A DNA stretch of 64,000 nt from Rhodococcus sp. WMMA185 (GTDB lineage Bacteria > Actinomycetota > Actinomycetes > Mycobacteriales > Mycobacteriaceae): assembly GCF_001767395.1 (NCBI RefSeq), contig NZ_CP017014.1:1860001-1924000 (forward strand), given 5' to 3'. A program made the translations under genes and the position numbers. Positions within the stretch are counted from its first letter, which is position 1. Every line of letters begins with the position of its first letter. The notes under the pieces were generated by a model. The model made no database searches and had not been told where the DNA came from. It saw nothing but the letters and a program-made list of their open reading frames with translations. Shown here piece after piece: positions 1-64,000 of this stretch.

Positions 1-19
1 GCGAATTTTCGGGCGTCAC
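1..19 (-). CDS. possible 5' end of a divergent gene, cut by window edge
   Basis: Read on the minus strand, a GTG codon at 19-17 opens a frame of only six codons (V-T-P-E-N-S) before the window ends. A good ribosome binding site, GGAGG, lies about seven bases upstream of it, reading from about 31 to 27. This is the only reason for proposing a gene start here. If real, the gene diverges from the acyl-CoA-dehydrogenase-like pair, and its regulator would be a natural candidate because such genes often face the operon they control. The product cannot be guessed from six residues. Confidence 0.3.
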
Positions 20-318
20 GACGAAACCTCCACGTAGGGTTTCCCCGACCGGTGAAAGCGTGGCCACCTCCGAATCCAGACTCGCACATGCGAGAGGCGG
101 ACGCTTGTCCTCGCCCCCCGGATCATGCGTTCGCGATCACTAGGGCACACAAGAATTCATAGTTGCACAGCTTGCGAGTCGCTGTTCGGCCATTCGTTCG
201 TGACGATGCCGTGACCAGGCCAAATGTACTGTGTAGAGACCTATTCGAGACGGTCTTGATGCTTGGGCCGAAGCAATATCGGCGATGTCACCCGGATCGA
301 TTGGCTACCGTGCTCGAT
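20..318. other. intergenic region with a 14-bp palindrome
   Basis: No convincing gene is present in this stretch. It contains a short perfect palindrome, CTCGCA-CA-TGCGAG, at 81-94, which could be an operator between the two divergent transcription units. The part just before 319 resembles the DNA upstream of the second acyl-CoA-dehydrogenase-like gene (about 1383-1440), so the duplication that made the pair included some upstream sequence. Confidence 0.4.
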
Positions 319-344
319 CAGATCGCGCGGGTACGCTCGATCTG
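319..344. promoter_or_regulatory. inverted repeat abutting start codon of paralog A
   Basis: The arms CAGATCGCGCG (319-329) and CGCTCGATCTG (334-344) are inverted copies with one mismatch, separated by GGTA. The right arm ends on the base before the proposed GTG start at 345. The equivalent place before the second paralog carries a perfect version with a compensating pair of changes, which argues that the symmetry is selected. It may be a repressor operator overlapping the translation start, or an RNA hairpin controlling translation. Confidence 0.6.
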
Positions 345-1382
345 GTGAACCACTGGATCGAACGCGCTCACGACGTCGCAGAGAACGTCTTTGCTCCGGT
401 GGCCGACACCGTCGACGCCGAGGGGAAGATCCCGCCCAGCCACTTCGAAATCCTGGCCAAGGAGGGTTTTTACGGGATCAGCGCACCCCCCGAACGCGGC
501 GGACCCGAATTGGGCCCCGAGGACCGAGCAGACCTCTTCGAAACCATGTTCGGCAGCTGCCTGGCCACCGCATTCACTTGGGCACAGCATGGCGGCGTCG
601 TGAGACGGCTGGCCACGTCGCCGAACGCCGCCCTGCGCGACACCTACTGGGATGCCGTCGTAACCGGATCCGTCAAGAGTGGCATCTCGGGTGCGGGAGC
701 CGCCCCGCAGCCGCCGCTGCTTCACGCGCGGCGCACCGACGGTGGCTACGTTCTCAACGGTGTGGCGCCGTTTGTCACCGGTTGGGGCATCATCGATGTC
801 GTGCTGTTTCTGGCCCGCGACGAGGTCGATGATTCGATCGTGGCGATGGTTGTCGATGCGCACCCGAACAAGGGGGTTTCTGTTCACCCGCTGCCACTGA
901 TCGCCGCGAACGCAAGCAACACCGTCAAAGTTGGATTCGAGAACTTCCAGGTTTCAAGCGATCGGGTGTGCGACGTGTTCGCCCGCGACGAGTTCATGGC
1001 CGGAGAGACACTTCTGTCCAAGTTCAACGCAACGATGCCGTTGGGCATTGCCCGGCGGTGCTTCCAGGAACTCGAGAAGCGGGCAGTCGACACAACCGTC
1101 TTCGCGGCACAGCTGTCGACCGTCCGTGACCATCTCGATGCCACATTGACCGGAGGATATGACCGGAACGAGGCCCGAGCGGAGGCCGCGGTACTGGCCA
1201 TTCGAACCGCCACAGCCCTCATGGCGGCGACCGGCAGTTCCTCGTCGGTGAGAGGCAACACCGCCGAACGACTCGCACGCGAGGCAATGCTGGCCATGAT
1301 GGTCGCATCGCGGCCGGAGCTTCGCACGGCGCTAGTCGATGAACTCGCAGCGCCGGCCCCCCTGACTTCATCCCGATTGTGA
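345..1382 (+). CDS. acyl-CoA dehydrogenase-like flavoprotein, paralog A
   Basis: This 345-residue protein resembles acyl-CoA dehydrogenases. A helical N-terminal part contains the typical E-x-F-Y-G-I and P-P-E-x-G-G-P stretch, followed by a middle beta region with S-G-I-S-G-A-G and a G-Y-x-L-N-G turn, and then a helical C-terminal part. It would bind FAD and either oxidise an acyl thioester or act as a flavin monooxygenase of the same fold; the substrate is unknown. Start choice: similarity to the next gene begins at the GTG at 345, directly after the inverted repeat. No strong ribosome binding site is visible, so a start further upstream is possible. It is shorter than the roughly 380 residues usual for the family. 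The second paralog follows after 83 bases. Confidence 0.7.
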   Translation: MNHWIERAHDVAENVFAPVADTVDAEGKIPPSHFEILAKEGFYGISAPPERGGPELGPEDRADLFETMFGSCLATAFTWAQHGGVVRRLATSPNAALRDTYWDAVVTGSVKSGISGAGAAPQPPLLHARRTDGGYVLNGVAPFVTGWGIIDVVLFLARDEVDDSIVAMVVDAHPNKGVSVHPLPLIAANASNTVKVGFENFQVSSDRVCDVFARDEFMAGETLLSKFNATMPLGIARRCFQELEKRAVDTTVFAAQLSTVRDHLDATLTGGYDRNEARAEAAVLAIRTATALMAATGSSSSVRGNTAERLAREAMLAMMVASRPELRTALVDELAAPAPLTSSRL

Positions 1383-1440
1383 AGTGTCGTCACGCAGCAT
1401 CGACGGCGTCAGCCCGAATCGTTCGGCCACCTTGTTCGAT

Positions 1441-1465
1441 CACATCGAGCGGTACGCTCGATGTG
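1441..1465. promoter_or_regulatory. perfect inverted repeat abutting start codon of paralog B
   Basis: The arms CACATCGAGCG (1441-1451) and CGCTCGATGTG (1455-1465) are perfectly complementary around GTA. Compared with the copy before paralog A, the third base of the left arm is C instead of G and the matching base of the right arm is G instead of C. Pairing is therefore preserved after both changed. It probably serves as an operator or as a translation-control hairpin. Confidence 0.65.
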
Positions 1466-2503
1466 GTGAACCACTGGATCGAACGCGCTCACCACATCGC
1501 CGAGACGGTGCTCCTGCCCGCGGCCAACACCGTCGACGCGGAGGGGAAGATCCCGCCCGGCCACTTCGAGGCGCTGGCTGTCGAAGGCTTCTACGGCATC
1601 AACGTTCCCCCTGAGCTCGGCGGGCCCGATCTGAGTGTCGACGACAGGGCCGATCTGCTGGAGGTCCTGCACGGAGCTTGCCTGGCCACCGCATTCACAT
1701 GGGCACAGCACGGCGGCCTCGTCAATCACTTGGCAACGTCGCCGAACGCCGCCCTTCGCGACACCTACTGGAATGGCCTCCTGAACGGGTCCATCAAGGG
1801 CGGCATCTCCGGCGCGGGAGCCGCTCCGCAACCACCGCTGCTCTACGCGCGACGCACCGACGACGGCTACGTGCTCAACGGTATGGCGCCGTTCGTCACT
1901 GGTTGGAACATCATTGACGTCATGCTCATCTTGGCCCGCGACGAACTCGACGACTCGATCGTAGAGGTCGTTGTCGATGCGCGCTCGGCCGAGGGAATGT
2001 CTGTGCAGACGCTGCCACTCATAGCCGCGCGCGCAAGCAACACGGTCAGGATTCGATTCGAGAACTTCCAGGTTCCCGCCGATCGGGTGTGCAACGTGAT
2101 CACCCGGGACGAATTCATGGCAGGAGAAACTCTCCTTTCCAGATTCGTCGCATCGATGCCCATTGGTATCGCTCGGCGGTGTCTGGCAGGGCTCGAGGAA
2201 CGGGACGTGGACACGGCGAACTTCATGGCGCAACTGGCAACCGTCCGCGACCATCTCAACGCGACATTGTCCGGCGACTACGACCTCCACGTCGCCCGGG
2301 CCGAGGCCTTGGCGCTGGCCGTTCGAGCGGCCACGGCCCTCGTGGCGGCCACGGGTAGCTCCTCGTCCGTGAAAGGCAACACGGCCGAGCGGCTCGTTCG
2401 TGAGTCCATGTTGGCGATGGTGGTGGGGTCGCGGCCCGAGGTTCGCGCCGCACTGCTCGACCAATTCACCGCGGCGGCCCCATTGGCTTCATCCCTGCCG
2501 TGA
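1466..2503 (+). CDS. acyl-CoA dehydrogenase-like flavoprotein, paralog B
   Basis: This gene encodes 345 residues, the same length as the preceding paralog, and aligns with it without obvious gaps along its whole length. It shares the E-G-F-Y-G-I, S-G-I-S-G-A-G, F-V-T-G-W and D-E-F-M-A-G-E-T-L-L blocks. The family assignment is acyl-CoA dehydrogenase fold with FAD as cofactor; the substrate is unknown. The start is placed at GTG 1466, where similarity to paralog A begins, although a GTG at 1463 and longer frames are also open. Two copies side by side with matching control sites suggest a heteromeric enzyme or substrate diversification after tandem duplication. Confidence 0.7.
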   Translation: MNHWIERAHHIAETVLLPAANTVDAEGKIPPGHFEALAVEGFYGINVPPELGGPDLSVDDRADLLEVLHGACLATAFTWAQHGGLVNHLATSPNAALRDTYWNGLLNGSIKGGISGAGAAPQPPLLYARRTDDGYVLNGMAPFVTGWNIIDVMLILARDELDDSIVEVVVDARSAEGMSVQTLPLIAARASNTVRIRFENFQVPADRVCNVITRDEFMAGETLLSRFVASMPIGIARRCLAGLEERDVDTANFMAQLATVRDHLNATLSGDYDLHVARAEALALAVRAATALVAATGSSSSVKGNTAERLVRESMLAMVVGSRPEVRAALLDQFTAAAPLASSLP

Positions 2504-2731
2504 GTGCGGACGTTGCGCTTCAACCAACGACCAACATATCGTTGATTCGTATTTGCCGAACACGCATTTTCTTCATCGCGACTTCGCGCGAGCTGACTTC
2601 GGACAAAGCGGGTTCGACAGCGATTCCTCGAGGATCGCGGATGTCTACCACAACATTCGAGCAAGATAGATGGCCGCGGGTACACCACCGGAAACGGTAA
2701 ACGAGGCCACGCTATTGCAAGGGGGTTCGAA

Positions 2732-3550
2732 GTGAAGAAGGTAGTGGTGATTACCGGTGCGTCATCTGGAATCGGCTTCGCTACGCTGGAGAAGCTTGTA
2801 GCTGAAGGTCATACGGTTTATGGTTCCGCACGGACCGAAGAAGACGCGAACAAGATCGAGAGTGCCGGCGGTAAGCCGTTGGAAATGGAGATGACAGAAT
2901 CTTCGACCCTCGAAAAGGCCGTGAATTCGGTTGCAGAGGATGCGGGTCGTATCGATGTACTGTTCAACAATGCGGGCTATGGGTTGTATGGCTCCGTCGA
3001 GGAGACCTCGATCGACAAAGCCAAACACCAGTTCGAAGTGAATCTGTTCGGACTGGCCCGGATGACACAGCTTGTCCTGCCGTACATGCGAAAGCAAGAA
3101 GCGGGCACGATCATCAACACGTCGTCGATGGGCGGAAAGGTATACACACCGCTCGGCGCCTGGTATCACGCCACCAAGCACGCGCTGGAGGGCTGGTCGG
3201 ACTGCCTACGACTCGAGCTGAAGCAGTTCGGGATCGATGTGGTCGTTATCGAACCGGGCGGTATCCAGACGGCGTGGGGCACCGTCGCTGCGGACAATCT
3301 CCAAGAGATCTCGAGCGGCGGACCGTACAGGGACTTCGGGAAAAGGGTCGCCGACGGCATGAGAAGCAGGTACGAAAAGCAGGGATCGCTTACTCCCCCA
3401 TCTGCCATCGCCGATGTTGTATCGAAAGCCGTATCTTCCAAGAGACCGAAGACACGATACGTGGCCGGCAAGTACGCGCGACCACTGCTGTTCATCCGAA
3501 AGTACTTTGGCGACAGGGTATACGACCGCGTGGCGATGTCCGCCGCCTGA
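2732..3550 (+). CDS. short-chain dehydrogenase/reductase (classical SDR)
   Basis: The product is a 272-residue NAD(P)-dependent oxidoreductase. It shows the nucleotide-binding T-G-A-S-S-G-I-G at residues 8-15, the N-N-A-G motif and the catalytic Y-x-x-x-K in W-Y-H-A-T-K-H-A. The GTG start at 2732 follows a G-rich ribosome binding site (AAGGGGG). The substrate is unknown. Many close classical SDRs with a P-G-G-I-x-T segment act on steroid-like or long-chain alcohols, but the sequence does not decide this. Its codons look visibly less G+C-rich than those of the flanking cob genes, which hints at recent acquisition. It is separated from cobN by a terminator-like hairpin. The 228-bp stretch before it is A+T-richer and shows no gene. 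Confidence 0.85.
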   Translation: MKKVVVITGASSGIGFATLEKLVAEGHTVYGSARTEEDANKIESAGGKPLEMEMTESSTLEKAVNSVAEDAGRIDVLFNNAGYGLYGSVEETSIDKAKHQFEVNLFGLARMTQLVLPYMRKQEAGTIINTSSMGGKVYTPLGAWYHATKHALEGWSDCLRLELKQFGIDVVVIEPGGIQTAWGTVAADNLQEISSGGPYRDFGKRVADGMRSRYEKQGSLTPPSAIADVVSKAVSSKRPKTRYVAGKYARPLLFIRKYFGDRVYDRVAMSAA

Positions 3551-3553
3551 ACG

Positions 3554-3584
3554 GCCGCCGCCCGATAGCTTCGGGCGACGGCCG
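3554..3584. terminator. hairpin between convergent SDR and cobN
   Basis: The sequence GGCCG-c-CGCCCGA-TAGCT-TCGGGCG-a-CGGCC forms a stem of seven plus five pairs around one mismatch. It lies in the 60-bp gap between two converging genes and has no T-run, as is common in high-G+C actinobacteria. It could stop transcription from both sides. Confidence 0.55.
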
Positions 3585-3610
3585 TAGCGGAACGGGTTCT
3601 CGCTGGGAGA

Positions 3611-6600
3611 TCAGTCGCCCTCGAGCTCACCCTCGGTTTCGAGGTACACCTGCCGCAATCCGTCGAGCGTCGCCTGCTCGGGATGCTCCCACATGCCCCG
3701 CTCGACGCCCTCGAGGAGGCGTTCGGCTATACCGTGCAGCGCCCACGGGTTGGACTGCTCCATGAACTTGCGATTCTGCTCGTCGAGCACGTACGACTCG
3801 GCGAGCTTCTCGTACATCCAATCGGCGACCACGTTGGTGGTTGCGTCGTATCCGAACAGGTAGTCCACGGTGGCCGCCATCTCGAACGCACCCTTGTAGC
3901 CGTGACGGCGCATCGCCTCGAGCCACCGCGGGTTCACCACCCGGGCACGGAACACCCGGGACGTCTCCTCCGACAGGGTGCGGGTGCGCACCGACTCCGG
4001 CCGGGTGCTGTCGCCGATGTAAGCCTCCGGTGACGTCCCGGTGAGCGCACGCACCGTTGCGACCATCCCCCCGTGGTACTGGAAGTAGTCGTCGGCGTCG
4101 GCGATGTCGTGCTCACGGGTGTCGGTGTTCTTGGCCGCCACGGCGATACGGCGGTACGCGGAGCGCATGTCGTCGGCTGCAGGCGCGCCGTCGAGTCCGC
4201 GCCCGTACGCGAACCCACCCCACGTGGTGTAGACGTCGGCGAGATCGGCGTCCCCGCGCCAACTCTTCGAGTCGATCAACTGCAGCAACCCGGCTCCGTA
4301 GGTGCCCGGCTTGGAACCGAAGATGCGGGTGGTCGCCCGCCGCTCGTCGCCGTGCTCGGCGAGGTCGGCCTGTACGTGCGCTCGGACGAAGTTCTGCTCC
4401 GCAGGCTCGTCGAGGGCGGCCACCAACCGGACGGCGTCGTCGAGCAACGCCAGTACGTGCGGGAAGGCATCACGGAAGAAGCCGCTGATGCGGACCGTGA
4501 CGTCGATGCGCGGACGCGCCAGTTCGTCGAGGCCGATCACCTCGAGGTTCGTCACCCGGCGGCTGGCCTCGTCCCACACCGGCCGCACACCGAGGAGCGC
4601 GAAAACCTCGGCGATATCGTCACCGGAGGTCCGCATGGCGGAGGTGCCCCACACCGACAGGCCCACCGACCGCGGCCAACCGCCGTGGTCCGACTTGTAC
4701 CGGTCCAGCAGTGATTCAGCCATGGCCTGGCCGGTTTCCCAGGCCAGCCGCGACGGCACCGCTTTGGGGTCGACCGAATAGAAGTTGCGGCCCGTCGGGA
4801 GCACGTTGATCAGCCCGCGCAGCGGTGAACCACTGGGTCCCGCGGCGATGAACCCGCCGTCGAGCGCGTGCAGCACCTGGCCGATCTCGCTGTCGGTTTC
4901 GCGCAGCCTCGGCACCACCTCGGTGGCCGCGAAGCGGAGTATCTGAGCGACCGTGGTGTCATCGGTGAGGGTGTCCGCGGCGTCGGGCCGCCACCCCGCG
5001 TCGTGCATGCGCTCCACCAGCGCCTGCGCCTGCTTCTCGATATCGTCTACCCGGGTACGGGATTCGTCGCCGTCTTCGCTGAGGCCGAGCGCCTCCCGCA
5101 GCCCCGGAACGGTCTGCTCGCCTCCCCACATCTGCCGGGCCCGCAACATGGCGAGAACAAGTTCGACCTCGGCGCCGTCGCGGGGCGCCCGGCCGAGGAC
5201 GTGGAGGCCGTCGCGGATCTGGACGTCCTTGATTTCGCACAGCCAGCCGTCGACGTGCAGAAGCATGTCGTCGAACACGTCTTCGTCGGGGCGTTCGTCG
5301 AGACCGAGATCGTGGTCCATCTTGGCGGCCCGCATCAATGTCCAGATCTGCTGACGAATCGCCGGCAACTTCGACGGATCCAGGGCGGAGATGTTCGCGT
5401 GCTCGTCGAGGAGTTGTTCGAGCCGAGCGATGTCGCCGTAGCTCTCGGCGCGGGCCATCGGCGGGATCAAGTGGTCGACCAGGGTCGCGTGGGCACGCCG
5501 CTTTGCTTGGGTGCCCTCTCCGGGATCGTTGACAAGGAACGGATAGATCAACGGCAGGTCGCCGAGCGCGGCATCGGTTCCGCACGACGCGGACATGCCG
5601 AGCGTCTTGCCCGGCAACCATTCGAGGTTTCCGTGCTTGCCGAGATGGACGAGCGCATCCGCCCCGAAACCGCCGGCCGTCGCGCTTGCGGCGATCCAGC
5701 GGTAGGCGGCGAGGTAGTGGTGACTCGGCGGAAGGTCCGGGTCGTGGTAGATCGCGACCGGGTTCTCACCGAATCCACGTGGCGGTTGCACCATGAGCAC
5801 AAGGTTGCCGAACTGCATTGCCGCGATGACGATTTCACCGTCCGGATCCTGGGACCGGTCGACATACAGCTCGCCGGGCGCCGGGCCCCAGTGCTCCTCG
5901 ACGCCCTCGCGCAGATCCGCGGGCAGCGCCGCGAACCACTCGCGGTAGCGGGCGGCGGAGATACGGATCGGATTGCCCTCGAGTTGCTCCGCGGTCAACC
6001 AGTCCGGGTCCTGACCGCCAGCGGCGATCAGGGCATGAATCAGCGCATCCCCGTCCTGCGCAGCCAGTCCGGGCACGGCGTCCGGCCCGTCTTCGGGCCC
6101 CAGGTCGTATCCGGCCGCGCGCATCTCGGTGAGCAGCCGAATCGTGCTGGCGGGGGTGTCGAGACCAACCGCGTTGCCGATGCGGGCGTGCTTGGTGGGA
6201 TACGCCGACAGCATCAGCACAATCCGCCGTTCCGATGCGGGGATGCGGCGCAGTCGGGCGTGCCGGACCGCGATGCCCGCCACCCGGGCCGCGCGTTCGG
6301 CGTCGGGAACATAGGTGGAGAGGCCGTCGGCGTCGATCTCCTTGAACGAGAACGGCACCGTGATCAGCCGGCCGTCGAATTCGGGTACCGCGACCTGGGT
6401 CGCCACGTCGAGCGGGGACAGTCCGTCGTCGTTGGACTCCCACGATTCGCGACTGCTGGTCAGGCACAGGCCCTGCAGGATCGGTACGTCGAGTGCGGCG
6501 AGGGCGGCGACGTCCCAGGACTCGTCGTCACCTCCGGCCGAGACCCCGGCCGGTTTCGTTCCTCCGGCTGCGAGGACGGTGACCACCAGTGCGTCGGCGC

Positions 6601-7216
6601 GGCGCAGGGTCTGCAGCAACTCGGGTTCGGCGGTGCGCAGCGAGGCGCAGTAGATCGGCAGCGGATGTGCACCGGCGGCCTCGACGGCCTCACACAGCGC
6701 CTCGATGTAGCGGGTGTTTCCCGCCAGGTGCTGGGCCCGGTAGTACAGGACCGCGACCGTGGGGCGGTCGCCGTCGGATTGGTTCGGGGCGAACGGTGCT
6801 ATCCCCCAGCTGGGCAGGCGAACCGGCGCCTCGAACCCGTGACCGGTGAGCAGCACCGTGTCCGACAGGAAGTGGTGCAATTGCGCGAGGTTGTCGGCGC
6901 CGCCCTCGGCGAGGTAATTGTGCGCCTCGGCAGCGACCCCGGCGGCAACCGTCGAGCACTCCATCAACTCGGCGTCGGGGGCGTGCTCGCCACCGACCAC
7001 GACCACGGGCAACCCGGCGGCCAGAACCGCGGCGAGGCCCTCCTCCCATGCCCGCCGTCCACCGAGGATGCGCACGACCACGAGATCGGCGCCCTCGAGC
7101 AGTCCCGGCAGATCCTCCTCGACGAGCAGTCGTGCCGGGTTCGCCCATCGATAGTCCGCGCCGCTGGCGCGCGCGCTGAGCAGGTCGGTGTCGGAGGTGG
7201 AGAGCAGCAGGATCAC
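3611..7216 (-). CDS. cobN: cobaltochelatase large subunit CobN
   Basis: CobN is the large subunit of the ATP-dependent aerobic cobaltochelatase. It inserts cobalt into hydrogenobyrinic acid a,c-diamide in the cytoplasm, together with AAA-type partner subunits that are not in this window. The 1201-residue length fits the family (about 1200-1275). The signature H-x-G-K-H-G-N-L-E-W-L-P-G-K is encoded near 5605-5650. The GTG at 7216 is chosen because the protein then begins V-I-L-L-L-S-T-S like its relatives and because AGGAAGG stands eight bases upstream at 7231-7225. The open frame continues to 7381, but that part is the riboswitch leader. The gene stands alone on this strand, divergent from cobG-cobH-cobIJ. 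Confidence 0.96.
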   Translation of the reverse strand: MILLLSTSDTDLLSARASGADYRWANPARLLVEEDLPGLLEGADLVVVRILGGRRAWEEGLAAVLAAGLPVVVVGGEHAPDAELMECSTVAAGVAAEAHNYLAEGGADNLAQLHHFLSDTVLLTGHGFEAPVRLPSWGIAPFAPNQSDGDRPTVAVLYYRAQHLAGNTRYIEALCEAVEAAGAHPLPIYCASLRTAEPELLQTLRRADALVVTVLAAGGTKPAGVSAGGDDESWDVAALAALDVPILQGLCLTSSRESWESNDDGLSPLDVATQVAVPEFDGRLITVPFSFKEIDADGLSTYVPDAERAARVAGIAVRHARLRRIPASERRIVLMLSAYPTKHARIGNAVGLDTPASTIRLLTEMRAAGYDLGPEDGPDAVPGLAAQDGDALIHALIAAGGQDPDWLTAEQLEGNPIRISAARYREWFAALPADLREGVEEHWGPAPGELYVDRSQDPDGEIVIAAMQFGNLVLMVQPPRGFGENPVAIYHDPDLPPSHHYLAAYRWIAASATAGGFGADALVHLGKHGNLEWLPGKTLGMSASCGTDAALGDLPLIYPFLVNDPGEGTQAKRRAHATLVDHLIPPMARAESYGDIARLEQLLDEHANISALDPSKLPAIRQQIWTLMRAAKMDHDLGLDERPDEDVFDDMLLHVDGWLCEIKDVQIRDGLHVLGRAPRDGAEVELVLAMLRARQMWGGEQTVPGLREALGLSEDGDESRTRVDDIEKQAQALVERMHDAGWRPDAADTLTDDTTVAQILRFAATEVVPRLRETDSEIGQVLHALDGGFIAAGPSGSPLRGLINVLPTGRNFYSVDPKAVPSRLAWETGQAMAESLLDRYKSDHGGWPRSVGLSVWGTSAMRTSGDDIAEVFALLGVRPVWDEASRRVTNLEVIGLDELARPRIDVTVRISGFFRDAFPHVLALLDDAVRLVAALDEPAEQNFVRAHVQADLAEHGDERRATTRIFGSKPGTYGAGLLQLIDSKSWRGDADLADVYTTWGGFAYGRGLDGAPAADDMRSAYRRIAVAAKNTDTREHDIADADDYFQYHGGMVATVRALTGTSPEAYIGDSTRPESVRTRTLSEETSRVFRARVVNPRWLEAMRRHGYKGAFEMAATVDYLFGYDATTNVVADWMYEKLAESYVLDEQNRKFMEQSNPWALHGIAERLLEGVERGMWEHPEQATLDGLRQVYLETEGELEGD

Positions 7217-7395
7217 AGGTGGGGCCTTCCTGGGGTGTCGCGCCCCGTGGCGGTGGTTCCACGTAAGCCGTGGGTCTGGATCGGGCGGCAGGCGAGGGTC
7301 TGGCTCGCCCGCCGGGTTCGGCGAGCTCACAGTGGCGCGACCGCACCGGATTTCCGCCGGTTTCCTCTCCTGGAGCCGCAAGTGCTCGTGATGCT
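7217..7395 (-). promoter_or_regulatory. cobalamin (adenosylcobalamin) riboswitch upstream of cobN
   Basis: Read on the minus strand, the leader contains the conserved core GGAAACCGGCGGAAATCCGG followed by GCGGTCGCGCCACTGTGA (about 7370-7327). The B12-box-like AGCCAGACCC...GCCTGCCG follows at about 7305-7285. After it, a G+C-rich segment (CCACGGGGCGCGACACCCC) leads straight into the AGGAAGG ribosome binding site of cobN. Known members of this class bind adenosylcobalamin and then hide the ribosome binding site or terminate transcription. The position suggests translational control here. The 5' end of the RNA must lie close to, or inside, the first codons of the divergent cobG. Confidence 0.9.
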
Positions 7396-7422
7396 ACCGG
7401 GCGCCACCCGTAGCCTGGGACC

Positions 7423-8556
7423 ATGGTCGACTCCCGTTCCCGTCCCGATGCCTGCCCCGGCGCGTTCCAGGTCCACCAGGCCGCCGACGGGGCACTCGCC
7501 CGCGTCCGGCTTCCCGGCGGCGTCTTGACTCCCGCCCAGGTCCAGGCACTCGCGGAGTCGGCGCGCGACCTCGGCAACGGCGAGATCGAACTGACCTCGC
7601 GCGGCAACGTGCAACTGCGGGCTGTCAGCGATCCGCGGGAGTTGGCCCGCCGCCTCGGCGGCGCGGGACTGTTGCCCTCGGAGACTCACGAACGCGTCCG
7701 CAATATCCTCGCCTCGCCGCTGACCGGGCGCCTCGGCGGCCTCACGGATCTGCGCGGGGTGGTCGACCAACTCGACCGGGAGCTGTGTGCCGACCCCGCC
7801 CTGGCGGAACTGCCGGGCCGCACCGTCTTCACCCTCGACGACGGACGCGGTGACGTCTCTGCGCTCGGTGGTGACTTCGGCATTCACGCGGTCAGCGAGA
7901 CCGAGGCCGCCCTGGTTCTCGCCGGTCGTGACAGCGGCGCCCGAATCGCGCTGACGGAGGCGGTGACCGTGCTCTTGAACGCGGCTCGCGTCTTCCTGGA
8001 ACTTCGCGATCAGCAGTGGCGACTGTCCGAGATCACCGATGCGGTGGAACGCACGCTCGCGGCGCTCGGCCTCGTATCCACCGCCGACCCGGTCATCGGG
8101 TTTACCGAACATCGGGCACCGATCGGGTGGCTCGACCAGCCGGACGGGGGAGTCTTGCTCGGCGGTGGTCTCGCGTTCGGAATCCTCGATGAAAGGATGG
8201 CGCAGTTCCTCGCCGCGATCGACAGGCCGGTGATCGTCACCCCGTGGAAGTCATTGCTGCTGTGCGACCTCGACGAATGGTCCGCCGAGCAGGTGGTGCG
8301 CGTCCTGGCCCCGATGGGCCTGATCTTCGACGAGAACTCGCCCTGGCTGGACGTCAGCGCCTGCACCGGGCAGCCGGGATGCGACAAGGCACATGCCGAC
8401 GTGCGCGCCGACGCGCGAGAGGCCGTCGAGGCGGGTGAACTCGTCGACGGAGAGCACCGGCACTGGTCGGGATGCGAGCGGCGCTGCGGGCGTCCCCGCG
8501 GTGAGGTGATCGACGTCATTGCGACCGCGACCGGCTACCGGGTGGACAGGCCGTGA
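7423..8556 (+). CDS. cobG: precorrin-3B synthase CobG
   Basis: CobG is a monooxygenase related to sulfite/nitrite reductases that converts precorrin-3A to precorrin-3B, the oxygen-requiring step preceding ring contraction in the aerobic B12 pathway. The protein has 377 residues. The four cysteines expected to hold the [4Fe-4S] cluster are present as Cys314 and Cys320 (C-T-G-Q-P-G-C) and Cys351 and Cys355 (C-E-R-R-C). The ferredoxin-like N-terminal repeat typical of the family is visible ([15 protein letters not shown]). The ATG at 7423 has only a weak ribosome binding site. It is the first gene of cobG-cobH-cobIJ. Presence of cobG marks the aerobic rather than the anaerobic pathway. Confidence 0.95.
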
Positions 8557-8581
8557 GCGGCGCACCTCTATCGTGACCCGA

Positions 8582-9208
8582 ATGACCGAGTACATCCGAG
8601 ACGGCGCGGAGATCTACCGCCAGTCCTTCGCGACGATCCGCGCCGAGGCGGATCTGAGCAACTTCCCAGCGGACGTCTCGCAGGCCGTGGTCCGGATGAT
8701 CCACGCCAGCGGCCAGGTCGATCTTACGGGCGATGTCGCGTTCACCCCCGGTGTCGTCAAGGCCGCCCGCACGGCACTCGCCGGTGGCGCACCCATCCTG
8801 TGCGACGCGCAGATGGTGGCAGCCGGGGTGACGCGAAAGCGTTTGCCCGCAGACAACGAGGTGCTGTGCACGCTACGTGACCCCCGCGTCGCCGCACTGG
8901 CGGAGCGAATCGGCAACACCCGTTCCGCCGCCGCTCTCGAGTTGTGGCGCGACAAGCTCGAGGGCGCCGTCGTCGCCATCGGCAACGCACCGACCGCGCT
9001 GTTCTACCTGTTGGACATGATCGAATCGGGTGCGCCCCGGCCCGCCGCGGTCGTGGGCGGTCCGGTCGGCTTCATCGGTGCCGCGGAGTCCAAGGAGGCG
9101 CTGATCGAGCACCCCAGCGGGCTCGACTACCTGGTGGTACGCGGTCGGCGCGGTGGCAGCGCCATCACGGCAGCGGCCCTGAACGCGATTGCGAGTGAAG
9201 CAGAATGA
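8582..9208 (+). CDS. cobH: precorrin-8X methylmutase CobH
   Basis: CobH moves the methyl group from C-11 to C-12 of precorrin-8X to give hydrogenobyrinic acid. The 208-residue length is typical. Family features include the N-terminal Y-I-R-D-G-A-x-I-Y, the M-I-H-A-S-G block carrying the catalytic histidine, C-D-A-Q-M-V, and the G-x-P-V-G-F-I-G-A-x-E-S-K stretch. The ATG at 8582 is chosen because relatives begin M-T-x-Y-I-R-D-G; a GTG nine bases earlier is also in frame. The gene follows cobG after 25 bases. Its stop overlaps the start of cobIJ (ATGA), indicating translational coupling. Confidence 0.95.
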
Positions 9209-10707
9209 ACTCCGAGGCGCACAGGCCCGGGAAGCTGTGGGGCGTCGGCATCGGGCCGGGCGACCCGGAGCTGGTGACGGTCAAGGCCGCACGGATCATC
9301 GGCGAGGCCGACGTCGTCGCCTTCCACAGCGCCCGCCACGGCAAGAGCATCTCTCGGGCCGTCGCGGAGCCGTACCTGCGTGAAGGTCAGATCGAGGAGC
9401 ATCTCGTCTACCCCGTCACCACCGAAACCGTCGACCATCCCGGTGGGTATCAAGGCGCGATCGACGAGTTCTACGAGGAGTCCTCGGAGCGACTCGCGGC
9501 CCACCTCGAGGCCGGCCGCACCGTGGCGCTTCTCGCAGCCGGAGATCCGCTCTTCTACAGCTCCTACATGCACATGCACAAGCGTCTGTCGCAGCGGTTC
9601 GAGGCCGAGGTGATTCCCGGTATCACGTCGATCAGCGCCGCCTCCGCCGCGTTGGGAACCCCGCTCGTCGAGGGCGAGGAGATTCTCACCGTTCTGCCCG
9701 GCACCCTGCCGGAGGGCGAGTTGACGCGGCGGCTACGCGAGACGGACGCTGCCGCGATCCTCAAGCTCGGGCGCACGTATCCGACCGTCCGGAAGGCGTT
9801 GAGGGACTCCGGACGGATCGACGAAACCTGGTATGTCGAGCGGGCCAGCACCGCCCGTGAGCGGATCGACCAAGCCGACGATGTCTCCGACAGCGACGTC
9901 CCCTACTTCTCGATCGCCATCGTTCCCAGTCCGTCGAATGCCCGGCCCGACGACGCAGCCCCCGGTGGGGAGCTGGTCGTCGTGGGGCTCGGCCCCGGCG
10001 ATTTGTCGTGGACGACACCCGAGGTGCAGCACGAATTGTCGTTGGCCACCGACATCGTCGGATACGGCCCGTACATAGACCGGGTGCCGGAACGTCCGGG
10101 GCAGCGCCGCCACCGCAGTGACAACAGGGTCGAGGCCGAACGCGCGGCGATGGCGCTCGACCTGGCGAAGAACGGGGCCCGTGTTGCCGTGGTGTCGTCC
10201 GGAGACCCGGGCGTGTTCGCGATGGCGGCCGCGGTCCTCGAGGTGGCGGACGAGGATCAGTGGCGCGACGTTCCGGTGCGCGTCCTGCCCGCAATGACCG
10301 CCGCGAACGCCGTGGCCAGTCGCGTCGGTGCCCCGCTCGGACACGACTACGCGGTTCTGTCTTTGTCCGACAGACTCAAGCCCTGGGACGTCGTGGCGCG
10401 GCGCATCTCCGCGGTCGCGGGCGCCGATATGGCCTTTGCTGTCTACAACCCCGCCTCGAAATCGCGCACCTGGCAGGTCGGGGCGATGCGCGACCTCGTG
10501 CTCGAACACCGATCCCCCGACACTCCGGTGGTCATCGGTCGCGACGTGGGCGGCCCCCAGGAGTCGGTGCGGGTCGTGCGACTCGCCGACCTCGACCCGG
10601 CCGAGATCGACATGCGATGCCTGCTGATCGTCGGCTCGTCCAAGACCACAGTGGTCGAGGGCGAACATGGAAGAAGGGTCTTCACTCCTCGCCGATACCC
10701 AGGCTGA
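9205..10707 (+). CDS. cobIJ: fused precorrin-2 C20- / precorrin-3B C17-methyltransferase CobIJ
   Basis: This is a bifunctional 500-residue protein. Roughly residues 10-245 are CobI, an SAM-dependent C-20 methyltransferase ([10 protein letters not shown] near the N terminus, A-A-G-D-P-L-F-Y-S). Residues from about 253 onward are CobJ, the C-17 methyltransferase that drives ring contraction ([26 protein letters not shown]). The fusion is the usual arrangement in mycobacteria and rhodococci. ATG 9205 overlaps the cobH stop codon. Both halves retain the glycine-rich SAM-binding loops of tetrapyrrole methylases, so both activities are expected. Confidence 0.95.
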
Positions 10708-10849
10708 CTACGGCTGCGCCCGTCGGTCAGCGAGGAAACCGAACACGGCGCCTTGTTCTCCTCCGACTCTCGCCACATCATCGGAACTACCGCGCCCGCG
10801 TCCATGCCGGGCTCAGGTCACCGAACCGTGGAACGGACGGAGAACTCTC

Positions 10850-12436
10850 ATGGCTGACGTGCGCAAGGCAACCTACGACCTGCTGCGGGTCCACGGGCTG
10901 ACGACGATCTTCGGCAATCCGGGGTCGAACGAGTTGCCCTTCCTGGCGGGATTACCCGACGATTTTCGCTACATCTTGGGCCTGCACGAGGGGGCCGTGC
11001 TCGCCATGGCGGACGGGTATGCGCAGGCGCGGGGCGGTGCGGCATTCGTAAACCTGCACGCGGCGGCGGGCACAGGCAATGCGATGGGTGCGCTCACCAA
11101 CTCGGTGTACTCACACACCCCGCTGATCATCACCGCAGGCCAGCAGGTCCGCTCCACGATCGGCCAGGAAGTGATGTTGGCCAACGTCGACGCGCCGACA
11201 CTGCCGAAACCACTCGTGAAGTGGTCGAGCGAGCCGGCATGTGCACAAGACGTCCCCAGGACGATCAGCCAGGCAATTCACATCGCGAACCTGCCCGCCA
11301 AGGGGCCGGTATACGTGTCGGTGCCGTACGACGACTGGGAGCAGGAGGCCCCCTCCTCCACCCGACATCTGGCCGAACGCACAACGGCGCCTGCCAACTC
11401 CCTGAGCGCGGATCAACTCCGCACCCTCGTCGAGGCCCTCGAGCGTGCCCAGCACCCCGTCCTCGTCCTCGGCCCCGAAGTGGACGCCGAGCGCGCCAAC
11501 GACGAAGCTGTGCGCCTCGCGGACGCCCTCTGCGCTCCGGTGTGGATCGCACCATCGCCGTCCCGGTGCCCCTTCCCTACCCGCCACCGCAGTTTTCGGG
11601 GCGTGCTACCGGCTGCCGTTCGGGGAGTGGCCTACGCGCTCACCGGACACGACCTTATTCTCGTCGTCGGAGCCCCGGTCTTCCGATACCACCAGTTCGC
11701 GCCCGGTGAGCACCTGCCCGAGGGTGCGCGGTTGATCCAGCTGACGAGCGATGCTGGCGAGGCCGCGCGGGCACCGATGGGCGACGCGTGGGTCACTGGC
11801 ATTCGCGACGCCCTGGCCCGTCTGGCCGATGCGGTGCCCGGACGAGATGCGCCGCTCCCCCCGCTTGCCGAGATACCGCCTGCCCGAACGTCACCGGACG
11901 GCATTCACCCGGAGCAACTGTTCGCGCTGCTGCGCGAGAGCGCGCCCGGCGATGTCGTCTACGTGAAGGAGTCGACATCGACGAGCGGGGCCTTCTGGTC
12001 TCAGATGGACTTGCCTCGACCGAACACCTTCTACTTCCCCGCATCCGGCGGTCTCGGGTTCGGACTTCCGGCCGCGGTCGGGGTGCAACTCGCGCTCCCC
12101 GACCGCCAGGTAGTCGGCCTGATCGGGGACGGATCCGCCAACTACGGCATCACCGCCCTGTGGACCGCCGCCCGATACGACATCCCGGTAATCATCGTGA
12201 TCCTGAAGAACGGAACGTACGGGGCACTCCGATGGTTCGCCCGGATCCTCGATGCCGACAAGGCCCCCGGGTTGGACGTCCCCGGAATCGACTTCGCCGC
12301 CATCGCGTCCGGGTACGGTGTCGCGGCGACCTCGGTTCGAACATCAAGCGATTTCGTAAGCGCTCTCAAGGAGGCGCTGGCGGGCAATCATCCTGCTGTG
12401 ATCGAAGTCGAGACCGCCGTCACCGAACCCGAGTAG
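10850..12436 (+). CDS. mdlC: benzoylformate decarboxylase (ThDP-dependent)
   Basis: The enzyme cleaves benzoylformate to benzaldehyde and CO2 using thiamine diphosphate and Mg2+, a step of the mandelate pathway. The 528-residue length equals that of the Pseudomonas putida enzyme. The catalytic set of that family lies at the same positions: Ser26 (N-P-G-S-N-E), Glu47 (L-H-E-G-A) and His70 (N-L-H-A-A-A-G-T-G). The second active-site histidine is in the block P-F-P-T-R-H. The ThDP motif G-D-G-S-A-N-Y is also present. The ATG at 10850 follows GGAG. An open frame reaching back to 10667 overlaps cobIJ and is not used. There are no other mandelate genes nearby; the gene sits between the two halves of the cobalamin cluster and is not obviously related to B12. 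Confidence 0.9.
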   Translation: MADVRKATYDLLRVHGLTTIFGNPGSNELPFLAGLPDDFRYILGLHEGAVLAMADGYAQARGGAAFVNLHAAAGTGNAMGALTNSVYSHTPLIITAGQQVRSTIGQEVMLANVDAPTLPKPLVKWSSEPACAQDVPRTISQAIHIANLPAKGPVYVSVPYDDWEQEAPSSTRHLAERTTAPANSLSADQLRTLVEALERAQHPVLVLGPEVDAERANDEAVRLADALCAPVWIAPSPSRCPFPTRHRSFRGVLPAAVRGVAYALTGHDLILVVGAPVFRYHQFAPGEHLPEGARLIQLTSDAGEAARAPMGDAWVTGIRDALARLADAVPGRDAPLPPLAEIPPARTSPDGIHPEQLFALLRESAPGDVVYVKESTSTSGAFWSQMDLPRPNTFYFPASGGLGFGLPAAVGVQLALPDRQVVGLIGDGSANYGITALWTAARYDIPVIIVILKNGTYGALRWFARILDADKAPGLDVPGIDFAAIASGYGVAATSVRTSSDFVSALKEALAGNHPAVIEVETAVTEPE

Positions 12437-12444
12437 TGGCTCGT

Positions 12445-12491
12445 GTCGGTTCGGCACCGACCCTTGACAAGGATTTGCGACAAGGATTTGC
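12445..12491. repeat. small hairpin and 13-bp tandem repeat after mdlC
   Basis: GTCGGT-TCGGC-ACCGAC (12445-12461) can form a six-pair hairpin. It is followed by two back-to-back copies of GACAAGGATTTGC (12466-12478 and 12479-12491). The element lies between converging genes, so the hairpin is a weak terminator candidate. The tandem repeat has no clear role. Confidence 0.4.
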
Positions 12492-12523
12492 GTCTCCGAA
12501 CGGCCACACATCGTTGATGCAGC

Positions 12524-12943
12524 TTATGGGGTGTTGAGGTACTCCTCAATTGCCTGCTGCGCATTGGGGTTCCCCTGTGCGATACCGATGACAGCGCCGG
12601 TGACTGCGCCGATAGGCGTGCCAACGATGCAGCCCGCGACGAAATTGGGGAATATCGACACACACCCGACACCGAGGCCGATGAGCGCGCCGATCGCCGT
12701 TCCGGCTGCCCCACCGTTGGCCCAACCCATTCCGAGTTCGTTGAGCATGTTGTCGAGCGCGGCCTGCTTCTCCGGCGACGGAGGAGGACCGAAGAGGTCG
12801 GGCATGGGCATGGCGGGAGCCGGTGGTGGGGGCGCCGGAATGCCGGGATCTGCCGCCATCGGGTCGGCATGAGCTGTCCCCGCTCCGAGCGTCACGGTTG
12901 CGGCCACCAGAACTGAAGCTGCCGACTTCTTCATCACGTTCAT
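12524..12943 (-). CDS. small secreted glycine-rich protein, twin A
   Basis: A 139-residue protein of unknown function. The N terminus is a Sec signal peptide (M-K-K, hydrophobic stretch, then G-T-A-H-A-D, probable cut after A-H-A). A proline-rich linker follows (P-A-P-P-P-P-A-P-A-M-P-M-P), then a short helix, and then a hydrophobic Gly/Ala-rich domain with two cysteines (G-V-G-C, A-G-C-I) that resembles the glycine-zipper type found in small envelope proteins. A nearly identical twin lies only 12 bases upstream. The two probably form an operon and may be exported to the cell envelope, possibly membrane-associated through the Gly-rich part. No function is proposed. Confidence 0.8.
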   Translation of the reverse strand: MNVMKKSAASVLVAATVTLGAGTAHADPMAADPGIPAPPPPAPAMPMPDLFGPPPSPEKQAALDNMLNELGMGWANGGAAGTAIGALIGLGVGCVSIFPNFVAGCIVGTPIGAVTGAVIGIAQGNPNAQQAIEEYLNTP

Positions 12944-12955
12944 ACGCGACCCGCC

Positions 12956-13375
12956 TTAAGGAGTGTTGAGATACTCGTCGATCGCCTGCTGCGCATTGGG
13001 GTTCCCCTGCCCGATCCCGACGACGGCGCCGGTGACTGCCCCGAGCGGTGAACCGATAATGCAGCCCGCGAGGCTACCGGGGAACATCGACACGCACCCG
13101 ACGCCGAGGCCGATGAGCGCGCCGATCGCCGTTCCGGCTGCCCCACCGTTGGCCCAACCCATTCCGAGTTCGTTGAGCATGTTCTCGAGTGCGGCCTGCT
13201 TCTCCGGCGACGGAGGAGGACCGAAGAGGTCGGGCATGGGCATGGCGGGAGCCGGTGGTGGGGGCGCCGGAATGCCGGGATCTGCCGCCATCGGGTCGGC
13301 ATGAGCTGTCCCCGCTCCGAGCGTCACGGTTGCGGCCACCAGAACTGAAGCTGCCGACTTCTTCATCACGTTCAT
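12956..13375 (-). CDS. small secreted glycine-rich protein, twin B
   Basis: A 139-residue twin of the preceding gene with the same signal peptide, proline-rich linker and Gly/Ala-rich C-terminal domain. By eye only 11 residues differ, and all differences lie in the second half. The first 184 bases of the two genes (12761-12944 and 13193-13376) are identical. The ATG at 13375 is supported by AAGGTGG upstream; the longer open frame to 13579 would place a non-signal sequence before the signal peptide and is rejected. This copy is the first of the pair. Its promoter must lie in 13376-13579, divergent from the cupin gene. Function unknown. Confidence 0.8.
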   Translation of the reverse strand: MNVMKKSAASVLVAATVTLGAGTAHADPMAADPGIPAPPPPAPAMPMPDLFGPPPSPEKQAALENMLNELGMGWANGGAAGTAIGALIGLGVGCVSMFPGSLAGCIIGSPLGAVTGAVVGIGQGNPNAQQAIDEYLNTP

Positions 13376-13579
13376 ATGCGATCCACCTTGCTGGCTGAGC
13401 TCAAACTCTGTTCGACTGTAACCGAAAGTCGTACGCGCGGGCCGTGAAACCGCGGTCCGGGCGGGTACTTTCCAATGGTCACAAGTCGATTTCGGATCGA
13501 TACTCAGGTCGGCGAACTGCCCTGCAAGTCCGCTACCAGCTGGTAGAAATCTGTCGTACCGCCGAGTAGGGGTTGTCAC

Positions 13580-14014
13580 ATGATTTCGAAACCGATTCTG
13601 GCCACGTTGACCTGTGCCGCTGCGGCGGTTCTACCCGCCTTCCCTGCCGGTGCCACGCCGTCATCGGGTGTGAGCGCGCAGACACTCCTCGAAACCACGG
13701 TTCCCGCCGTCGGCACTTCGGAGGCCACGGTGCTGACCCTGCGGCGCATCGCGATCGCACCGGGCGGCACAACGGGCTGGCACTACCACGACGGTCCCGT
13801 GTACGCGTACGTCGAATCAGGAACACTCACCCGAACTCTCCAGGACTGCACGATCGTCACGACGACGAAGGGTCAGACCGTCGCAGAGGGCCACGGAAGT
13901 AACCAAGTCCATATGGGCGCCAACCTCGGCACGGCCCCCCTCGTCCTCCTCGCGCTCTACGTACAACCGGAGGGAGACCCTCTGTCCGAGAATGCTTCCG
14001 ACCCACGATGCTGA
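13580..14014 (+). CDS. secreted cupin-domain protein
   Basis: A 144-residue protein with a hydrophobic signal peptide of about 26 residues (ending near P-A-G-A-T-P) followed by a single cupin barrel. Cupin motif 1 is visible as G-W-H-Y-H-D-G-P-V-Y-A-Y-V-E-S-G: two histidines and one glutamate that would hold a metal ion. Motif 2 is less clear around G-S-N-Q-V-H-M-G. The protein probably acts outside the membrane; the ligand or reaction cannot be inferred. The gene diverges from the twin secreted proteins and has AGTAGGGG before its ATG. Confidence 0.75.
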   Translation: MISKPILATLTCAAAAVLPAFPAGATPSSGVSAQTLLETTVPAVGTSEATVLTLRRIAIAPGGTTGWHYHDGPVYAYVESGTLTRTLQDCTIVTTTKGQTVAEGHGSNQVHMGANLGTAPLVLLALYVQPEGDPLSENASDPRC

Positions 14015-14524
14015 TTGAGGCCACACTGCGCCCGTCGACGGCACCCTCGGCCAGTGGCTAATCCTGGTGCTCCAGCACTGCCACGCCATCAACGCCCAGT
14101 TCGCCGACCCCCTGCCCTTCGTCGAGATCCCCGTCACCGCCCACTCCATCGGCAAGTGGATCTGGGACAATTTCAACGAGGACACCTACCGTGCACGTCA
14201 AGCCCCCCCCCCGCGGAAGCAAGGGCGGCAAGGCCAGCGCCAAAGTCATGGCCCCACCAAGCTCGACCTCGCCACCGCGCTGGACTGCGCGCTATGTGCA
14301 AGGGCCAGCCCGATCCCAACAACGCCCGTCCATCGCTGCCTGAGAACTCGCTGAATGCTCGGGTACTCCGGATCTATCGCCTGTTCGGGTCGATACAACC
14401 ACTGTCAGCCCGCCGCTACCCAAAACCATTGCTACCCCGCCGGATCCGGCGGACAGACACAGCACGCCACGCCTACCCGTCACTGGGCGCAAGGCTTCGA
14501 TACACGCCGGTCGAGGAAGTACAG
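14015..14524 (+). pseudogene. relic region with a decayed open frame and a C10 tract
   Basis: No intact gene is convincing in this 510-bp stretch. From about 14034 to 14210 one plus-strand frame reads like real protein (V-D-G-T-L-G-Q-W and, further on, S-I-G-K-W-I-W-D-N-F-N-E-D) but has no proper start. It then runs into ten consecutive C residues (14213-14222), after which it turns into low-complexity sequence; another frame continues open. This looks like a fragment of a gene of unknown family broken at both ends. A perfect 16-bp palindrome CCGCCGGATCCGGCGG lies at 14437-14452, between this relic and the converging membrane-protein gene, and could act as a terminator. Confidence 0.4.
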
Positions 14525-14866
14525 TCAGGCGTCTCGCGATCCCCCGTTCAGCGAACGTTGATAGCCATTGGCGAACACGACCACGCCCACCAACATCATA
14601 AAAACCCCAAGGTTCCTGCCCATCTCGATGAACGGGGTAAAAGCGACGATCGCTCCAGCCAGGACCACACCGAGTCCTCCCGCACCAGACCGCGTCAGGT
14701 GGGCTTTCCGGGTGATGATCCACCAGGAAAGCCCACTCAGCGCAGCGGAGAGCGCGGAAAGCCATAGGTAGTTTGCGTCACCGCCAGCAACCGCAGCGAC
14801 AAGCGCTGTGACGCTGACGATCATGCAGAACCAAGCCCAAGCATGAAGACTATTCAGGATGCGCAC
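14525..14866 (-). CDS. small integral membrane protein
   Basis: A 113-residue protein with about four hydrophobic segments: roughly residues 8-27, 32-50, 62-80 and 84-102. These are separated by short charged loops such as T-R-K-A-H and E-M-G-R-N. No motif or family is recognised. It lies downstream of cobK on the same strand after 86 bases, so it could be read through from the cobLMK operon, but nothing links it to B12 synthesis or transport. The overall pattern (hydrophobic runs, charged ends) supports a real gene rather than a chance frame. Confidence 0.6.
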   Translation of the reverse strand: MRILNSLHAWAWFCMIVSVTALVAAVAGGDANYLWLSALSAALSGLSWWIITRKAHLTRSGAGGLGVVLAGAIVAFTPFIEMGRNLGVFMMLVGVVVFANGYQRSLNGGSRDA

Positions 14867-14952
14867 GACGACAGGCTACGAACACATCTCACGGCCCACT
14901 GCCTTGAGTCCGTTGAAGTAGGTGAACTCCCAGCACGACTTCGGGTCGAAGG

Positions 14953-15705
14953 CTATTCGGGCACGTGGGCGCGCGAGCCAATCCACGCAAGGGCTCCCGC
15001 TACATCGTCCACAGTGGGGACACCCGATGGTAGCGGTGGACGGCGAACCATGACCACGGGAATTCCCAGTGCACGCGCGGCGTCGAGTTTCGCGCGGGTC
15101 TGGTCTCCGCCGCTGTTCTTGGTGACCAGGACGTCGATACGGTGCTCGCGCATCAGCGCCGCTTCCGCTGCCTCCGTGAAGGGGCCCCGAGCGAGCAGAA
15201 GCGCAGACCGAGCCGGCATTGCGGCGTCGGGAGGATCGATAGCACGGATCAGGAACCACAAAGAACTCAACGCGGCGAAGGCCTCGACGCCCTGCCTGCC
15301 GACGGTGAGGAACACCCGAGACCTCATCTGGGGCAACAGTTGCGCAGCCTCGCCGACATCGGCCACCTCATGCCAGTCGTCGCCGGCCCGACGTACCCAG
15401 GCCGGTCGACGCAGAACCAAGATCGGGATGCCACAACGCTTGGCGACTTCGACCGCGTTCGCGGCGATCCGCACAGCGAACGGGTGGGTCGCATCCACGA
15501 TTGCATCGACCGGATTCGCTCGCAACCACTTGCCGAGCCCGTCCGCTCCCCCGAATCCACCGACGCGCACCTCGCCGACCGGCACCCGAGGATCACGAGT
15601 CCGGCCGGCCAGCGAGGACACGACCTCGATGTGGGGATTTTCGTCCAGTGCAGCCGCGAGCGCCCGAGCCTCCCCGGTGCCGCCGAGGATCAGGATTCGC
15701 GCCAT
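14953..15705 (-). CDS. cobK: precorrin-6A reductase CobK
   Basis: CobK reduces precorrin-6A to dihydro-precorrin-6 with NADPH in the aerobic B12 pathway. The 250-residue protein begins with a Rossmann-like I-L-I-L-G-G-T-G-E-A-R. It contains D-A-T-H-P-F-A near the middle and V-T-K-N-S-G-G in the C-terminal half, all typical of the family. It is the last of four tightly packed genes (SDR, cobL, cobM, cobK); only two bases separate its ATG from the cobM stop codon. Confidence 0.94.
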   Translation of the reverse strand: MARILILGGTGEARALAAALDENPHIEVVSSLAGRTRDPRVPVGEVRVGGFGGADGLGKWLRANPVDAIVDATHPFAVRIAANAVEVAKRCGIPILVLRRPAWVRRAGDDWHEVADVGEAAQLLPQMRSRVFLTVGRQGVEAFAALSSLWFLIRAIDPPDAAMPARSALLLARGPFTEAAEAALMREHRIDVLVTKNSGGDQTRAKLDAARALGIPVVMVRRPPLPSGVPTVDDVAGALAWIGSRAHVPE

Positions 15706-15707
15706 CG

Positions 15708-16457
15708 TCAGTGGGTGGTCCGCTCGCGAAGGGCGGAGTACAGATAGCTGTCCGGAAACCCCTCGGCAGCAAGCACTTTCCCGACCACCACAACTGCGGT
15801 CTTCGTCACGCCGGCGGACTTGACCTGCGAAGCGATCGTGGAGAGAGTTCCGCGTAGCACGATCTCGTCTGACCGAGAAGCGAACGCGACAACAGCGCAG
15901 GGGCAGGTAGGCCCGTAGTTCTCGGTGAGCTCCTCGACGATCTGGTCGATTCGATGCGCACCCAGATGCACCACCATCGTGGCACCGCTACTGCCCAATG
16001 AGCGCAAGTCCTCGCCTTCCGGCATCGCGGTAGACAGGGTGGATACCCTGGTCAGCACAATCGTCTGGGAGACACCGGGAACCGTCAACTCCCGCCCCAA
16101 AGACGCGGCCGCAGCGGCAAAGGCGGGGACTCCGGGGACGATCGTGTACGCGACGCCTGCAGCGTCGAGCCGACGGGCCTGTTCGGCGACGGCACTGAAG
16201 ATCGACGGATCACCCGAATGTAGGCGCGCCACGTCGTGACCTGCGGCGTCGGCGTCGAGCATGAGCGCGACAATCTCGTCGAGATTCAACCTCGCGGTGT
16301 CGACGACCCGTGCACCGTCCGGGCATTGCGCCAATAGTTCCTGCGGGACCAGGCTTCCCGCGTACAGGCACACCGGACTCGTCGCAATGATCTGCTGCGC
16401 CCGCACGGTCACGAGATCCGCGGCTCCCGGGCCCGCTCCGATGAAATACACCGTCAT
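15708..16457 (-). CDS. cobM: precorrin-4 C11-methyltransferase CobM
   Basis: CobM transfers a methyl group from SAM to C-11 of precorrin-4, giving precorrin-5. The 249-residue protein starts with V-Y-F-I-G-A-G-P-G-A-A-D, the glycine-rich SAM loop of tetrapyrrole methylases. It also shows C-L-Y-A-G-S-L-V and R-L-H-S-G-D-P-S, which are diagnostic for the CobM/CbiF branch. Its ATG overlaps the cobL stop (ATGA). Confidence 0.95.
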   Translation of the reverse strand: MTVYFIGAGPGAADLVTVRAQQIIATSPVCLYAGSLVPQELLAQCPDGARVVDTARLNLDEIVALMLDADAAGHDVARLHSGDPSIFSAVAEQARRLDAAGVAYTIVPGVPAFAAAAASLGRELTVPGVSQTIVLTRVSTLSTAMPEGEDLRSLGSSGATMVVHLGAHRIDQIVEELTENYGPTCPCAVVAFASRSDEIVLRGTLSTIASQVKSAGVTKTAVVVVGKVLAAEGFPDSYLYSALRERTTH

Positions 16458-17689
16458 GCCGGATCACCTTCCAACTGCTTCGTCACCGACCACTGCACGA
16501 CCGGCAGCTGCGGACGCCACGCCGTGAACCCGCCGAGCGGCTCGCCGCGATACATCTGAAGTTTGCGAATCTGTCCTCCGAACTTCGAGACACACTGCAG
16601 CAGCAGCATTTCCGTTTCGATCGTGACAGCGTTTGCGACGAGTCGACCGCCGGGACCGAGCCTGTTCCAACACTCGTCGACCAGGCCGTTCCGGGCGAGG
16701 CCACCCCCGATGAAGATCGCATCGGGTGACGACGACGTCACCGGCACCTCCTCGATGGCGGTGGGAAATTCGCCGAGCACCGTCAGCGACGGGACCCCCA
16801 GCAGGGAAGCGTTCTCCTCGATCTGTTCGAGCCGATCCGTATTCTGCTCGAAGGCGACTGCGCGGCACCGTGGATGGGTGCGCATCCATTCGATCGCGAT
16901 GGTGCCCGAACCGCCTCCGACGTCCCACAGCAACTCGCCCGGCGCGGGTGCCAACGCGCACAGCGTCACCGCCCGTATCTCCTGTTTGGTCATCTGCCCG
17001 TCACCGGCGTATACCTTGTCGGGCAGACCGGGAATCCTGGTCAGACGCACGTTCCCAGGATCGGCTCGGCACTCGATCGCGATGACATTGAGGCGGGCAC
17101 CGGGTTCGCACGCCCACTCCGACGCCGTGCCGTCGATCCGTGACTCGTTCGCCGCGCCGAGGTCGCCGAGCACACTGAGCTGCGATTCACCGAAACCGTG
17201 ATGCGTCAGCAGAGCGGCGACGGCTGCGGGCGTGTGCTCGTCCCGGCTCAGGACCAGCAGCCGTGCGCCCGCGCTGACCGCGGGAAGCAGGGATTCGACG
17301 GGGCTGTCCACGAGCGAAACCACAGAAGTGGCGTGGGCAGGCCACCCCATGCGGGCGCAGGCGAGGGTTGCCGACGAGGGATGCGATATCACCCGTACCC
17401 GTTCGGCGCCCAACAGGTCGACCAGTGTCACGCCGATACCGTGGAACATCGGGTCGCCGCTGGCCAGAATGCAAATTCGCCGCCCGGCGTGCCGGTCCAG
17501 CAGTCCCCGCAGCGCGGGGACCAACGGCGAGGGCCACGGCACCCGGAGTGCGCTCGAGTCGGGGACCAGATCGAGCTGACGCCGCGACCCCATCAAGACC
17601 TCGGCACGCTCGACCTCGCGGTGCGCACGCGGCGACAGTCCGTCCCATCCGTCGGCTCCGATGCCGACGACGACCAGCACGTCGCTCAT
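16454..17689 (-). CDS. cobL: precorrin-6Y C5,15-methyltransferase (decarboxylating) CobL
   Basis: CobL methylates C-5 and C-15 of dihydro-precorrin-6 and removes the acetate side-chain carboxyl, yielding precorrin-8X, the substrate of CobH. The 411-residue length fits the fused form. The N-terminal half is CbiE-like (V-V-V-G-I-G-A-D-G near the start, A-S-G-D-P-M-F-H-G-I-G). The C-terminal half, from about residue 240, is CbiT-like (T-K-Q-E-I-R-A, W-D-V-G-G-G-S-G-T-I-A-I-E, I-F-I-G-G-G). ATG 17689 is used because it starts M-S-D-V-L-V-V-V-G-I-G and overlaps the upstream SDR stop codon. The frame extending to 17767 overlaps that gene and is unlikely. Confidence 0.95.
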   Translation of the reverse strand: MSDVLVVVGIGADGWDGLSPRAHREVERAEVLMGSRRQLDLVPDSSALRVPWPSPLVPALRGLLDRHAGRRICILASGDPMFHGIGVTLVDLLGAERVRVISHPSSATLACARMGWPAHATSVVSLVDSPVESLLPAVSAGARLLVLSRDEHTPAAVAALLTHHGFGESQLSVLGDLGAANESRIDGTASEWACEPGARLNVIAIECRADPGNVRLTRIPGLPDKVYAGDGQMTKQEIRAVTLCALAPAPGELLWDVGGGSGTIAIEWMRTHPRCRAVAFEQNTDRLEQIEENASLLGVPSLTVLGEFPTAIEEVPVTSSSPDAIFIGGGLARNGLVDECWNRLGPGGRLVANAVTIETEMLLLQCVSKFGGQIRKLQMYRGEPLGGFTAWRPQLPVVQWSVTKQLEGDPA

Positions 17690-18474
17690 CGCGGCATCCG
17701 GCGCCAGATCGCCTGCGGCAGCATCCGCATGATGAAGATTGCGAACCGAAGCTGCCCCGGCACCCACACCCGACTCGAACCGCGGTGCAGCCCGCGCACG
17801 ACCGCCTCGGCTACTTGCCCGGGGGTGCTCGACATCGGCGCCGGCGACATGCCTTCGGTCATCCGCCCGATCACGAACCCGGGCCGGACCAGCATCAGCG
17901 ACACACCGCTGCCGTGCAGGGCGTCACCGAGACCGCTGGCGAACCCGTCCAGTCCTGCCTTCGCAGAACCGTAGACATAGTTGGCGCGCCGCACGCGCGC
18001 GCCCGCCACCGAAGAGAACACGACTATCCGTCCCGACCCCTGGTCGCGGAGCAGGTTGGCCAGATGAGTCAGCACACTGATCTGGGCGACATAGTCGGTG
18101 TGAACCACCCCGACCGCGTGTTGCGCGTCCCGCTCGGCTCGCGCCTGGTCACCGAGCACACCGAACGCGAGCACCGCTGTGGACAGGGGGCCGTACTCGG
18201 CCGCGACGGAGCGGAGTAGCTGTTCGTGGCTGTCGAGATCGTCGGCGTCGAACTCCACGCACTTCACATCCTCCGCACCCGCCTCGAGCAACAGGTTCCG
18301 TTCTGCGGCGAGTTCGGTGCTCCGGCGGGCTGCGAGGACGATCGTGCGTCCAAGCGCGAGACGGGAGGCGATTTCGAGGCCGATCTCGCTGCGACCACCG
18401 AGAAGGAGTACGGATCCTTGATCGTCGATCCCGCCCGAGCGCTTCCCGCGGTGGTTCTTCGTTCCAGGGCTCAC
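17686..18474 (-). CDS. SDR-family oxidoreductase resembling DprE2, first gene of cobLMK operon
   Basis: A 262-residue NAD(P)-dependent SDR. It has L-L-G-G-R-S-E-I-G-L near residue 25, where classical SDRs have T-G-x-x-x-G-I-G, and A-F-G-V-L-G-D in place of N-N-A-G. The catalytic S...Y-x-x-x-K is present (F-S-S-V-A-G...Y-V-Y-G-S-A-K-A-G-L-D-G-F). These features match DprE2 (decaprenylphosphoryl-ketoribose reductase) and its paralogs more than other SDRs. In M. tuberculosis a homologous SDR (Rv2073c) also sits directly in front of cobL. That conserved coupling, here an ATGA overlap, suggests either a cob-linked role or co-regulation. True DprE2 normally sits next to dprE1, so a paralog with a different substrate is more likely. 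Confidence 0.8.
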   Translation of the reverse strand: MSPGTKNHRGKRSGGIDDQGSVLLLGGRSEIGLEIASRLALGRTIVLAARRSTELAAERNLLLEAGAEDVKCVEFDADDLDSHEQLLRSVAAEYGPLSTAVLAFGVLGDQARAERDAQHAVGVVHTDYVAQISVLTHLANLLRDQGSGRIVVFSSVAGARVRRANYVYGSAKAGLDGFASGLGDALHGSGVSLMLVRPGFVIGRMTEGMSPAPMSSTPGQVAEAVVRGLHRGSSRVWVPGQLRFAIFIMRMLPQAIWRRMPR

Positions 18475-18482
18475 CCGTCCAG

Positions 18483-18505
18483 TGTCCTGGACCGACTGTC
18501 CTGGA
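18483..18505. promoter_or_regulatory. 9-bp direct repeat in divergent promoter
   Basis: Two copies of TGTCCTGGA (18483-18491 and 18497-18505) stand 14 bases apart, start to start. They fill most of the 44-bp gap between the divergent SDR-cobLMK operon and the F420-type reductase gene. The spacing and position fit a regulator binding site shared by both units, but no regulator is known. Confidence 0.4.
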
Positions 18506-18518
18506 TTAACGTCGGGGC

Positions 18519-18941
18519 ATGGACCGCACCCCCCGTACCCCTGTCAACCTGACCGACGAGGCGCTCGCCTTCCTCGGCGAACATCACCTGGCCACACTCA
18601 CGACGCTCCGCAAGACCGGCACCCCGCACGTGGTGGCCGTCTGCTTCACCTGGGATCAGGACCAGGGGGTGGCGCGGGTGATCACCTTTGGCCACTCGCA
18701 GAAGGCACTCAACGCCGAACGTGGGGGGTACGCGGCGGTGACTCAGGTAGACGGAAAACGCTGGATCACGCTGGAGGGGCCATCCCGGGTCCTGACCGAC
18801 CCGGACACGGTCGCCGACGCGGTCGCCCGCTACGCCGCCCGGTACCCCCGCTACGGCACTCCCAAAGAGAATCCGGCCCGGGTCGTCGTCGAGATCGCGG
18901 TCAGCCGCGTACTCGGCTCGGCCGCGGTGTGTCGCCGCTGA
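18519..18941 (+). CDS. F420-dependent reductase, biliverdin-reductase-like (Rv2074 type)
   Basis: A 140-residue split-beta-barrel flavin/deazaflavin oxidoreductase of the pyridoxamine-5'-phosphate-oxidase superfamily. The pattern L-A-T-L-T-T-L-R-x-x-G-x-P-H-V-V-A-V, then S-Q-K-A-x-N-A-x-R and Q-V-D-G-x-R-W, closely follows M. tuberculosis Rv2074, which reduces biliverdin with F420H2. The gene diverges from the SDR-cobLMK operon, as Rv2074 does from Rv2073c, so the arrangement is old. Its last 41 bases overlap the 3' end of the convergent mannosyltransferase gene. Confidence 0.85.
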   Translation: MDRTPRTPVNLTDEALAFLGEHHLATLTTLRKTGTPHVVAVCFTWDQDQGVARVITFGHSQKALNAERGGYAAVTQVDGKRWITLEGPSRVLTDPDTVADAVARYAARYPRYGTPKENPARVVVEIAVSRVLGSAAVCRR

Positions 18942-19659
18942 ACCGCAGCTTCCACGGGACCAAGGCGGACTCGAGCTGGACGGCGAGACTCATCTTGGAC
19001 ACCCCGTCGGTGCGCTCTTCGAATCGGATCGGCACCTCGGCGATTCTCAGGCCCTGCCGCACCGTGCGGTAGTTCATCTCCACCTGAAATGCATAACCGT
19101 TGCTCTGCACGCCATCGACGTCGATCGCACGCAGGGTGTCAGCGTGCCACGCCTTGAATCCGGCGGTCGCGTCCTTGACACGCAGCCGCAGAATCGCATT
19201 GACGTAGAAGTTCGCCCAGGCCGACAGTGCCTTGCGGTACCAAGGCCAGTCGGCGGCGACCGCGCCACCGGTCACGTAACGGGATCCGAGCACGACGGCC
19301 GCGTCGGTCGTCCCCAGTGTTTCCAGCATCCGCGGAATCGCCTCGCAGGGGTGCGACAGATCGGCATCCATCTGGATCACGATGTCCGCGCCCTCCGCCA
19401 ATGCGCGACTCATCCCGGCCACATAGGCGCGGCCCAGGCCGTCCTTGACCGTCCTGTGCAGGACACCGACCGGAATCGGACCGTCGATTCCGAGTTTGTC
19501 GGCGACCTCGCCCGTGCCGTCCGGCGAATTGTCGTCGACAACCAGTACATGCATGTTCGGGATGCCCAACGCCGCGAGCAGTCCGACGATCTTGGGCAGG
19601 CTGTCGCGTTCGTTGTAGGTCGGTACAACGACGGTTACCTTCGGGGGAACGCTCTCCAT
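18901..19659 (-). CDS. ppm1: polyprenol-phosphate mannose synthase (GT2)
   Basis: This cytoplasmic-face glycosyltransferase transfers mannose from GDP-mannose to polyprenyl phosphate, making the donor for lipoarabinomannan and protein mannosylation. The 252-residue protein is a single GT2 domain. It shows V-V-V-P-T-Y-N-E-R near the N terminus, V-V-D-D-N-S-P-D-G-T-G, and the D-A-D-L-S-H-P metal site; the C-terminal region has F-Q-V-E-M. M. tuberculosis Ppm1 carries an extra N-terminal acyltransferase-like membrane domain that is absent here, as in organisms where the two parts are separate genes. ATG 19659 with GAAGG upstream is chosen over the open frame to 19734. The 3' end overlaps the F420-type reductase gene tail to tail. 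Confidence 0.88.
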   Translation of the reverse strand: MESVPPKVTVVVPTYNERDSLPKIVGLLAALGIPNMHVLVVDDNSPDGTGEVADKLGIDGPIPVGVLHRTVKDGLGRAYVAGMSRALAEGADIVIQMDADLSHPCEAIPRMLETLGTTDAAVVLGSRYVTGGAVAADWPWYRKALSAWANFYVNAILRLRVKDATAGFKAWHADTLRAIDVDGVQSNGYAFQVEMNYRTVRQGLRIAEVPIRFEERTDGVSKMSLAVQLESALVPWKLRFSGDTPRPSRVRG

Positions 19660-19737
19660 GACACCTTCGCGTGATCTGTGTTTCCACACTCGCCGCTGTG
19701 AACAACGACGGATGCGGACATGAACAAATGGCAAATA

Positions 19738-20877
19738 TTATCCGGGGAGTACCCCCAGCCCGTGCGGGCGGGTGTTCACCGGTTCGCATCCGTCGGCGGT
19801 CACGATGACGATGTCCTCAATCCTCGCACCCCACTCGCCCTGGAAATAGATGCCCGGCTCCACGCTGAACGCCATGCCCTCCGCCAACTCCATCGAGTTC
19901 CCCGCCACGATGTAGGGCTCTTCGTGTACGGAGAGCCCTATCCCGTGCCCCGTCCTGTGCACGAAGGCGTCGGCCAACCCCTGCGCCGCCAACAGATCGC
20001 GGGCTGCCGTGTCGACGGCTTCCGCCGTCACACCGGGGCGTACCAGGCCGACCGCCGCAGCGTGTGCCTGCTCGAGCACAGCGAACCTCTTCGCGACCAC
20101 GGGGTCGGGTTCTCCCATGCTGTAGGTGCGCGTGGAGTCCGAGTTGTAGCCGGGTTCGACGGGACCGCCGATGTCGATGACCACGACATCGCCCGACTCG
20201 ATGACGCGTTCGGACACCTCGTGGTGTGGATCGGCTCCGTGTGGGCCCGAGCCCACGATGACGAACGCGGCCTCGGTGTGCCCTTCCTCGAGGATGGCGG
20301 CGGTGATGTCGGCGGCGATCTCGGCCTCGGTGCGGCCGACCTTCAGGAACTCCCCCATCCGACCGTGTACACGGTCGATGGCTCGTCCCGCCCTCCGTAG
20401 CGCGTCGATCTCGTCGTCGTCCTTGATCATTCGCAACTCGCGCAGCACGGCCGTGGCGAGGACCGGGAGCGAACCCAGTGCGGACGCCAGTGGAATCAGG
20501 TGCAGCGCGGGCATCGCATCAGCAACGGCCGTGCGCGCCGGAGTCGGCAGGAGCTCGGCGACTGCGCGGTACGGGTCGACGCCGTCGACCCAATCCCGAA
20601 TCCTCAGACCCAGTTCGGACGCCGCGGATTCGGCGAGAGAGGCCAGTTCGAGTCGCGGCACCACCACCGTCGCCGTGTCGCCACTCGCCGGAATCACCAG
20701 GCAGGTGAGCCGTTCGAACGACTCCGCGCGAGAGCCCAGCAGATATCGCAAGTCGGGCCCGGGCGTGATGAGCAGGCCGTCGAGCCCGGCCTCGCGAGCG
20801 AGCGCACTCGCGCGGGAGATCCTGTCGGCGTAGACAGCGGAAGGGAAGCGGGACGTCGGGGTGCCTGAGGAACTCAT
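19738..20877 (-). CDS. pepE: Xaa-Pro aminopeptidase/dipeptidase (M24)
   Basis: A 379-residue metallopeptidase of the pita-bread fold that removes an N-terminal residue before proline or splits Xaa-Pro dipeptides. The N-terminal half is the creatinase-like domain (G-L-D-G-L-L-I-T-P-G-P-D-L-R-Y). The C-terminal half carries the five metal ligands: Asp in D-I-G-G and in N-S-D-S-T-R-T-Y, His in H-R-T-G-H-G-I-G, Glu in E-P-G-I-Y and Glu in R-I-E-D-I-V. It corresponds to M. tuberculosis Rv2089c (pepE), which also faces the exonuclease gene. The ATG at 20877 lies 37 bases from the divergent exonuclease start. Confidence 0.92.
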   Translation of the reverse strand: MSSSGTPTSRFPSAVYADRISRASALAREAGLDGLLITPGPDLRYLLGSRAESFERLTCLVIPASGDTATVVVPRLELASLAESAASELGLRIRDWVDGVDPYRAVAELLPTPARTAVADAMPALHLIPLASALGSLPVLATAVLRELRMIKDDDEIDALRRAGRAIDRVHGRMGEFLKVGRTEAEIAADITAAILEEGHTEAAFVIVGSGPHGADPHHEVSERVIESGDVVVIDIGGPVEPGYNSDSTRTYSMGEPDPVVAKRFAVLEQAHAAAVGLVRPGVTAEAVDTAARDLLAAQGLADAFVHRTGHGIGLSVHEEPYIVAGNSMELAEGMAFSVEPGIYFQGEWGARIEDIVIVTADGCEPVNTRPHGLGVLPG

Positions 20878-20914
20878 GGGTTCAGGCTAGTGCGCTTTGG
20901 CAATATATGAGCCC

Positions 20915-21871
20915 ATGAGTGGACCTCTGCTTCTCCTCGACGGTGCCGGCATGTGGTTTCGCGCGTACTACGCGCTACCCGATTCGATTACGGCGCCCGA
21001 CGGTCGGCCCGTCAACGCAGTTCGCGGTTTCACCGACATGCTGTCGAGCCTCATCGCAAAGTTCGAACCCGCACGGCTCGCCGTGTGCCTCGATCTCGAC
21101 TGGCGCCCCGCCTTCCGGGTGGCCGCCGTACCGACATACAAGGCGCACCGAGTCGCCGAAGAGTCAGACGGGGCCGAGGAGGAGGTGCCCGACAGTCTGA
21201 CTCCACAGGTAGCGATGATCCTGGATGTGCTCGCCGCGACGGGAATCGCGACGGCGGGAGCAGAGGGCCTCGAGGCCGACGACGTGTTGGGTACCCTCAC
21301 GACCCGTGAGGACCGGGACACCACCGTCGTCGTGAGCGGCGACCGCGATCTCCTGCAGGTGGTTGCCGACGACCCCGTCCCAGTGCGGGTCCTCTACATC
21401 GGACGCGGACTTGCCAAAGCCGAACTACTCGGTCCGGCGGAAGTGGCCGCCAAGTACGGGTTGCCCGTCGACCGGGCGGGTGAAGCGTACGCGGAACTTG
21501 CTCTCCTGCGCGGTGATTCGTCCGACGGCCTGCCGGGGGTAAAGGGGGTCGGAGAGAAGACCGCTTCCAGCCTCATCGTGAAATACGGATCGCTGGAGAA
21601 CGTGCGTGCCGCCGCACTCGATCCCGACTCCGAAATGGCGAAGGGCGTCCGCACCAAGTTCGCAGCCGCAGCCGACTACCTGGACGCCGCGCTTCCGGTC
21701 GTCCAGGTGGTGCGTGACGCCGATGTCTCGTTCTCGGGGGACGACGCGCTGCCCACCACCCCGGTAGACCCGGACCGGCTCGGCGAACTGTCGGAGGAAC
21801 TGGGTATCGCGAACTCCGTCGGACGCCTCGAAAAGGCGCTGAGGTCGGCGGCGACTGCTCGAACTTCCTGA
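20915..21871 (+). CDS. 5'-3' exonuclease (PolA-type FEN domain)
   Basis: A 318-residue stand-alone 5'-3' exonuclease/flap endonuclease of the family fused to DNA polymerase I elsewhere. Metal-binding blocks are visible: L-L-L-D-G near the start, [18 protein letters not shown], and [17 protein letters not shown] with the helix-hairpin-helix. ATG 20915 (M-S-G-P-L-L-L-L-D) is preferred to the TTG at 20897, which would add six residues. It matches M. tuberculosis Rv2090 in family and position. A decayed copy of its last ~65 bases occurs downstream at about 22766-22830. Confidence 0.9.
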
Positions 21872-21925
21872 CATCGCCCCGCTCCTGCGGCGGCAGTCAG
21901 GCTGTCCGACTTCCGTATGTCCGAT

Positions 21926-21953
21926 TTGGGAGGATTGTGGGCTTCGCTATCAT
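21926..21953 (+). promoter_or_regulatory. candidate promoter of protease copy 1
   Basis: TTGGGA and TATCAT are separated by 16 bases, about 35 bases before the TTG start. The surrounding words TGTCCGA and CTTCGCTATC are repeated before protease copy 2, so the promoter was duplicated together with the gene. Assignment rests on this conservation and on resemblance to a -35/-10 pair. Confidence 0.45.
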
Positions 21954-21988
21954 TCTCGCCCATCGTCCCGTCGAGCGAAGAGGTTCAC

Positions 21989-22705
21989 TTGAGCACTGCC
22001 AGAAAGATTGCCGCTACTGCCACCGCCACGCTCACCTTTGCAGGCCTCGGGTTCGGGGTGGCATCCGCTGCCCCCGCAGATGAGAAGGCCGCATCAGCGA
22101 CTACTTCCGTGGGGCCGGGAACCACCATCACTGTCAAGCACCCCGATGGTTCCCGATGGAGATGCACCGTCGCGTTTGCGGCAACGACTCCGTCGAATCA
22201 ACCGGTGGCCCTGACAGCCGGGCATTGCGCAATCCCCGGATCGAAGGTGTATGTCGACGGAAGGTTGATCGGCGAGACCGACCAGACGTCATCGAGAGAC
22301 GGTGGCAGGTTTTCAGCCGACTGGGCGACCATCGCGCTGAACGATAGAGCTGAGCCGGTCGCTGCTTCGGACAAGGTATCGCCGGAGTCTGTGGGGAAGG
22401 CTCGGGTGGGCGACGAGGTGTGCCTGCAGGGGTCGACCTCAGGATGGCAATGCGGTGAGGTGACCGGCATCCTCGGTGACTGGATCTACTCCGATCTCGA
22501 GCACGCACCCGGCGACAGCGGCGGGCCGCTCATCCGCACCAGCGACAACGCCGCGGTGGGGATTCACTCGGGATGGAGGTTCGACGAGGATTATGCCGAA
22601 TCGTACTCACTGCCTGCAGCTCTCACGAAGGCCGGAGGATACCTGCTGACCACCGTCGACGGGCCCGCCCCCCTTCCCGAAGAATCCTCACTGTTCGGCA
22701 GTTAG
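21989..22705 (+). CDS. secreted trypsin-like serine protease, copy 1
   Basis: A 238-residue S1-family (chymotrypsin fold) protease. A signal peptide of about 29 residues ends in A-S-A-A-P-A. The catalytic His lies in T-A-G-H-C, the likely Asp in S-A-D-W-A-T-I-A-L, and the nucleophile in G-D-S-G-G-P. A cysteine pair around the histidine and another (C-L-Q-G-S-T-S-G-W-Q-C) fit the disulfides of bacterial secreted trypsins. The start is the TTG at 21989, at the same point as copies 2 and 3; frames reaching back to 21917 cover the promoter. It is the first of four tandem paralogs. The substrate is unknown, and no propeptide is obvious beyond a short charged stretch after the signal. Confidence 0.85.
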   Translation: MSTARKIAATATATLTFAGLGFGVASAAPADEKAASATTSVGPGTTITVKHPDGSRWRCTVAFAATTPSNQPVALTAGHCAIPGSKVYVDGRLIGETDQTSSRDGGRFSADWATIALNDRAEPVAASDKVSPESVGKARVGDEVCLQGSTSGWQCGEVTGILGDWIYSDLEHAPGDSGGPLIRTSDNAAVGIHSGWRFDEDYAESYSLPAALTKAGGYLLTTVDGPAPLPEESSLFGS

Positions 22706-22754
22706 TCGCCCTGAACGGATTTGGGCGCGGTGTACGTGCCGGTTGGACGACAAC

Positions 22755-22830
22755 ACGACCGGCACGGTCCTGCGAATTGTTGGAGCAAGTGGGTATCGCG
22801 CACACCGCCGGGCGCCTCGAGAAGATGCCG
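22755..22830 (+). pseudogene. scar of the exonuclease 3' end between protease copies
   Basis: The gap 22706-23058 (353 bp) holds no intact gene. Inside it, about 22766-22830 matches the end of the 5'-3' exonuclease gene (about 21771-21835). Both share runs such as TGGGTATCGCG and CGCCTCGA-AAG with a single difference, and the reading frame gives L-L-E-Q-V-G-I-A-H-T-A-G-R-L-E-K against [16 protein letters not shown]. The duplication that produced protease copy 2 therefore included the neighbouring exonuclease tail and promoter. The rest of the gap appears non-coding. Confidence 0.75.
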
Positions 22831-22996
22831 GGGTTTGCGGACTCGCCAGGAAGTCTGAGATCTCGCCTCAACTCTGCAGTGGCGATTTGTGACGGATAAC
22901 AGGACCTGGCCGACGGTTCGGCCGGATCCGCGCATGTTCCGGAAAATTTTGGCCCCCATGCGATATCGCAGGCGGTGTGACCTGAGTGTGTCCGAA

Positions 22997-23023
22997 TTGC
23001 GGAGATTGAGACTTCGCTATCCT
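22997..23023 (+). promoter_or_regulatory. candidate promoter of protease copy 2
   Basis: TTGCGG and TATCCT lie 15 bases apart within a block (TGTCCGA...CTTCGCTATC...GTCGAGCGAAGAGGTTCACTT) that also precedes copy 1. Copies 3 and 4 have only 48 and 39 bases before them and lack this block, so copies 2 to 4 are probably one transcription unit. Confidence 0.4.
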
Positions 23024-23058
23024 GTCCACCCGTCACACCGTCGAGCGAAGAGGTTCAC

Positions 23059-23784
23059 TTGAGCACCACCCGCAAGATCATGGCCACTACCACCGCCGCG
23101 CTCACTATGGCGAGCTTCGGAGTCGGGGTGGCCTCCGCCGCACCCGCAGAGGAGAAGGCCGAGCAGGCCGCCTACTCCGTGGGGCCGGGAACCAAGATCA
23201 CCCTCGAGAGAGCCGATGACTGGACCTGGTGCACGGTCGCGTTCATCGCGACGACCCCGTCGAACCAACCGGTGGCGGTGACAGCGGGGCATTGCGCTCC
23301 CTCAGGAACACGGGCATATATCGGCGGAGTGCTCATCGGCAAGACCGACAAGTCGTCGCTGGAGGAGCGCGACGAGTGGGGTCCCCTCGAACCGGATTGG
23401 GCGATGATCACGCTGAACGAAAATGCTCAGGCGGTTGCCGCATCAGACAAGGTGTCCCCTTCGTCGGTCGGGAAGGCCCGGGTAGGAGATCGTGTGTGCT
23501 CGGACGGGGTCAAGACGGGATGGCAATGCGGTCGAGTGACCGCCGTCACGGGTGACATGATCTGGCACAACGTTCACCGGGAGCCCGGTGACAGCGGCTC
23601 GCCGATCATCCGTACCAGCGATGACGCGGCCCTAGGGATCTACTCCGGAAGCGCCACCATGTTGGGCGTGGAATACGGCACGGCCTACTCGCTGTCCGCT
23701 GCTCTCGAAGCGGCCGGTGACTACCAGTTGGCGACTGAGTCCGGCCCCGCCGCACCCGTGGATTCCTCACGGTTCGGTAGTTAG
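23059..23784 (+). CDS. secreted trypsin-like serine protease, copy 2
   Basis: A 241-residue S1-family protease with a TTG start after GAAGAGG. The signal peptide ends A-S-A-A-P-A. His is in T-A-G-H-C, the putative Asp in P-D-W-A-M-I-T-L, and Ser in G-D-S-G-S-P. The residue after the usual second glycine is Ser instead of Gly, a change near the oxyanion region that may alter activity or specificity. It shares the K-V-S-P-x-S-V-G-K-A-R-V-G-D block with its paralogs. Secreted; substrate unknown. Confidence 0.85.
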   Translation: MSTTRKIMATTTAALTMASFGVGVASAAPAEEKAEQAAYSVGPGTKITLERADDWTWCTVAFIATTPSNQPVAVTAGHCAPSGTRAYIGGVLIGKTDKSSLEERDEWGPLEPDWAMITLNENAQAVAASDKVSPSSVGKARVGDRVCSDGVKTGWQCGRVTAVTGDMIWHNVHREPGDSGSPIIRTSDDAALGIYSGSATMLGVEYGTAYSLSAALEAAGDYQLATESGPAAPVDSSRFGS

Positions 23785-23832
23785 TCGCGCCCATCGTTCC
23801 CAGCCACCGACCCGTCGAGCAAAGAGGTTCAC

Positions 23833-24585
23833 TTGAGCATCACCCGCAAGATCATGGCCACTACCGCCGCCGCGCTCACTATGGCGAGCCTCGGAGTCGG
23901 GGTGGCATCCGCCGCACCCGCAGAGGGAAAGGCGGCATCCGATGAGAAGGCGGCCTCGGCCGCTATCCTCGTGGGGCCGGGGACCACGATCATCGCGAAG
24001 AAACCCGACGGCAGCCGAACACGGTGCACGGTCGCGTTTATCGCGACTACCCCCTCGGACCAGCCGGTGGCGTTGACTGCAGCGCATTGCGCTCTCCCCG
24101 GATGGGAGATGTATGTCGACGGAAAGTTGATCGGTGAGACCGACAAGTCGTCGCGAACTGAGGATTCGGGATCCCTTGCACCGGATTGGGCGACCATTGC
24201 GCTGAACGAACAGGCTGAGCCGGTCGCTGCTTCGGACAGGGTGTCGCCGGAGTCTGTGGGGAAGGCTCGGGTGGGCGATGAGGTGTGCCTGCAGGGGTCG
24301 ACCTCGGGATGGCAATGCGGTGAAGTGACCGGCGTATCTGGCTACCGGATCTGGTACGACCTCGAGAACGCGCCTGGTGACAGCGGCGGGCCGATCATCC
24401 GCACCAGCGACAACGCCGCCCTGGGAATTCACGTGGCAGAGGTGTCGGTGTTCAACTCCGCATGGGGCGAGGCTCACTCGCTGCCGGATGCCCTCTCAGA
24501 GGCTGGAGGGTACGAACTGACGACCGTCAACGGACCCGCCCCCGCACCCGAGACATCTCCACTGGGTTCTTTGGGCAGTTCCTGA
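23833..24585 (+). CDS. secreted trypsin-like serine protease, copy 3
   Basis: A 250-residue S1-family protease starting with TTG at 23833 after AAAGAGG. The signal peptide is almost the same as in copies 2 and 4. A longer charged insert (E-G-K-A-A-S-D-E-K-A-A) follows the cleavage site. The catalytic set is the most canonical of the array: T-A-A-H-C, P-D-W-A-T-I-A-L and G-D-S-G-G-P. The central part (P-E-S-V-G-K-A-R-V-G-D-E-V-C-L-Q-G) is identical in copies 1 and 3, suggesting sequence exchange within the array. It lies 48 bases after copy 2. Confidence 0.85.
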   Translation: MSITRKIMATTAAALTMASLGVGVASAAPAEGKAASDEKAASAAILVGPGTTIIAKKPDGSRTRCTVAFIATTPSDQPVALTAAHCALPGWEMYVDGKLIGETDKSSRTEDSGSLAPDWATIALNEQAEPVAASDRVSPESVGKARVGDEVCLQGSTSGWQCGEVTGVSGYRIWYDLENAPGDSGGPIIRTSDNAALGIHVAEVSVFNSAWGEAHSLPDALSEAGGYELTTVNGPAPAPETSPLGSLGSS

Positions 24586-24624
24586 TGTCGAATCTCGTCC
24601 GATCACACTCGAAATGAGGTCTGC

Positions 24625-25359
24625 ATGAGCAACACCCGCAAGATCATGGCCACTACCGCCGCCGCGCTCACTATGGCGAGCTTCGGATTCGGGGTGGCAT
24701 CCGCTGCCCCCGCAGACGAGAAGGTGGCCGAGAAGGCAGCGAAAGCGACGGTTCCCGTAGCGCCGGGAACCAAGATCACTGTCGAGACACCGGAGGGTTC
24801 GTGGGCGGGGTGCACTGTCGCGTTTACCGCAACGACTCCGTCGGGCGATCCGGTGGCGGTGACGGCGGGCCATTGCGCCTTTCCCGGAATGAAGGTGTAT
24901 GTCGACGGAAAGTTGATCGGCGAGACCGACAAGTCCTCCTTCGAGGAGAAGTGGGATCCCATCTCACCGGATTGGGCGACCATCGCACTGAACGAAACGG
25001 CCGAGCCGTTTGCCGCCTCAGCCACGGTGTCGCCGGAGTCTGTGGGGAAGGCTCGGGTGGGCGATGACGTGTGCAGCAACGGGATCACCTCGGGATGGCA
25101 GTGCGGTGTGGTCACAGCTACCACCGGTGACTGGATCTGGACCAATCTCGAGATGGCACCGGGCGACAGCGGCGCGCCCCTGATCCGCACCAGCGACAAC
25201 GCTGCGCTGGGAATTCACTCGGCACGCGGCGCCTTGCTCCCCGTCGACTATGGCAGGTCCTACTCGCTGTCCGCCGCTCTCGAGAAGGCCGGCGGATACA
25301 TGCTGACGACCATAGACGGACCCGCCGCACCCGGCGAGACCTCACCGTTCGGCAGTTAG
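24625..25359 (+). CDS. secreted trypsin-like serine protease, copy 4
   Basis: A 244-residue S1-family protease and the only copy with an ATG start. It has a signal peptide ending A-S-A-A-P-A, His in T-A-G-H-C, the putative Asp in P-D-W-A-T-I-A-L and Ser in G-D-S-G-A-P. As in copy 2, the glycine after S-G is replaced, here by Ala. The P-E-S-V-G-K-A-R-V-G-D block is shared with copies 1 and 3. It is followed by a strong hairpin terminator and the convergent DUF4333 gene. Confidence 0.85.
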   Translation: MSNTRKIMATTAAALTMASFGFGVASAAPADEKVAEKAAKATVPVAPGTKITVETPEGSWAGCTVAFTATTPSGDPVAVTAGHCAFPGMKVYVDGKLIGETDKSSFEEKWDPISPDWATIALNETAEPFAASATVSPESVGKARVGDDVCSNGITSGWQCGVVTATTGDWIWTNLEMAPGDSGAPLIRTSDNAALGIHSARGALLPVDYGRSYSLSAALEKAGGYMLTTIDGPAAPGETSPFGS

Positions 25360-25368
25360 CAGTTACGT

Positions 25369-25408
25369 CGCCTCGCCGTGGATCGGAAGAACGATCCACG
25401 GCGAGGCG
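25369..25408. terminator. strong 17-bp perfect hairpin between convergent genes
   Basis: A perfect 17-pair stem (25369-25385 with 25392-25408) encloses a GAAGAA loop; its left arm reads CGCCTCGCCGTGGATCG. There is no T-run. It lies between protease copy 4 and the DUF4333 gene, so it probably ends transcription from both directions. Confidence 0.75.
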
Positions 25409-25445
25409 TTGACAGCGCCTTCGATACCGACGGCCGTCGGTATCG

Positions 25446-26084
25446 CTAGCTCGGTCGGCTCACCTCGTAGGTGCCGTTGTCGTCGGTGAAGGTGAGAGTG
25501 ACCTGCATGTCCTGTCCGTCGACGACGAGGTCGCAGGTGAAGCTGTTGCCCTTCTTCACTTCCTGACCGGATGGGCAGCTGACTCCCGAAACATCCTCGG
25601 CGCCATACGAATCGGTGACGATGCGTTCGACGCCCGCCTCTGCTGCCTGCTGATCGAGTGTGTCCGTGCGGAACACGGTGAACGCGAGCGTCACGACAAC
25701 ACCCACCACGACGATCAGCGCCGCGGCACCGGCGATGATCCACGGTAACTTCGTGTTCTTCGACGTCGGCGGCGGACCCCACGGCTGCTGCCCGGGAGGA
25801 GGCCCCCATTGTTGGGGCTGCCCCCACGGGGCTTGCTGCCCGGGCTGCTGACCCCACTGAGGTTGCGGCGGCGGGCCCCACTGAGGTTGCTGGCCTGGGG
25901 ATTGCTGGCCTGGGTAGGGCGGCTGGCCCGGTGCCGGCATCCCCCACGGCTGACCGGGAGGCGGCTGCTGGCCGTACTGCGGCCCCCAGTGCTGGCCGCC
26001 GGTTTGGTCGGGGTCGCCCCCACCCGGTTGCTGCCCCTGAGCCCACTGCCCATTCGGGTCATTCGGTCCGTAAGGGCCGCTCAT
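25446..26084 (-). CDS. single-pass membrane protein, Gln/Pro/Gly-rich N terminus, DUF4333-like C terminus
   Basis: A 212-residue protein. Residues 1 to about 107 are a low-complexity cytoplasmic region of Q-P-G-W repeats (Q-W-G-P-P-P, P-G-Q-Q). One transmembrane helix follows (W-I-I-A-G-A-A-A-L-I-V-V-V-G-V). A small extracytoplasmic domain of about 75 residues with two cysteines (V-S-C-P-S-G-Q, F-T-C-D-L) resembles DUF4333. M. tuberculosis Rv2091c has the same layout and also lies next to helY. Function unknown. Start M-S-G-P-Y-G-P at 26084. It follows helY by 101 bases on the same strand. Confidence 0.85.
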   Translation of the reverse strand: MSGPYGPNDPNGQWAQGQQPGGGDPDQTGGQHWGPQYGQQPPPGQPWGMPAPGQPPYPGQQSPGQQPQWGPPPQPQWGQQPGQQAPWGQPQQWGPPPGQQPWGPPPTSKNTKLPWIIAGAAALIVVVGVVVTLAFTVFRTDTLDQQAAEAGVERIVTDSYGAEDVSGVSCPSGQEVKKGNSFTCDLVVDGQDMQVTLTFTDDNGTYEVSRPS

Positions 26085-26185
26085 CGTTGCCTCCCGCTCG
26101 CGTGTCCGGTGTCGTATCAACCGTAGTGCCCAACCAACGTTTCGTGCCTTCGCACAGCTTTGCAGATCTAGCCAGGCCGATCATC

Positions 26186-28924
26186 TCACGCGGCATCTAC
26201 CGCAACGACACCCCGACGGATGGCCGCCACCGCGCGACCCGCGGCCTTGCCGACCTCGGGGTCCGGCGCCGTCGAACGAACCTGCTCGAGTAGATCGATC
26301 ACCTGTCTGCACCACCGGACGAAGTCGCCAGCTGACAGCGCACGTCCCTGATCCCCCGCCGCTATCAACGCCTCGACCAGTGAATTCTCGCTCGCCCAAT
26401 GGAATACGGCGGAGGCGAACCCGAGGTCCGGTTCCCGCGTCGGCGGCAGCTTGTGCCGGATCTCGTCAGCGCGCAGCTCGCGCCACACCCGCACGGTTTC
26501 GTCCAGCGCACGCTGCAACGCTCCCGGGTACCCGTACTCGACGGTGTCCCCTTCCCGGCGGGACTCGAAGATCACCGAGGAGACCACGGCCGCAAGTTCC
26601 GCGGGTCCGAGCCCCTTCCAGACACCCCGCCTGAGGCATTCGGCAACCAAGAGGTCGCTCTCGCAATAGATTCGGCTCAACCTCGTTCCATGTTCGGTCG
26701 CTTCGGGGTGCTTGCCCGCCGAGATGTAGTCACGCTCGGCCAGCAGCGACAAGATGCGATCGAAGGTGCGGGCCAACGAGTTCGTGGTCGCGGCCACCTT
26801 CTGCCGCATGGTCTCGGTCTCACGGGCGAGCCTGCTGTGGCGTTCACCGATCCGGCTCAGTTGTTCGCGGTCGGGCCAACTGTGGCACGGATGCTGACGA
26901 ATCTCGCGGCGCAATCGAGCGATCTCGGCGTCGCCACGGGCAGAACCCGACTTCTTCCGCTTCCGCCGGCCAGGCGCGACGATACCGGTGCTGCGCAAGG
27001 CGGACGCCAGATCTCGTCGCGAACGTGCGGTGTGGTGATCGAAGCGCCGAGGTAGCCGCATGGACCCCAAAGACTGCGCCGGCTCGGGGAAGTCGCCTGC
27101 CGACACTCTGCCCGCCCACTTCGCCTCGGTCAGGATCAGCGGCTTCGGATCCGTCTCATCGCGGTCCGGCTCGAGTACCACGGCCAGGCCGGAATGACGG
27201 CCCACCGGAATCGAAATCACGTCGCCCCGACGGAGCGCCACAAGCGACGCAACGGCGGTGTCGCGGCGCTGCGCTCGGTTCTCCCGTTCGAGTGACCGTT
27301 CTCGGCTGCTCAATTCCTCCCGCAACCGCGCGTACTCGAGATACTCACCGTCCTCGCCGCCCAGCCGTTCACGGAGAGTGACGAGGGCGGCCTCGTTGCG
27401 TTCGATACCTCTGATCAGACCCACCACCGAACGGTCGGCCTGGAACTGCGCGAACGATCGCTCGAGGAGGGCACGCGATTCTGTCGCACCCATGCGGTCG
27501 ACGAGATTGATGGTCATGTTGTAGCCGGGTCGAAACGAACTGCGCAGAGGAAACGTCCGGGTCGAGGCGAGGCCGGCCACGTCGACCGGCTCCACGCCGG
27601 GTTGCCAGAGGACCACGGCATGCCCCTCGACGTCGATACCGCGCCGCCCGGCTCTCCCCGTGAGCTGGGTGTACTCCCCGGGGGTGAGTTCGGCATGGGC
27701 CTCACCGTTGTATTTCACCAGCCGCTCGAGCACAACGGTACGGGCAGGCATGTTGATACCGAGCGCCAGTGTCTCGGTGGCGAACACGGCCCGCACCAGA
27801 CCTTTGACGAACAATTCCTCGACGGTTTGCCGGAAAGCAGGCAGCATCCCCGCGTGGTGCGCGGCGATCCCCCGCTCGAGGGCCCTACGCCACTCCCGGT
27901 AGCCCAGTACCTCGAGATCAGCCTTCGGCAGCTCCGCGGTATGTGCGTCGATGATGGTCCGGATCTCTTGGACCTGCTCCGGCGTGGTCAGATCGAGCGG
28001 TGAGCGCACACACTGCGCCAACGCGGCGTCACACCCCGCCCGGCTGAAGATGAAAGTGATGGCCGGGAGCAACCCCTCGTCGTCGAGCCGGGCAATCACC
28101 TCCGGTCGCGGCAGCGGACGGAAGCCGCTGGAGAACCCTCGGCCGCCCCGGCGGCCGCGGCCCCCCGCGTCCCACGAGTCCGCCCGGTCCAGAGCCTGCC
28201 GCTGCTTGACGTGACGCACCAGATCTTGGTCCACCACGAGATCCTTCCGCGCGTCCCCGTTTCCCGCCCGTGCGTCGAAGAGGTCGAACAGCCGACGTCC
28301 GACCAGGAAGTGCTGCCATAACGGAATCGGGCGGTTCTCGTCGACCACCACGGTCGTGTCGCCGCGCACGGTTTCCATCCATGCACCGAACTCCTCGGCG
28401 TTGCTGACGGTCGCCGACAGGCTGACGAGACGGACGTCGTCGGACAGGTGCAGAATCACCTCTTCCCACACGGCGCCGCGGAATCGGTCCGCCAGGAAGT
28501 GCACCTCGTCCATCACGACGTGAGACAACCCGCGCAACGTCTGCGAGTCCGCATAGAGCATGTTTCGCAGCACCTCGGTGGTCATGACGACCACCGGCGC
28601 CTCCGAGTTGATGCTCGAGTCGCCGGTCAGCAGGCCGACCCTGTCCTTGCCGTAGCGGCGCACCAAGTCGGCGTATTTCTGGTTGCTCAGTGCCTTGATG
28701 GGTGTGGTGTAGAAACACTTGCGGCCGGCCGCGAGCGCCAAGTGCACCGCGAATTCGCCGACAACCGTCTTTCCCGCACCGGTGGGGGCGCACACGAGGA
28801 CGCCGTGTTCACCCTCGAGTGCGCGGCAGGCATCGATTTGGAAGCGGTCGAGCTCGAAGCCGAGCTGCGCCGAGAACGCATCGAGTTCGGTTCCGCCCGC
28901 CTTCTCACCTGGTTTCACTGCCAC
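26186..28924 (-). CDS. helY: Ski2/Mtr4-like DExH helicase HelY
   Basis: A 912-residue superfamily 2 helicase, close in length to M. tuberculosis HelY. Walker A is P-T-G-A-G-K-T at residues 47-53 and the DExH box is D-E-V-H at 139-142. S-A-T follows (V-S-L-S-A-T), and the C-terminal motif is Q-L-T-G-R-A-G-R-R-G. The region after about residue 480 has charged coiled segments and a C-terminal helical domain as in Ski2-type RNA helicases. Its role is presumably RNA unwinding or turnover; the substrate is not known. GTG 28924 is the likely start. It lies 12 bases after tatC and is probably in the same operon. Confidence 0.92.
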   Translation of the reverse strand: MAVKPGEKAGGTELDAFSAQLGFELDRFQIDACRALEGEHGVLVCAPTGAGKTVVGEFAVHLALAAGRKCFYTTPIKALSNQKYADLVRRYGKDRVGLLTGDSSINSEAPVVVMTTEVLRNMLYADSQTLRGLSHVVMDEVHFLADRFRGAVWEEVILHLSDDVRLVSLSATVSNAEEFGAWMETVRGDTTVVVDENRPIPLWQHFLVGRRLFDLFDARAGNGDARKDLVVDQDLVRHVKQRQALDRADSWDAGGRGRRGGRGFSSGFRPLPRPEVIARLDDEGLLPAITFIFSRAGCDAALAQCVRSPLDLTTPEQVQEIRTIIDAHTAELPKADLEVLGYREWRRALERGIAAHHAGMLPAFRQTVEELFVKGLVRAVFATETLALGINMPARTVVLERLVKYNGEAHAELTPGEYTQLTGRAGRRGIDVEGHAVVLWQPGVEPVDVAGLASTRTFPLRSSFRPGYNMTINLVDRMGATESRALLERSFAQFQADRSVVGLIRGIERNEAALVTLRERLGGEDGEYLEYARLREELSSRERSLERENRAQRRDTAVASLVALRRGDVISIPVGRHSGLAVVLEPDRDETDPKPLILTEAKWAGRVSAGDFPEPAQSLGSMRLPRRFDHHTARSRRDLASALRSTGIVAPGRRKRKKSGSARGDAEIARLRREIRQHPCHSWPDREQLSRIGERHSRLARETETMRQKVAATTNSLARTFDRILSLLAERDYISAGKHPEATEHGTRLSRIYCESDLLVAECLRRGVWKGLGPAELAAVVSSVIFESRREGDTVEYGYPGALQRALDETVRVWRELRADEIRHKLPPTREPDLGFASAVFHWASENSLVEALIAAGDQGRALSAGDFVRWCRQVIDLLEQVRSTAPDPEVGKAAGRAVAAIRRGVVAVDAA

Positions 28925-28936
28925 CCCGCCAGATTG

Positions 28937-29980
28937 TCACAGCGTGTCGGAGAAGTCCTGACCCGGTGCGTTGTCGCCCTTCGTGTCGATGCCAGTGCTG
29001 CCGGTCGCGGCGCCGGGCTTGCCGGATCTACGCCACCGTCGAGACCGACCGGCGGGTTCGGGTACCGCGGTCGCTTTGACATCGAACTCTTCGCTCAGTC
29101 CGGACGGTGCGTCGATCGGCGACGATTCATCGTCGCTCACCGATCCCCACACCTGCTCCGTGCGACGAGCCTTGCGGCGGTCGTTGAGGCGCGCAACCTG
29201 CACCGCGACTTCGAACAGCAACGTCAACGCGAGCGCCAACGCCAGCATCGAGAACGGGTCCTGCCCGGGCGTCGCGATCGCGGCGAACACGAACAGTGCA
29301 AAGATCAGGCCCCGACGCCACGCCTTCAACCTCGAGTAGGGAAGGACGCCGACGACGTTCAGGGCGACGATCAACAGCGGGATCTCGAAGCTGACACCGA
29401 AGATGATCAGCAGGTTGATGATGAACCCGAAGTATTCAGCGCCACCGAGCGCTGTGATCTGGACGTTGTCACCGATTGTCAGCAGAAAGTGCAGGGCCTT
29501 CGCGACAACCACGTACGCCAATACGGCACCGGCGATGAACAGCGCGGCACCGGAGGCGACGAAACCCACCGCGTAGCGGCGTTCCTTCGCATGGAGACCG
29601 GGAGTGATGAATGCCCACAGTTGGTACAGCCAAATGGGGCAGGCCAGGACGATACCTGCGGTCAACGCGACCTTGAGTCGGAGCATGAACTGCTCGAACG
29701 GCCCCGTCGCGAGGAGTCGGCACGTTCCGTCGCTGCTGAGTTCGGCTCGACTCGAATCGGGAAGCGAGCAGTAGGGACCTCGCAACAACTCACCGAGACT
29801 TTCGATCCCCAAGAATTGGTGGGAATACCAAAAGAACCCCACCACGGTGGTCATCAGGACGCCGAGCACCGACAGCAGCAATCGCGTGCGCAGTTCGTAG
29901 AGGTGATCAACCAACGACATCGTGCCGTCGGGGTTGGTCCTCCGCTTACTGTTTCGCGGATCGAAGGGAATTCGCACCAC
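28937..29980 (-). CDS. tatC: Sec-independent translocase TatC
   Basis: TatC is the membrane receptor of the twin-arginine export pathway and recognises S/T-R-R signal peptides. The 347-residue protein has six hydrophobic helices in about residues 30-270 and the family motifs near the first helix ([14 protein letters not shown]) and F-E-I-P-L-L. A polar tail of about 75 residues rich in Ser, Asp and Arg extends beyond the usual end, as in other actinobacteria. The start is GTG 29980 (GTG 29977 is equally possible). tatA lies 68 bases upstream with a hairpin between. Confidence 0.95.
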
Positions 29981-30009
29981 AGTTCGCCCTAGTCTTGGTC
30001 AGCAGGCAA

Positions 30010-30031
30010 CCGGGGTGATGGTTCACCCCGG
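30010..30031. terminator. perfect hairpin between tatA and tatC
   Basis: CCGGGGTGA-TGGT-TCACCCCGG forms a nine-pair stem with a four-base loop in the 68-bp tatA-tatC gap. With no T-run it may act as a partial terminator or RNA-stability element that lowers tatC expression relative to tatA. Confidence 0.5.
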
Positions 30032-30048
30032 TCGTCAGGCGGCTCGGA

Positions 30049-30318
30049 CTAAGCCGACTTGGGATCGTTGTGCTGCGGCTGCGCCGGCGGGGTGACCGGG
30101 TCGGTCTTGGTGTCCGCGACCGGCAGTTCGGCAGGTGCGCTCTGCTTCGGGGCAGGCGCAGGCTCGCTGTCGTCGTTCTGCATCTCCCTGACCTCACTCT
30201 TGAAGATGCGGAGCGAGCGTCCGAGTCCGCGAGCCGCGTCGGGCAGCTTCTTGGATCCGAATAGGATGACGACGACAATCGCAACGATGGCCCAGTGCCA
30301 GGGGCTCAAAGCTCCCAT
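30049..30318 (-). CDS. tatA: twin-arginine translocase subunit TatA
   Basis: An 89-residue protein with one N-terminal membrane helix ([15 protein letters not shown]) followed by the [14 protein letters not shown] hinge and amphipathic helix that define TatA. A polar Pro/Ala-rich tail follows. It oligomerises to form the translocation path used by TatC. It lies in the same position as M. tuberculosis Rv2094c. Confidence 0.95.
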
Positions 30319-30396
30319 GTGAAACCTCCAAAGAAGATCGGTCTCCCGATGGTACCGGACATACCCGGCACCAGCCTCACGGAAGTCCGCGGCAGA

Positions 30397-31461
30397 CTAA
30401 TGCGGCGATCGTTTGCCGGTGGGGTTTCCCGGATTCCGTTGTGCGCGCAGATCGGCTACCAGCGCTTCTCCTGTCCACCGCCGTTCACCACCCGCCTCGG
30501 CCTCCCGGATCAACGTGACAAGTCTCGCGTTCACCGGAGCATCCGTACCCGCCGATTCGGCCAAACGAACGACCTCGCCGCTGATCCAATCTACCTCGGT
30601 ACGCCGGCCCGCTTCCAGGTCGTCCCACATCGATGACCGTGCATGCGGATCGATGGCCAGCATTCGACTTCCCGCCACCCGAAACAACCAGTCCGGGACA
30701 TCGAGTAGCCGGGGAATCCAATGCGGCGGCAGCGGGGTGAGCTTGGCGACCGCGATTCCCCGCGCGGCCAATAGATCGAGCGCTTCTCGCTGAGCGAGGG
30801 CGAAAGCACGCCGAAACGGCCGCTGCGACAGTTCCTCGCGGAGGGGCAGATCGGACAGTGCATTGACCGGATTGTTCAGATTGAGCAACAGCTTCGCCCA
30901 CTGCACCGCACGGAATTCGTCGTGCTCGCGCAACGGCAATCCCGCGGCGGCGAAACTCGATGCGAACCCGTCAACGGCCCGATGGCGTTCGATCTCCAGG
31001 TCGCCTTCGGAACCCTGATGGAAATGCCCGGGTCCGCGGCGGACCACATTGAACGGGACCATCGCTGCCAGAACGACGTTCTCCGGAATCGCCTCCCGCA
31101 ACGCGTCCGCGTTGCCGAGCCCGTTCTGCGCGCTCATCACGACGGAACCGGGGTCGATCGCCGACGCCAGCGTCGCGGCCACCTCGGCGGTATCCGCCGA
31201 CTTCACACACACGATGACGAGATCGGGTGTATCCACCGAATCGAAGTCGGTAGCGAAACTGACCGCATCCGCATCGACGCGCACGTCGGCACCGCGCAGA
31301 TCTGTCAATCGCAGCCCGTGCTCGCGTATCTCGTTGCCGATACGTTCGCGACCGATCAGACTCACCGCGGCACCCGCCGCGGCGAGTCGCCCACCGACAT
31401 AGCATCCGATGCTGCCGGCGCCGAAGACGGCGATCCGTATCGGACGCGTACCCCCGCTCAT
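30397..31461 (-). CDS. panE: ketopantoate reductase-family protein (PanE/ApbA)
   Basis: A 354-residue NADPH-dependent reductase family member with the N-terminal G-A-G-S-I-G-C-Y-V-G-G Rossmann loop, a central K-S-A-D-T, and Q-N-G-L-G-N. The active-site Lys is in Q-W-A-K-L-L-L-N-L-N-N and the late S-S-M-W-D-D-L motif is present. The reaction is 2-dehydropantoate to pantoate for CoA synthesis, but many paralogs act on other 2-keto acids, so the exact substrate is uncertain. The start M-S-G-G-T at 31461 overlaps the pafC stop (ATGA). A longer frame to 31851 lies inside pafC and is rejected. In M. tuberculosis tatA follows pafC directly; here this gene is inserted between them. Confidence 0.85.
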   Translation of the reverse strand: MSGGTRPIRIAVFGAGSIGCYVGGRLAAAGAAVSLIGRERIGNEIREHGLRLTDLRGADVRVDADAVSFATDFDSVDTPDLVIVCVKSADTAEVAATLASAIDPGSVVMSAQNGLGNADALREAIPENVVLAAMVPFNVVRRGPGHFHQGSEGDLEIERHRAVDGFASSFAAAGLPLREHDEFRAVQWAKLLLNLNNPVNALSDLPLREELSQRPFRRAFALAQREALDLLAARGIAVAKLTPLPPHWIPRLLDVPDWLFRVAGSRMLAIDPHARSSMWDDLEAGRRTEVDWISGEVVRLAESAGTDAPVNARLVTLIREAEAGGERRWTGEALVADLRAQRNPGNPTGKRSPH

Positions 31462-32435
31462 GCGTCCACGCTGTCGTACACCGACAGCGCCTCGACAGCT
31501 CGACGACGCACCTCGTCGACCAGTTCCGGTGGCTCCATCACAGTGATTCCCGCACCGAAGCCCAGCACCAGCCGTGCCATCCAGTCGAGCGCCCCGTAAC
31601 TCATGCTCGCCTCGACCGAGCCGTCCGCGCCGACCTCGATCGTGTCCATCGGGTAGTAGTCGAGCACCCACACGCAGTCTGCAGCGATGTGCAACCGCGC
31701 CTGAGGCAGGGACGCGTCGCCACTGAACAGCTCGAGGTTCGAATCGGGCTCGAGGGCCTGGGCCGGTGGCACCGACGGCTCGTCCAGTCCGGTGGCGGCG
31801 TAAATTCGGTCGAGACGGAACAGACGAACACCTTCGGCCTGACGACACCACGCCTGCAGGTAACTGTGATTGTCGACCAGCACGATCCGTACCGGATCCA
31901 CGGTGCGCTCACTGACCCGGTCCCGAGATGCCGAGTAGTACGTCAACGCCAGTGCGCGGTGGTGATGCAGGGCGGACCGCACCGACGCCGCGATCGGATC
32001 CTCCTCGACGTCCTCGCCCGAATCCTGCCCAACGGGGTCCGAAATCCTCCCCCGCGCGGCGGCGCCGGCGGCGTCCTCGATCTTCGCGATCGCGCTGTGT
32101 GCGGCGGACGGGTCGACCATTCCTGGCATCTCCACCAACGACCGAAGGGCAACCAGCAGCACGGTCGCCTCCGTAGACGTCAGGCGCAGAGGACGATCGA
32201 TACCTGCAGAGAAGGTCACCTCGATACTTTCCTCGGAGAACGAGAGGTCGATGAGGTCGCCGGGGCCGTAGCCGGGCAGACCACACACCCACAGCTGGTT
32301 GAGGTCGGACATCAGCTGGGTGGTGGTGACTCCCAGCTCCGCGGCGGCCTCGGCCGCACTCATCCCCGGGTTGGCGATGAAGAACGGCACCAGATTCAGG
32401 AGCCGGGACAATCTCGTCGACAATCTGCTGCTCAT
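31458..32435 (-). CDS. pafC: proteasome accessory transcription factor PafC
   Basis: A 325-residue WYL-domain protein with an N-terminal winged helix-turn-helix (R-L-L-N-L-V-P-F-F, A-A-A-E-L-G-V-T-T-T-Q-L). With PafB it forms the activator of the LexA-independent DNA-damage response in actinobacteria and does not degrade proteins itself. The start M-S-S-R-L-S-T-R-L at 32435 overlaps the pafB stop (ATGA); the frame to 32555 is not used. The WYL part contains L-T-Y-Y-S-A-S-R-D and V-D-P-V-R-I. Confidence 0.93.
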   Translation of the reverse strand: MSSRLSTRLSRLLNLVPFFIANPGMSAAEAAAELGVTTTQLMSDLNQLWVCGLPGYGPGDLIDLSFSEESIEVTFSAGIDRPLRLTSTEATVLLVALRSLVEMPGMVDPSAAHSAIAKIEDAAGAAARGRISDPVGQDSGEDVEEDPIAASVRSALHHHRALALTYYSASRDRVSERTVDPVRIVLVDNHSYLQAWCRQAEGVRLFRLDRIYAATGLDEPSVPPAQALEPDSNLELFSGDASLPQARLHIAADCVWVLDYYPMDTIEVGADGSVEASMSYGALDWMARLVLGFGAGITVMEPPELVDEVRRRAVEALSVYDSVDA

Positions 32436-33421
32436 GGCTCTCCCTTCCCGGCCGCATCTCGCAGCTTCGTCAACACGTTGTGGCGCAATTCCGGCGGGGC
32501 GAGTACCAGCGCTTCGGCTCCGTGCCCTGCGATCAGGCGCGCAATCCAGTCCCACGAACGGACCGGAATCTCGAGCACACTTCCGGTTCGATCATTCATG
32601 TCTTCGTCCGCCGTCGTCGTCGCGAGGCGGCGCAGGTCGTGAGCGCGGCCCTCGGCCACCCACACGGTGGCAGTGCCTGTGACCTCACCCGAACCGGTGG
32701 CCCGGTCAACGATCTCGCGGAGCTCGACACCTTCAGGTTTGTGGACCGCTCCGGAAGGACCGAACTCGGTCACACCGCCTCCGATCCGGGACAGCCGGAA
32801 CGTCCTGACCGCGCCGCGGTCGACGTCGTGACCGACGAGATACCAGCGGCCGTGCGCGGTGACGACACCCCAGGGTTCGACGGTGCGTTCGGTGAACGGC
32901 TCGTTCGGGGCGCCGCGATGGGGAAAGCGAACGGCGCGACCCGCATCCACTGCCGCCAGGAGCTTGCCCATCGCGGGCTCGGACCCCCGGGTTCGGGCGG
33001 GAACGGCAGTGATCGGCGTGGCCTCCGAGTGCGGGTTCACCTGCACACCGGCGGCCTTCAACTTGAGGAGCGCGCGTTGCGCCGCCGCCGCCAGCTCGGG
33101 CGACTTCCACAACTGGACGGCGACCGCCACCGCGGCGGACTCTTCCTGGCTGAGATCGACGTCGGGAAGCCCGTAGGCGGTGGGACTGATCCGATATCCC
33201 TCGATCGTCGAGAACCGCGACGCCGGTCCGGTCTCGAGGGGGATGCCCAGATCTCGAAGTTCGTTCTTGTCACGCTCGAACATACGACTGAAGGCCTCGT
33301 CGCTGGCAGAGTTGCCGTACCCGGCAACGCTTTCCCGAATCTTCTCAGCGGTGAGGAACTGCCTGGTGGACAGCAAACAGATCACCAGGTTCATCAAGCG
33401 CTCGATCTTTGACGTCGACAC
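32432..33421 (-). CDS. pafB: proteasome accessory transcription factor PafB
   Basis: A 329-residue WYL-domain regulator and partner of PafC. The winged-helix region is near the N terminus (R-L-M-N-L-V-I-C-L-L-S-T, T-A-E-K-I-R). The WYL domain contains the typical V-E-P-W-G-V-V-T-A-H-G-R-W-Y-L-V-G-H-D. The GTG at 33421 (V-S-T-S-K-I-E-R-L) gives the family N terminus; the frame reaching 33499 lacks similarity. It follows pafA after 78 bases. The pair activates DNA-repair genes on single-stranded DNA signals in Mycobacterium. Confidence 0.92.
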   Translation of the reverse strand: MSTSKIERLMNLVICLLSTRQFLTAEKIRESVAGYGNSASDEAFSRMFERDKNELRDLGIPLETGPASRFSTIEGYRISPTAYGLPDVDLSQEESAAVAVAVQLWKSPELAAAAQRALLKLKAAGVQVNPHSEATPITAVPARTRGSEPAMGKLLAAVDAGRAVRFPHRGAPNEPFTERTVEPWGVVTAHGRWYLVGHDVDRGAVRTFRLSRIGGGVTEFGPSGAVHKPEGVELREIVDRATGSGEVTGTATVWVAEGRAHDLRRLATTTADEDMNDRTGSVLEIPVRSWDWIARLIAGHGAEALVLAPPELRHNVLTKLRDAAGKGEP

Positions 33422-33499
33422 GCCCGGAAGCCTATCGGGTGAGCCCGGCCACTGACGTGACAAGCATTGACACGACAAGCGCAGACTTGGCGAGCGCAA

Positions 33500-34858
33500 C
33501 TACATCGAGGCGATCAGCCGCTCCACTCGCTCGTCCACCGACCGGAACGGGTCCTTGCACAGCACCGTCCGCTGGGCCTGGTCATTGAGTTTGAGATGGA
33601 CCCAATCGACCGTGAAATCGCGCCCGGTCTCCTGGGCTGCGATGATGAACTCACCGCGCAACTTTGCCCTCGTCGTCTGCGGCGGAGTGTTTACCGCCGC
33701 CTCTATCGTCTCGTCCTCGACGACCCGCTTCACCAATCCCTTGCGTTGCAGGACGTCAAATACGCCGCGACCTCGTTTGATGTCGTGGTAAGCCAGATCC
33801 AACTGCGCGATCTTCGGGTCGGAGAGCTCGAAGCCGTGGCGGTCTTGGTAGCGCTGGAACAGCTTGCGCTTGATCACCCAGTCGATCTCCGTATCGACCT
33901 TCGCGAAATCCTGCGATTCGACGGCGTCCAGCATTCGTCCCCAAAGGTCCACCACCTGCGTGACCTGCGGATCTGGATCGCGGCTCTGCAGATGCTCCAC
34001 CGCCCGCGCGTAATACTCACGCTGAATGTCGAGCGCACTGGCCTGCCTGCCGCCGGCCAGGCGCACCGGCCGCCGACCGGTGATGTCGTGGCTGACCTCG
34101 CGAATCGCCCGGATCGGGTTGTCCAGGGCAAAGTCGCGGAACGACACCCCCGCCTCGATCATTTCGAGTACGAGTGCGGCGGTGCCCACCTTCAACATGG
34201 TGGTGGACTCCGACATGTTCGAATCGCCCACGATCACGTGTAAGCGGCGATACTTTTCCGCGTCGGCGTGAGGTTCGTCACGGGTGTTGATGATCGGCCT
34301 CGACCGAGTCGTCGCCGACGAGACTCCCTCCCAGATGTGCTCGGCCCTCTGCGACAGGCAGAAGGTGGCCGCCTTCGGCGTCTGCAGGACCTTGCCCGCG
34401 CCACAGATCAACTGTCGTGTGACGAGGAACGGCAACAGCACATCCGAGATCCGGGAGAACTCGCCGGCACGGGCCACGAGGAAGTTCTCATGGCAGCCGT
34501 AGGAGTTGCCCGCAGAATCGGTGTTGTTCTTGAACAGGTAAATGTCACCGCCGATGCCTTCTTCGGCGAGCCTTTGCTCCGCGTCGATCAGCAACTCCTC
34601 GAGCACCCGTTCGCCCGCTCGGTCGTGGTTGACCAACTGGATGAGGTTGTCACACTCGGCAGTCGCGTATTCGGGGTGAGATCCCACGTCCAGATACAGG
34701 CGGGCGCCGTTGCGGAGGAATACGTTGGAACTGCGGCCCCAAGACACCACCCGACGAAACAGGTAGCGCGCGACCTCGTCCGGGCTCAGCCGCCTGTGAC
34801 CATGGAAGGTGCAGGTCACGCCGAACTCTGTCTCAATTCCCATGATTCGCCGCTGCAC
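33500..34858 (-). CDS. pafA: Pup-protein ligase PafA
   Basis: PafA uses ATP to join the C-terminal glutamate of Pup to substrate lysines, marking proteins for the proteasome. The 452-residue length equals that of the M. tuberculosis enzyme, and long blocks are the same, including G-I-E-T-E-F-G-V near the start, [14 protein letters not shown] and [14 protein letters not shown] 34858 ([11 protein letters not shown]) matches the known N terminus; the frame to 34918 is not used. It lies 87 bases after prcA, whereas in M. tuberculosis about ten genes separate them. Confidence 0.96.
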
Positions 34859-34945
34859 ACCTCGACAGTACAACGCCGGGCACCCACCGGAGAGGAAAAC
34901 CCTCCGGTAGCACCGCACACTTACACCGGGCCGGCGAACCCGCAG

Positions 34946-35728
34946 CTACTCATCGGTAGTATCGCTCGGCTTCGCTTCGGTATCCGGCTTCGATTCGGCA
35001 GCGGGCCCCGGAAGATCCTTGGGCACCTCCGGGAGCAACTGTTCGAGTTCCGATCCGACGATCCGGCGAAACGCTCGACGCGGCCGCGACTGATCCAGCA
35101 CGGCTACCTCGAGGCTGGCGACGTCGACCTCTCGTTCCTCGCCCTCACTCGAACCACCGTGACGGAGCGCTGCGACCGCTACCCCGACAGCCGCCTCGAG
35201 GTCGAGGTCGGGCCGATACGACTCGCTCATGGCAGCCGCGATCGGCTCGGTCGTGCCACCCATCACGACAAAATGCTGTTCGTCGACGATGGATCCGTCG
35301 TAGGTGATGCGATACAGCTGAGGCGGCTTCTCGCCGCCCGCACGCCCGACCTCCGCGACACAGATCTCCACCTCGTACGGCTTGGGCTGCTCGGTGAAGA
35401 TCGTGCCGAGTGTCTGTGCGTAGGCGTTGGCCAGCGATCGACCCGTCACGTCGCGGCGGTCGTAGGAGTAGCCGCGCATGTCGGCCTGCACGATCCCCGC
35501 CCGCCGCAGGTTCTCGAACTCGTTGTATTTCCCGACGGCAGCGAACCCGAGACGGTCGTACAGTTCGCTGACCTTGTGCAGGGCGGTGGATGGATTCTCC
35601 GCCACGAAGAGCACACCGTCGTGGAAGGTGAGCACCACGACGCTGCGTCCCCGGGCAATTCCCTTGCGCGCCAAGTCCGAGCGGTCCCGCATGATCTGCT
35701 CGGCCGAGGCGTAATACGGCATGGTCAT
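34946..35728 (-). CDS. prcA: 20S proteasome alpha subunit PrcA
   Basis: A 260-residue alpha subunit forming the outer heptameric rings and gate of the 20S core. The N terminus [11 protein letters not shown] matches rhodococcal alpha-1. The block [15 protein letters not shown] is typical, and an acidic Glu/Pro/Lys tail extends from about residue 235. The start overlaps the prcB stop (ATGA), so the two subunits are translated in step. Confidence 0.96.
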
Positions 35729-36609
35729 CGCGCAGACCCCCCTTCTTCGCTTCGCTCGGCGACGATGCTGCGAGCCAACTCGGACGTCGTCTCCACCGGT
35801 ACGTGCACCGCTCCGGCCCGTGTGATCGTGACCGCTGTCGGATAAATGCCCCGCGACAGATCCGGGCCTCCAGTCGCCGAGTCGTCATCGGCGGCGTCGT
35901 ACAACGATTCGACCGCCGCGCGCAGGGCCGTCTCTTCGTCACTGTCGGGCACGTAGAGCTTCTTCAGCGCCGACTTCGCAAACAACGACCCCGAGCCGAC
36001 GGCGTGATATCCGGTGCGTTCCTCGTACCGTCCACCGACGACGTCGTACGACACGATCCGGCCTGCGTGCGCATCGTCTGTGGCGTCGAGGTCGTATCCG
36101 ACGAGGAGGGGTACCACCGCGAGGCCCTGCATCGCAGCGCCGAGGTTGCCTCGGACCATCGACGCCAAGCGGTTGGCCTTGCCGTCGAAGGTCAGCGGAA
36201 CACCCTCGATCTTCTCGTAGTGCTCGAGTTCGACAGCGAACAACCGAACCAGTTCGATGGCGATCCCCGCGGTACCGGCTATACCGGCCGCGGAGTAGTC
36301 GTCAGTGACATAAACCTTCTCCACATCACGATTCGCGATCAAGTTCCCCTGTGTCGCGCGACGGTCGCCCGCAAGGACGACGCCACCTTTGTAGGTGAGC
36401 GCGACGATAGTCGTTCCGTGCGGAGCGAGATCACCGCTCCCCATCCCGTCACCACCCCGTGTCGTCATCGAATACGAACGATGGTCGATCCTGTTCTCCG
36501 GCAGCATTTCTGGCGCATGACCACGTAGGTACTCGGTGAACGAGGACAGATTCGAACCGAAACTGAGCCTTGTGTCGCCGATCTGCAGTGCCGGTCGATC
36601 CGCCGTCAC
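35725..36609 (-). CDS. prcB: 20S proteasome beta subunit PrcB
   Basis: A 294-residue precursor of the catalytic subunit. A propeptide of 65 residues ends at L-A-P-H-G; the mature protein begins with the nucleophile Thr66 (T-T-I-V-A-L). The 65-residue propeptide is what is known for a Rhodococcus beta-1 subunit. The catalytic Lys (G-D-R-R-A-T then the later lysine region, G-G-V-V-L-A-G-D-R) and G-T-A-G-I-A blocks are present. Its ATG overlaps the pup stop. Hydrolyses unfolded, pupylated proteins in the inner chamber. Confidence 0.96.
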
Positions 36610-36800
36610 TGGCCGCCTTTCTGAACGTAGGCCCGGACGAAGTCCTCGGCATTCTCCTCGAGCACGTCGTCGATCTCGTCGAGAAGATCGTCGGTGTCAT
36701 CGGCCAGTTTTTCACGACGTTCCTGACCAGCCGATCCATCCCCACCAGGGGTGTCGTCCTCGTCACCGCCGCCAGTTCGCTTGGTCTGCTCTTGTGCCAT
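36606..36800 (-). CDS. pup: prokaryotic ubiquitin-like protein Pup
   Basis: A 64-residue intrinsically disordered tag. It is rich in Asp/Glu with a coiled segment ([14 protein letters not shown]) that binds the Arc/Mpa coiled coils. It ends in Y-V-Q-K-G-G-Q, so Dop must deamidate the last Gln to Glu before ligation. A strong ribosome binding site AAGGAGG (36816-36810) stands nine bases before the ATG. It overlaps prcB by the ATGA arrangement. The promoter is expected in the 170-bp gap before dop. Confidence 0.97.
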
Positions 36801-36970
36801 CGCCGCCGACCTCCTTGTTCAAAGGGAGCTCATCTTTCCGAGCGTCCTGTCCCGCCAAGCAGTCTGACTAGCTCATCCGCTCGGACCTTCACCCTACCGA
36901 GCGGCGACGCCTTGCGGGCGCCGACGCGACGGAGAGTTCGGTGCGAATCCGTCCAAATTCGGTCAACCGT

Positions 36971-38470
36971 TCAGTTCGTGAGCTCGTCGACTAGGTCTTT
37001 CGCCGTCTCAACAGACTCGAGCAACTCCCCTACGTGCGCCTTGCTGCCTCGCAGCGGCTCGAGGGTGGGGATGCGTACCAGCGAATCGCCACCCAAGTCG
37101 AAGATCACCGAATCCCAGCTCGCCGCCGCGATATCGGCACCGAACTTGCGCAGGCATTCACCGCGGAAGTATGCGCGCGTGTCGGTAGGGGGCGAGTCCA
37201 CGGCGTCGAGGACCTGCTGCTCGGTGACCAGCCGTTCCATCGAGCCCCGCGACACCAAGAGGTTGAACAGGCCCTTGTCCAGACGGACATCGGAGTACTG
37301 CAGGTCGATCAGGCCCAGTTTCGGTGCGGCCCAGCCAAGGCCCTCCCTGCTACGTACGCCCTCCAAGAGGCGAAGCTTCGCCGGCCAGTCCAGGAGGTGA
37401 GCGCATTCCATAGGGTCTCGCTCGAGGAGGTCGAGCACCATCGCCCACTTCTCGAGGATGTCCGTGACTCGGGGGTCGTCGTTGCCTTCGGCCGACGTGA
37501 ATTTCGCGACGCGGTCGAAGTAGATCCGCTGCAGGGCAAGCCCTGTCAACTCACGACCGTCCGCCAAAGCGACCGTGGCGCGGAGCGTGGGATCGTGACT
37601 GATGTGATGCACCGCCGTGACCGGACGGGCCAATTGCAGGTCAGTGAGATCGATACCGGCCTCGATGAGATCGAGTACGAGCGCTGTCGTACCCACTTTC
37701 AGGTAGGTCGACATCTCGGCGAGATTCGCGTCGCCGATGATGACGTGAAGCCGCCGATACTTGTCCGCATCCGCGTGAGGTTCGTCACGGGTGTTGATGA
37801 TCCCCCGCTTGAGCGTGGTCTCGAGCCCGACCTCGACCTCGATGTAGTCGGCGCGCTGCGACAACTGGAACCCGGCCTCGTCACCGGACTGGCCGAACCC
37901 TACCCGGCCCGAGCCGCAAATCACCTGGCGGGATGCGAAAAAGGGCGTCAGCCCGTTGATCACCGCAGAAAACGGAGTTGCCCTGGACATGAGGTAGTTC
38001 TCATGGGTGCCGTAAGACGCACCCTTGCCGTCTACGTTGTTCTTGTACAACTGAAGTCGCGGCGCGCCGGGGACGCTCGAGGCGTGCCGCGCCGCCGCTT
38101 CCATCACACGCTCGCCGGCCTTGTCCCAGATGACGGCGTCGAGAGGATCCGTGACCTCCGGAGCCGAGTACTCGGGGTGTGCGTGATCGACATACAGCCT
38201 CGCACCATTGGTGAGGATCATGTTGGCTGCGCCGACCTCGTCGGCATCGATGACCGGTGCCGGACCGCTCAGCCTACCCAGATCGAATCCGCGCGCATCG
38301 CGCAACGGGGACTCCACCTCATAGTCCCACCTCGTGCGCTTGGCTCGCGGCACACCGGCCGCCGCCGCATACGCCAGCACCGCCTGGGTGGACGTCAAGA
38401 TCGGATTGGCCGAAGGCTCGCTGGGTGAAGATATTCCGTACTCGACCTCGACCCCGATGATCCGCTGCAT
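36971..38470 (-). CDS. dop: Pup deamidase/depupylase Dop
   Basis: A 499-residue carboxylate-amine-ligase-fold protein related to PafA. It deamidates the C-terminal Gln of Pup and also removes Pup from tagged proteins. The N terminus [12 protein letters not shown] is followed by the roughly 40-residue Dop-loop region ([10 protein letters not shown] onward) that PafA lacks. Shared blocks include [15 protein letters not shown] and [12 protein letters not shown]. It precedes pup on the same strand. Confidence 0.96.
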
Positions 38471-38543
38471 GTTGCGAGCCTATGCGATCACCCGCCGCTC
38501 TCATGGTGCACTCCCCGATGTGCGAGCCGTCCCCGCCTGCCGC

Positions 38544-38927
38544 CTATGCCTCCACACAGTCCAAGTACGTGTCCGCGGAAATCGCCCTGAGTACGGTGCG
38601 CACTCCTGGCGGGGCCCAGGCATGGGAGCCGTCTTCGACGATCTTCGGGTCGATCAGTTCGACGGTCCGATGGCGAGTTTCGATCGTGCAACCACCGGCC
38701 CCCACCACGTTTTTCACCCAATCACTGTTGTCGCCGTAGGTAAGCGCGAACCGATAGTGGCCGCCTTCGACGAACACGTTGACCGGGGTGCGGTAGGCCC
38801 TACCCGATCGACGCCCACGGTGCTCCACGACGGCGAAACCGGGCAGGTACTTCGCGGCGCCGCGCGTCAACTGGTTGGTCGCGACACGGTTGAATCGGGC
38901 CATCGAACGCGGTAAGACCATGACCAT
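38544..38927 (-). CDS. nitroreductase/F420-type deazaflavin-dependent protein (DUF385)
   Basis: A 127-residue split-barrel protein of the deazaflavin-dependent nitroreductase (Ddn) family. Family marks are the basic N terminus, H-R-G-R-R-S-G-R-A-Y-R-T-P-V, Y-G-D-N-S-D-W-V-K-N-V and G-G. Members use F420H2 to reduce quinones or nitro compounds near the membrane; the natural substrate here is unknown. It follows dop on the same strand by a short gap. Confidence 0.85.
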   Translation of the reverse strand: MVMVLPRSMARFNRVATNQLTRGAAKYLPGFAVVEHRGRRSGRAYRTPVNVFVEGGHYRFALTYGDNSDWVKNVVGAGGCTIETRHRTVELIDPKIVEDGSHAWAPPGVRTVLRAISADTYLDCVEA

Positions 38928-38995
38928 CCCCCTTCGGACCCTGGACTACCTGATCTCGACGATACCGATCCTCGGTCGGTGTTCTCAGGCCATGA

Positions 38996-40408
38996 TCACA
39001 CGCGTTCTCCCTCGATCTCGGATGGCGCCTTCACCAGAAGAGAGGCCGCAAGCGCGACCGCACCGAGCGCAACGGAGATCCACAGTGCGTTCTGGTATCC
39101 GGACAGCGTGCCGGCGCCCGCAGTCGGCGCAACCAGCGCGATCCCCACAGCAACGCCCGTGGTGAAACAAGCCCCGTTGAACGCGGGCAGCGCGCCAGGG
39201 CTCTCTTTCGGCGAAAGGATGACACCCAGCGCGTTGACGGTGGTCAGAGTCAAGCCGTTGTAAGACACCCCCAGCGCGGCGAACGCTACGAAGACGATCC
39301 ACTGCTGGTTCGGAACAATCGCGGCAACGACAAGCATTGCGATACTCGCAACGAGACCGATCCGTAGCACCAGACGCCAGCCCACACGAGGCGCCCACCA
39401 CCCGGTCAAGGGCCCGAAGAAGAATCCGATCAGAGACAGCGGTACGAGGAACAACAAACCGGACATCGTGGCGTTCATGCCATAACCGTTGAGCGGGTCC
39501 TGGCTCAGGAGGATAACCGTGATGTTGATCGCGACGAAGAACCCGGCAAGCGTAAACAGCGTCGTCACCATGATCGGCCAGACCTGGCGCGAACGCAGGT
39601 GCTTCACTGCGATCAGAGGGTCGCGCCGCCGCTTTTCCACGTGCCAGAACACCACCGCCAACAGAATCGTTCCGGAGAGGAGAATCCTCGCCCAATTGCT
39701 GGTCCAGCCGTTCGCCGAACCGTTCGTGAGTCCGACACTCAAGCAGGTGAGGGCCGCGGACAGCACAATCGCACCCAACCAGTCCATTCTCCCTGCAGAG
39801 CGACGCATGGTCCCGGGCACGTATCTGGCCGCAAGTGTTATCGCCAACAGGCTCAACGCCGCGATGACAGCGAAGATGGCCCGGAAGCCCAGGGTGTCGG
39901 AGAGAATCCCGCCGACGAGCCCATCGACACCGGCGACGCCGCCATTGGCCGCGATGATCACCCCGAGCGCGACACCGAACTGGGTGGGTGTCATCGTCTC
40001 GTGCAACACCAGGTAGGCGATCTGAAAGGTGACCCCGGAAGCGCCCTGAATCAGTCGACCGACGATCAGCACCCAGACATTGGGGGCGAAAACGGCAATC
40101 AGGGTGCCGACACACATTGCCGCGAGAACCCAAATGAGGACAGTGCGCCGTCCGGCGTAATCGCTGAACCGGGACAACACGACGCCGGCGATCCCCGCGA
40201 CGAGAAAGAACAGGGTCTGGGACAGTGCGACACGGTCTACGGAGGTCCCCAACGACCGCGCCATCTCCGGGATCGCCGGGGAGATCATCGTCGAGTTGAG
40301 CTGAAAGGCAAGCACACTGAGCAGAAGAGCCGCGAACATAGTCGCATCTCCTGCACGAGTGCGCGAGGCCTGAGATCGCCCTCGAGTGCGAGCGTTGCTG
40401 ATGGGCAC
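38996..40408 (-). CDS. MFS transporter (DHA2-like, drug-efflux type)
   Basis: A 470-residue integral membrane protein with many hydrophobic helices, probably 14. It has the loop motif S-D-Y-A-G-R-R after the second helix and G-R-L-I-Q-G-A-S-G in helix 4, as in EmrB/QacA-type exporters. The GTG at 40408 (V-P-I-S-N-A-R) is preferred because AAAGGAG lies seven bases upstream; a GTG at 40429 is in frame. The substrate is unknown. The 177-bp gap between it and arc shows no gene. Confidence 0.82.
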   Translation of the reverse strand: MPISNARTRGRSQASRTRAGDATMFAALLLSVLAFQLNSTMISPAIPEMARSLGTSVDRVALSQTLFFLVAGIAGVVLSRFSDYAGRRTVLIWVLAAMCVGTLIAVFAPNVWVLIVGRLIQGASGVTFQIAYLVLHETMTPTQFGVALGVIIAANGGVAGVDGLVGGILSDTLGFRAIFAVIAALSLLAITLAARYVPGTMRRSAGRMDWLGAIVLSAALTCLSVGLTNGSANGWTSNWARILLSGTILLAVVFWHVEKRRRDPLIAVKHLRSRQVWPIMVTTLFTLAGFFVAINITVILLSQDPLNGYGMNATMSGLLFLVPLSLIGFFFGPLTGWWAPRVGWRLVLRIGLVASIAMLVVAAIVPNQQWIVFVAFAALGVSYNGLTLTTVNALGVILSPKESPGALPAFNGACFTTGVAVGIALVAPTAGAGTLSGYQNALWISVALGAVALAASLLVKAPSEIEGERV

Positions 40409-40606
40409 CGCGACTCCTTTCCCGCCCACACGCCACGGTCAGCTATGTGGGGCGGGAAAAGGGGGTTCGCGGTTGATGAGCATCACAGATCCACACCTAC
40501 CACAGAACCGGGGGCAGCCCGGCGCAGCGCATCGCGCACTCCCGAGTTCGGCGTTCGAGGCCCGATCCGGCACCGCGCTCGAGTTCCCGCGGCGATATGA
40601 GACGAG

Positions 40607-42382
40607 CTACAGGTACTGACCTGTGTTGGACTCGGTGTCGATGGCGCGGCTCGCGCTCGCGTTCTTGCCGGTCACCAACGTGCGGATGTACACGATCCGC
40701 TCGCCCTTCTTGCCCGAGATGCGCGCCCAGTCGTCCGGGTTGGTGGTGTTCGGCAGGTCTTCGTTCTCCGAGAACTCATCGACGATCGAATCGAACAGGT
40801 GCTGGACCCGCAGTCCCGGGGCACCGGTGTCGAGTACCGACTTGATCGCGTACTTCTTGGCGCGATCGACGATGTTCTGGATCATCGCACCCGAGTTGAA
40901 GTCCTTGAAGTAGAGGACCTCCTTGTCGCCGTTGGCGTAAGTGACCTCGAGGAACCGGTTCTCCTCGCTCTCGGCGTACATGCGGTCGACAACCCGCTCG
41001 ATCATCACCCGGATGCAGGCGGTGCGATCACCCCCGAACTCCGCCAGATCGTCGGTGTGTACCGGAAGTGTCTCGACGAGGTACTTGGAGAAGATATCCT
41101 GCGCCGATTCCGCGTCGGGGCGTTCGATCTTGATCTTCACGTCCAGACGGCCAGGACGCAAAATCGCTGGATCGATCATGTCCTCGCGGTTGGAGGCACC
41201 GATCACGATGACGTTCTCCAGCCCCTCGACGCCGTCGATCTCGCTGAGCAACTGTGGTACGACGGTCGTCTCGACGTCGGAGGAGACACCCGATCCGCGA
41301 GTGCGGAAAATCGAATCCATCTCGTCGAAAAACACGATCACGGGAGTGCCTTCGGACGCCTTCTCCCTGGCCCGCTGGAAGATGAGCCGAATATGCCGCT
41401 CGGTCTCACCGACGAACTTGTTCAGCAGTTCGGGACCTTTGATGTTGAGGAAGTAGGACTTGGCTTCCTTGCTGTCTTGCCCCCGGGCTTCCGCGATCTT
41501 CTTCGCCAGCGAGTTGGCCACCGCCTTTGCGATGAGCGTCTTGCCGCAGCCGGGTGGACCGTACAACAGCACACCCTTCGGTGGCCGGAGTTCGTATTCG
41601 TGGAACAGATCCTTGTGTAGGAATGGCAACTCGACGGCGTCCCGGATCTGCTCGATCTGCCGACCGAGGCCACCGATGTCGTCGTAGTGCACGTCCGGGA
41701 CCTCTTCCAGGACCAGATCCTCGACCTCGGCCTTCGGGATTCGTTCGAACGCGTAGCCGGCCTTCGAGTCCACCAGCAGGGAATCACCCGGGCGCAGCTT
41801 GCGGGTGGGCGAGTCCGCGTCGTACGCGATCGTTTCCTTCTCGCTGTCGGCTACGACGGTTGCGAGGGGTTTGGCCAGCCAGACGATCCGCTCCTCGTCC
41901 GCGTGACCCACCACGAGCGCGCGCTGACCGTCGTCGAGAACCTCGCGCAACGTGCAAATCTCCCCGACACGCTCGAAAGTACCGGCCTCCACGATGGTGA
42001 GTGCCTCGTTGAGGCGCACCGTCTGGCCGAGACTGAGAGTCTCGGCATCGACATTGGGTGAGCAGGTCAACCGCATCTTGCGACCGGATGTGAATACATC
42101 GACCGTCTGATCGTCGTGCACGCCGAGGAGAACGCCGTAGCCGCTCGGGGGCTGGCCAAGGCGATCGACCTCCTCCCGAAGCGCAACGAGCTGCTGACGT
42201 GCTTCCTTGAGGGTGTCCATCAACTTGGTATTGCGGATGGACAGCGAGTCAACTCGGGATTCCATCTCACGAAGCTGTTCCGGAGTCTCCGCGAGCTGCC
42301 TGCGTAGTGCCGACGCCTCCGCCCGTAACGCCTCGAGCTCTCGTGCAGCCGCAACCGGATCGGGGTTCTCTGTCGAGCTCAT
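40607..42382 (-). CDS. arc: proteasome-associated AAA ATPase Arc (Mpa)
   Basis: A 591-residue ATPase that unfolds pupylated proteins and feeds them to the 20S core. Residues of about 10-75 form the coiled coil that binds Pup. Tandem OB domains follow at about 80-230. The AAA domain has Walker A G-P-P-G-C-G-K-T at 275-282 and Walker B V-I-V-F-F-D-E, with Asp353 and Glu354. The C terminus is G-Q-Y-L, the penultimate Tyr needed for docking on the proteasome. The 210-bp gap upstream probably holds its promoter. Confidence 0.96.
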
Positions 42383-42592
42383 GTGCGTCTCCTCCCACTG
42401 AGATCTATCAACGCTACCGGGACGGCCCGTGTTCTGCTCCGTGACACGGATTCTGCCGATTGCGAATTGGCATACGACACCGCGCCCCGGTCACCGAATC
42501 CAACATCGTGCCCTACTATCTGCTGCGCGAGTTCCTTTCTTCTGCACAACCAACGAATTCGTCGTGATAATCCGTGCCCCTCAGGTAACAGG

Positions 42593-44452
<1,860 letters not shown>

Positions 44453-44460
44453 GCTCCGAC

Positions 44461-44492
44461 TCTCTCGTGGCCGCCCGGCCGCTTCGAGGGAG
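44461..44492. terminator. possible hairpin between convergent RecB-like gene and hisG
   Basis: In the 41-bp gap, GTGGCCG (44467-44473) can pair with CGGCCGC (44476-44482), flanked by CTCTC and GAGGGAG. The central loop is only two bases, so the real loop must open somewhat. A modest terminator candidate. Confidence 0.35.
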
Positions 44493-44493
44493 G

Positions 44494-45345
44494 TCAGAGT
44501 GCCCGGCAAGACCGGATGTTCGAGGCCAGTATGGCCTTGGCACCGAGGTTCGCGAGGTCGTCCATGACGGCGTTGTGGCCCTTGATCGGCACCATAGCCC
44601 TGACCGCGACCCAGTTCTCGTCGGCGAGCGGCGACAATGTCGGTGACTGTAGGCCCGGTGTGATCTTTAGCGCGTCGCCGAGGATCGTCTTGGGGCAGTC
44701 GTAGTCGAGCATCACGTTCTGCTGGGCGAACACGATGCCCCGGACGCGTTCGATCAGCTGGTTGCGTGCGGAATCGTCCGTCGACGCGCCGAGTCGTTCG
44801 ATGAGTACCGCCTCGGAGTCGCAGAGGGAATCCCCGAACGCGGTCAGGTTGTGCTGGCGGAGCGTCCGGCCTGATCCGACGACGTCGGCGATCGCGTCGG
44901 CGACACCGAGCTGGATCGAGATCTCCACGGCACCATCGAGACGGATGACCGTGGCCTCGATACCGCGGGCGGAGAGGTCGTCGCGGACCAGGTTGGGGTA
45001 GGACGTCGCAATGCGGAGTCCGGCGAGGTCCTCAACGGTCCAATTCTTGCCTTCCGGGGCCGCGTACCGGAACGTGGAACTGCCGAAGCCCAGCGACAGA
45101 CGCTCGGAGACCGGGGCGCCGGAGTCGCGGGCCAGGTCGCGGCCGGTGATCCCGAGATCGAGTTCACCGGAACCGACGTAGATCGCAATATCCTTGGGCC
45201 GCAGAAAGAAAAACTCCACCTGATTGGACCGGTCGAGGACGGTCAGGTCGCGGGAGTCGGTGCGACGACGGTAGCCGGCCTCGCTGAGGATTTCGGCGGC
45301 GGACTCGGAGAGCGAGCCCTTGTTCGGGACTGCGACGCGCAGCAT
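44494..45345 (-). CDS. hisG: ATP phosphoribosyltransferase HisG (long form)
   Basis: HisG joins ATP and PRPP in the first committed step of histidine synthesis. The 283-residue length and C-terminal ACT-like regulatory domain are those of the long, histidine-inhibited form. Blocks include V-P-N-K-G-S-L-S near the start, G-I-T-G-R-D, and [11 protein letters not shown]. The start [10 protein letters not shown] at 45345 has AAAGGA upstream; the frame to 45456 overlaps hisE and is not used. hisE precedes it by 47 bases. Confidence 0.96.
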
Positions 45346-45392
45346 GACAGGGGTTCCTTTCGGGGACGGGCTAGAAATGTCTCGATCACCGA

Positions 45393-45674
45393 TCACAGAT
45401 GCCGGTAGACGTCCTCGAGCCTCAGACCCCTGCCCACCATCAGCACCTGCGTCCAATACAGCAGCTGGGAGATCTCCTCGGCCAGCGCCTCGTCACTCTC
45501 GTGTTCGGCGGCGATCCAGACTTCACCCGCCTCTTCGAGGATCTTCTTCCCCTGCGAATGGACACCGGCATCCAAAGCTGCAACGGTGCCTGAGCCCTCG
45601 GGGCGGGTAGCGGCACGCTCGGTCAGCTCGGTGAACAGGGATTCGAAGGTCTTCACGGGAACCCATTGTTTCAC
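45393..45674 (-). CDS. hisE: phosphoribosyl-ATP pyrophosphatase HisE
   Basis: A 93-residue enzyme that hydrolyses phosphoribosyl-ATP to phosphoribosyl-AMP, the second step of histidine synthesis. The N terminus up to V-K-T-F-E and the length agree with the M. tuberculosis protein. Active-site acidic residues are in [10 protein letters not shown] and [13 protein letters not shown]. Followed by hisG in the same operon; other his genes are elsewhere. Confidence 0.96.
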
Positions 45675-45713
45675 GTCGCGCGGCCTACCGCCCCCGCGGC
45701 TCCGTCGGAACGT

Positions 45714-46607
45714 TCACCACCGAAGGGTGCGGCGGCTTTCGAACCGGCGAGCCTCTCGGGTGTGCGGATCGATGAATTCGATTGCCCGTGCAAGCAGTCG
45801 CAGCGGGGTCGAAAAGTCCCCGGGCTCGGAGCGACGGAAGTTGGGGTAGTAATTGTCGCCCAGGATCGGCAGACCCATCGAGGACATGTGCAATCGAAGT
45901 TGATGTGTCCGTCCGGTCTTCGGTCGCAATCGGTAGCGTGCCTGCGCTCCCCTGGCCTCGATGAGTTCGATGACGGTCTCGCTGTTCGGCTCTCCCGGCT
46001 CCTCGGTCGCCGTCATGACGCCGTGTTCCTTGGCAATGCGGCTACGAACAGTACGTGGAAATTCGATGGCTGGGTCGTACGCGGCAATCGCCTCGTAATC
46101 CTTGGCAACCTGCTGCGAAACGAACAGGTCCTGATACGCACGACGATCCTCACGACGGATGAGGAACATGAGAACTCCGGCAGTCATCCGGTCGAGTCGG
46201 TGTGCCGGGGTGAGGTCGGGCAGGTCGAGCGCTCGGCGCAATCGCACCACTGCGGTTTCGGTGATGTGCGCGCCGCGCGGAATGGTAGCGAGGAAGTGTG
46301 GCTTATCGATCACCAGCAGACGATCATCACGATGAAGAATCTCGATGTCGAACGGAACCCGGATCTCCGGCGGGGGGTCGCGGTAGAAGTAGACGAATCG
46401 GGTCGGGGCATACCGAGTCTCGAGGTCCACAACCCGCCCGTGTTCGTCGACAATCCCCCCGCCGTCGACGAGCGAGAGCCAGTGCTCGCTCTCGGCGGGA
46501 TGGGCCTGCACCAAGAACTCGGCGATAGTGTTCGCCTCGACCCCGGCCGGCATCCGGATCCGGTCGGGCCCGAGGCCGTCACGGATCGGCAATGGTGCCC
46601 CGGCCAC
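45714..46607 (-). CDS. RluA-family pseudouridine synthase
   Basis: A 297-residue protein that converts uridine to pseudouridine in rRNA or tRNA. The catalytic Asp is in H-R-L-D-R-M-T-A-G-V; other motifs are L-L-V-I-D-K-P and K-T-G-R-T-H-Q-L-R-L-H-M. No S4 RNA-binding domain is clear in the first 90 residues, which look family-specific. GTG 46607 follows the trhO stop after a single base, so translation is probably coupled. The target RNA is unknown. Confidence 0.88.
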   Translation of the reverse strand: MAGAPLPIRDGLGPDRIRMPAGVEANTIAEFLVQAHPAESEHWLSLVDGGGIVDEHGRVVDLETRYAPTRFVYFYRDPPPEIRVPFDIEILHRDDRLLVIDKPHFLATIPRGAHITETAVVRLRRALDLPDLTPAHRLDRMTAGVLMFLIRREDRRAYQDLFVSQQVAKDYEAIAAYDPAIEFPRTVRSRIAKEHGVMTATEEPGEPNSETVIELIEARGAQARYRLRPKTGRTHQLRLHMSSMGLPILGDNYYPNFRRSEPGDFSTPLRLLARAIEFIDPHTREARRFESRRTLRW

Positions 46608-46608
46608 C

Positions 46609-47469
46609 TCAGACGGGCCGATTCGTTGCTGCGCAGTCGGTGCAGACCAGTGCCAGTTTCCGGCCCTGACTCACCGGCAGATTCTCGTAGCGGGACGTCG
46701 GAGCATCACACTCAGTGCATCGACCCAATGTCTTTGCCTGATCGGTGAATTCAATGCTCATCCGTTTGTCGAAGACGTAGAGCGATCCCTCCCATAGGCC
46801 GGTGTCACCGAATGTTTCGCCGTACCGGACGATGCCGCCGTCGAGTTGATAGACCTCGTCGAATCCTCGCGAACGCATCAGAGACGACAGAACCTCACAT
46901 CGCACTCCCCCGGTGCAATACGTCACCAGCGCCTTGTCCTTCAGATGGTCGTACCTGCCGCTGTCAAGTTCGTGCACGAACTCACGAGTTGTCGACACAT
47001 CGGGTACGACGGCATTCCGAAATCGCCCGATCTCTGCCTCGAAGGCGTTGCGACCGTCGAAGAAGACCACGTCGCCGCCGCGCTCCTCGACCAACCGGTG
47101 GACGTCTTCGGGTGCCAGATGCGTGCCTCCACCCACTACACCGTCCGCATCTACCTTCAGCTCACCCGGTGCACCGAACGTCACGATCTCCGGCCGTACC
47201 TTGACACTCAGTCGAGGGAAATCGTCCCCGAGTCCGTCAGACCACTTGATGTCGGCATTCTTGAACGGCGCGTAGCTGCGCGTGCCCTTGACGTAGCGCT
47301 TGACATCGTGAACGTCGCCGCCCACCGTGGCATTGATGCCGTGCTCGGAGACGAGGACGCGTCCGGTCAGGTTGTGGGCCTCGGCGAGCGTGTACTGCCA
47401 CAGTCGAATCGCCTCGGGATCTGCGAGCGGTGTGAACACATAGAACAGGACAATTTTCGGGACGGCCAC
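46609..47469 (-). CDS. trhO: tRNA uridine(34) hydroxylase / rhodanese-related TrhO
   Basis: A 286-residue rhodanese-domain enzyme of the YceA/TrhO family that hydroxylates U34 of certain tRNAs using O2. The catalytic Cys is in Y-C-T-G-G-V-R-C-E. An N-terminal acylphosphatase-like domain ([11 protein letters not shown]) and a C-terminal zinc-finger-like pair (C-T-E-C, C-T-D-C) complete the usual layout. Start GTG 47469. Its neighbour is another RNA-modifying enzyme, which may be a functional pair. Confidence 0.88.
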
Positions 47470-47505
47470 GGGAATCGAGGATACTCAGCGCCAGATTTCG
47501 CTTGG

Positions 47506-48177
47506 CTACGCCCAGAGAGTCGCCAGATCGAGCCCGGACAGGCCCTCGAGGCTCTCACGAAATACCCGGCCAGGGGCAGCCGGGACCGCGACCTCGCACG
47601 GAACCACCAGAACCATGCACCCGGCGGCCTGCGCGGACGCGACACCGGTGGGTGAATCCTCGATCGCAAGGCACTGAGAAGGATCGAGCCCCAGCAGTTC
47701 GGCACCGCGCAGATACGGGTCGGGGTTCGGCTTGCCCAGCGCAACCTCGTCACCGCACACCGAGTGGTCGAAGTGCTCGCGACCGAGCGTGTCCAGGGCC
47801 CGGTCGGTGAGCCTGCGCTCGGTATTGGTCACGAGGGCGGATCTGAAACCGCCCGCCCTCACCGCCAGCAGCGCATCGCGGGCACCGGGCCTCCATGGGA
47901 TGCCGTCGCCGAAGAGTTCCTCCACCCGGCTGAACACCCATTCCTTGGCCTCGGCCAGCGCGTGCGGATCGCGATCGAGCCCGAGGGAGTCGAAGACGAT
48001 TTCGAGAGCATTGACGCTCGATGCACCGATCGTCTTCTGCCGCGTCTCCGTGGTCATCGGACCGCCGAGATGGACCGACAACTCCCGCATCGCCACATCC
48101 CAGATCTTCTCCGAATCGAGCAGCGTGCCGTCCATGTCCCACAAAATGCCCTCGGGGCCCACCAGCGCATTAGACAT
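47506..48177 (-). CDS. HAD-superfamily hydrolase (phosphatase/phosphomutase-like)
   Basis: A 223-residue HAD hydrolase with motif I D-M-D-G-T-L-L-D-S-E (nucleophile Asp), motif II V-T-N-T, motif III Lys in G-K-P-N-P-D-P-Y, and motif IV I-E-D-S-P-T-G-V. A helical cap of about 70 residues follows motif I, as in beta-phosphoglucomutase-like members. Substrate unknown. Its ATG lies inside the last codons of metH (8-base overlap), indicating coupling to methionine synthase; a link to metabolite repair is only a guess. Confidence 0.88.
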   Translation of the reverse strand: MSNALVGPEGILWDMDGTLLDSEKIWDVAMRELSVHLGGPMTTETRQKTIGASSVNALEIVFDSLGLDRDPHALAEAKEWVFSRVEELFGDGIPWRPGARDALLAVRAGGFRSALVTNTERRLTDRALDTLGREHFDHSVCGDEVALGKPNPDPYLRGAELLGLDPSQCLAIEDSPTGVASAQAAGCMVLVVPCEVAVPAAPGRVFRESLEGLSGLDLATLWA

Positions 48178-51100
48178 TGAAGTAGTTCGCCTCCGGGTGG
48201 TGTAGCACGAACGCGTCCGTGGACTGCTCGGGGTGCAACTGCAGTTCTTCGGACAGTTTCACGCCGATTCGCTCCGGTGCCAACAGCGCCACCATCTTGG
48301 CGCGGTCCTCGAGATTGGGGCAGGCGCCGTAGCCGAAGGAGAGTCTTGCACCTCGGTACTCGAGGTCGAAGTACCCCGAGACCTCCCTCGGGTCCTGGTC
48401 GGCCACGTTGTGGCCTCCCGGCAACACGAGTTCTTCCCGGACCCGCCGATGCCAGTACTCGGCCAACGCCTCCGTCAGCTGAACGCCGATGCCGTGTACC
48501 TCGAGGTAGTCGCGATACGAATCGGCGGCAAACAGCTCGTTCGCAAAGTCGGCGATCGGCTGTCCCATGGTGACCAACTGCATGGGAAAAACGTCGACCT
48601 GACCGGTCTCCTTCGCCTGGGTACGCGAGCGGACGAAATCCGCGACGCACAAGAAGCGGCCACGTTGCTGCCGCGGAAAGGTGAAGCGGAAGCGTTCCGC
48701 CGCATCAGGGGCCGGGTCGGCGAGCACAACGACATCGTCGCCCTCGGACACCGCAGGAAAGTAGCCGTACACCACAGCGGCATGGGCGAGGATTCCCTCG
48801 GTACTCAAACGATCGAGCCAGTATCGCAGACGCGGCCGGCCCTCGGTCTCCACCAGTTCCTCGTACGTTGGACCGTCGCCGGCTCGCTGACCGCGCAGAC
48901 CCCACTGCCCGAGAAACAGAGCGCGTTCGTCGAGCAGGCCCGAATATTCCGACAGCGAGACACCCTTGACGATCCGGCTGCCCCAAAATGGCGGGGACGG
49001 GACGGCGATGTCGGTGGCTACGTCGGAGCGCTCCGGCACCTCGACCGGGGTCTCGGAGGCCTTGCGCTTCTCTGCGATCCGCTTGGATCGTTCATGGCGG
49101 GCCTTGCGTTCGGCCGCCTTCTCTCGTGCGGCGATCGCTTCGGGGCTGTCCTGGCGCGGCCCGTCTCCCCGTTTCTCGGCCATGATCTCGTCCATACGGC
49201 GAAGTCCCTCGAAGGCATCGCGCGCATAGCTGACATCGCCCTGGTACAACTCGGCCAGATCGTTTTCGACATACGACCGGGTCAGCGCCGCACCGCCGAG
49301 GAGTACGGGGAATTTTTCCGCCACCCCCTTGGCGTTGAGTTCCTCGAGGTTGTCCTTCATCACCACAGTCGACTTGACCAGTAGCCCGGACATGCCGATG
49401 ACGTCGGCCTTGTGCTCGATCGCCGCGTCGAGAATTGTGGCGATCGGCATCTTGATGCCGAGATTGACCACGTCGTACCCGTTGTTGCTCAGAATGATGT
49501 CGACGAGGTTCTTGCCGATGTCGTGGACGTCGCCCTTTACTGTGGCGATGACGATGCGGCCCTTGCCGTCCTCACCGGTCGCCTCCATGTGCGGCTCGAG
49601 GTACGCCACCGCAGCCTTCATCACCTCGGCGGACTGCAACACGAACGGAAGCTGCATCTGCCCGGACCCGAACAGTTCGCCGACGGTCTTCATGCCGGAC
49701 AGCAGGGTCTCGTTGATGATCGCCAGCGGCGGCTTCTCGGCCATCGCAGCGGTCAGATCCTCGTCCAGTCCATTGCGCTCGCCGTCGACGATGCGACGTT
49801 CCAGCCGCTCGAATAGCGGAAGTGCGGCTAGCTCCTGGGCGCGGGATTCGCGGGCGGAGGCCGCCGAGACACCTTCGAACAACTCCATCAGCTTCTGCAG
49901 CGGGTCGTACCCGTCGCGTCGGCGGTCGTAGACCAGGTCCAGAGCCGCCTCCCGCTGATCGTCCGGAATGCGTGCCATCGGAAGAATTTTCGACGCGTGC
50001 ACGATAGCTGTGTCAAGCCCGGCGTCGGTGCACTCGTGCAGGAAAACCGAGTTCAGGACCTGCCGAGCGGCCGGGTTGAGGCCGAACGAGATGTTGGAGA
50101 TCCCGAGCGTGAAATGGACCCGAGGGTGCCGCCTGTGGAGTTCGCGGATTGCCTCGATGGTCTCGATTCCGTCCCGCCGCACCTCCTCCTGGCCAGTAGA
50201 GATCGGAAACGTCAGCGCGTCGATGATGATGTCGGACTCGTCGAGGCCCCAATTGGTGGTGATGTCCTCGAGGAGACGCTCGGCGATGGCGATCTTGTTC
50301 TCGGCTGTGCGCGCTTGCCCGTTCTCGTCGATGGTCAGCGCGACGACGGCTGCACCGTGTTCCTTCACCAGACGCATGATTCTCTGGAACCGGGAATCTG
50401 GGCCGTCACCGTCCTCATAGTTGACGGAGTTCACGGCGCACCGGCCGCCAAGGTGCTCGAGACCGGCCTGCAGTACCGCGGGTTCAGTGGAGTCGAGCAT
50501 GATCGGCAGGGTCGACGCGGTCGCGAATCGGCTCGCGAGTGCGGCCATGTCGATTGCACCGTCGCGGCCGACGTAGTCGACGTTGAGGTCGAGCATGTGG
50601 GCGCCGTCGCGCGTCTGGTCCTTCGCGATGTCGAGGCACTTCTGATAGTCCTCGGCGATCATTGCCTCACGAAATGCCTTGGAGCCGTTGGAGTTCGTAC
50701 GTTCGCCGATCATCAGGATGCTGGCGTCCTGTTGGAACGGTACCGCTGTGTACAGCGAGGACGTTCCGGATTCGTGGATCGGCACCCGCCCCGCCTTCTC
50801 GACGCGGCGAACCGCCTCCGCCACCTGGCGGATGTGCTCCGGGGTGGTACCGCAGCAGCCGCCGACCAGTCCGAGACCGAACTCTGCGACGAAGCCGCTG
50901 AGCGCTTCGGCGAGTTCCTCCGCAGTGAGCGGGTATTCGGCACCCTTCGGTCCGAGCTGCGGCAGTCCGGCATTGGGCATGACAGAGACCGGGAGCGAGC
51001 TGTATTTGGACAGGTGGCGCAAGTGCTCGCTCATCTCGGCAGGACCGGTCGCGCAGTTGAGGCCGATCATGTCGATTCCGAGCGGTTCGAGCGCGGTGAG

Positions 51101-51739
51101 TGCGGCACCGATCTCACTGCCCAGAAGCATTGTGCCGGTGGTCTCGACCGTGACATGGGTAATGATCGGCAGCCTCGATCCCAGCTTGTCCATCGCTCGC
51201 CGACTACCCTGGATGGCGGCCTTAACCTGCAGCAAATCCTGGCAGGTCTCGACCAGGATGGCATCCGCTCCCCCGTCGATCATGCCCATGGCCGCCTCGG
51301 CGTATGCATCGCGAAGGCTCGCGAACGGAGCGTGGCCGAGTGTCGGCAGCTTCGTACCCGGTCCCATCGATCCCAGGACGAAACGCGCCATTCCGTCGCG
51401 GCCCGGTCCCATCTCATCGGCCACCTCACGCGCCAGCCGAGTGCCCTTCTCCGCCAATTCGCGAATGCGGTCGGAGATGTCGTAGTCGGCGAGGTTGGGG
51501 AGGTTGCAGCCGAACGTGTTGGTCTCTACGGCGTCGGCCCCCGCCTCGAAGTACGCGCGGTGAATGTCCTTCAGCACATCAGGGCGCGTGTCGTTGAGGA
51601 TCTCGTTGCAGCCCTCGAGCCCGAGGAAATCGTCGAGCGTGAGATCCGCGGCCTGCAACATCGTGCCCATGGCTCCGTCGCCGATGACAACGCGCTGCTT
51701 CAACGCATCGAGCAAACCAGAGTGAAATGGTGCAGACAT
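48170..51739 (-). CDS. metH: cobalamin-dependent methionine synthase MetH
   Basis: MetH moves a methyl group from methyltetrahydrofolate to homocysteine through methylcobalamin. The 1189-residue protein has the full domain order. The homocysteine domain carries zinc ligands Cys229, Cys295 and Cys296 (G-L-N-C-A-T-G, G-G-C-C-G-T-T). The folate domain is at about 335-620. The B12 cap and binding domain contain D-x-H-x-x-G (Asp737, His739 axial ligand, Gly742). A C-terminal SAM-binding reactivation domain follows from about 890. ATG 51739 is chosen by family N terminus; the frame to 52096 is antisense to the PAC2 gene. No B12 riboswitch fits in the 51 bases upstream. It consumes the cofactor made by the cob genes of this window. 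Confidence 0.96.
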   Translation of the reverse strand: MSAPFHSGLLDALKQRVVIGDGAMGTMLQAADLTLDDFLGLEGCNEILNDTRPDVLKDIHRAYFEAGADAVETNTFGCNLPNLADYDISDRIRELAEKGTRLAREVADEMGPGRDGMARFVLGSMGPGTKLPTLGHAPFASLRDAYAEAAMGMIDGGADAILVETCQDLLQVKAAIQGSRRAMDKLGSRLPIITHVTVETTGTMLLGSEIGAALTALEPLGIDMIGLNCATGPAEMSEHLRHLSKYSSLPVSVMPNAGLPQLGPKGAEYPLTAEELAEALSGFVAEFGLGLVGGCCGTTPEHIRQVAEAVRRVEKAGRVPIHESGTSSLYTAVPFQQDASILMIGERTNSNGSKAFREAMIAEDYQKCLDIAKDQTRDGAHMLDLNVDYVGRDGAIDMAALASRFATASTLPIMLDSTEPAVLQAGLEHLGGRCAVNSVNYEDGDGPDSRFQRIMRLVKEHGAAVVALTIDENGQARTAENKIAIAERLLEDITTNWGLDESDIIIDALTFPISTGQEEVRRDGIETIEAIRELHRRHPRVHFTLGISNISFGLNPAARQVLNSVFLHECTDAGLDTAIVHASKILPMARIPDDQREAALDLVYDRRRDGYDPLQKLMELFEGVSAASARESRAQELAALPLFERLERRIVDGERNGLDEDLTAAMAEKPPLAIINETLLSGMKTVGELFGSGQMQLPFVLQSAEVMKAAVAYLEPHMEATGEDGKGRIVIATVKGDVHDIGKNLVDIILSNNGYDVVNLGIKMPIATILDAAIEHKADVIGMSGLLVKSTVVMKDNLEELNAKGVAEKFPVLLGGAALTRSYVENDLAELYQGDVSYARDAFEGLRRMDEIMAEKRGDGPRQDSPEAIAAREKAAERKARHERSKRIAEKRKASETPVEVPERSDVATDIAVPSPPFWGSRIVKGVSLSEYSGLLDERALFLGQWGLRGQRAGDGPTYEELVETEGRPRLRYWLDRLSTEGILAHAAVVYGYFPAVSEGDDVVVLADPAPDAAERFRFTFPRQQRGRFLCVADFVRSRTQAKETGQVDVFPMQLVTMGQPIADFANELFAADSYRDYLEVHGIGVQLTEALAEYWHRRVREELVLPGGHNVADQDPREVSGYFDLEYRGARLSFGYGACPNLEDRAKMVALLAPERIGVKLSEELQLHPEQSTDAFVLHHPEANYFNV

Positions 51740-51790
51740 GCCGTCCAGACTAGTGCGCGCGGAAACCGACCCTGGCCGTAGGCTGGATGG

Positions 51791-52735
51791 GTGAGTTCCA
51801 GTGAGTTCCCTGTCACGCCGGCAGCCGGCCACGAGAATGTCCGCGAACCCGTGGAAACGGGCTCCCCGGAAGATGACGTGCCCGTACTTCGTGACCCTGT
51901 ACTGGTCGCCGCGTTCGAGGGATGGAACGACGCCGCCGATGCGAGCAGCGGGGCCGTCGAACACCTCGAGCTGATCTGGGACGCCCAGCCGCTCGCCGAA
52001 CTCGATTCTGAGGACTATTACGACTACCAGGTAAATCGCCCCTCGGTTCGTCAGGTCGACGGCGTTACCCGAGAGATCGTATGGCCGACCACCCAACTGT
52101 CGGTGTGCACGCCTCCCGGCAGTGACCGCGACGTCGTGCTACTTCGCGGAATCGAACCGAACATGCGCTGGCGCAGCTTCTGCGACGACCTGCTCGAGTT
52201 GATCGACCGACTCCAGATCAAAACGGTCGTCATCCTCGGCGCCCTGCTCGCTGACACCCCCCACACGCGTCCGGTCCCGGTAACCGGTAGCGCGCACAGC
52301 AGCGAAGCCGCTGAAAGGTTCAAACTCGAGCAGACCAGGTACGAGGGGCCGACCGGAATTACCGGAGTGCTCCAGGACGCGTGCGTCCGGGCCGGTGTAC
52401 CCGCCGTGTCGTTCTGGGCGGCCGTGCCCCATTACGTCTCCCAGCCGCCCAACCCGAAAGCCACCATGGCGTTGCTGCAACGCGTCGAGGAGGTACTCGA
52501 CATCGAGGTCCCCCTCGGGGAATTGCCCACCCAAGCCGAGGAATGGCAGGAGTCCGTCACAGAGATGACAGCGGACGACGAAGAGATCGGCGACTACGTT
52601 CGCTCCCTGGAAGAACGCGGCGACGCAGAAACCGACATCTCGGAGGCCATCTCGAAAATCGACGGTGACGCACTGGCGGCCGAGTTCGAGCGGTACCTCC
52701 GCAGACGTGGCGGCCCCGGCACCTTCGGGCTGTGA
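51791..52735 (+). CDS. PAC2-family (proteasome assembly chaperone-like) protein
   Basis: A 314-residue protein of the PAC2 fold. Typical stretches are L-V-A-A-F-E-G-W-N-D-A-A-D-A near the start, the G-x-x-P-N-M-R-W block, and V-V-I-L-G-A-L-L-A-D-T-P-H-T-R-P. Relatives in archaea and eukaryotes help assemble 20S proteasomes; the role in actinobacteria is not settled, though the gene is kept near proteasome genes (M. tuberculosis Rv2125). GTG 51791 diverges from metH. The stop overlaps the next gene (GTGA). Confidence 0.88.
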   Translation: MSSSEFPVTPAAGHENVREPVETGSPEDDVPVLRDPVLVAAFEGWNDAADASSGAVEHLELIWDAQPLAELDSEDYYDYQVNRPSVRQVDGVTREIVWPTTQLSVCTPPGSDRDVVLLRGIEPNMRWRSFCDDLLELIDRLQIKTVVILGALLADTPHTRPVPVTGSAHSSEAAERFKLEQTRYEGPTGITGVLQDACVRAGVPAVSFWAAVPHYVSQPPNPKATMALLQRVEEVLDIEVPLGELPTQAEEWQESVTEMTADDEEIGDYVRSLEERGDAETDISEAISKIDGDALAAEFERYLRRRGGPGTFGL

Positions 52736-53877
52736 CCGAGCGTTCATCTGGGCCACATCGTTCTTCACTCGAGCGCACGGCGCTCTACGCCGGCGGATTC
52801 CTGGGTCCGTTCGGAGGTGGCATCGTCGCCTCGATCCTTCCCGAAATCGGGGACGACCTCGGAGTCAGTACGTCAGCAGCGGCGAGTTCGCTGACCGCGT
52901 ATCTGTTGCCGTTCGCACTGCTGATGCTGGTGTCAGGCACGCTGGGTGCTCGGTGGGGACAAATGCGAACCGTGCGGATTGCCTATGGCGTCCACTTGAT
53001 CTCCTCACTGGCTTGCTTTCTGGCTCCCACGTTGCCGCTGTTTCTCGGCGCCCGCGTACTCCAGGGCTGTTCCAATTCGTTCACTACACCGCTGCTGCTG
53101 GCTGCGCTCGCCAGCACGACCCCGAGGAAGCATCTCGGTCGCGCGCTCGGGATCTTCGGAGCCTTTCAGGCCGCGGGCCAGTCGAGCGCGCCGCTCGTAG
53201 GTGGACTAGCCGCCGAGGTCGACTGGCGGCTGGCATTCCTCGTCATTGCCCTCGTCGCGGCAGTTCTCGGCCTGATCGGTACGCCGAACAGCCCGCCGAC
53301 CGAGGCCGGTCCCCCGCGCCTTCGTGACGCACTCACTCCATCGGTTCTGAGGATCGGAATGGTCGCCCTACTCGGGTGGGGCGCTCTCGGCGGATTGAGC
53401 TTCCTAGTCGCGTTCCGCGCAGAAGACGTCTTCGCACTGAGCCCTACCGAGCGCGGTCTGTTGCTCACCAGCTTCGGCGTGGCCGGCATCCTCACCGCAC
53501 GCCTGATCGGCGACATCGTCGACAGGATCGGGGCTCGATCGGCGGTCCTTCTCGGCACTACGTGTGGCGCCGTACTCATCGCCGCGACCGGCACCGTACC
53601 GCTGCTCGCCGTCGCCGCTGTGGCTTGGTTCATCGCTGGCGCGGCGGGACAATTCGTCCTGGTGGGTGTCAATGCGGCCGCGCTCAGTTCTCCAGGGCCG
53701 AATCGAACAGGTGCCGTCTCTGTCGTACAAGCTTTGAGATTCACGGGTTACGCCCTCGCACCGATCACGCTCGCTCCGCTGTATGTGATCTCCCCAGCAG
53801 CAAGCTTCCTGGCGCCCGCCTTACTCCTCGCCGTGCTGGCGCCGATACTGATGCCGCGGGACAGCACATCCGCCTGA
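52732..53877 (+). CDS. MFS transporter, 12-helix type
   Basis: A 381-residue integral membrane protein with about 12 hydrophobic helices. It shows the signature region G-A-R-W-G-Q after helix 2 and G-A-R-V-L-Q-G in helix 4. It resembles sugar/drug exporters of the AraJ/YdhP type, but the substrate cannot be assigned. The GTG start overlaps the PAC2 stop codon, so the two are co-translated. A hairpin about 330 bases downstream may end the transcript. Confidence 0.8.
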   Translation: MTERSSGPHRSSLERTALYAGGFLGPFGGGIVASILPEIGDDLGVSTSAAASSLTAYLLPFALLMLVSGTLGARWGQMRTVRIAYGVHLISSLACFLAPTLPLFLGARVLQGCSNSFTTPLLLAALASTTPRKHLGRALGIFGAFQAAGQSSAPLVGGLAAEVDWRLAFLVIALVAAVLGLIGTPNSPPTEAGPPRLRDALTPSVLRIGMVALLGWGALGGLSFLVAFRAEDVFALSPTERGLLLTSFGVAGILTARLIGDIVDRIGARSAVLLGTTCGAVLIAATGTVPLLAVAAVAWFIAGAAGQFVLVGVNAAALSSPGPNRTGAVSVVQALRFTGYALAPITLAPLYVISPAASFLAPALLLAVLAPILMPRDSTSA

Positions 53878-54266
53878 CACTCGCGCCCATTACCGACCTC
53901 CCTCCTACGCGAAAACCGCGTCCTTTCCCGCGTTGAGAGCGTTCTGAGGGCTGGTGAAGCCTGAGGTGGACGAACATGCGGAGTTATTGGTCGAGTTGTA
54001 TGCATGGCGCCGGGTCTTTGTTCGGGTATTTATGGTATTCCGTGTGTGTCCGAATTTAGTAGCAGAGTCCACAGAACCTTCTGCCCAAGATGCGGATGTC
54101 CGAACCTCAGAGACACGTCGGTCCTCGGTTACCAGCGATAGCCGCGCTTCCGCGCTCGCTCCCCCCTTCGCGCTCACTCCCCCCCTTTGGGAAACACGCT
54201 GGTATCCGCAGCTCCCCTCCATCGCGTTGCGTAGGAGGGGCTGCCGCTACCCTCCCCTGCTGGTTG
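53878..54266. other. intergenic region with direct repeat; no clear gene
   Basis: This 389-bp gap separates the converging MFS and methyltransferase genes. Its first half is markedly A+T-richer (around 53985-54060) than anything nearby. A plus-strand frame from 53954 begins like protein (E-L-L-V-E-L-Y-A-W-R-R) but soon loses protein character, so it may be a fragment. Two imperfect 18-bp units, CGCGCTC-G/A-CTCCCCCC with T-rich ends, lie at 54151-54168 and 54169-54187. Confidence 0.4.
54208..54244. terminator. hairpin between convergent MFS and methyltransferase genes
   Basis: GCAG-ct-CCCCTCC (54208-54220) pairs with GGAGGGG-CTGC (54234-54244) across a 13-base loop, leaving a two-base bulge. 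It sits 22 bases beyond the methyltransferase stop and could serve both strands. Confidence 0.5.
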
Positions 54267-55178
54267 CTACTTGACAGCTGTAACCCAGCTAACCCGCGTC
54301 GCCAGGTCTGCCAGGTCTGCGAGTTCCTCGGGAATCTCCGGGGCCGGTCTGCCGTACTTCTCAGCCAAGTCGAGCGAACTCGCCCCCTCTACCGACCATC
54401 CGTGCTCGACCAACCAGCCGGGCGGATCAGCCCGTTCGTCCGAGTAGAACAAATCGAATACGTCCACGTCGCCGAATGGATTGTTGTCACCGAACATGCT
54501 CTTGTCGAGGAACTTCTCGCGCAGTGCGGCGAAGCGCTGCATGTCGCCGCCTCCCCCGAAGGCGTCCACGGCGAGGTGGCTACCCGGAGGGGAGAGTTCA
54601 TCGATCCTGGCGAACAACGCGTCGTGCGCACTGCCCGGAAGATACGGAAGCAGACCTTCCACCGACCACGCCGCAGGCTGGCTGCGGTCGAAACCCGCGG
54701 CCTCGAGGGCGGCGGGCCAGTCGTCCCGCAGATCGACCGCCACCGGCCGGCGATCCGCCTTCGGCCGGGCATCGTGCTCGGCGAGGACCTCGCCCTTGAA
54801 CTCGAGGACCTTCGGTTGATCCACTTCGAACACCGTTGTACCCGGCGGCCAGTCAAGGCGGTACGCGCGCGCATCGAGCCCGGCTGCCAGAATGACCGCC
54901 TGCCTCACCCCCAACGCCGCCGCAGAGAGGAAGAAATCGTCGAAGAACTTCGTCCGCATACCCATGAACCCGGCAAAGGGCATATCCGCCAGTGACGCTG
55001 GGTCTTTCAACAACGCGATGACATGCGGTTCACCCGACGCCGCGACGAACCACGGCGCGAACTCGTCCTGGATCAACGCATCCGGTCCGATCGACTCGAA
55101 AGCCCGGAATGCCGCAACCCCCAGAGCGGTCAACCCGACGCTATCGACGATGCTCCATGTGTCTCCCTCGGTTCGCAT
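54267..55178 (-). CDS. SAM-dependent methyltransferase, LCM/TIGR00027-like, copy 1
   Basis: A 303-residue class I methyltransferase of the leucine-carboxyl-methyltransferase-like family that is expanded in mycobacteria and rhodococci. The SAM site is A-V-I-L-A-A-G-L-D-A-R-A-Y-R-L with the acidic F-E-V-D-Q-P-K-V-L that follows; another conserved block is G-L-L-P-Y-L. Substrates of this family are largely unknown. The start M-R-T-E-G-D-T-W at 55178 lines up with the other two copies. A 395-bp central tract is almost identical to copy 2. Confidence 0.85.
   Translation of the reverse strand: MRTEGDTWSIVDSVGLTALGVAAFRAFESIGPDALIQDEFAPWFVAASGEPHVIALLKDPASLADMPFAGFMGMRTKFFDDFFLSAAALGVRQAVILAAGLDARAYRLDWPPGTTVFEVDQPKVLEFKGEVLAEHDARPKADRRPVAVDLRDDWPAALEAAGFDRSQPAAWSVEGLLPYLPGSAHDALFARIDELSPPGSHLAVDAFGGGGDMQRFAALREKFLDKSMFGDNNPFGDVDVFDLFYSDERADPPGWLVEHGWSVEGASSLDLAEKYGRPAPEIPEELADLADLATRVSWVTAVK
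54564..54958. repeat. 395-bp near-identical tract shared by methyltransferase copies 1 and 2
   Basis: Bases 54564-54958 match 55654-56048 with one difference (G at 54861, A at 55951), at a constant offset of 1090. Sequences on both sides diverge strongly. This sharp-edged identity inside diverged paralogs is the mark of recent gene conversion. Confidence 0.9.
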
Positions 55179-55307
55179 CCTTGACCACCTTTACAACCTC
55201 GTTGCCGGTTCACTCGCAACCCCGCAGCCTGACCAGACCACATCAGCGCCAGAATTCAGCGAATTCGCCAACATCCCATCGGAATGGTCAACCAGCCAGA
55301 CTGTCCA

Positions 55308-55322
55308 AAAGTCTACGCTCGC
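55308..55322. promoter_or_regulatory. conserved 15-mer upstream of methyltransferase copy 1
   Basis: AAAGTCTACGCTCGC (plus-strand reading) lies about 130 bases before the copy 1 start. The same word occurs before copies 2 and 3. A second conserved stretch, like CAGCGAATTCGCCAAC, lies between it and each gene. Confidence 0.5.
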
Positions 55323-55380
55323 TCCACGCTCGTTCTCATGGTCGTGGCGCGCGCTCCCTCCCCGACCCGTGCGCTCCGGG

Positions 55381-56268
55381 TCACCGTTTCACCGCCGTCA
55401 CCCAGGCCGTTTGCTTCGGCAAGTCGCCTAGTTCCGCGGGAAGCTCCGGAAACGGACTGGCGTATCTCTCCGCCAGGTCAAGGGAACTCGCACTCTGCAC
55501 CGACCATCCGTGCTCGCTCAACCATGTGGGTGGATGCGCCCGTTCGTCCGAGTAGAACAACTCCGACACGTCGTTGCCGTCGAACAGGCTGCTGTCGAAG
55601 AACCTGTCCCCTATCGCCGCAAAGCGCTGTGCGGTGCTGCTGTCGCCGAAGTTGTCCACGGCGAGGTGGCTACCCGGAGGGGAGAGTTCATCGATCCTGG
55701 CGAACAACGCGTCGTGCGCACTGCCCGGAAGATACGGAAGCAGACCTTCCACCGACCACGCCGCAGGCTGGCTGCGGTCGAAACCCGCGGCCTCGAGGGC
55801 GGCGGGCCAGTCGTCCCGCAGATCGACCGCCACCGGCCGGCGATCCGCCTTCGGCCGGGCATCGTGCTCGGCGAGGACCTCGCCCTTGAACTCGAGGACC
55901 TTCGGTTGATCCACTTCGAACACCGTTGTACCCGGCGGCCAGTCAAGGCGATACGCGCGCGCATCGAGCCCGGCTGCCAGAATGACCGCCTGCCTCACCC
56001 CCAACGCCGCCGCAGAGAGGAAGAAATCGTCGAAGAACTTCGTCCGCACGCGCATGAACCCGGCAATGGGCATGTGCCGCAGCGACGCCGGGTCGTTCAA
56101 CAACCCAATGAAGTTCGGTTCACCGGTTGCTTCGACGAAACACAGCGCAAACTCGTCTCGAATCAGCGCATCGGGTCCGCTCGACTCCGCGGCGCGAAGA
56201 GCCGCAACTGCCAGCGCGGTCAACCCCACACTGTCGACGATGCTCCACGCATCTCCGCCAGACCTCAT
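55381..56268 (-). CDS. SAM-dependent methyltransferase, LCM/TIGR00027-like, copy 2
   Basis: A 295-residue class I methyltransferase in tandem with copies 1 and 3. It has the same A-A-G-L-D-A-R-A-Y-R-L site and F-E-V-D-Q-P-K motif. Its middle is a near-identical copy of the copy 1 segment, while its C-terminal part (R-A-H-P-P-T-W-L-S-E-H-G-W) is identical at the DNA level to copy 3 over 113 bases, so the gene is a mosaic. The first 60 residues differ from copy 1 in many places (F-A-L-C-F-V-E-A-T), which may change substrate choice. Start M-R-S-G-G-D-A-W at 56268. Confidence 0.85.
   Translation of the reverse strand: MRSGGDAWSIVDSVGLTALAVAALRAAESSGPDALIRDEFALCFVEATGEPNFIGLLNDPASLRHMPIAGFMRVRTKFFDDFFLSAAALGVRQAVILAAGLDARAYRLDWPPGTTVFEVDQPKVLEFKGEVLAEHDARPKADRRPVAVDLRDDWPAALEAAGFDRSQPAAWSVEGLLPYLPGSAHDALFARIDELSPPGSHLAVDNFGDSSTAQRFAAIGDRFFDSSLFDGNDVSELFYSDERAHPPTWLSEHGWSVQSASSLDLAERYASPFPELPAELGDLPKQTAWVTAVKR
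55461..55573. repeat. 113-bp identical tract shared by methyltransferase copies 2 and 3
   Basis: Bases 55461-55573 are identical to 56545-56657. The tract covers the C-terminal R-A-H-P-P-T-W-L-S-E-H-G-W region of both proteins. Flanking sequence differs, again pointing to gene conversion. Confidence 0.85.
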
Positions 56269-56429
56269 CGCTGACCCCCTCTACAACCCCCGCCGCGGGT
56301 CCGCTCATACCGATGGCCGACTCAGCGGCAATATCGCAACCTGAACAGGTCAAACCCAGATCAATCAGCGCCGCAATCCAGCGAGTTCGCCGACATCCCT
56401 ACCAGACAGCCGAGACTATCCACTGCCCG

Positions 56430-56444
56430 AAAGTCTACGCTCGC
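56430..56444. promoter_or_regulatory. conserved 15-mer upstream of methyltransferase copy 2
   Basis: AAAGTCTACGCTCGC lies about 162 bases before the copy 2 start, as before copies 1 and 3. It may be a regulator site, or simply ancestral upstream DNA kept after tandem duplication. Confidence 0.5.
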
Positions 56445-56464
56445 CCCGCACCGTGCTGTGCGGG

Positions 56465-57352
56465 TTACTGTTTCACCGCCGTCACCCAAGATGCCTGCCT
56501 CGACAGGTCAGCGAGCTCCCCGGGAAACTCCGGAAACGGCCTGTCGTATCTCTCCGCCAGGTCAAGGGAACTCGCACTCTGCACCGACCATCCGTGCTCG
56601 CTCAACCATGTGGGTGGATGCGCCCGTTCGTCCGAGTAGAACAACTCCGACACGTCGAGGTCGCCGAACGGATTCGTGCCGAAGAACTTGTCGGGCATCG
56701 CCGCGAACCGCCGTATGGTGCTGCTGTCGCCGAAGTTGTCCATGGCGAGGTGGCTACCCGGGGGAGAGAGTTCGTCGATCCGGCCGAACAATGCATCATG
56801 GGCTGCACCCGGAAGAAAGGGCAGGAGCCCTTCGGCTGACCACGCGGCGGGCTGGCTGCGGTCGTAGCCCGCGGCCTCGAGTGCGGCGGGCCAGTCGTCC
56901 CGCAGATCGACGGGTACCGCCCGCCGGTCCGCTTTCGGTCGGGCATCGTGCTCGGCGAGGACCTCCGCCTTGAATTCGAGGACCTGCGGTTGATCGACCT
57001 CGAACACCGTCGTACCGGCCGGCCAATCGAGTCGATATGCGCGCGCATCGAGCCCGGCTGCCAGGATGACTGCCTGCCTCACCCCCGACGCGACGGCAGA
57101 GAGGAAGGAATCGTCGAAGAACTTCGTCCGTAACCCCATGAACCCGGCAAAGGGTATATCCCCCAGCGACGTCGGGTCGGCGAGTAGAGCCGTGAAATGC
57201 GACTCGCCTGCCGCCGCGACGAACCACGGCGCGAAGTCATCCCGAACCAACGGATCCGGTTCGCTCGACTCGAGCGCACGGAAGGCCGCAACCGCCAGCG
57301 CGGTCAATCCCACACTGTCGACGATGCTCCACGTATCTCCGTCAGACCTCAT
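56465..57352 (-). CDS. SAM-dependent methyltransferase, LCM/TIGR00027-like, copy 3
   Basis: A 295-residue class I methyltransferase, probably the least altered member of the tandem set. It has A-V-I-L-A-A-G-L-D-A-R-A-Y-R-L and F-E-V-D-Q-P-Q-V-L-E-F. M-R-S-D-G-D-T-W at 57352 is the start by comparison with copies 1 and 2. A longer frame to 57502 contains no family sequence. The 266 bases upstream hold the conserved 15-mer and no gene. Substrate unknown. Confidence 0.85.
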   Translation of the reverse strand: MRSDGDTWSIVDSVGLTALAVAAFRALESSEPDPLVRDDFAPWFVAAAGESHFTALLADPTSLGDIPFAGFMGLRTKFFDDSFLSAVASGVRQAVILAAGLDARAYRLDWPAGTTVFEVDQPQVLEFKAEVLAEHDARPKADRRAVPVDLRDDWPAALEAAGYDRSQPAAWSAEGLLPFLPGAAHDALFGRIDELSPPGSHLAMDNFGDSSTIRRFAAMPDKFFGTNPFGDLDVSELFYSDERAHPPTWLSEHGWSVQSASSLDLAERYDRPFPEFPGELADLSRQASWVTAVKQ

Positions 57353-57530
57353 CGCTGACCACCTTTGCAACTCAACTCTGTCGCGGACTCGCTCGCACCG
57401 ACGACTGACCAGGCCGAAGAACACTGAGTTCGAACGGATCAACCCAAATAAAAACAGCGCCGCGATCCAGCGAAATCGCCAACGTCTCACCTGACTGCCC
57501 ACCCAGTCGGTCGAGACGATCCACTTCTCG

Positions 57531-57545
57531 AAAGTCTACGCTCGC
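57531..57545. promoter_or_regulatory. conserved 15-mer upstream of methyltransferase copy 3
   Basis: AAAGTCTACGCTCGC occurs here about 179 bases before the copy 3 start. Together with the other two sites it marks the upstream region of every methyltransferase in the array. Confidence 0.5.
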
Positions 57546-57618
57546 TTCGCTCTTCTTCTCCTGGCCACAGCACGTCACCTTGTTGATCGGCTCCCCCGCG
57601 CATATGGGTCGAGACCGC

Positions 57619-58061
57619 TCAATCGATGTCGTACGAGAGAACGAGCTCGTAGCCGCTGTCGCTGTGTCCCGCGATGGACAGGTCAGCGACCCCGCGCAGG
57701 TCGCTCAGACCACCGGTACCCATGCCGGGCAATACCTCCATTCGTACAGACACCGACCCCTGGTCTTGACTGCCGATGTGCTGGAACACACATGTCCCGT
57801 CGTACCCCCCCGATCGATCCCGCGAAGCGTTCGACGCCGAGTACCGGCGCGGCGTCGGCCTTGTATGTGATCAGGTAGACCAACGTGCTGATTCCCTCGA
57901 TCTCCCCTGTGTACGAGTAGTGAACATCTGCTCGAGTTGCACCACGTTTCGGGTAGTAGACGCCACCAGCGGTCGTGCCTTCGCCATCGATGTCGAATGT
58001 CACCGATTCCGACCAGGATGCGATGGAGAACTTGCCACTTGCAGTCTGTGAGTAGGGTCAT
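57619..58061 (-). pseudogene. frameshifted DUF3224-like gene
   Basis: Read on the minus strand, three frame segments together give a DUF3224-type protein of about 146 residues. An ATG at 58061 gives M-T. A shift within ACCC then leads to S-G-K-F-S-I-A-S-W-S-E-S-V-T-F-D-I-D-G-E-G and, downstream, Y-T-G-E-I-E-G. At a run of seven G (57811-57805) the frame shifts again, to Y-D-G-T-C-V-F-Q-H-I-G-S and G-M-G-T-G-G-L-S-D-L-R-G, ending at TGA 57619. Either the gene is decaying or the runs carry sequencing errors. DUF3224 proteins are small beta-barrel-like proteins of unknown function, often beside AraC regulators, as here. Confidence 0.7.
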
Positions 58062-58126
58062 GATTTCCGACCCTAGGCCTGTACACACCGTACGTTCTTG
58101 AACATTCGCGACAGTAGGATGGGCGG

Positions 58127-58927
58127 ATGCCGAGAGCGTCGGGACATCCTGAAGCGATCGTCCGCCCAATGGCCGCTGCGCAAGCTTTCGATGTCGAAAG
58201 AATTTCTCCGCGAGAGGAATTGGCCGAGTTCGTCGACTACCACTGGCTCGTCAGATGGTCGGTTTCGAAACCACATCAACAGCAAGTGGTGCCACAGCCA
58301 CGAGTGCATATCGCCGCTGAGGACGGCCAACTGTTGGTGCACGGAGTTTCCCGAAATCCGTTCCATCGAATGCTGACCGAATGCGGGCACGTCCTGGGAA
58401 CCGCCTTCCACGCCGGAGGATTTCGACCCCTGCTGAAGAGAAGCGTCAGTGCGATTTCGGAAACTGTGCAACCCGGACGCGACCTACTATCCGGTGATGA
58501 CCGCCCGGTCGGGAACCAGATCCTGGCGGGCACCGAGAGCGCAGAGATGATCGAAGTGTTCGAGCGGTATCTTCTGCTCTCCCATCCCGTCCCCGACCCC
58601 ACGGGACGGGAGGTCACGGCCTTGGTTGGTGAGTCCCAATGCCGGCGCGACATCGTCCGAGCAGATCAGCTCGCCGCGCACGCCGGCTACAGTCTGCGCA
58701 CACTGCAACGGCTCTTCTCCGAGTACGTCGGCATCGGTCCGAAGTGGGTGATCCAGAGGTTCCGGATCCTCGACGCCGCAGCCGCCGCGCACTCGGGCGA
58801 CCCGATCGATTGGTCAGCGCTTGCCTATGAACTGGGATTCAGCGATCAAGCCCACCTGACACGCATTTTAACTCAGGTAGTTGGAACACCACCGGCCAAG
58901 TATGTGCGTACCAGCGTCACCCGTTGA
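58127..58927 (+). CDS. AraC-family transcriptional regulator
   Basis: A 266-residue regulator. The N-terminal part (E-F-V-D-Y-H-W-L-V-R-W, P-Q-P-R-V-H-I) is the sensing domain seen in the DUF6597 group. The C-terminal ~85 residues are the double helix-turn-helix: L-A-A-H-A-G-Y-S-L-R-T-L-Q-R-L-F, G-I-G-P-K-W-V-I-Q-R-F-R, and A-Y-E-L-G-F-S-D-Q-A-H-L-T-R. It diverges from the broken DUF3224 gene and probably controlled it. A 14-bp palindrome CTGCCGGCCGGCAG directly follows the stop codon (58929-58942). Confidence 0.9.
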   Translation: MPRASGHPEAIVRPMAAAQAFDVERISPREELAEFVDYHWLVRWSVSKPHQQQVVPQPRVHIAAEDGQLLVHGVSRNPFHRMLTECGHVLGTAFHAGGFRPLLKRSVSAISETVQPGRDLLSGDDRPVGNQILAGTESAEMIEVFERYLLLSHPVPDPTGREVTALVGESQCRRDIVRADQLAAHAGYSLRTLQRLFSEYVGIGPKWVIQRFRILDAAAAAHSGDPIDWSALAYELGFSDQAHLTRILTQVVGTPPAKYVRTSVTR

Positions 58928-59151
58928 TCTGCCGGCCGGCAGGAAAGCGAACCGGCTCCCGTCGAATCATCCTCGCAGCTGCGGATTGCTCTGTCCCGCA
59001 GCCGCGGTCGGATATCGATGCTGGTTGGAACTGGTGTTTCGAGAGGATGGGTTCAGTCAGAACTGAGCCACTCGGCCGAAGCGAACACAACTGAAACGAA
59101 TTCTACTTATTCTGCGATTCCGTCACTGACCGACCATGGTAGTGTTACCTG

Positions 59152-60273
59152 GTGCCGAATCAGGAGAATGCCGAGTTCGCGGGTCGGGAACCGAAGGTGC
59201 CGTTTCCCAAGCCGGAGCGCGACATCGACCTCTACCGCAGGTCGATCGCCACACTTCAGGCCGCACTCCCCCCCGGGTGGACGTTGACGGCCGGGAAGTC
59301 ACGATCCCTCGCCGATGCACCGGAACGGCTGATGGTCGGCTCCCCCAACGGTGAGGTGGCGTCTTTCTCCGTCATCCCCGCACGCGGTGTACTCGCCGGA
59401 GACGCCGCTCGCTTCGCGGACGGACTCTCGAACTCCGATCGTGGATTCGTCTGTGCTCGATACCTTTCCGAACCCGTTCGCCGTCAACTCGATGCCAGGG
59501 GCCTGTCCTATGCCGATGCGACCGGGAACACCTCGTTGTCCGCTGACCGGCCCGCGATCTGGGTGCGAGACCGCGGGGCGGACGCCGACCCTTGGCGCGG
59601 ACCCGGCCGGCCGGCCGCTCAGTTGACGGGCGATCCGGCTGCACGCGTTGTGCGGGCACTAGCCGACCATTCCGGTCAATTGACCGTCCCGGAGCTCATC
59701 CGGCTGTCCGGGGCCTCCACCGGAGCAACCTATCGAGTCGTCGAGACCCTTGAAGAACGCGATCTCCTCGAACGCCTCCCCCGCGGGCCGATCATCAGTG
59801 TGCGGTGGCAACGGATGCTGCGTGAATGGAGCAGCGATGCGAACTTCTGGGACTGCCCCACGGTTGGCTACTTTGTGCCCGAGGGCGTGCCGTCGTTCCT
59901 GACAAGGCTGGGAACGCACTCCGACCATCTCTACGCCGTGACGGGCTCACTCGCGGCCGCAGCATTCGCCGAGTACGCACCGGCGCATCAGGTGCAGATC
60001 TACGCGGACAACGGAGAGGCTCTCGCCGGCGCACTCGACCTGCGCCCCGTGGACGAGGGCGCCAACGTCCTCATCGCCACTCCCAGATCGGCCGCGGTGT
60101 TCGAGCGCACCCTGTTCCGCGACAACGTACGGTTGGTCGCCCCGGCGCAGGCCTTCGCAGATCTTCTCGCGGGAGATGGTCGTTACCCGCAGGAAGCGGA
60201 GCACCTTCTCGACTGGCTGACCGAAAACATGACCGAGTGGCGAACACCACTGCAGACCCCGACGCCCTCCTAA
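59152..60273 (+). CDS. winged-helix protein resembling type IV AbiEi antitoxins
   Basis: A 373-residue protein. The stretch G-L-S-Y-A-D-A-T-G-N-T-S-L followed by P-A-I-W-V resembles the G-Y-x-D-L-S-G-N-x-R block of AbiEi-family antitoxin-like proteins. A winged helix-turn-helix follows (L-T-V-P-E-L-I-R-L-S-G-A-S, Y-R-V-V-E-T-L-E-E-R). The C-terminal ~130 residues resemble a nucleotidyltransferase-like sensing part (Y-A-V-T-G-S-L-A-A-A-A-F) without an obvious catalytic pair. No AbiEii toxin gene is adjacent, so it may be a stand-alone regulator. The GTG start at 59152 lacks a ribosome binding site. An A+T-rich stretch at about 59085-59130 may be its promoter. Confidence 0.6.
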   Translation: MPNQENAEFAGREPKVPFPKPERDIDLYRRSIATLQAALPPGWTLTAGKSRSLADAPERLMVGSPNGEVASFSVIPARGVLAGDAARFADGLSNSDRGFVCARYLSEPVRRQLDARGLSYADATGNTSLSADRPAIWVRDRGADADPWRGPGRPAAQLTGDPAARVVRALADHSGQLTVPELIRLSGASTGATYRVVETLEERDLLERLPRGPIISVRWQRMLREWSSDANFWDCPTVGYFVPEGVPSFLTRLGTHSDHLYAVTGSLAAAAFAEYAPAHQVQIYADNGEALAGALDLRPVDEGANVLIATPRSAAVFERTLFRDNVRLVAPAQAFADLLAGDGRYPQEAEHLLDWLTENMTEWRTPLQTPTPS

Positions 60274-60454
60274 CCGTCGCCTGCCGCACTCATTTGGTAC
60301 GAGTTCCCGCAGCGCCGCATCCCCGGCACGCCGCGACGCGTGTCGCACACGAGCGCCCAGACGTCACAAGATGTACATTTCGTACCTCACTGAGTGAGCC
60401 GAATAGAGCCCGACCGACGTGGGGATCCGTTCGCACACGAATAGGAGTACTTGG

Positions 60455-61681
60455 TTGTCTATCGGAGTTGGGCTCAGGGTCGGCACTGCAGTATCGACCG
60501 CAGTTGTGGCGTCGAACGATCCGGGGTCACCGGATCCGATCGTCATCGTCAGAGACACCGTCCTTCACATGTGTCCGGACGGTACGGCGATTCTCGGCGG
60601 ATCCCCGCCGCGCACGAACGGCGAAACCAGCACTGTGTCGGCGTTTCTTCCGAGCGTGGGCGACCCCGTGGGCGTCGAGGTCGGTGAAGGGTCGCGTTTC
60701 CGCGCCGAGGACCTGGTTGCCGGTTCGATGCGCTGCCTTCTCAGGGAATGCGAGCCTCTCCCCGACCACGGCGGACGCACCGGCGGTACCCCCGACATCT
60801 TTGCCGCATATCCCACCCGGTGGGACTCGGCGACGGTGGCGGCACTGCGTGACGCTCTGGACTACGCCGACATGTCCTATCTCTCGCTCGTTTCGGACGC
60901 TGAAGCGGCGGCGGCATGGTTCGAATCCGAGATCGCTGAGCGTCCCGGTCAGCTCGTCGGCATCTACCACGTCGATGACGCCGGTGCCACCGTGTCACTG
61001 ATCCGCTCAGGTGTCGAGGCGGGCAAGGCGTTCCGCTTCTCCTCGGGAGGGTCCCCCACCGCTCAACTCGCAACCGCACTCGGTGCGTTCGGTTGGCTAC
61101 CGAGCAACCTCGACGCCGTGGTTGTCACTGGCGACGGACTGATCGCGAGAGATTCCGCAGCAGTACAGGAACTTGCGAACACGGTCAGCGAGAAGTTCGA
61201 CGTACGTTGCGTCGTCGGCCCCGGGCCGGAGCAGACCGCAGCCCTTGGGGCCGCGATCCGCGCCGCAGGCTTCAACCCGACCACACACAAGATCACTCCT
61301 ATCGGGCTGCCGCCTTCCTACGAGGTAACCGAGGTGATCGAAGCCGTCGTCGACGCCGGGCTCGAGAACGAGGCTGATTCCGAGGACCACGAGGTGAATC
61401 CCACACCATTGACGCCTGTCCAAGCAGCCGCTCCCCCGCAGCTCTCCACCAGCGGGGAGGCCCCCAATTCCGCCGCTTCCTCAGTCGCGCTGCTCGAGGA
61501 TGCTCCGGCACCCGTCACGGTGCCCGACGAAGACTCCGCCGACGAAGACTCCGCCGACGAAGACTCCGCTGACGATGATCCCGCCCCCGACACAAGTTCT
61601 CGGGATTCCTGGCTCATGGCCGCAGCGGTCGGTGTGGTACTCGTACTGGTCGCAATAGCCTTCGTATGGCTCGTCCTTTGA
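60455..61681 (+). CDS. membrane-anchored Hsp70-like ATPase-fold protein
   Basis: A 408-residue protein. The N terminus (S-I-G-V-G-L-R-V-G-T-A-V-S) resembles the first phosphate loop of Hsp70/actin folds. The block V-V-T-G-D-G-L followed by G-P-G-P-E-Q-T-A-A-L-G-A-A-I-R-A-A-G resembles the end of the DnaK ATPase domain. There is no peptide-binding domain. Instead an acidic, Pro/Ser-rich linker with D-E-D-S-A repeats leads to one C-terminal membrane helix (about 388-405) with a very short outside end. TTG 60455 is chosen because GGAG stands seven bases upstream. Similar proteins occur in mycobacteria without known function. It lies between the AbiEi-like gene and the Wadjet genes on the same strand. 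Confidence 0.6.
   Translation: MSIGVGLRVGTAVSTAVVASNDPGSPDPIVIVRDTVLHMCPDGTAILGGSPPRTNGETSTVSAFLPSVGDPVGVEVGEGSRFRAEDLVAGSMRCLLRECEPLPDHGGRTGGTPDIFAAYPTRWDSATVAALRDALDYADMSYLSLVSDAEAAAAWFESEIAERPGQLVGIYHVDDAGATVSLIRSGVEAGKAFRFSSGGSPTAQLATALGAFGWLPSNLDAVVVTGDGLIARDSAAVQELANTVSEKFDVRCVVGPGPEQTAALGAAIRAAGFNPTTHKITPIGLPPSYEVTEVIEAVVDAGLENEADSEDHEVNPTPLTPVQAAAPPQLSTSGEAPNSAASSVALLEDAPAPVTVPDEDSADEDSADEDSADDDPAPDTSSRDSWLMAAAVGVVLVLVAIAFVWLVL
61526..61585 (+). repeat. 15-bp tandem repeat coding D-E-D-S-A
   Basis: Three nearly perfect copies of GACGAAGACTCCGCC (61526-61570) and a degenerate fourth lie within the linker of the Hsp70-like gene. The number of units could vary between strains without breaking the frame. 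Confidence 0.85.
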
Positions 61682-61746
61682 TCTCGATCACGAGGCGAAG
61701 TCGTTGTCGGGTGTATCGAATGGCTCGACCCGCGTTGATTCAGGCT

Positions 61747-61774
61747 TTGATTTGCAGGGGTGGTTCGGTAAATA
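61747..61774 (+). promoter_or_regulatory. candidate promoter of the Wadjet operon
   Basis: TTGATT and TAAATA stand 16 bases apart in the 187-bp gap before jetA, in a local A+T-rich patch. This resembles a housekeeping sigma-factor promoter about 95 bases before the GTG start. Confidence 0.45.
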
Positions 61775-61868
61775 GTGGTGTTCCGTCGCCGACCGATTAA
61801 TCCACGTTCGGTAGCGCGGACCGGGACTGTGTGCGCCCGCATATCAAGCCGCCGCCTACCCTGTCCCG

Positions 61869-63410
61869 GTGACCGAATCAGATGCGACCCCCGAGCAGTC
61901 GGAAACCGAGTGCTCGAGAGCGGGAGAACCACTCCCCGACCCGTTGGTGCGCGACGATCGGTTGAAGCTGTTCGCCTTTGCCACAGCCGAAAAGCGCATG
62001 GAGTACCTGTGGGTGCTTCGCGCCTTCGACCACGCTCGCGCGAACTACGTGGTCTTGCTACACGCCGCAGAGGTGTCCCGGGTTCTCGAACGCATCGCCG
62101 ACGAACCGGCCGGGCGCCTCTCCCCCGCCGATATCACTCCCCTACTCGAACAACTACACGCGTGGGAGGTTCTCGAACGCAGCTACGACGGCACGCGGGC
62201 TGCGACTCTCGCCGAATACCGAAACCGTCATTTCGTCTACCAGTTGAGCCCGGCCGGCTACCAGGTATTCCGCGCCGTCGAGGACGTCCTCTCAGCGCGG
62301 CTCGACGACGCATCATTGTCTCGTCTCGCCTTGCCAGATCTGCTGGCAGACATGGAGGACCTCGCAGCGGCCAACCGCGCGGCCGAGAGCGACCTGATCT
62401 TCCGCAAGCTCAGCCGACTCGACTCCACACTGTCGGACATGGCAACCAGGGCCGCGCACTTCTACCTCACTCTCGGCGATCTAGTCCGCACCACCGAGAT
62501 CACGCCCGAGACCTTTCTGTCACACAAGGACGCACTGATCACCCATATGCGCGAGTTCAGTTCCGACCTGTCGCGGTACGCGCCGAAACTCGCCGCGGCA
62601 ATCAGAAAGGTCGAATCGACCGGAATCGACGAACTCATCCAGCGAGCCTCGTCAAGTGATGAGCGCGTGTTCCTGTCGCCCGCGGAACGAGAAGCCGACT
62701 GGCGTGCCCGCTGGGCCGGGCTGACCCAGTGGTTCGTGTCACCCGAATCCGGGCAGAGCGAGTCCGAACGGCTTCGCGAAGGCACCATGAGTGCAATCTC
62801 AGCCGTGCTGTCGCTGCTGCGCCGGGTGACGGAAACTCGACGAGGCGGAGTGAGCCGTGAGAGCCAGTTGCGGCACCTTGCCGAATGGTTCGCGGCCACG
62901 CCATCCGAGGAGTCGGCGCACGCCCTGTTCCAGGCCGTGTTCGATCTCGGTCGACCGAGGCATCTATCGATGGTGCACCCGGACGCCGACATCATTCCCG
63001 ATTCGCAGTCCTGGTGGGACGCAACCCCGGTCGAGATCTCCCGCACTCTCGCCGAAACGGGCCGGCCACCTTCTCCCGGTATTCCTGCTCGGGTGCAGCG
63101 CAATGATGCAAGCATCCGGCGGCTGCGCGAGGAACAACTCGCTGCACAACGCTCTCGGACCTTCGCTGCCCGCTCCCTCGCGGCGGGTGGAGTATACGAA
63201 CGGACTCTCGACAACGCCGAAACCGACGTCCTGCTCCGCCTGCTCAATGCCGCCCTCACGGCCGGAGTTCAGGTCAGTGGACGTGTCGGCAGCGCCTCCG
63301 GTTCCGAGAACGGGGTCAAGCTCACGCTGAGCCCACACACCGAATCCACAACGGTGCAGACCGCACGTGGGCGCCTGCATCTCGACGGACTGCGGGTGAC
63401 CGTCCAGTGA
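61869..63410 (+). CDS. jetA: Wadjet type II subunit JetA (DUF2397/TIGR02677)
   Basis: A 513-residue protein of the DUF2397 family, the kleisin-like subunit of type II Wadjet, an SMC-based system that cleaves plasmids. The N-terminal region has the family pattern (K-L-F-A-F-A-T-A-E-K-R-M-E-Y, then Y-V-V-L-L-H-A-A-E-V) with a winged-helix part around residues 60-140 (L-E-Q-L-H-A-W-E-V-L-E-R). Long helices fill the middle (R-M-x-x-F type), and R-L-R-E-E-Q-L-A-A-Q-R-S lies towards the end. The GTG start is at 61869. The stop overlaps the next start (GTGA), the packing expected in a Wadjet operon. Confidence 0.85.
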   Translation: MTESDATPEQSETECSRAGEPLPDPLVRDDRLKLFAFATAEKRMEYLWVLRAFDHARANYVVLLHAAEVSRVLERIADEPAGRLSPADITPLLEQLHAWEVLERSYDGTRAATLAEYRNRHFVYQLSPAGYQVFRAVEDVLSARLDDASLSRLALPDLLADMEDLAAANRAAESDLIFRKLSRLDSTLSDMATRAAHFYLTLGDLVRTTEITPETFLSHKDALITHMREFSSDLSRYAPKLAAAIRKVESTGIDELIQRASSSDERVFLSPAEREADWRARWAGLTQWFVSPESGQSESERLREGTMSAISAVLSLLRRVTETRRGGVSRESQLRHLAEWFAATPSEESAHALFQAVFDLGRPRHLSMVHPDADIIPDSQSWWDATPVEISRTLAETGRPPSPGIPARVQRNDASIRRLREEQLAAQRSRTFAARSLAAGGVYERTLDNAETDVLLRLLNAALTAGVQVSGRVGSASGSENGVKLTLSPHTESTTVQTARGRLHLDGLRVTVQ

Positions 63411-64000
63411 GCGTCCACGACATACCGCCGCTCGCGCGCGACTCGTACCAGCGGGCCGCACGGATCATCCTGTCGAATCACTTGGTGACGCAAACATATC
63501 CGGATCGCGTCGCTCTGCCACTTCTGCGTCGTTGGGCCACCGAATTACGCGACGATCTATCGGAACTGTTCGGGTATCGCCTCGAGATCACGGAGACGAC
63601 GGCTCGGTTGTACACGGTGGCCGACCAGCTCGATGCCGGCGCACCGGCCAAGACGGCAACGGGCCGCACGTTCGACCGGTACCGCTACGCCTACCTGGCC
63701 CTGACTCTCGCTGCGCTGGGCCGCGCCGGCAATCAGATCACCCTGTCCGAACTCGCGGACCACGTGGCCGCTTCTGCCTCCCACGTGGCCGGGATCGAAC
63801 TCTCGACCGAACGCGCCGCAGATCGCGATGCATTCGTGGACGCGGTTCGCTGGCTCGAAGTTCGGGGGGCGATCGCCCTCGCCGATGGTGACGCTGGAGG
63901 CTGGGCGACCAATCCCGATGCGGGCGAAGCACTTTACGACATCGACCGTTCGGTGGTGATTGCCCTGTTCCGGCCACCGCGCGCCCTCCAGCACCTCCGC
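63407..64000 (+). CDS. jetB: Wadjet type II subunit JetB (DUF2398/TIGR02678), truncated by window end
   Basis: The first 198 codons of a DUF2398-family gene, the MukE-like partner of JetA. The N-terminal block R-A-A-R-I-I-L-S-N-H-L-V-T followed by L-P-L-L-R-R-W-A and F-D-R-Y-R-Y-A-Y-L-A-L-T-L-A-A-L is typical of the family. The frame is open to the window edge, so the C terminus is missing. The expected next genes are an SMC/MukB-like ATPase (JetC, TIGR02680) and a Toprim nuclease (JetD, DUF2399). Confidence 0.85.
   Translation, partial: MSVHDIPPLARDSYQRAARIILSNHLVTQTYPDRVALPLLRRWATELRDDLSELFGYRLEITETTARLYTVADQLDAGAPAKTATGRTFDRYRYAYLALTLAALGRAGNQITLSELADHVAASASHVAGIELSTERAADRDAFVDAVRWLEVRGAIALADGDAGGWATNPDAGEALYDIDRSVVIALFRPPRALQHLR

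Follow-up and report, generated by a model that had tools for sequence, protein, structure and literature searches.

Does the gene pair at the right edge of the window, as we call the whole stretch of 64,000 nucleotides analyzed here (bases 1860001-1924000 of a single-contig genome of 4,444,448 bp), open a complete type II Wadjet operon, and is the nuclease a fixed part of this operon in related genomes? The original prediction had taken a DUF2397 and a DUF2398 gene sharing the bases GTGA as the first half of such an operon, with JetA and part of JetB lying inside the window. To follow the genes past the edge, 16 kb beyond it were read in the same genome; this downstream read agrees with the window over the 3000 bases they share, and coordinates past 64000 continue the window numbering. 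The genes are as follows.

61869-63410, + strand: jetA, kleisin-like subunit (DUF2397 / TIGR02677), 513 aa, GTG start.
63407-63410, + strand: GTGA overlap of the jetA stop and the jetB start, read directly in the sequence.
63407-64000 (window edge; full gene to 64792), + strand: jetB, KITE-like subunit (DUF2398 / TIGR02678), first 198 of 461 aa.
64789-68961, beyond the window edge: jetC, SMC-like ATPase of 1390 aa (TIGR02680), with an ATGA overlap with jetB.
68965-70167, beyond the window edge: jetD, 400 aa (DUF3323 and DUF2399), 3 bp after jetC.
70204-71445, beyond the window edge, - strand: mshC, the next gene after jetD.

The jetA product matches Pfam DUF2397 over nearly its whole length (475 bits, cut-off 28.5, E 3e-142), TIGR02677 (239 bits, cut-off 166) and the PADLOC profile JetA2 (620 bits). 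The piece of JetB inside the window matches DUF2398 (119 bits, E 3e-34) and stays below the TIGR02678 cut-off (85 versus 125 bits), whereas the full protein passes it with 146 bits and reaches 239 bits on DUF2398 (cut-off 26.9). The E-values of JetA and of the JetB piece rule out chance matches. JetC scores 708 bits on TIGR02680 (cut-off 463) and shows an SbcC/Rad50-like Walker B at its C-terminal end, and JetD scores 214 bits on TIGR02679 (cut-off 196), 95 bits on DUF3323 and 130 bits on DUF2399, its match to JetD_C being marginal (22 bits at a cut-off of 22). Absence of SMC-like and DUF2399 genes downstream had been named as the finding that would speak against a Wadjet; both were looked for, and the TIGR02680 ATPase and the DUF2399 protein stand directly after jetB. 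The order is A-B-C-D with tight packing (GTGA overlap, ATGA overlap, 3 bp gap), and the G+C content of the four genes is 62-67%, jetD being the lowest. With all four products above the TIGR02677, TIGR02678, TIGR02680 and TIGR02679 cut-offs, the original prediction holds for the shared GTGA, for the two genes as the first half of a type II Wadjet and for the part of it present in the window. Its remark that type II is less studied than type I is in line with the available part of a 2023 review (PMC10586767); a related JetA/JetC pair has since been solved (PDB codes: 9qe0/9qe1). Judged by its sequence, jetABCD here is an ordinary type II Wadjet operon with all of its genes.

The JetC motifs are a Walker A GPNGSGKT at residue 35, a signature LSGGE at 1253 and a Walker B LALDEA at 1285-1290. 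In JetD, E268 (within VCEN), D315 and D317 (within DFDW) and other acidic residues are invariant in 18 of 18 JetDs of the locus, and we take E268, D315 and D317 to be the Toprim metal ligands or catalytic residues. JetC is a relative of the JetC chain of 9qe0/9qe1 (E 1.4e-68) and JetA of the chain 9qe0_E (E 5e-17), whereas JetB and JetD gave no significant sequence match when compared with all solved chains, nor did a profile search with JetD. Based on homology, the most likely mechanism of this Wadjet would be loop extrusion with JetD cleavage of small circles. The JetA/JetB/JetC motors would dimerize and load on DNA, the JetABC dimer would extrude loops driven by ATP, on a small circle the motors would run out of DNA and a DNA segment would come within reach of the JetD dimer, and the Toprim center of this dimer would cut the segment presented. 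Gene content, gene order, ATPase motifs and Toprim-type residues are seen directly. In the accepted Wadjet model, as laid out in the available parts of PMC12287153 and PMC10586767, a JetABC dimer extrudes loops, arrests on a fully extruded small circle and JetD cleaves; as far as a sequence can tell, nothing in the operon contradicts it.

Relatives of the locus were collected in a named-locus scan, covering the best 80 of 363 JetC relatives (from Rhodococcus, Prescottella, Rhodococcoides, Antrihabitans and Nocardia), in 28 genomes of the genus and in a sample of 301 genomes of the family. The closest JetC among the best 80 of the 363 relatives is that of Rhodococcus tibetensis (77% identity), and the window mshC is 94% identical to that of the R. 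opacus group, which suggests that the genome is a Rhodococcus. The distance between jetC and scpA is 42-69 kb in 19 of the 28 genus genomes, those with both genes on one contig, and this steadiness indicates that the jet operon belongs to the stable chromosome rather than to an island. In the window genome, the gap between jetC and mshC is 1242 bp and is filled by jetD. However, in 8 named loci (among the best 80 of 363 relatives), belonging to R. opacus, R. koreensis, R. wratislaviensis, R. erythropolis and relatives, mshC follows 45-57 bp after the jetC stop, which leaves no room for jetD; in other JetD-less loci, mshC lies farther away or outside the locus.

Two further genes precede jetA in the window. 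The gene at 59152-60273 (+ strand) encodes a 373 aa protein with an IclR-type HTH, a possible regulator. Of the 80 named loci (best 80 of 363), 17 carry a homologue (53-90%) upstream of jetA; it adjoins jetA in the Prescottella and R. erythropolis groups and lies more than 5 kb off in locus L068. The gene at 60419-61681 (+ strand), directly upstream of jetA, encodes a 420 aa protein in which EDSAD repeated in tandem and a hydrophobic stretch at the C-terminal end are recognized by eye; it has no match in Pfam, NCBIfam or PADLOC, and a homologue of 71-75% identity precedes jetA in 6 of the 80 named loci (best 80 of 363).

JetC (TIGR02680) is found in 26 of the 28 genus genomes, in 25 of them above the cut-off, whereas DUF2399 is found in two, the window genome and R. 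tibetensis, and DUF3323 in the same two. PF09983, a type I-like JetD domain searched for in the 28 genus genomes, passes its cut-off in six further JetC genomes, at other places, and its marginal match in the window genome is jetD itself. Both DUF2399 and PF09983 are thus absent from 18 of the 26 genus genomes with JetC, which have a motor and no recognizable JetD anywhere. Also, of the 129 genomes of the family sample with a strong JetC match (170 with a match minus 41 at E > 1e-10, counted by hand, and some of these JetCs being non-orthologues of the window JetC), 39 have DUF2399 above the cut-off (41 minus two that have no JetC) and 90 do not. At the level of loci, JetD is present in 17 of the 79 named ones (best 80 of 363, one duplicate removed), absent in 60 and cut off in two. 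The core orthologues of the window JetC comprise 109 tree rows, 24 with JetD, 83 without and two unscored, so that 83 of 107 scored rows, from Rhodococcus, Nocardia and neighbors, carry jetABC alone. For example, the Nocardia clade keeps JetC and lacks JetD in each of its 36 scored rows, and in R. kyotonense both states occur under one species name, strain JCM 23211 having jetD and strain KB10 lacking it. A JetD HMM run with hmmsearch --max over the stretch from jetC to mshC, or up to 4 kb behind jetC, detected no JetD relic among 105 JetD-less rows (91 once duplicates are removed); in the control it recovered 35 of 38 JetDs, the three missed ones lying upstream of jetA.

More distant Jet sets were also encountered. 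Loci L112, L113 and L114 (genus code g23, taken as Nocardia) are JetD-bearing operons with jetD before jetA and not behind jetC, and were kept outside the loss count because they are non-orthologous (27-37% identity). L148, L150, L154 and L156 (g27) and L137 and L138 (g14) are JetABC sets with 27-40% identity to the window, in genomes without DUF2399, those of g27 being a second copy. JetD may be lost in other type II lineages too.

The direction of these changes was addressed with trees of JetC and JetD, from which 19 same-contig duplicate loci were removed. A FastTree JetC tree of 123 rows (89 without JetD, 32 with and two, L056 and L060, unscored because they end right behind jetC) requires at least 8 state changes, and well-supported branches force 8; its long-branch warnings fall outside the core. 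L111, with too short a JetC, is left out of the JetC trees, and L086-L095, from further genus genomes, are kept out of the trees. In an 82-row outgroup tree, the sisters of the core are JetD-bearing systems, namely three linear Streptomyces plasmids, G499 (another family of the order) and G659 (the phylum), JetD being annotated in two of the three plasmids and found by similarity in all three. The JetD tree places the outgroups as the JetC tree does and gathers 24 of 24 core JetDs in one clade (support 100/100). All JetD trees exclude similarity-based JetD hits of less than 330 aa, a second JetD tree was built without L183, L184, L186, L111, L178 and L176, and a third also without L158, replaced by the larger locus L190. 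Given JetABCD in the outgroups and their like placement in both trees, the ancestor of the locus probably had jetD.

The plasmid operons (L187-L189), on linear Streptomyces plasmids of 0.4-2.4 Mb, are type II Wadjets with jetD, two of the three being flanked on either side by transposase genes, and have a JetC 46-51% identical to the R. wratislaviensis copy.

Within the core, a single early loss of jetD followed by several regains, through recombination via the flanking jetC and mshC, is a serious possibility to which we give somewhat less than an even chance. Over 58 core rows, a Fitch count needs 5 changes with a JetD-less root state of the core, whereas forbidding regain needs 18 losses. 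Moreover, holding the fascians-like JetDs together with the JetD of Antrihabitans stalactiti is weakly rejected (AU p 0.023), which suggests that the histories of JetD and JetC are not identical; this partial discordance within the core likely stems from some transfer of jetD between species or from a long-branch effect. Nonetheless, the core JetDs form one clade whose sisters are the same as those of JetC, and no JetD sampled outside the core falls inside it, which argues against regain.

If the nuclease is gone, the remaining JetABC could still serve plasmid defense by using another nuclease in trans, which we consider unlikely. In its favor, few columns of the motor subunits are specific to JetD-bearing copies. 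The comparison was prompted by the IFDR motif that type I JetB carries (PMC10586767, available part), and it revealed no pattern of a lost docking motif in JetA, JetB or JetC of JetD-less copies: columns whose residue is invariant across 15 chosen JetD-bearing rows and a minority state elsewhere number 1, 3 and 8 in JetA, JetB and JetC, respectively. A docking surface with no visible decay would also fit a hidden partner, and the PF09983 domain found elsewhere in 6 of the 26 JetC genomes of the genus points the same way. However, the 18 genomes with neither domain speak against it, as does the absence of any recurring substitute effector behind jetC in JetD-less loci, where codon composition was used to select the first ORFs of the next 3.5 kb for clustering. 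The largest of these clusters correspond to mshC (17), a peptidase-like protein named by eye (13) and the neighbor of mshC (10), and the smaller ones look housekeeping by eye, so none was retained as a replacement.

Plasmid content bears on the same point. R. erythropolis NI86/21 is listed by DefenseFinder with a three-protein 'Wadjet_II' (PMC12915292), and it combines this locus with a complete circular plasmid of 5.9 kb (PMC12915292, in its available part), which argues against a nuclease acting in trans. The protein missing there would be JetD, to judge from the jet locus of R. erythropolis NBRC 15567, which is without jetD. A shuttle vector derived from the 6 kb NI86/21 plasmid is described as stable in several Rhodococcus strains (available part of PMC12915292), and this fits JetD-less Rhodococcus loci and an overcounted Wadjet defense. 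Another strain of this species, JCM 2895, carries a pair of 5.4 kb circular plasmids according to the accessible text of PMC9959502, whatever the state of its jet locus. G009, a genome of 6 contigs with JetC and neither DUF2399 nor PF09983, has a contig of 4,367 bp with a plasmid replicase. For Bacillota, by contrast, the available part of PMC12287153 reports that jetABCD and plasmids below 40 kb nearly exclude each other. In the family sample, the replicase PF03090 is commoner in JetD-less JetC genomes (14 of 90) than in JetD-bearing ones (3 of 39), the difference not being significant (Fisher p 0.27). A separate observation concerns G007, the only genus genome more than 90% complete that has no JetC: it has six PF03090 matches, the most in the sample, on different contigs, four of them of 3.5-22 kb, and the other genus genomes have none or one. 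From this one genome, an anecdote, JetABC alone could limit plasmids.

A motor that has lost its effector could also be a relic on its way out, which is improbable here. In agreement with such decay, the jetC of G004 is split into two parts that lie in different frames, and two of the 28 genus genomes have no JetC (one of these genomes being only 75% complete), so the motor is not indispensable. Of the 28 genus genomes, 27 contain ScpA, a subunit of the canonical condensin, the miss being a 74% complete genome, and JetABC would therefore be an additional complex. Also, the dN/dS values (pairwise Nei-Gojobori, own script, upper median for even pair numbers, hand-chosen pairs of near neighbors in the tree) are slightly higher without JetD: medians are 0.077 for JetA (14 pairs), 0.131 for JetB (15) and 0.099 for JetC (15) in JetD-less pairs, and 0.056 (9), 0.111 (10) and 0.070 (10) in JetD-bearing pairs. 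The same trend is present in the mshC control, with 0.061 in 8 JetD-less pairs versus 0.042 in 10 JetD pairs, and JetD itself has a median of 0.105 (10 pairs). JetA, JetB and JetC are under strong purifying selection with or without JetD, and values of about 0.1 weaken the relic reading. Moreover, the ATPase motifs are unbroken: among JetD-less core JetCs, Walker A is intact in 80 of 80 readable proteins (3 more are truncated in extraction) and the signature motif in 83 of 83, and Walker B D1288/E1289 is present in all 108 readable core JetCs. JetB stands beside JetC in 80 of 80 named loci and JetA is present in 78 (best 80 of 363 relatives), the other two being cut by a contig end; the uniform retention of JetC in the JetD-less Nocardia clade is equally at odds with relics. 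Finally, that the missing jetD is an artefact of detection or assembly is scarcely credible: JetD does evolve fast (40-50% identity between JetD-bearing lineages of the locus, except for the R. tibetensis/window pair), but the DUF2399 and DUF3323 profiles and the unfiltered JetD HMM all agree on its absence, and the gaps between jetC and mshC measure 22-57 bp, including those of G001 and G025, whose genomes are single contigs.

We therefore favor, with considerable confidence, a complete type II Wadjet in which jetD is a detachable effector on a motor that is useful without it. Many relatives keep jetABC at the same place without jetD, so the motor probably has a second job, most likely in compacting, segregating or silencing DNA, whether chromosomal or extrachromosomal. 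What is observed is the pattern of absence and the selection; the job is proposed on the model of MksBEF of Pseudomonas. With a modest leaning, we further suggest that in Rhodococcus and Nocardia the type II Wadjet motor repeatedly became a stand-alone, chromosomally stable SMC complex after loss of the nuclease. If so, these loci would form a natural series in which defense machines become genome-maintenance condensins, or revert to being such, the two states coexisting at a single orthologous locus and, in R. kyotonense, under one species name.

The locus is noteworthy because comparison with its relatives reveals a conserved motor on which the nuclease is optional. The available part of the 2023 review treats as unresolved how Wadjet arose and how it relates to other SMC complexes, and describes chromosome activity of the JetABCD motor as undocumented (PMC10586767); with the operon present with and without the nuclease in close relatives, the relation between Wadjet and SMC complexes becomes testable. 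There is also a consequence for defense surveys. The accessible part of PMC10482375 states that 73% of 97 Rhodococcus genomes encode Wadjet together with other systems. Set against a type II jetD in 2 of 28 genus genomes, and with a three-protein locus listed as Wadjet_II, this suggests that counts of Wadjet defense in actinobacteria may be too high. In the literature searched, as far as the texts were available, no description was found of nuclease-less type II operons as such.

Compared with known systems, the window operon is the same as Wadjet type II (PADLOC JetA2-D2) in gene order, domains, motor and Toprim-type residues and shows no difference from it, whereas most sampled orthologues lack jetD. 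In comparison with PDB entries 9qe0/9qe1, its JetC and JetA have counterparts, and its JetB and JetD match no solved chain. MksBEFG of Corynebacterium glutamicum and EptABCD of Mycobacterium smegmatis are also actinobacterial Wadjets that act on plasmids (PMC7083940 and PMC10123090, in their available parts), the likeness to EptABCD being drawn from its published description. In the same available parts, MksG-like proteins are described with DUF3322/DUF2220 and the C. glutamicum system as type I, whereas the window JetD is a DUF3323/DUF2399 protein. The proposed precedent for a motor with a second job is MksBEF of Pseudomonas aeruginosa, a MukBEF-like condensin, likened by its published description; in contrast to that case, the loss is seen here at one orthologous type II locus, with both states in one genus. 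The window operon is thus ordinary, and the family of its nuclease-less orthologues is what is new.
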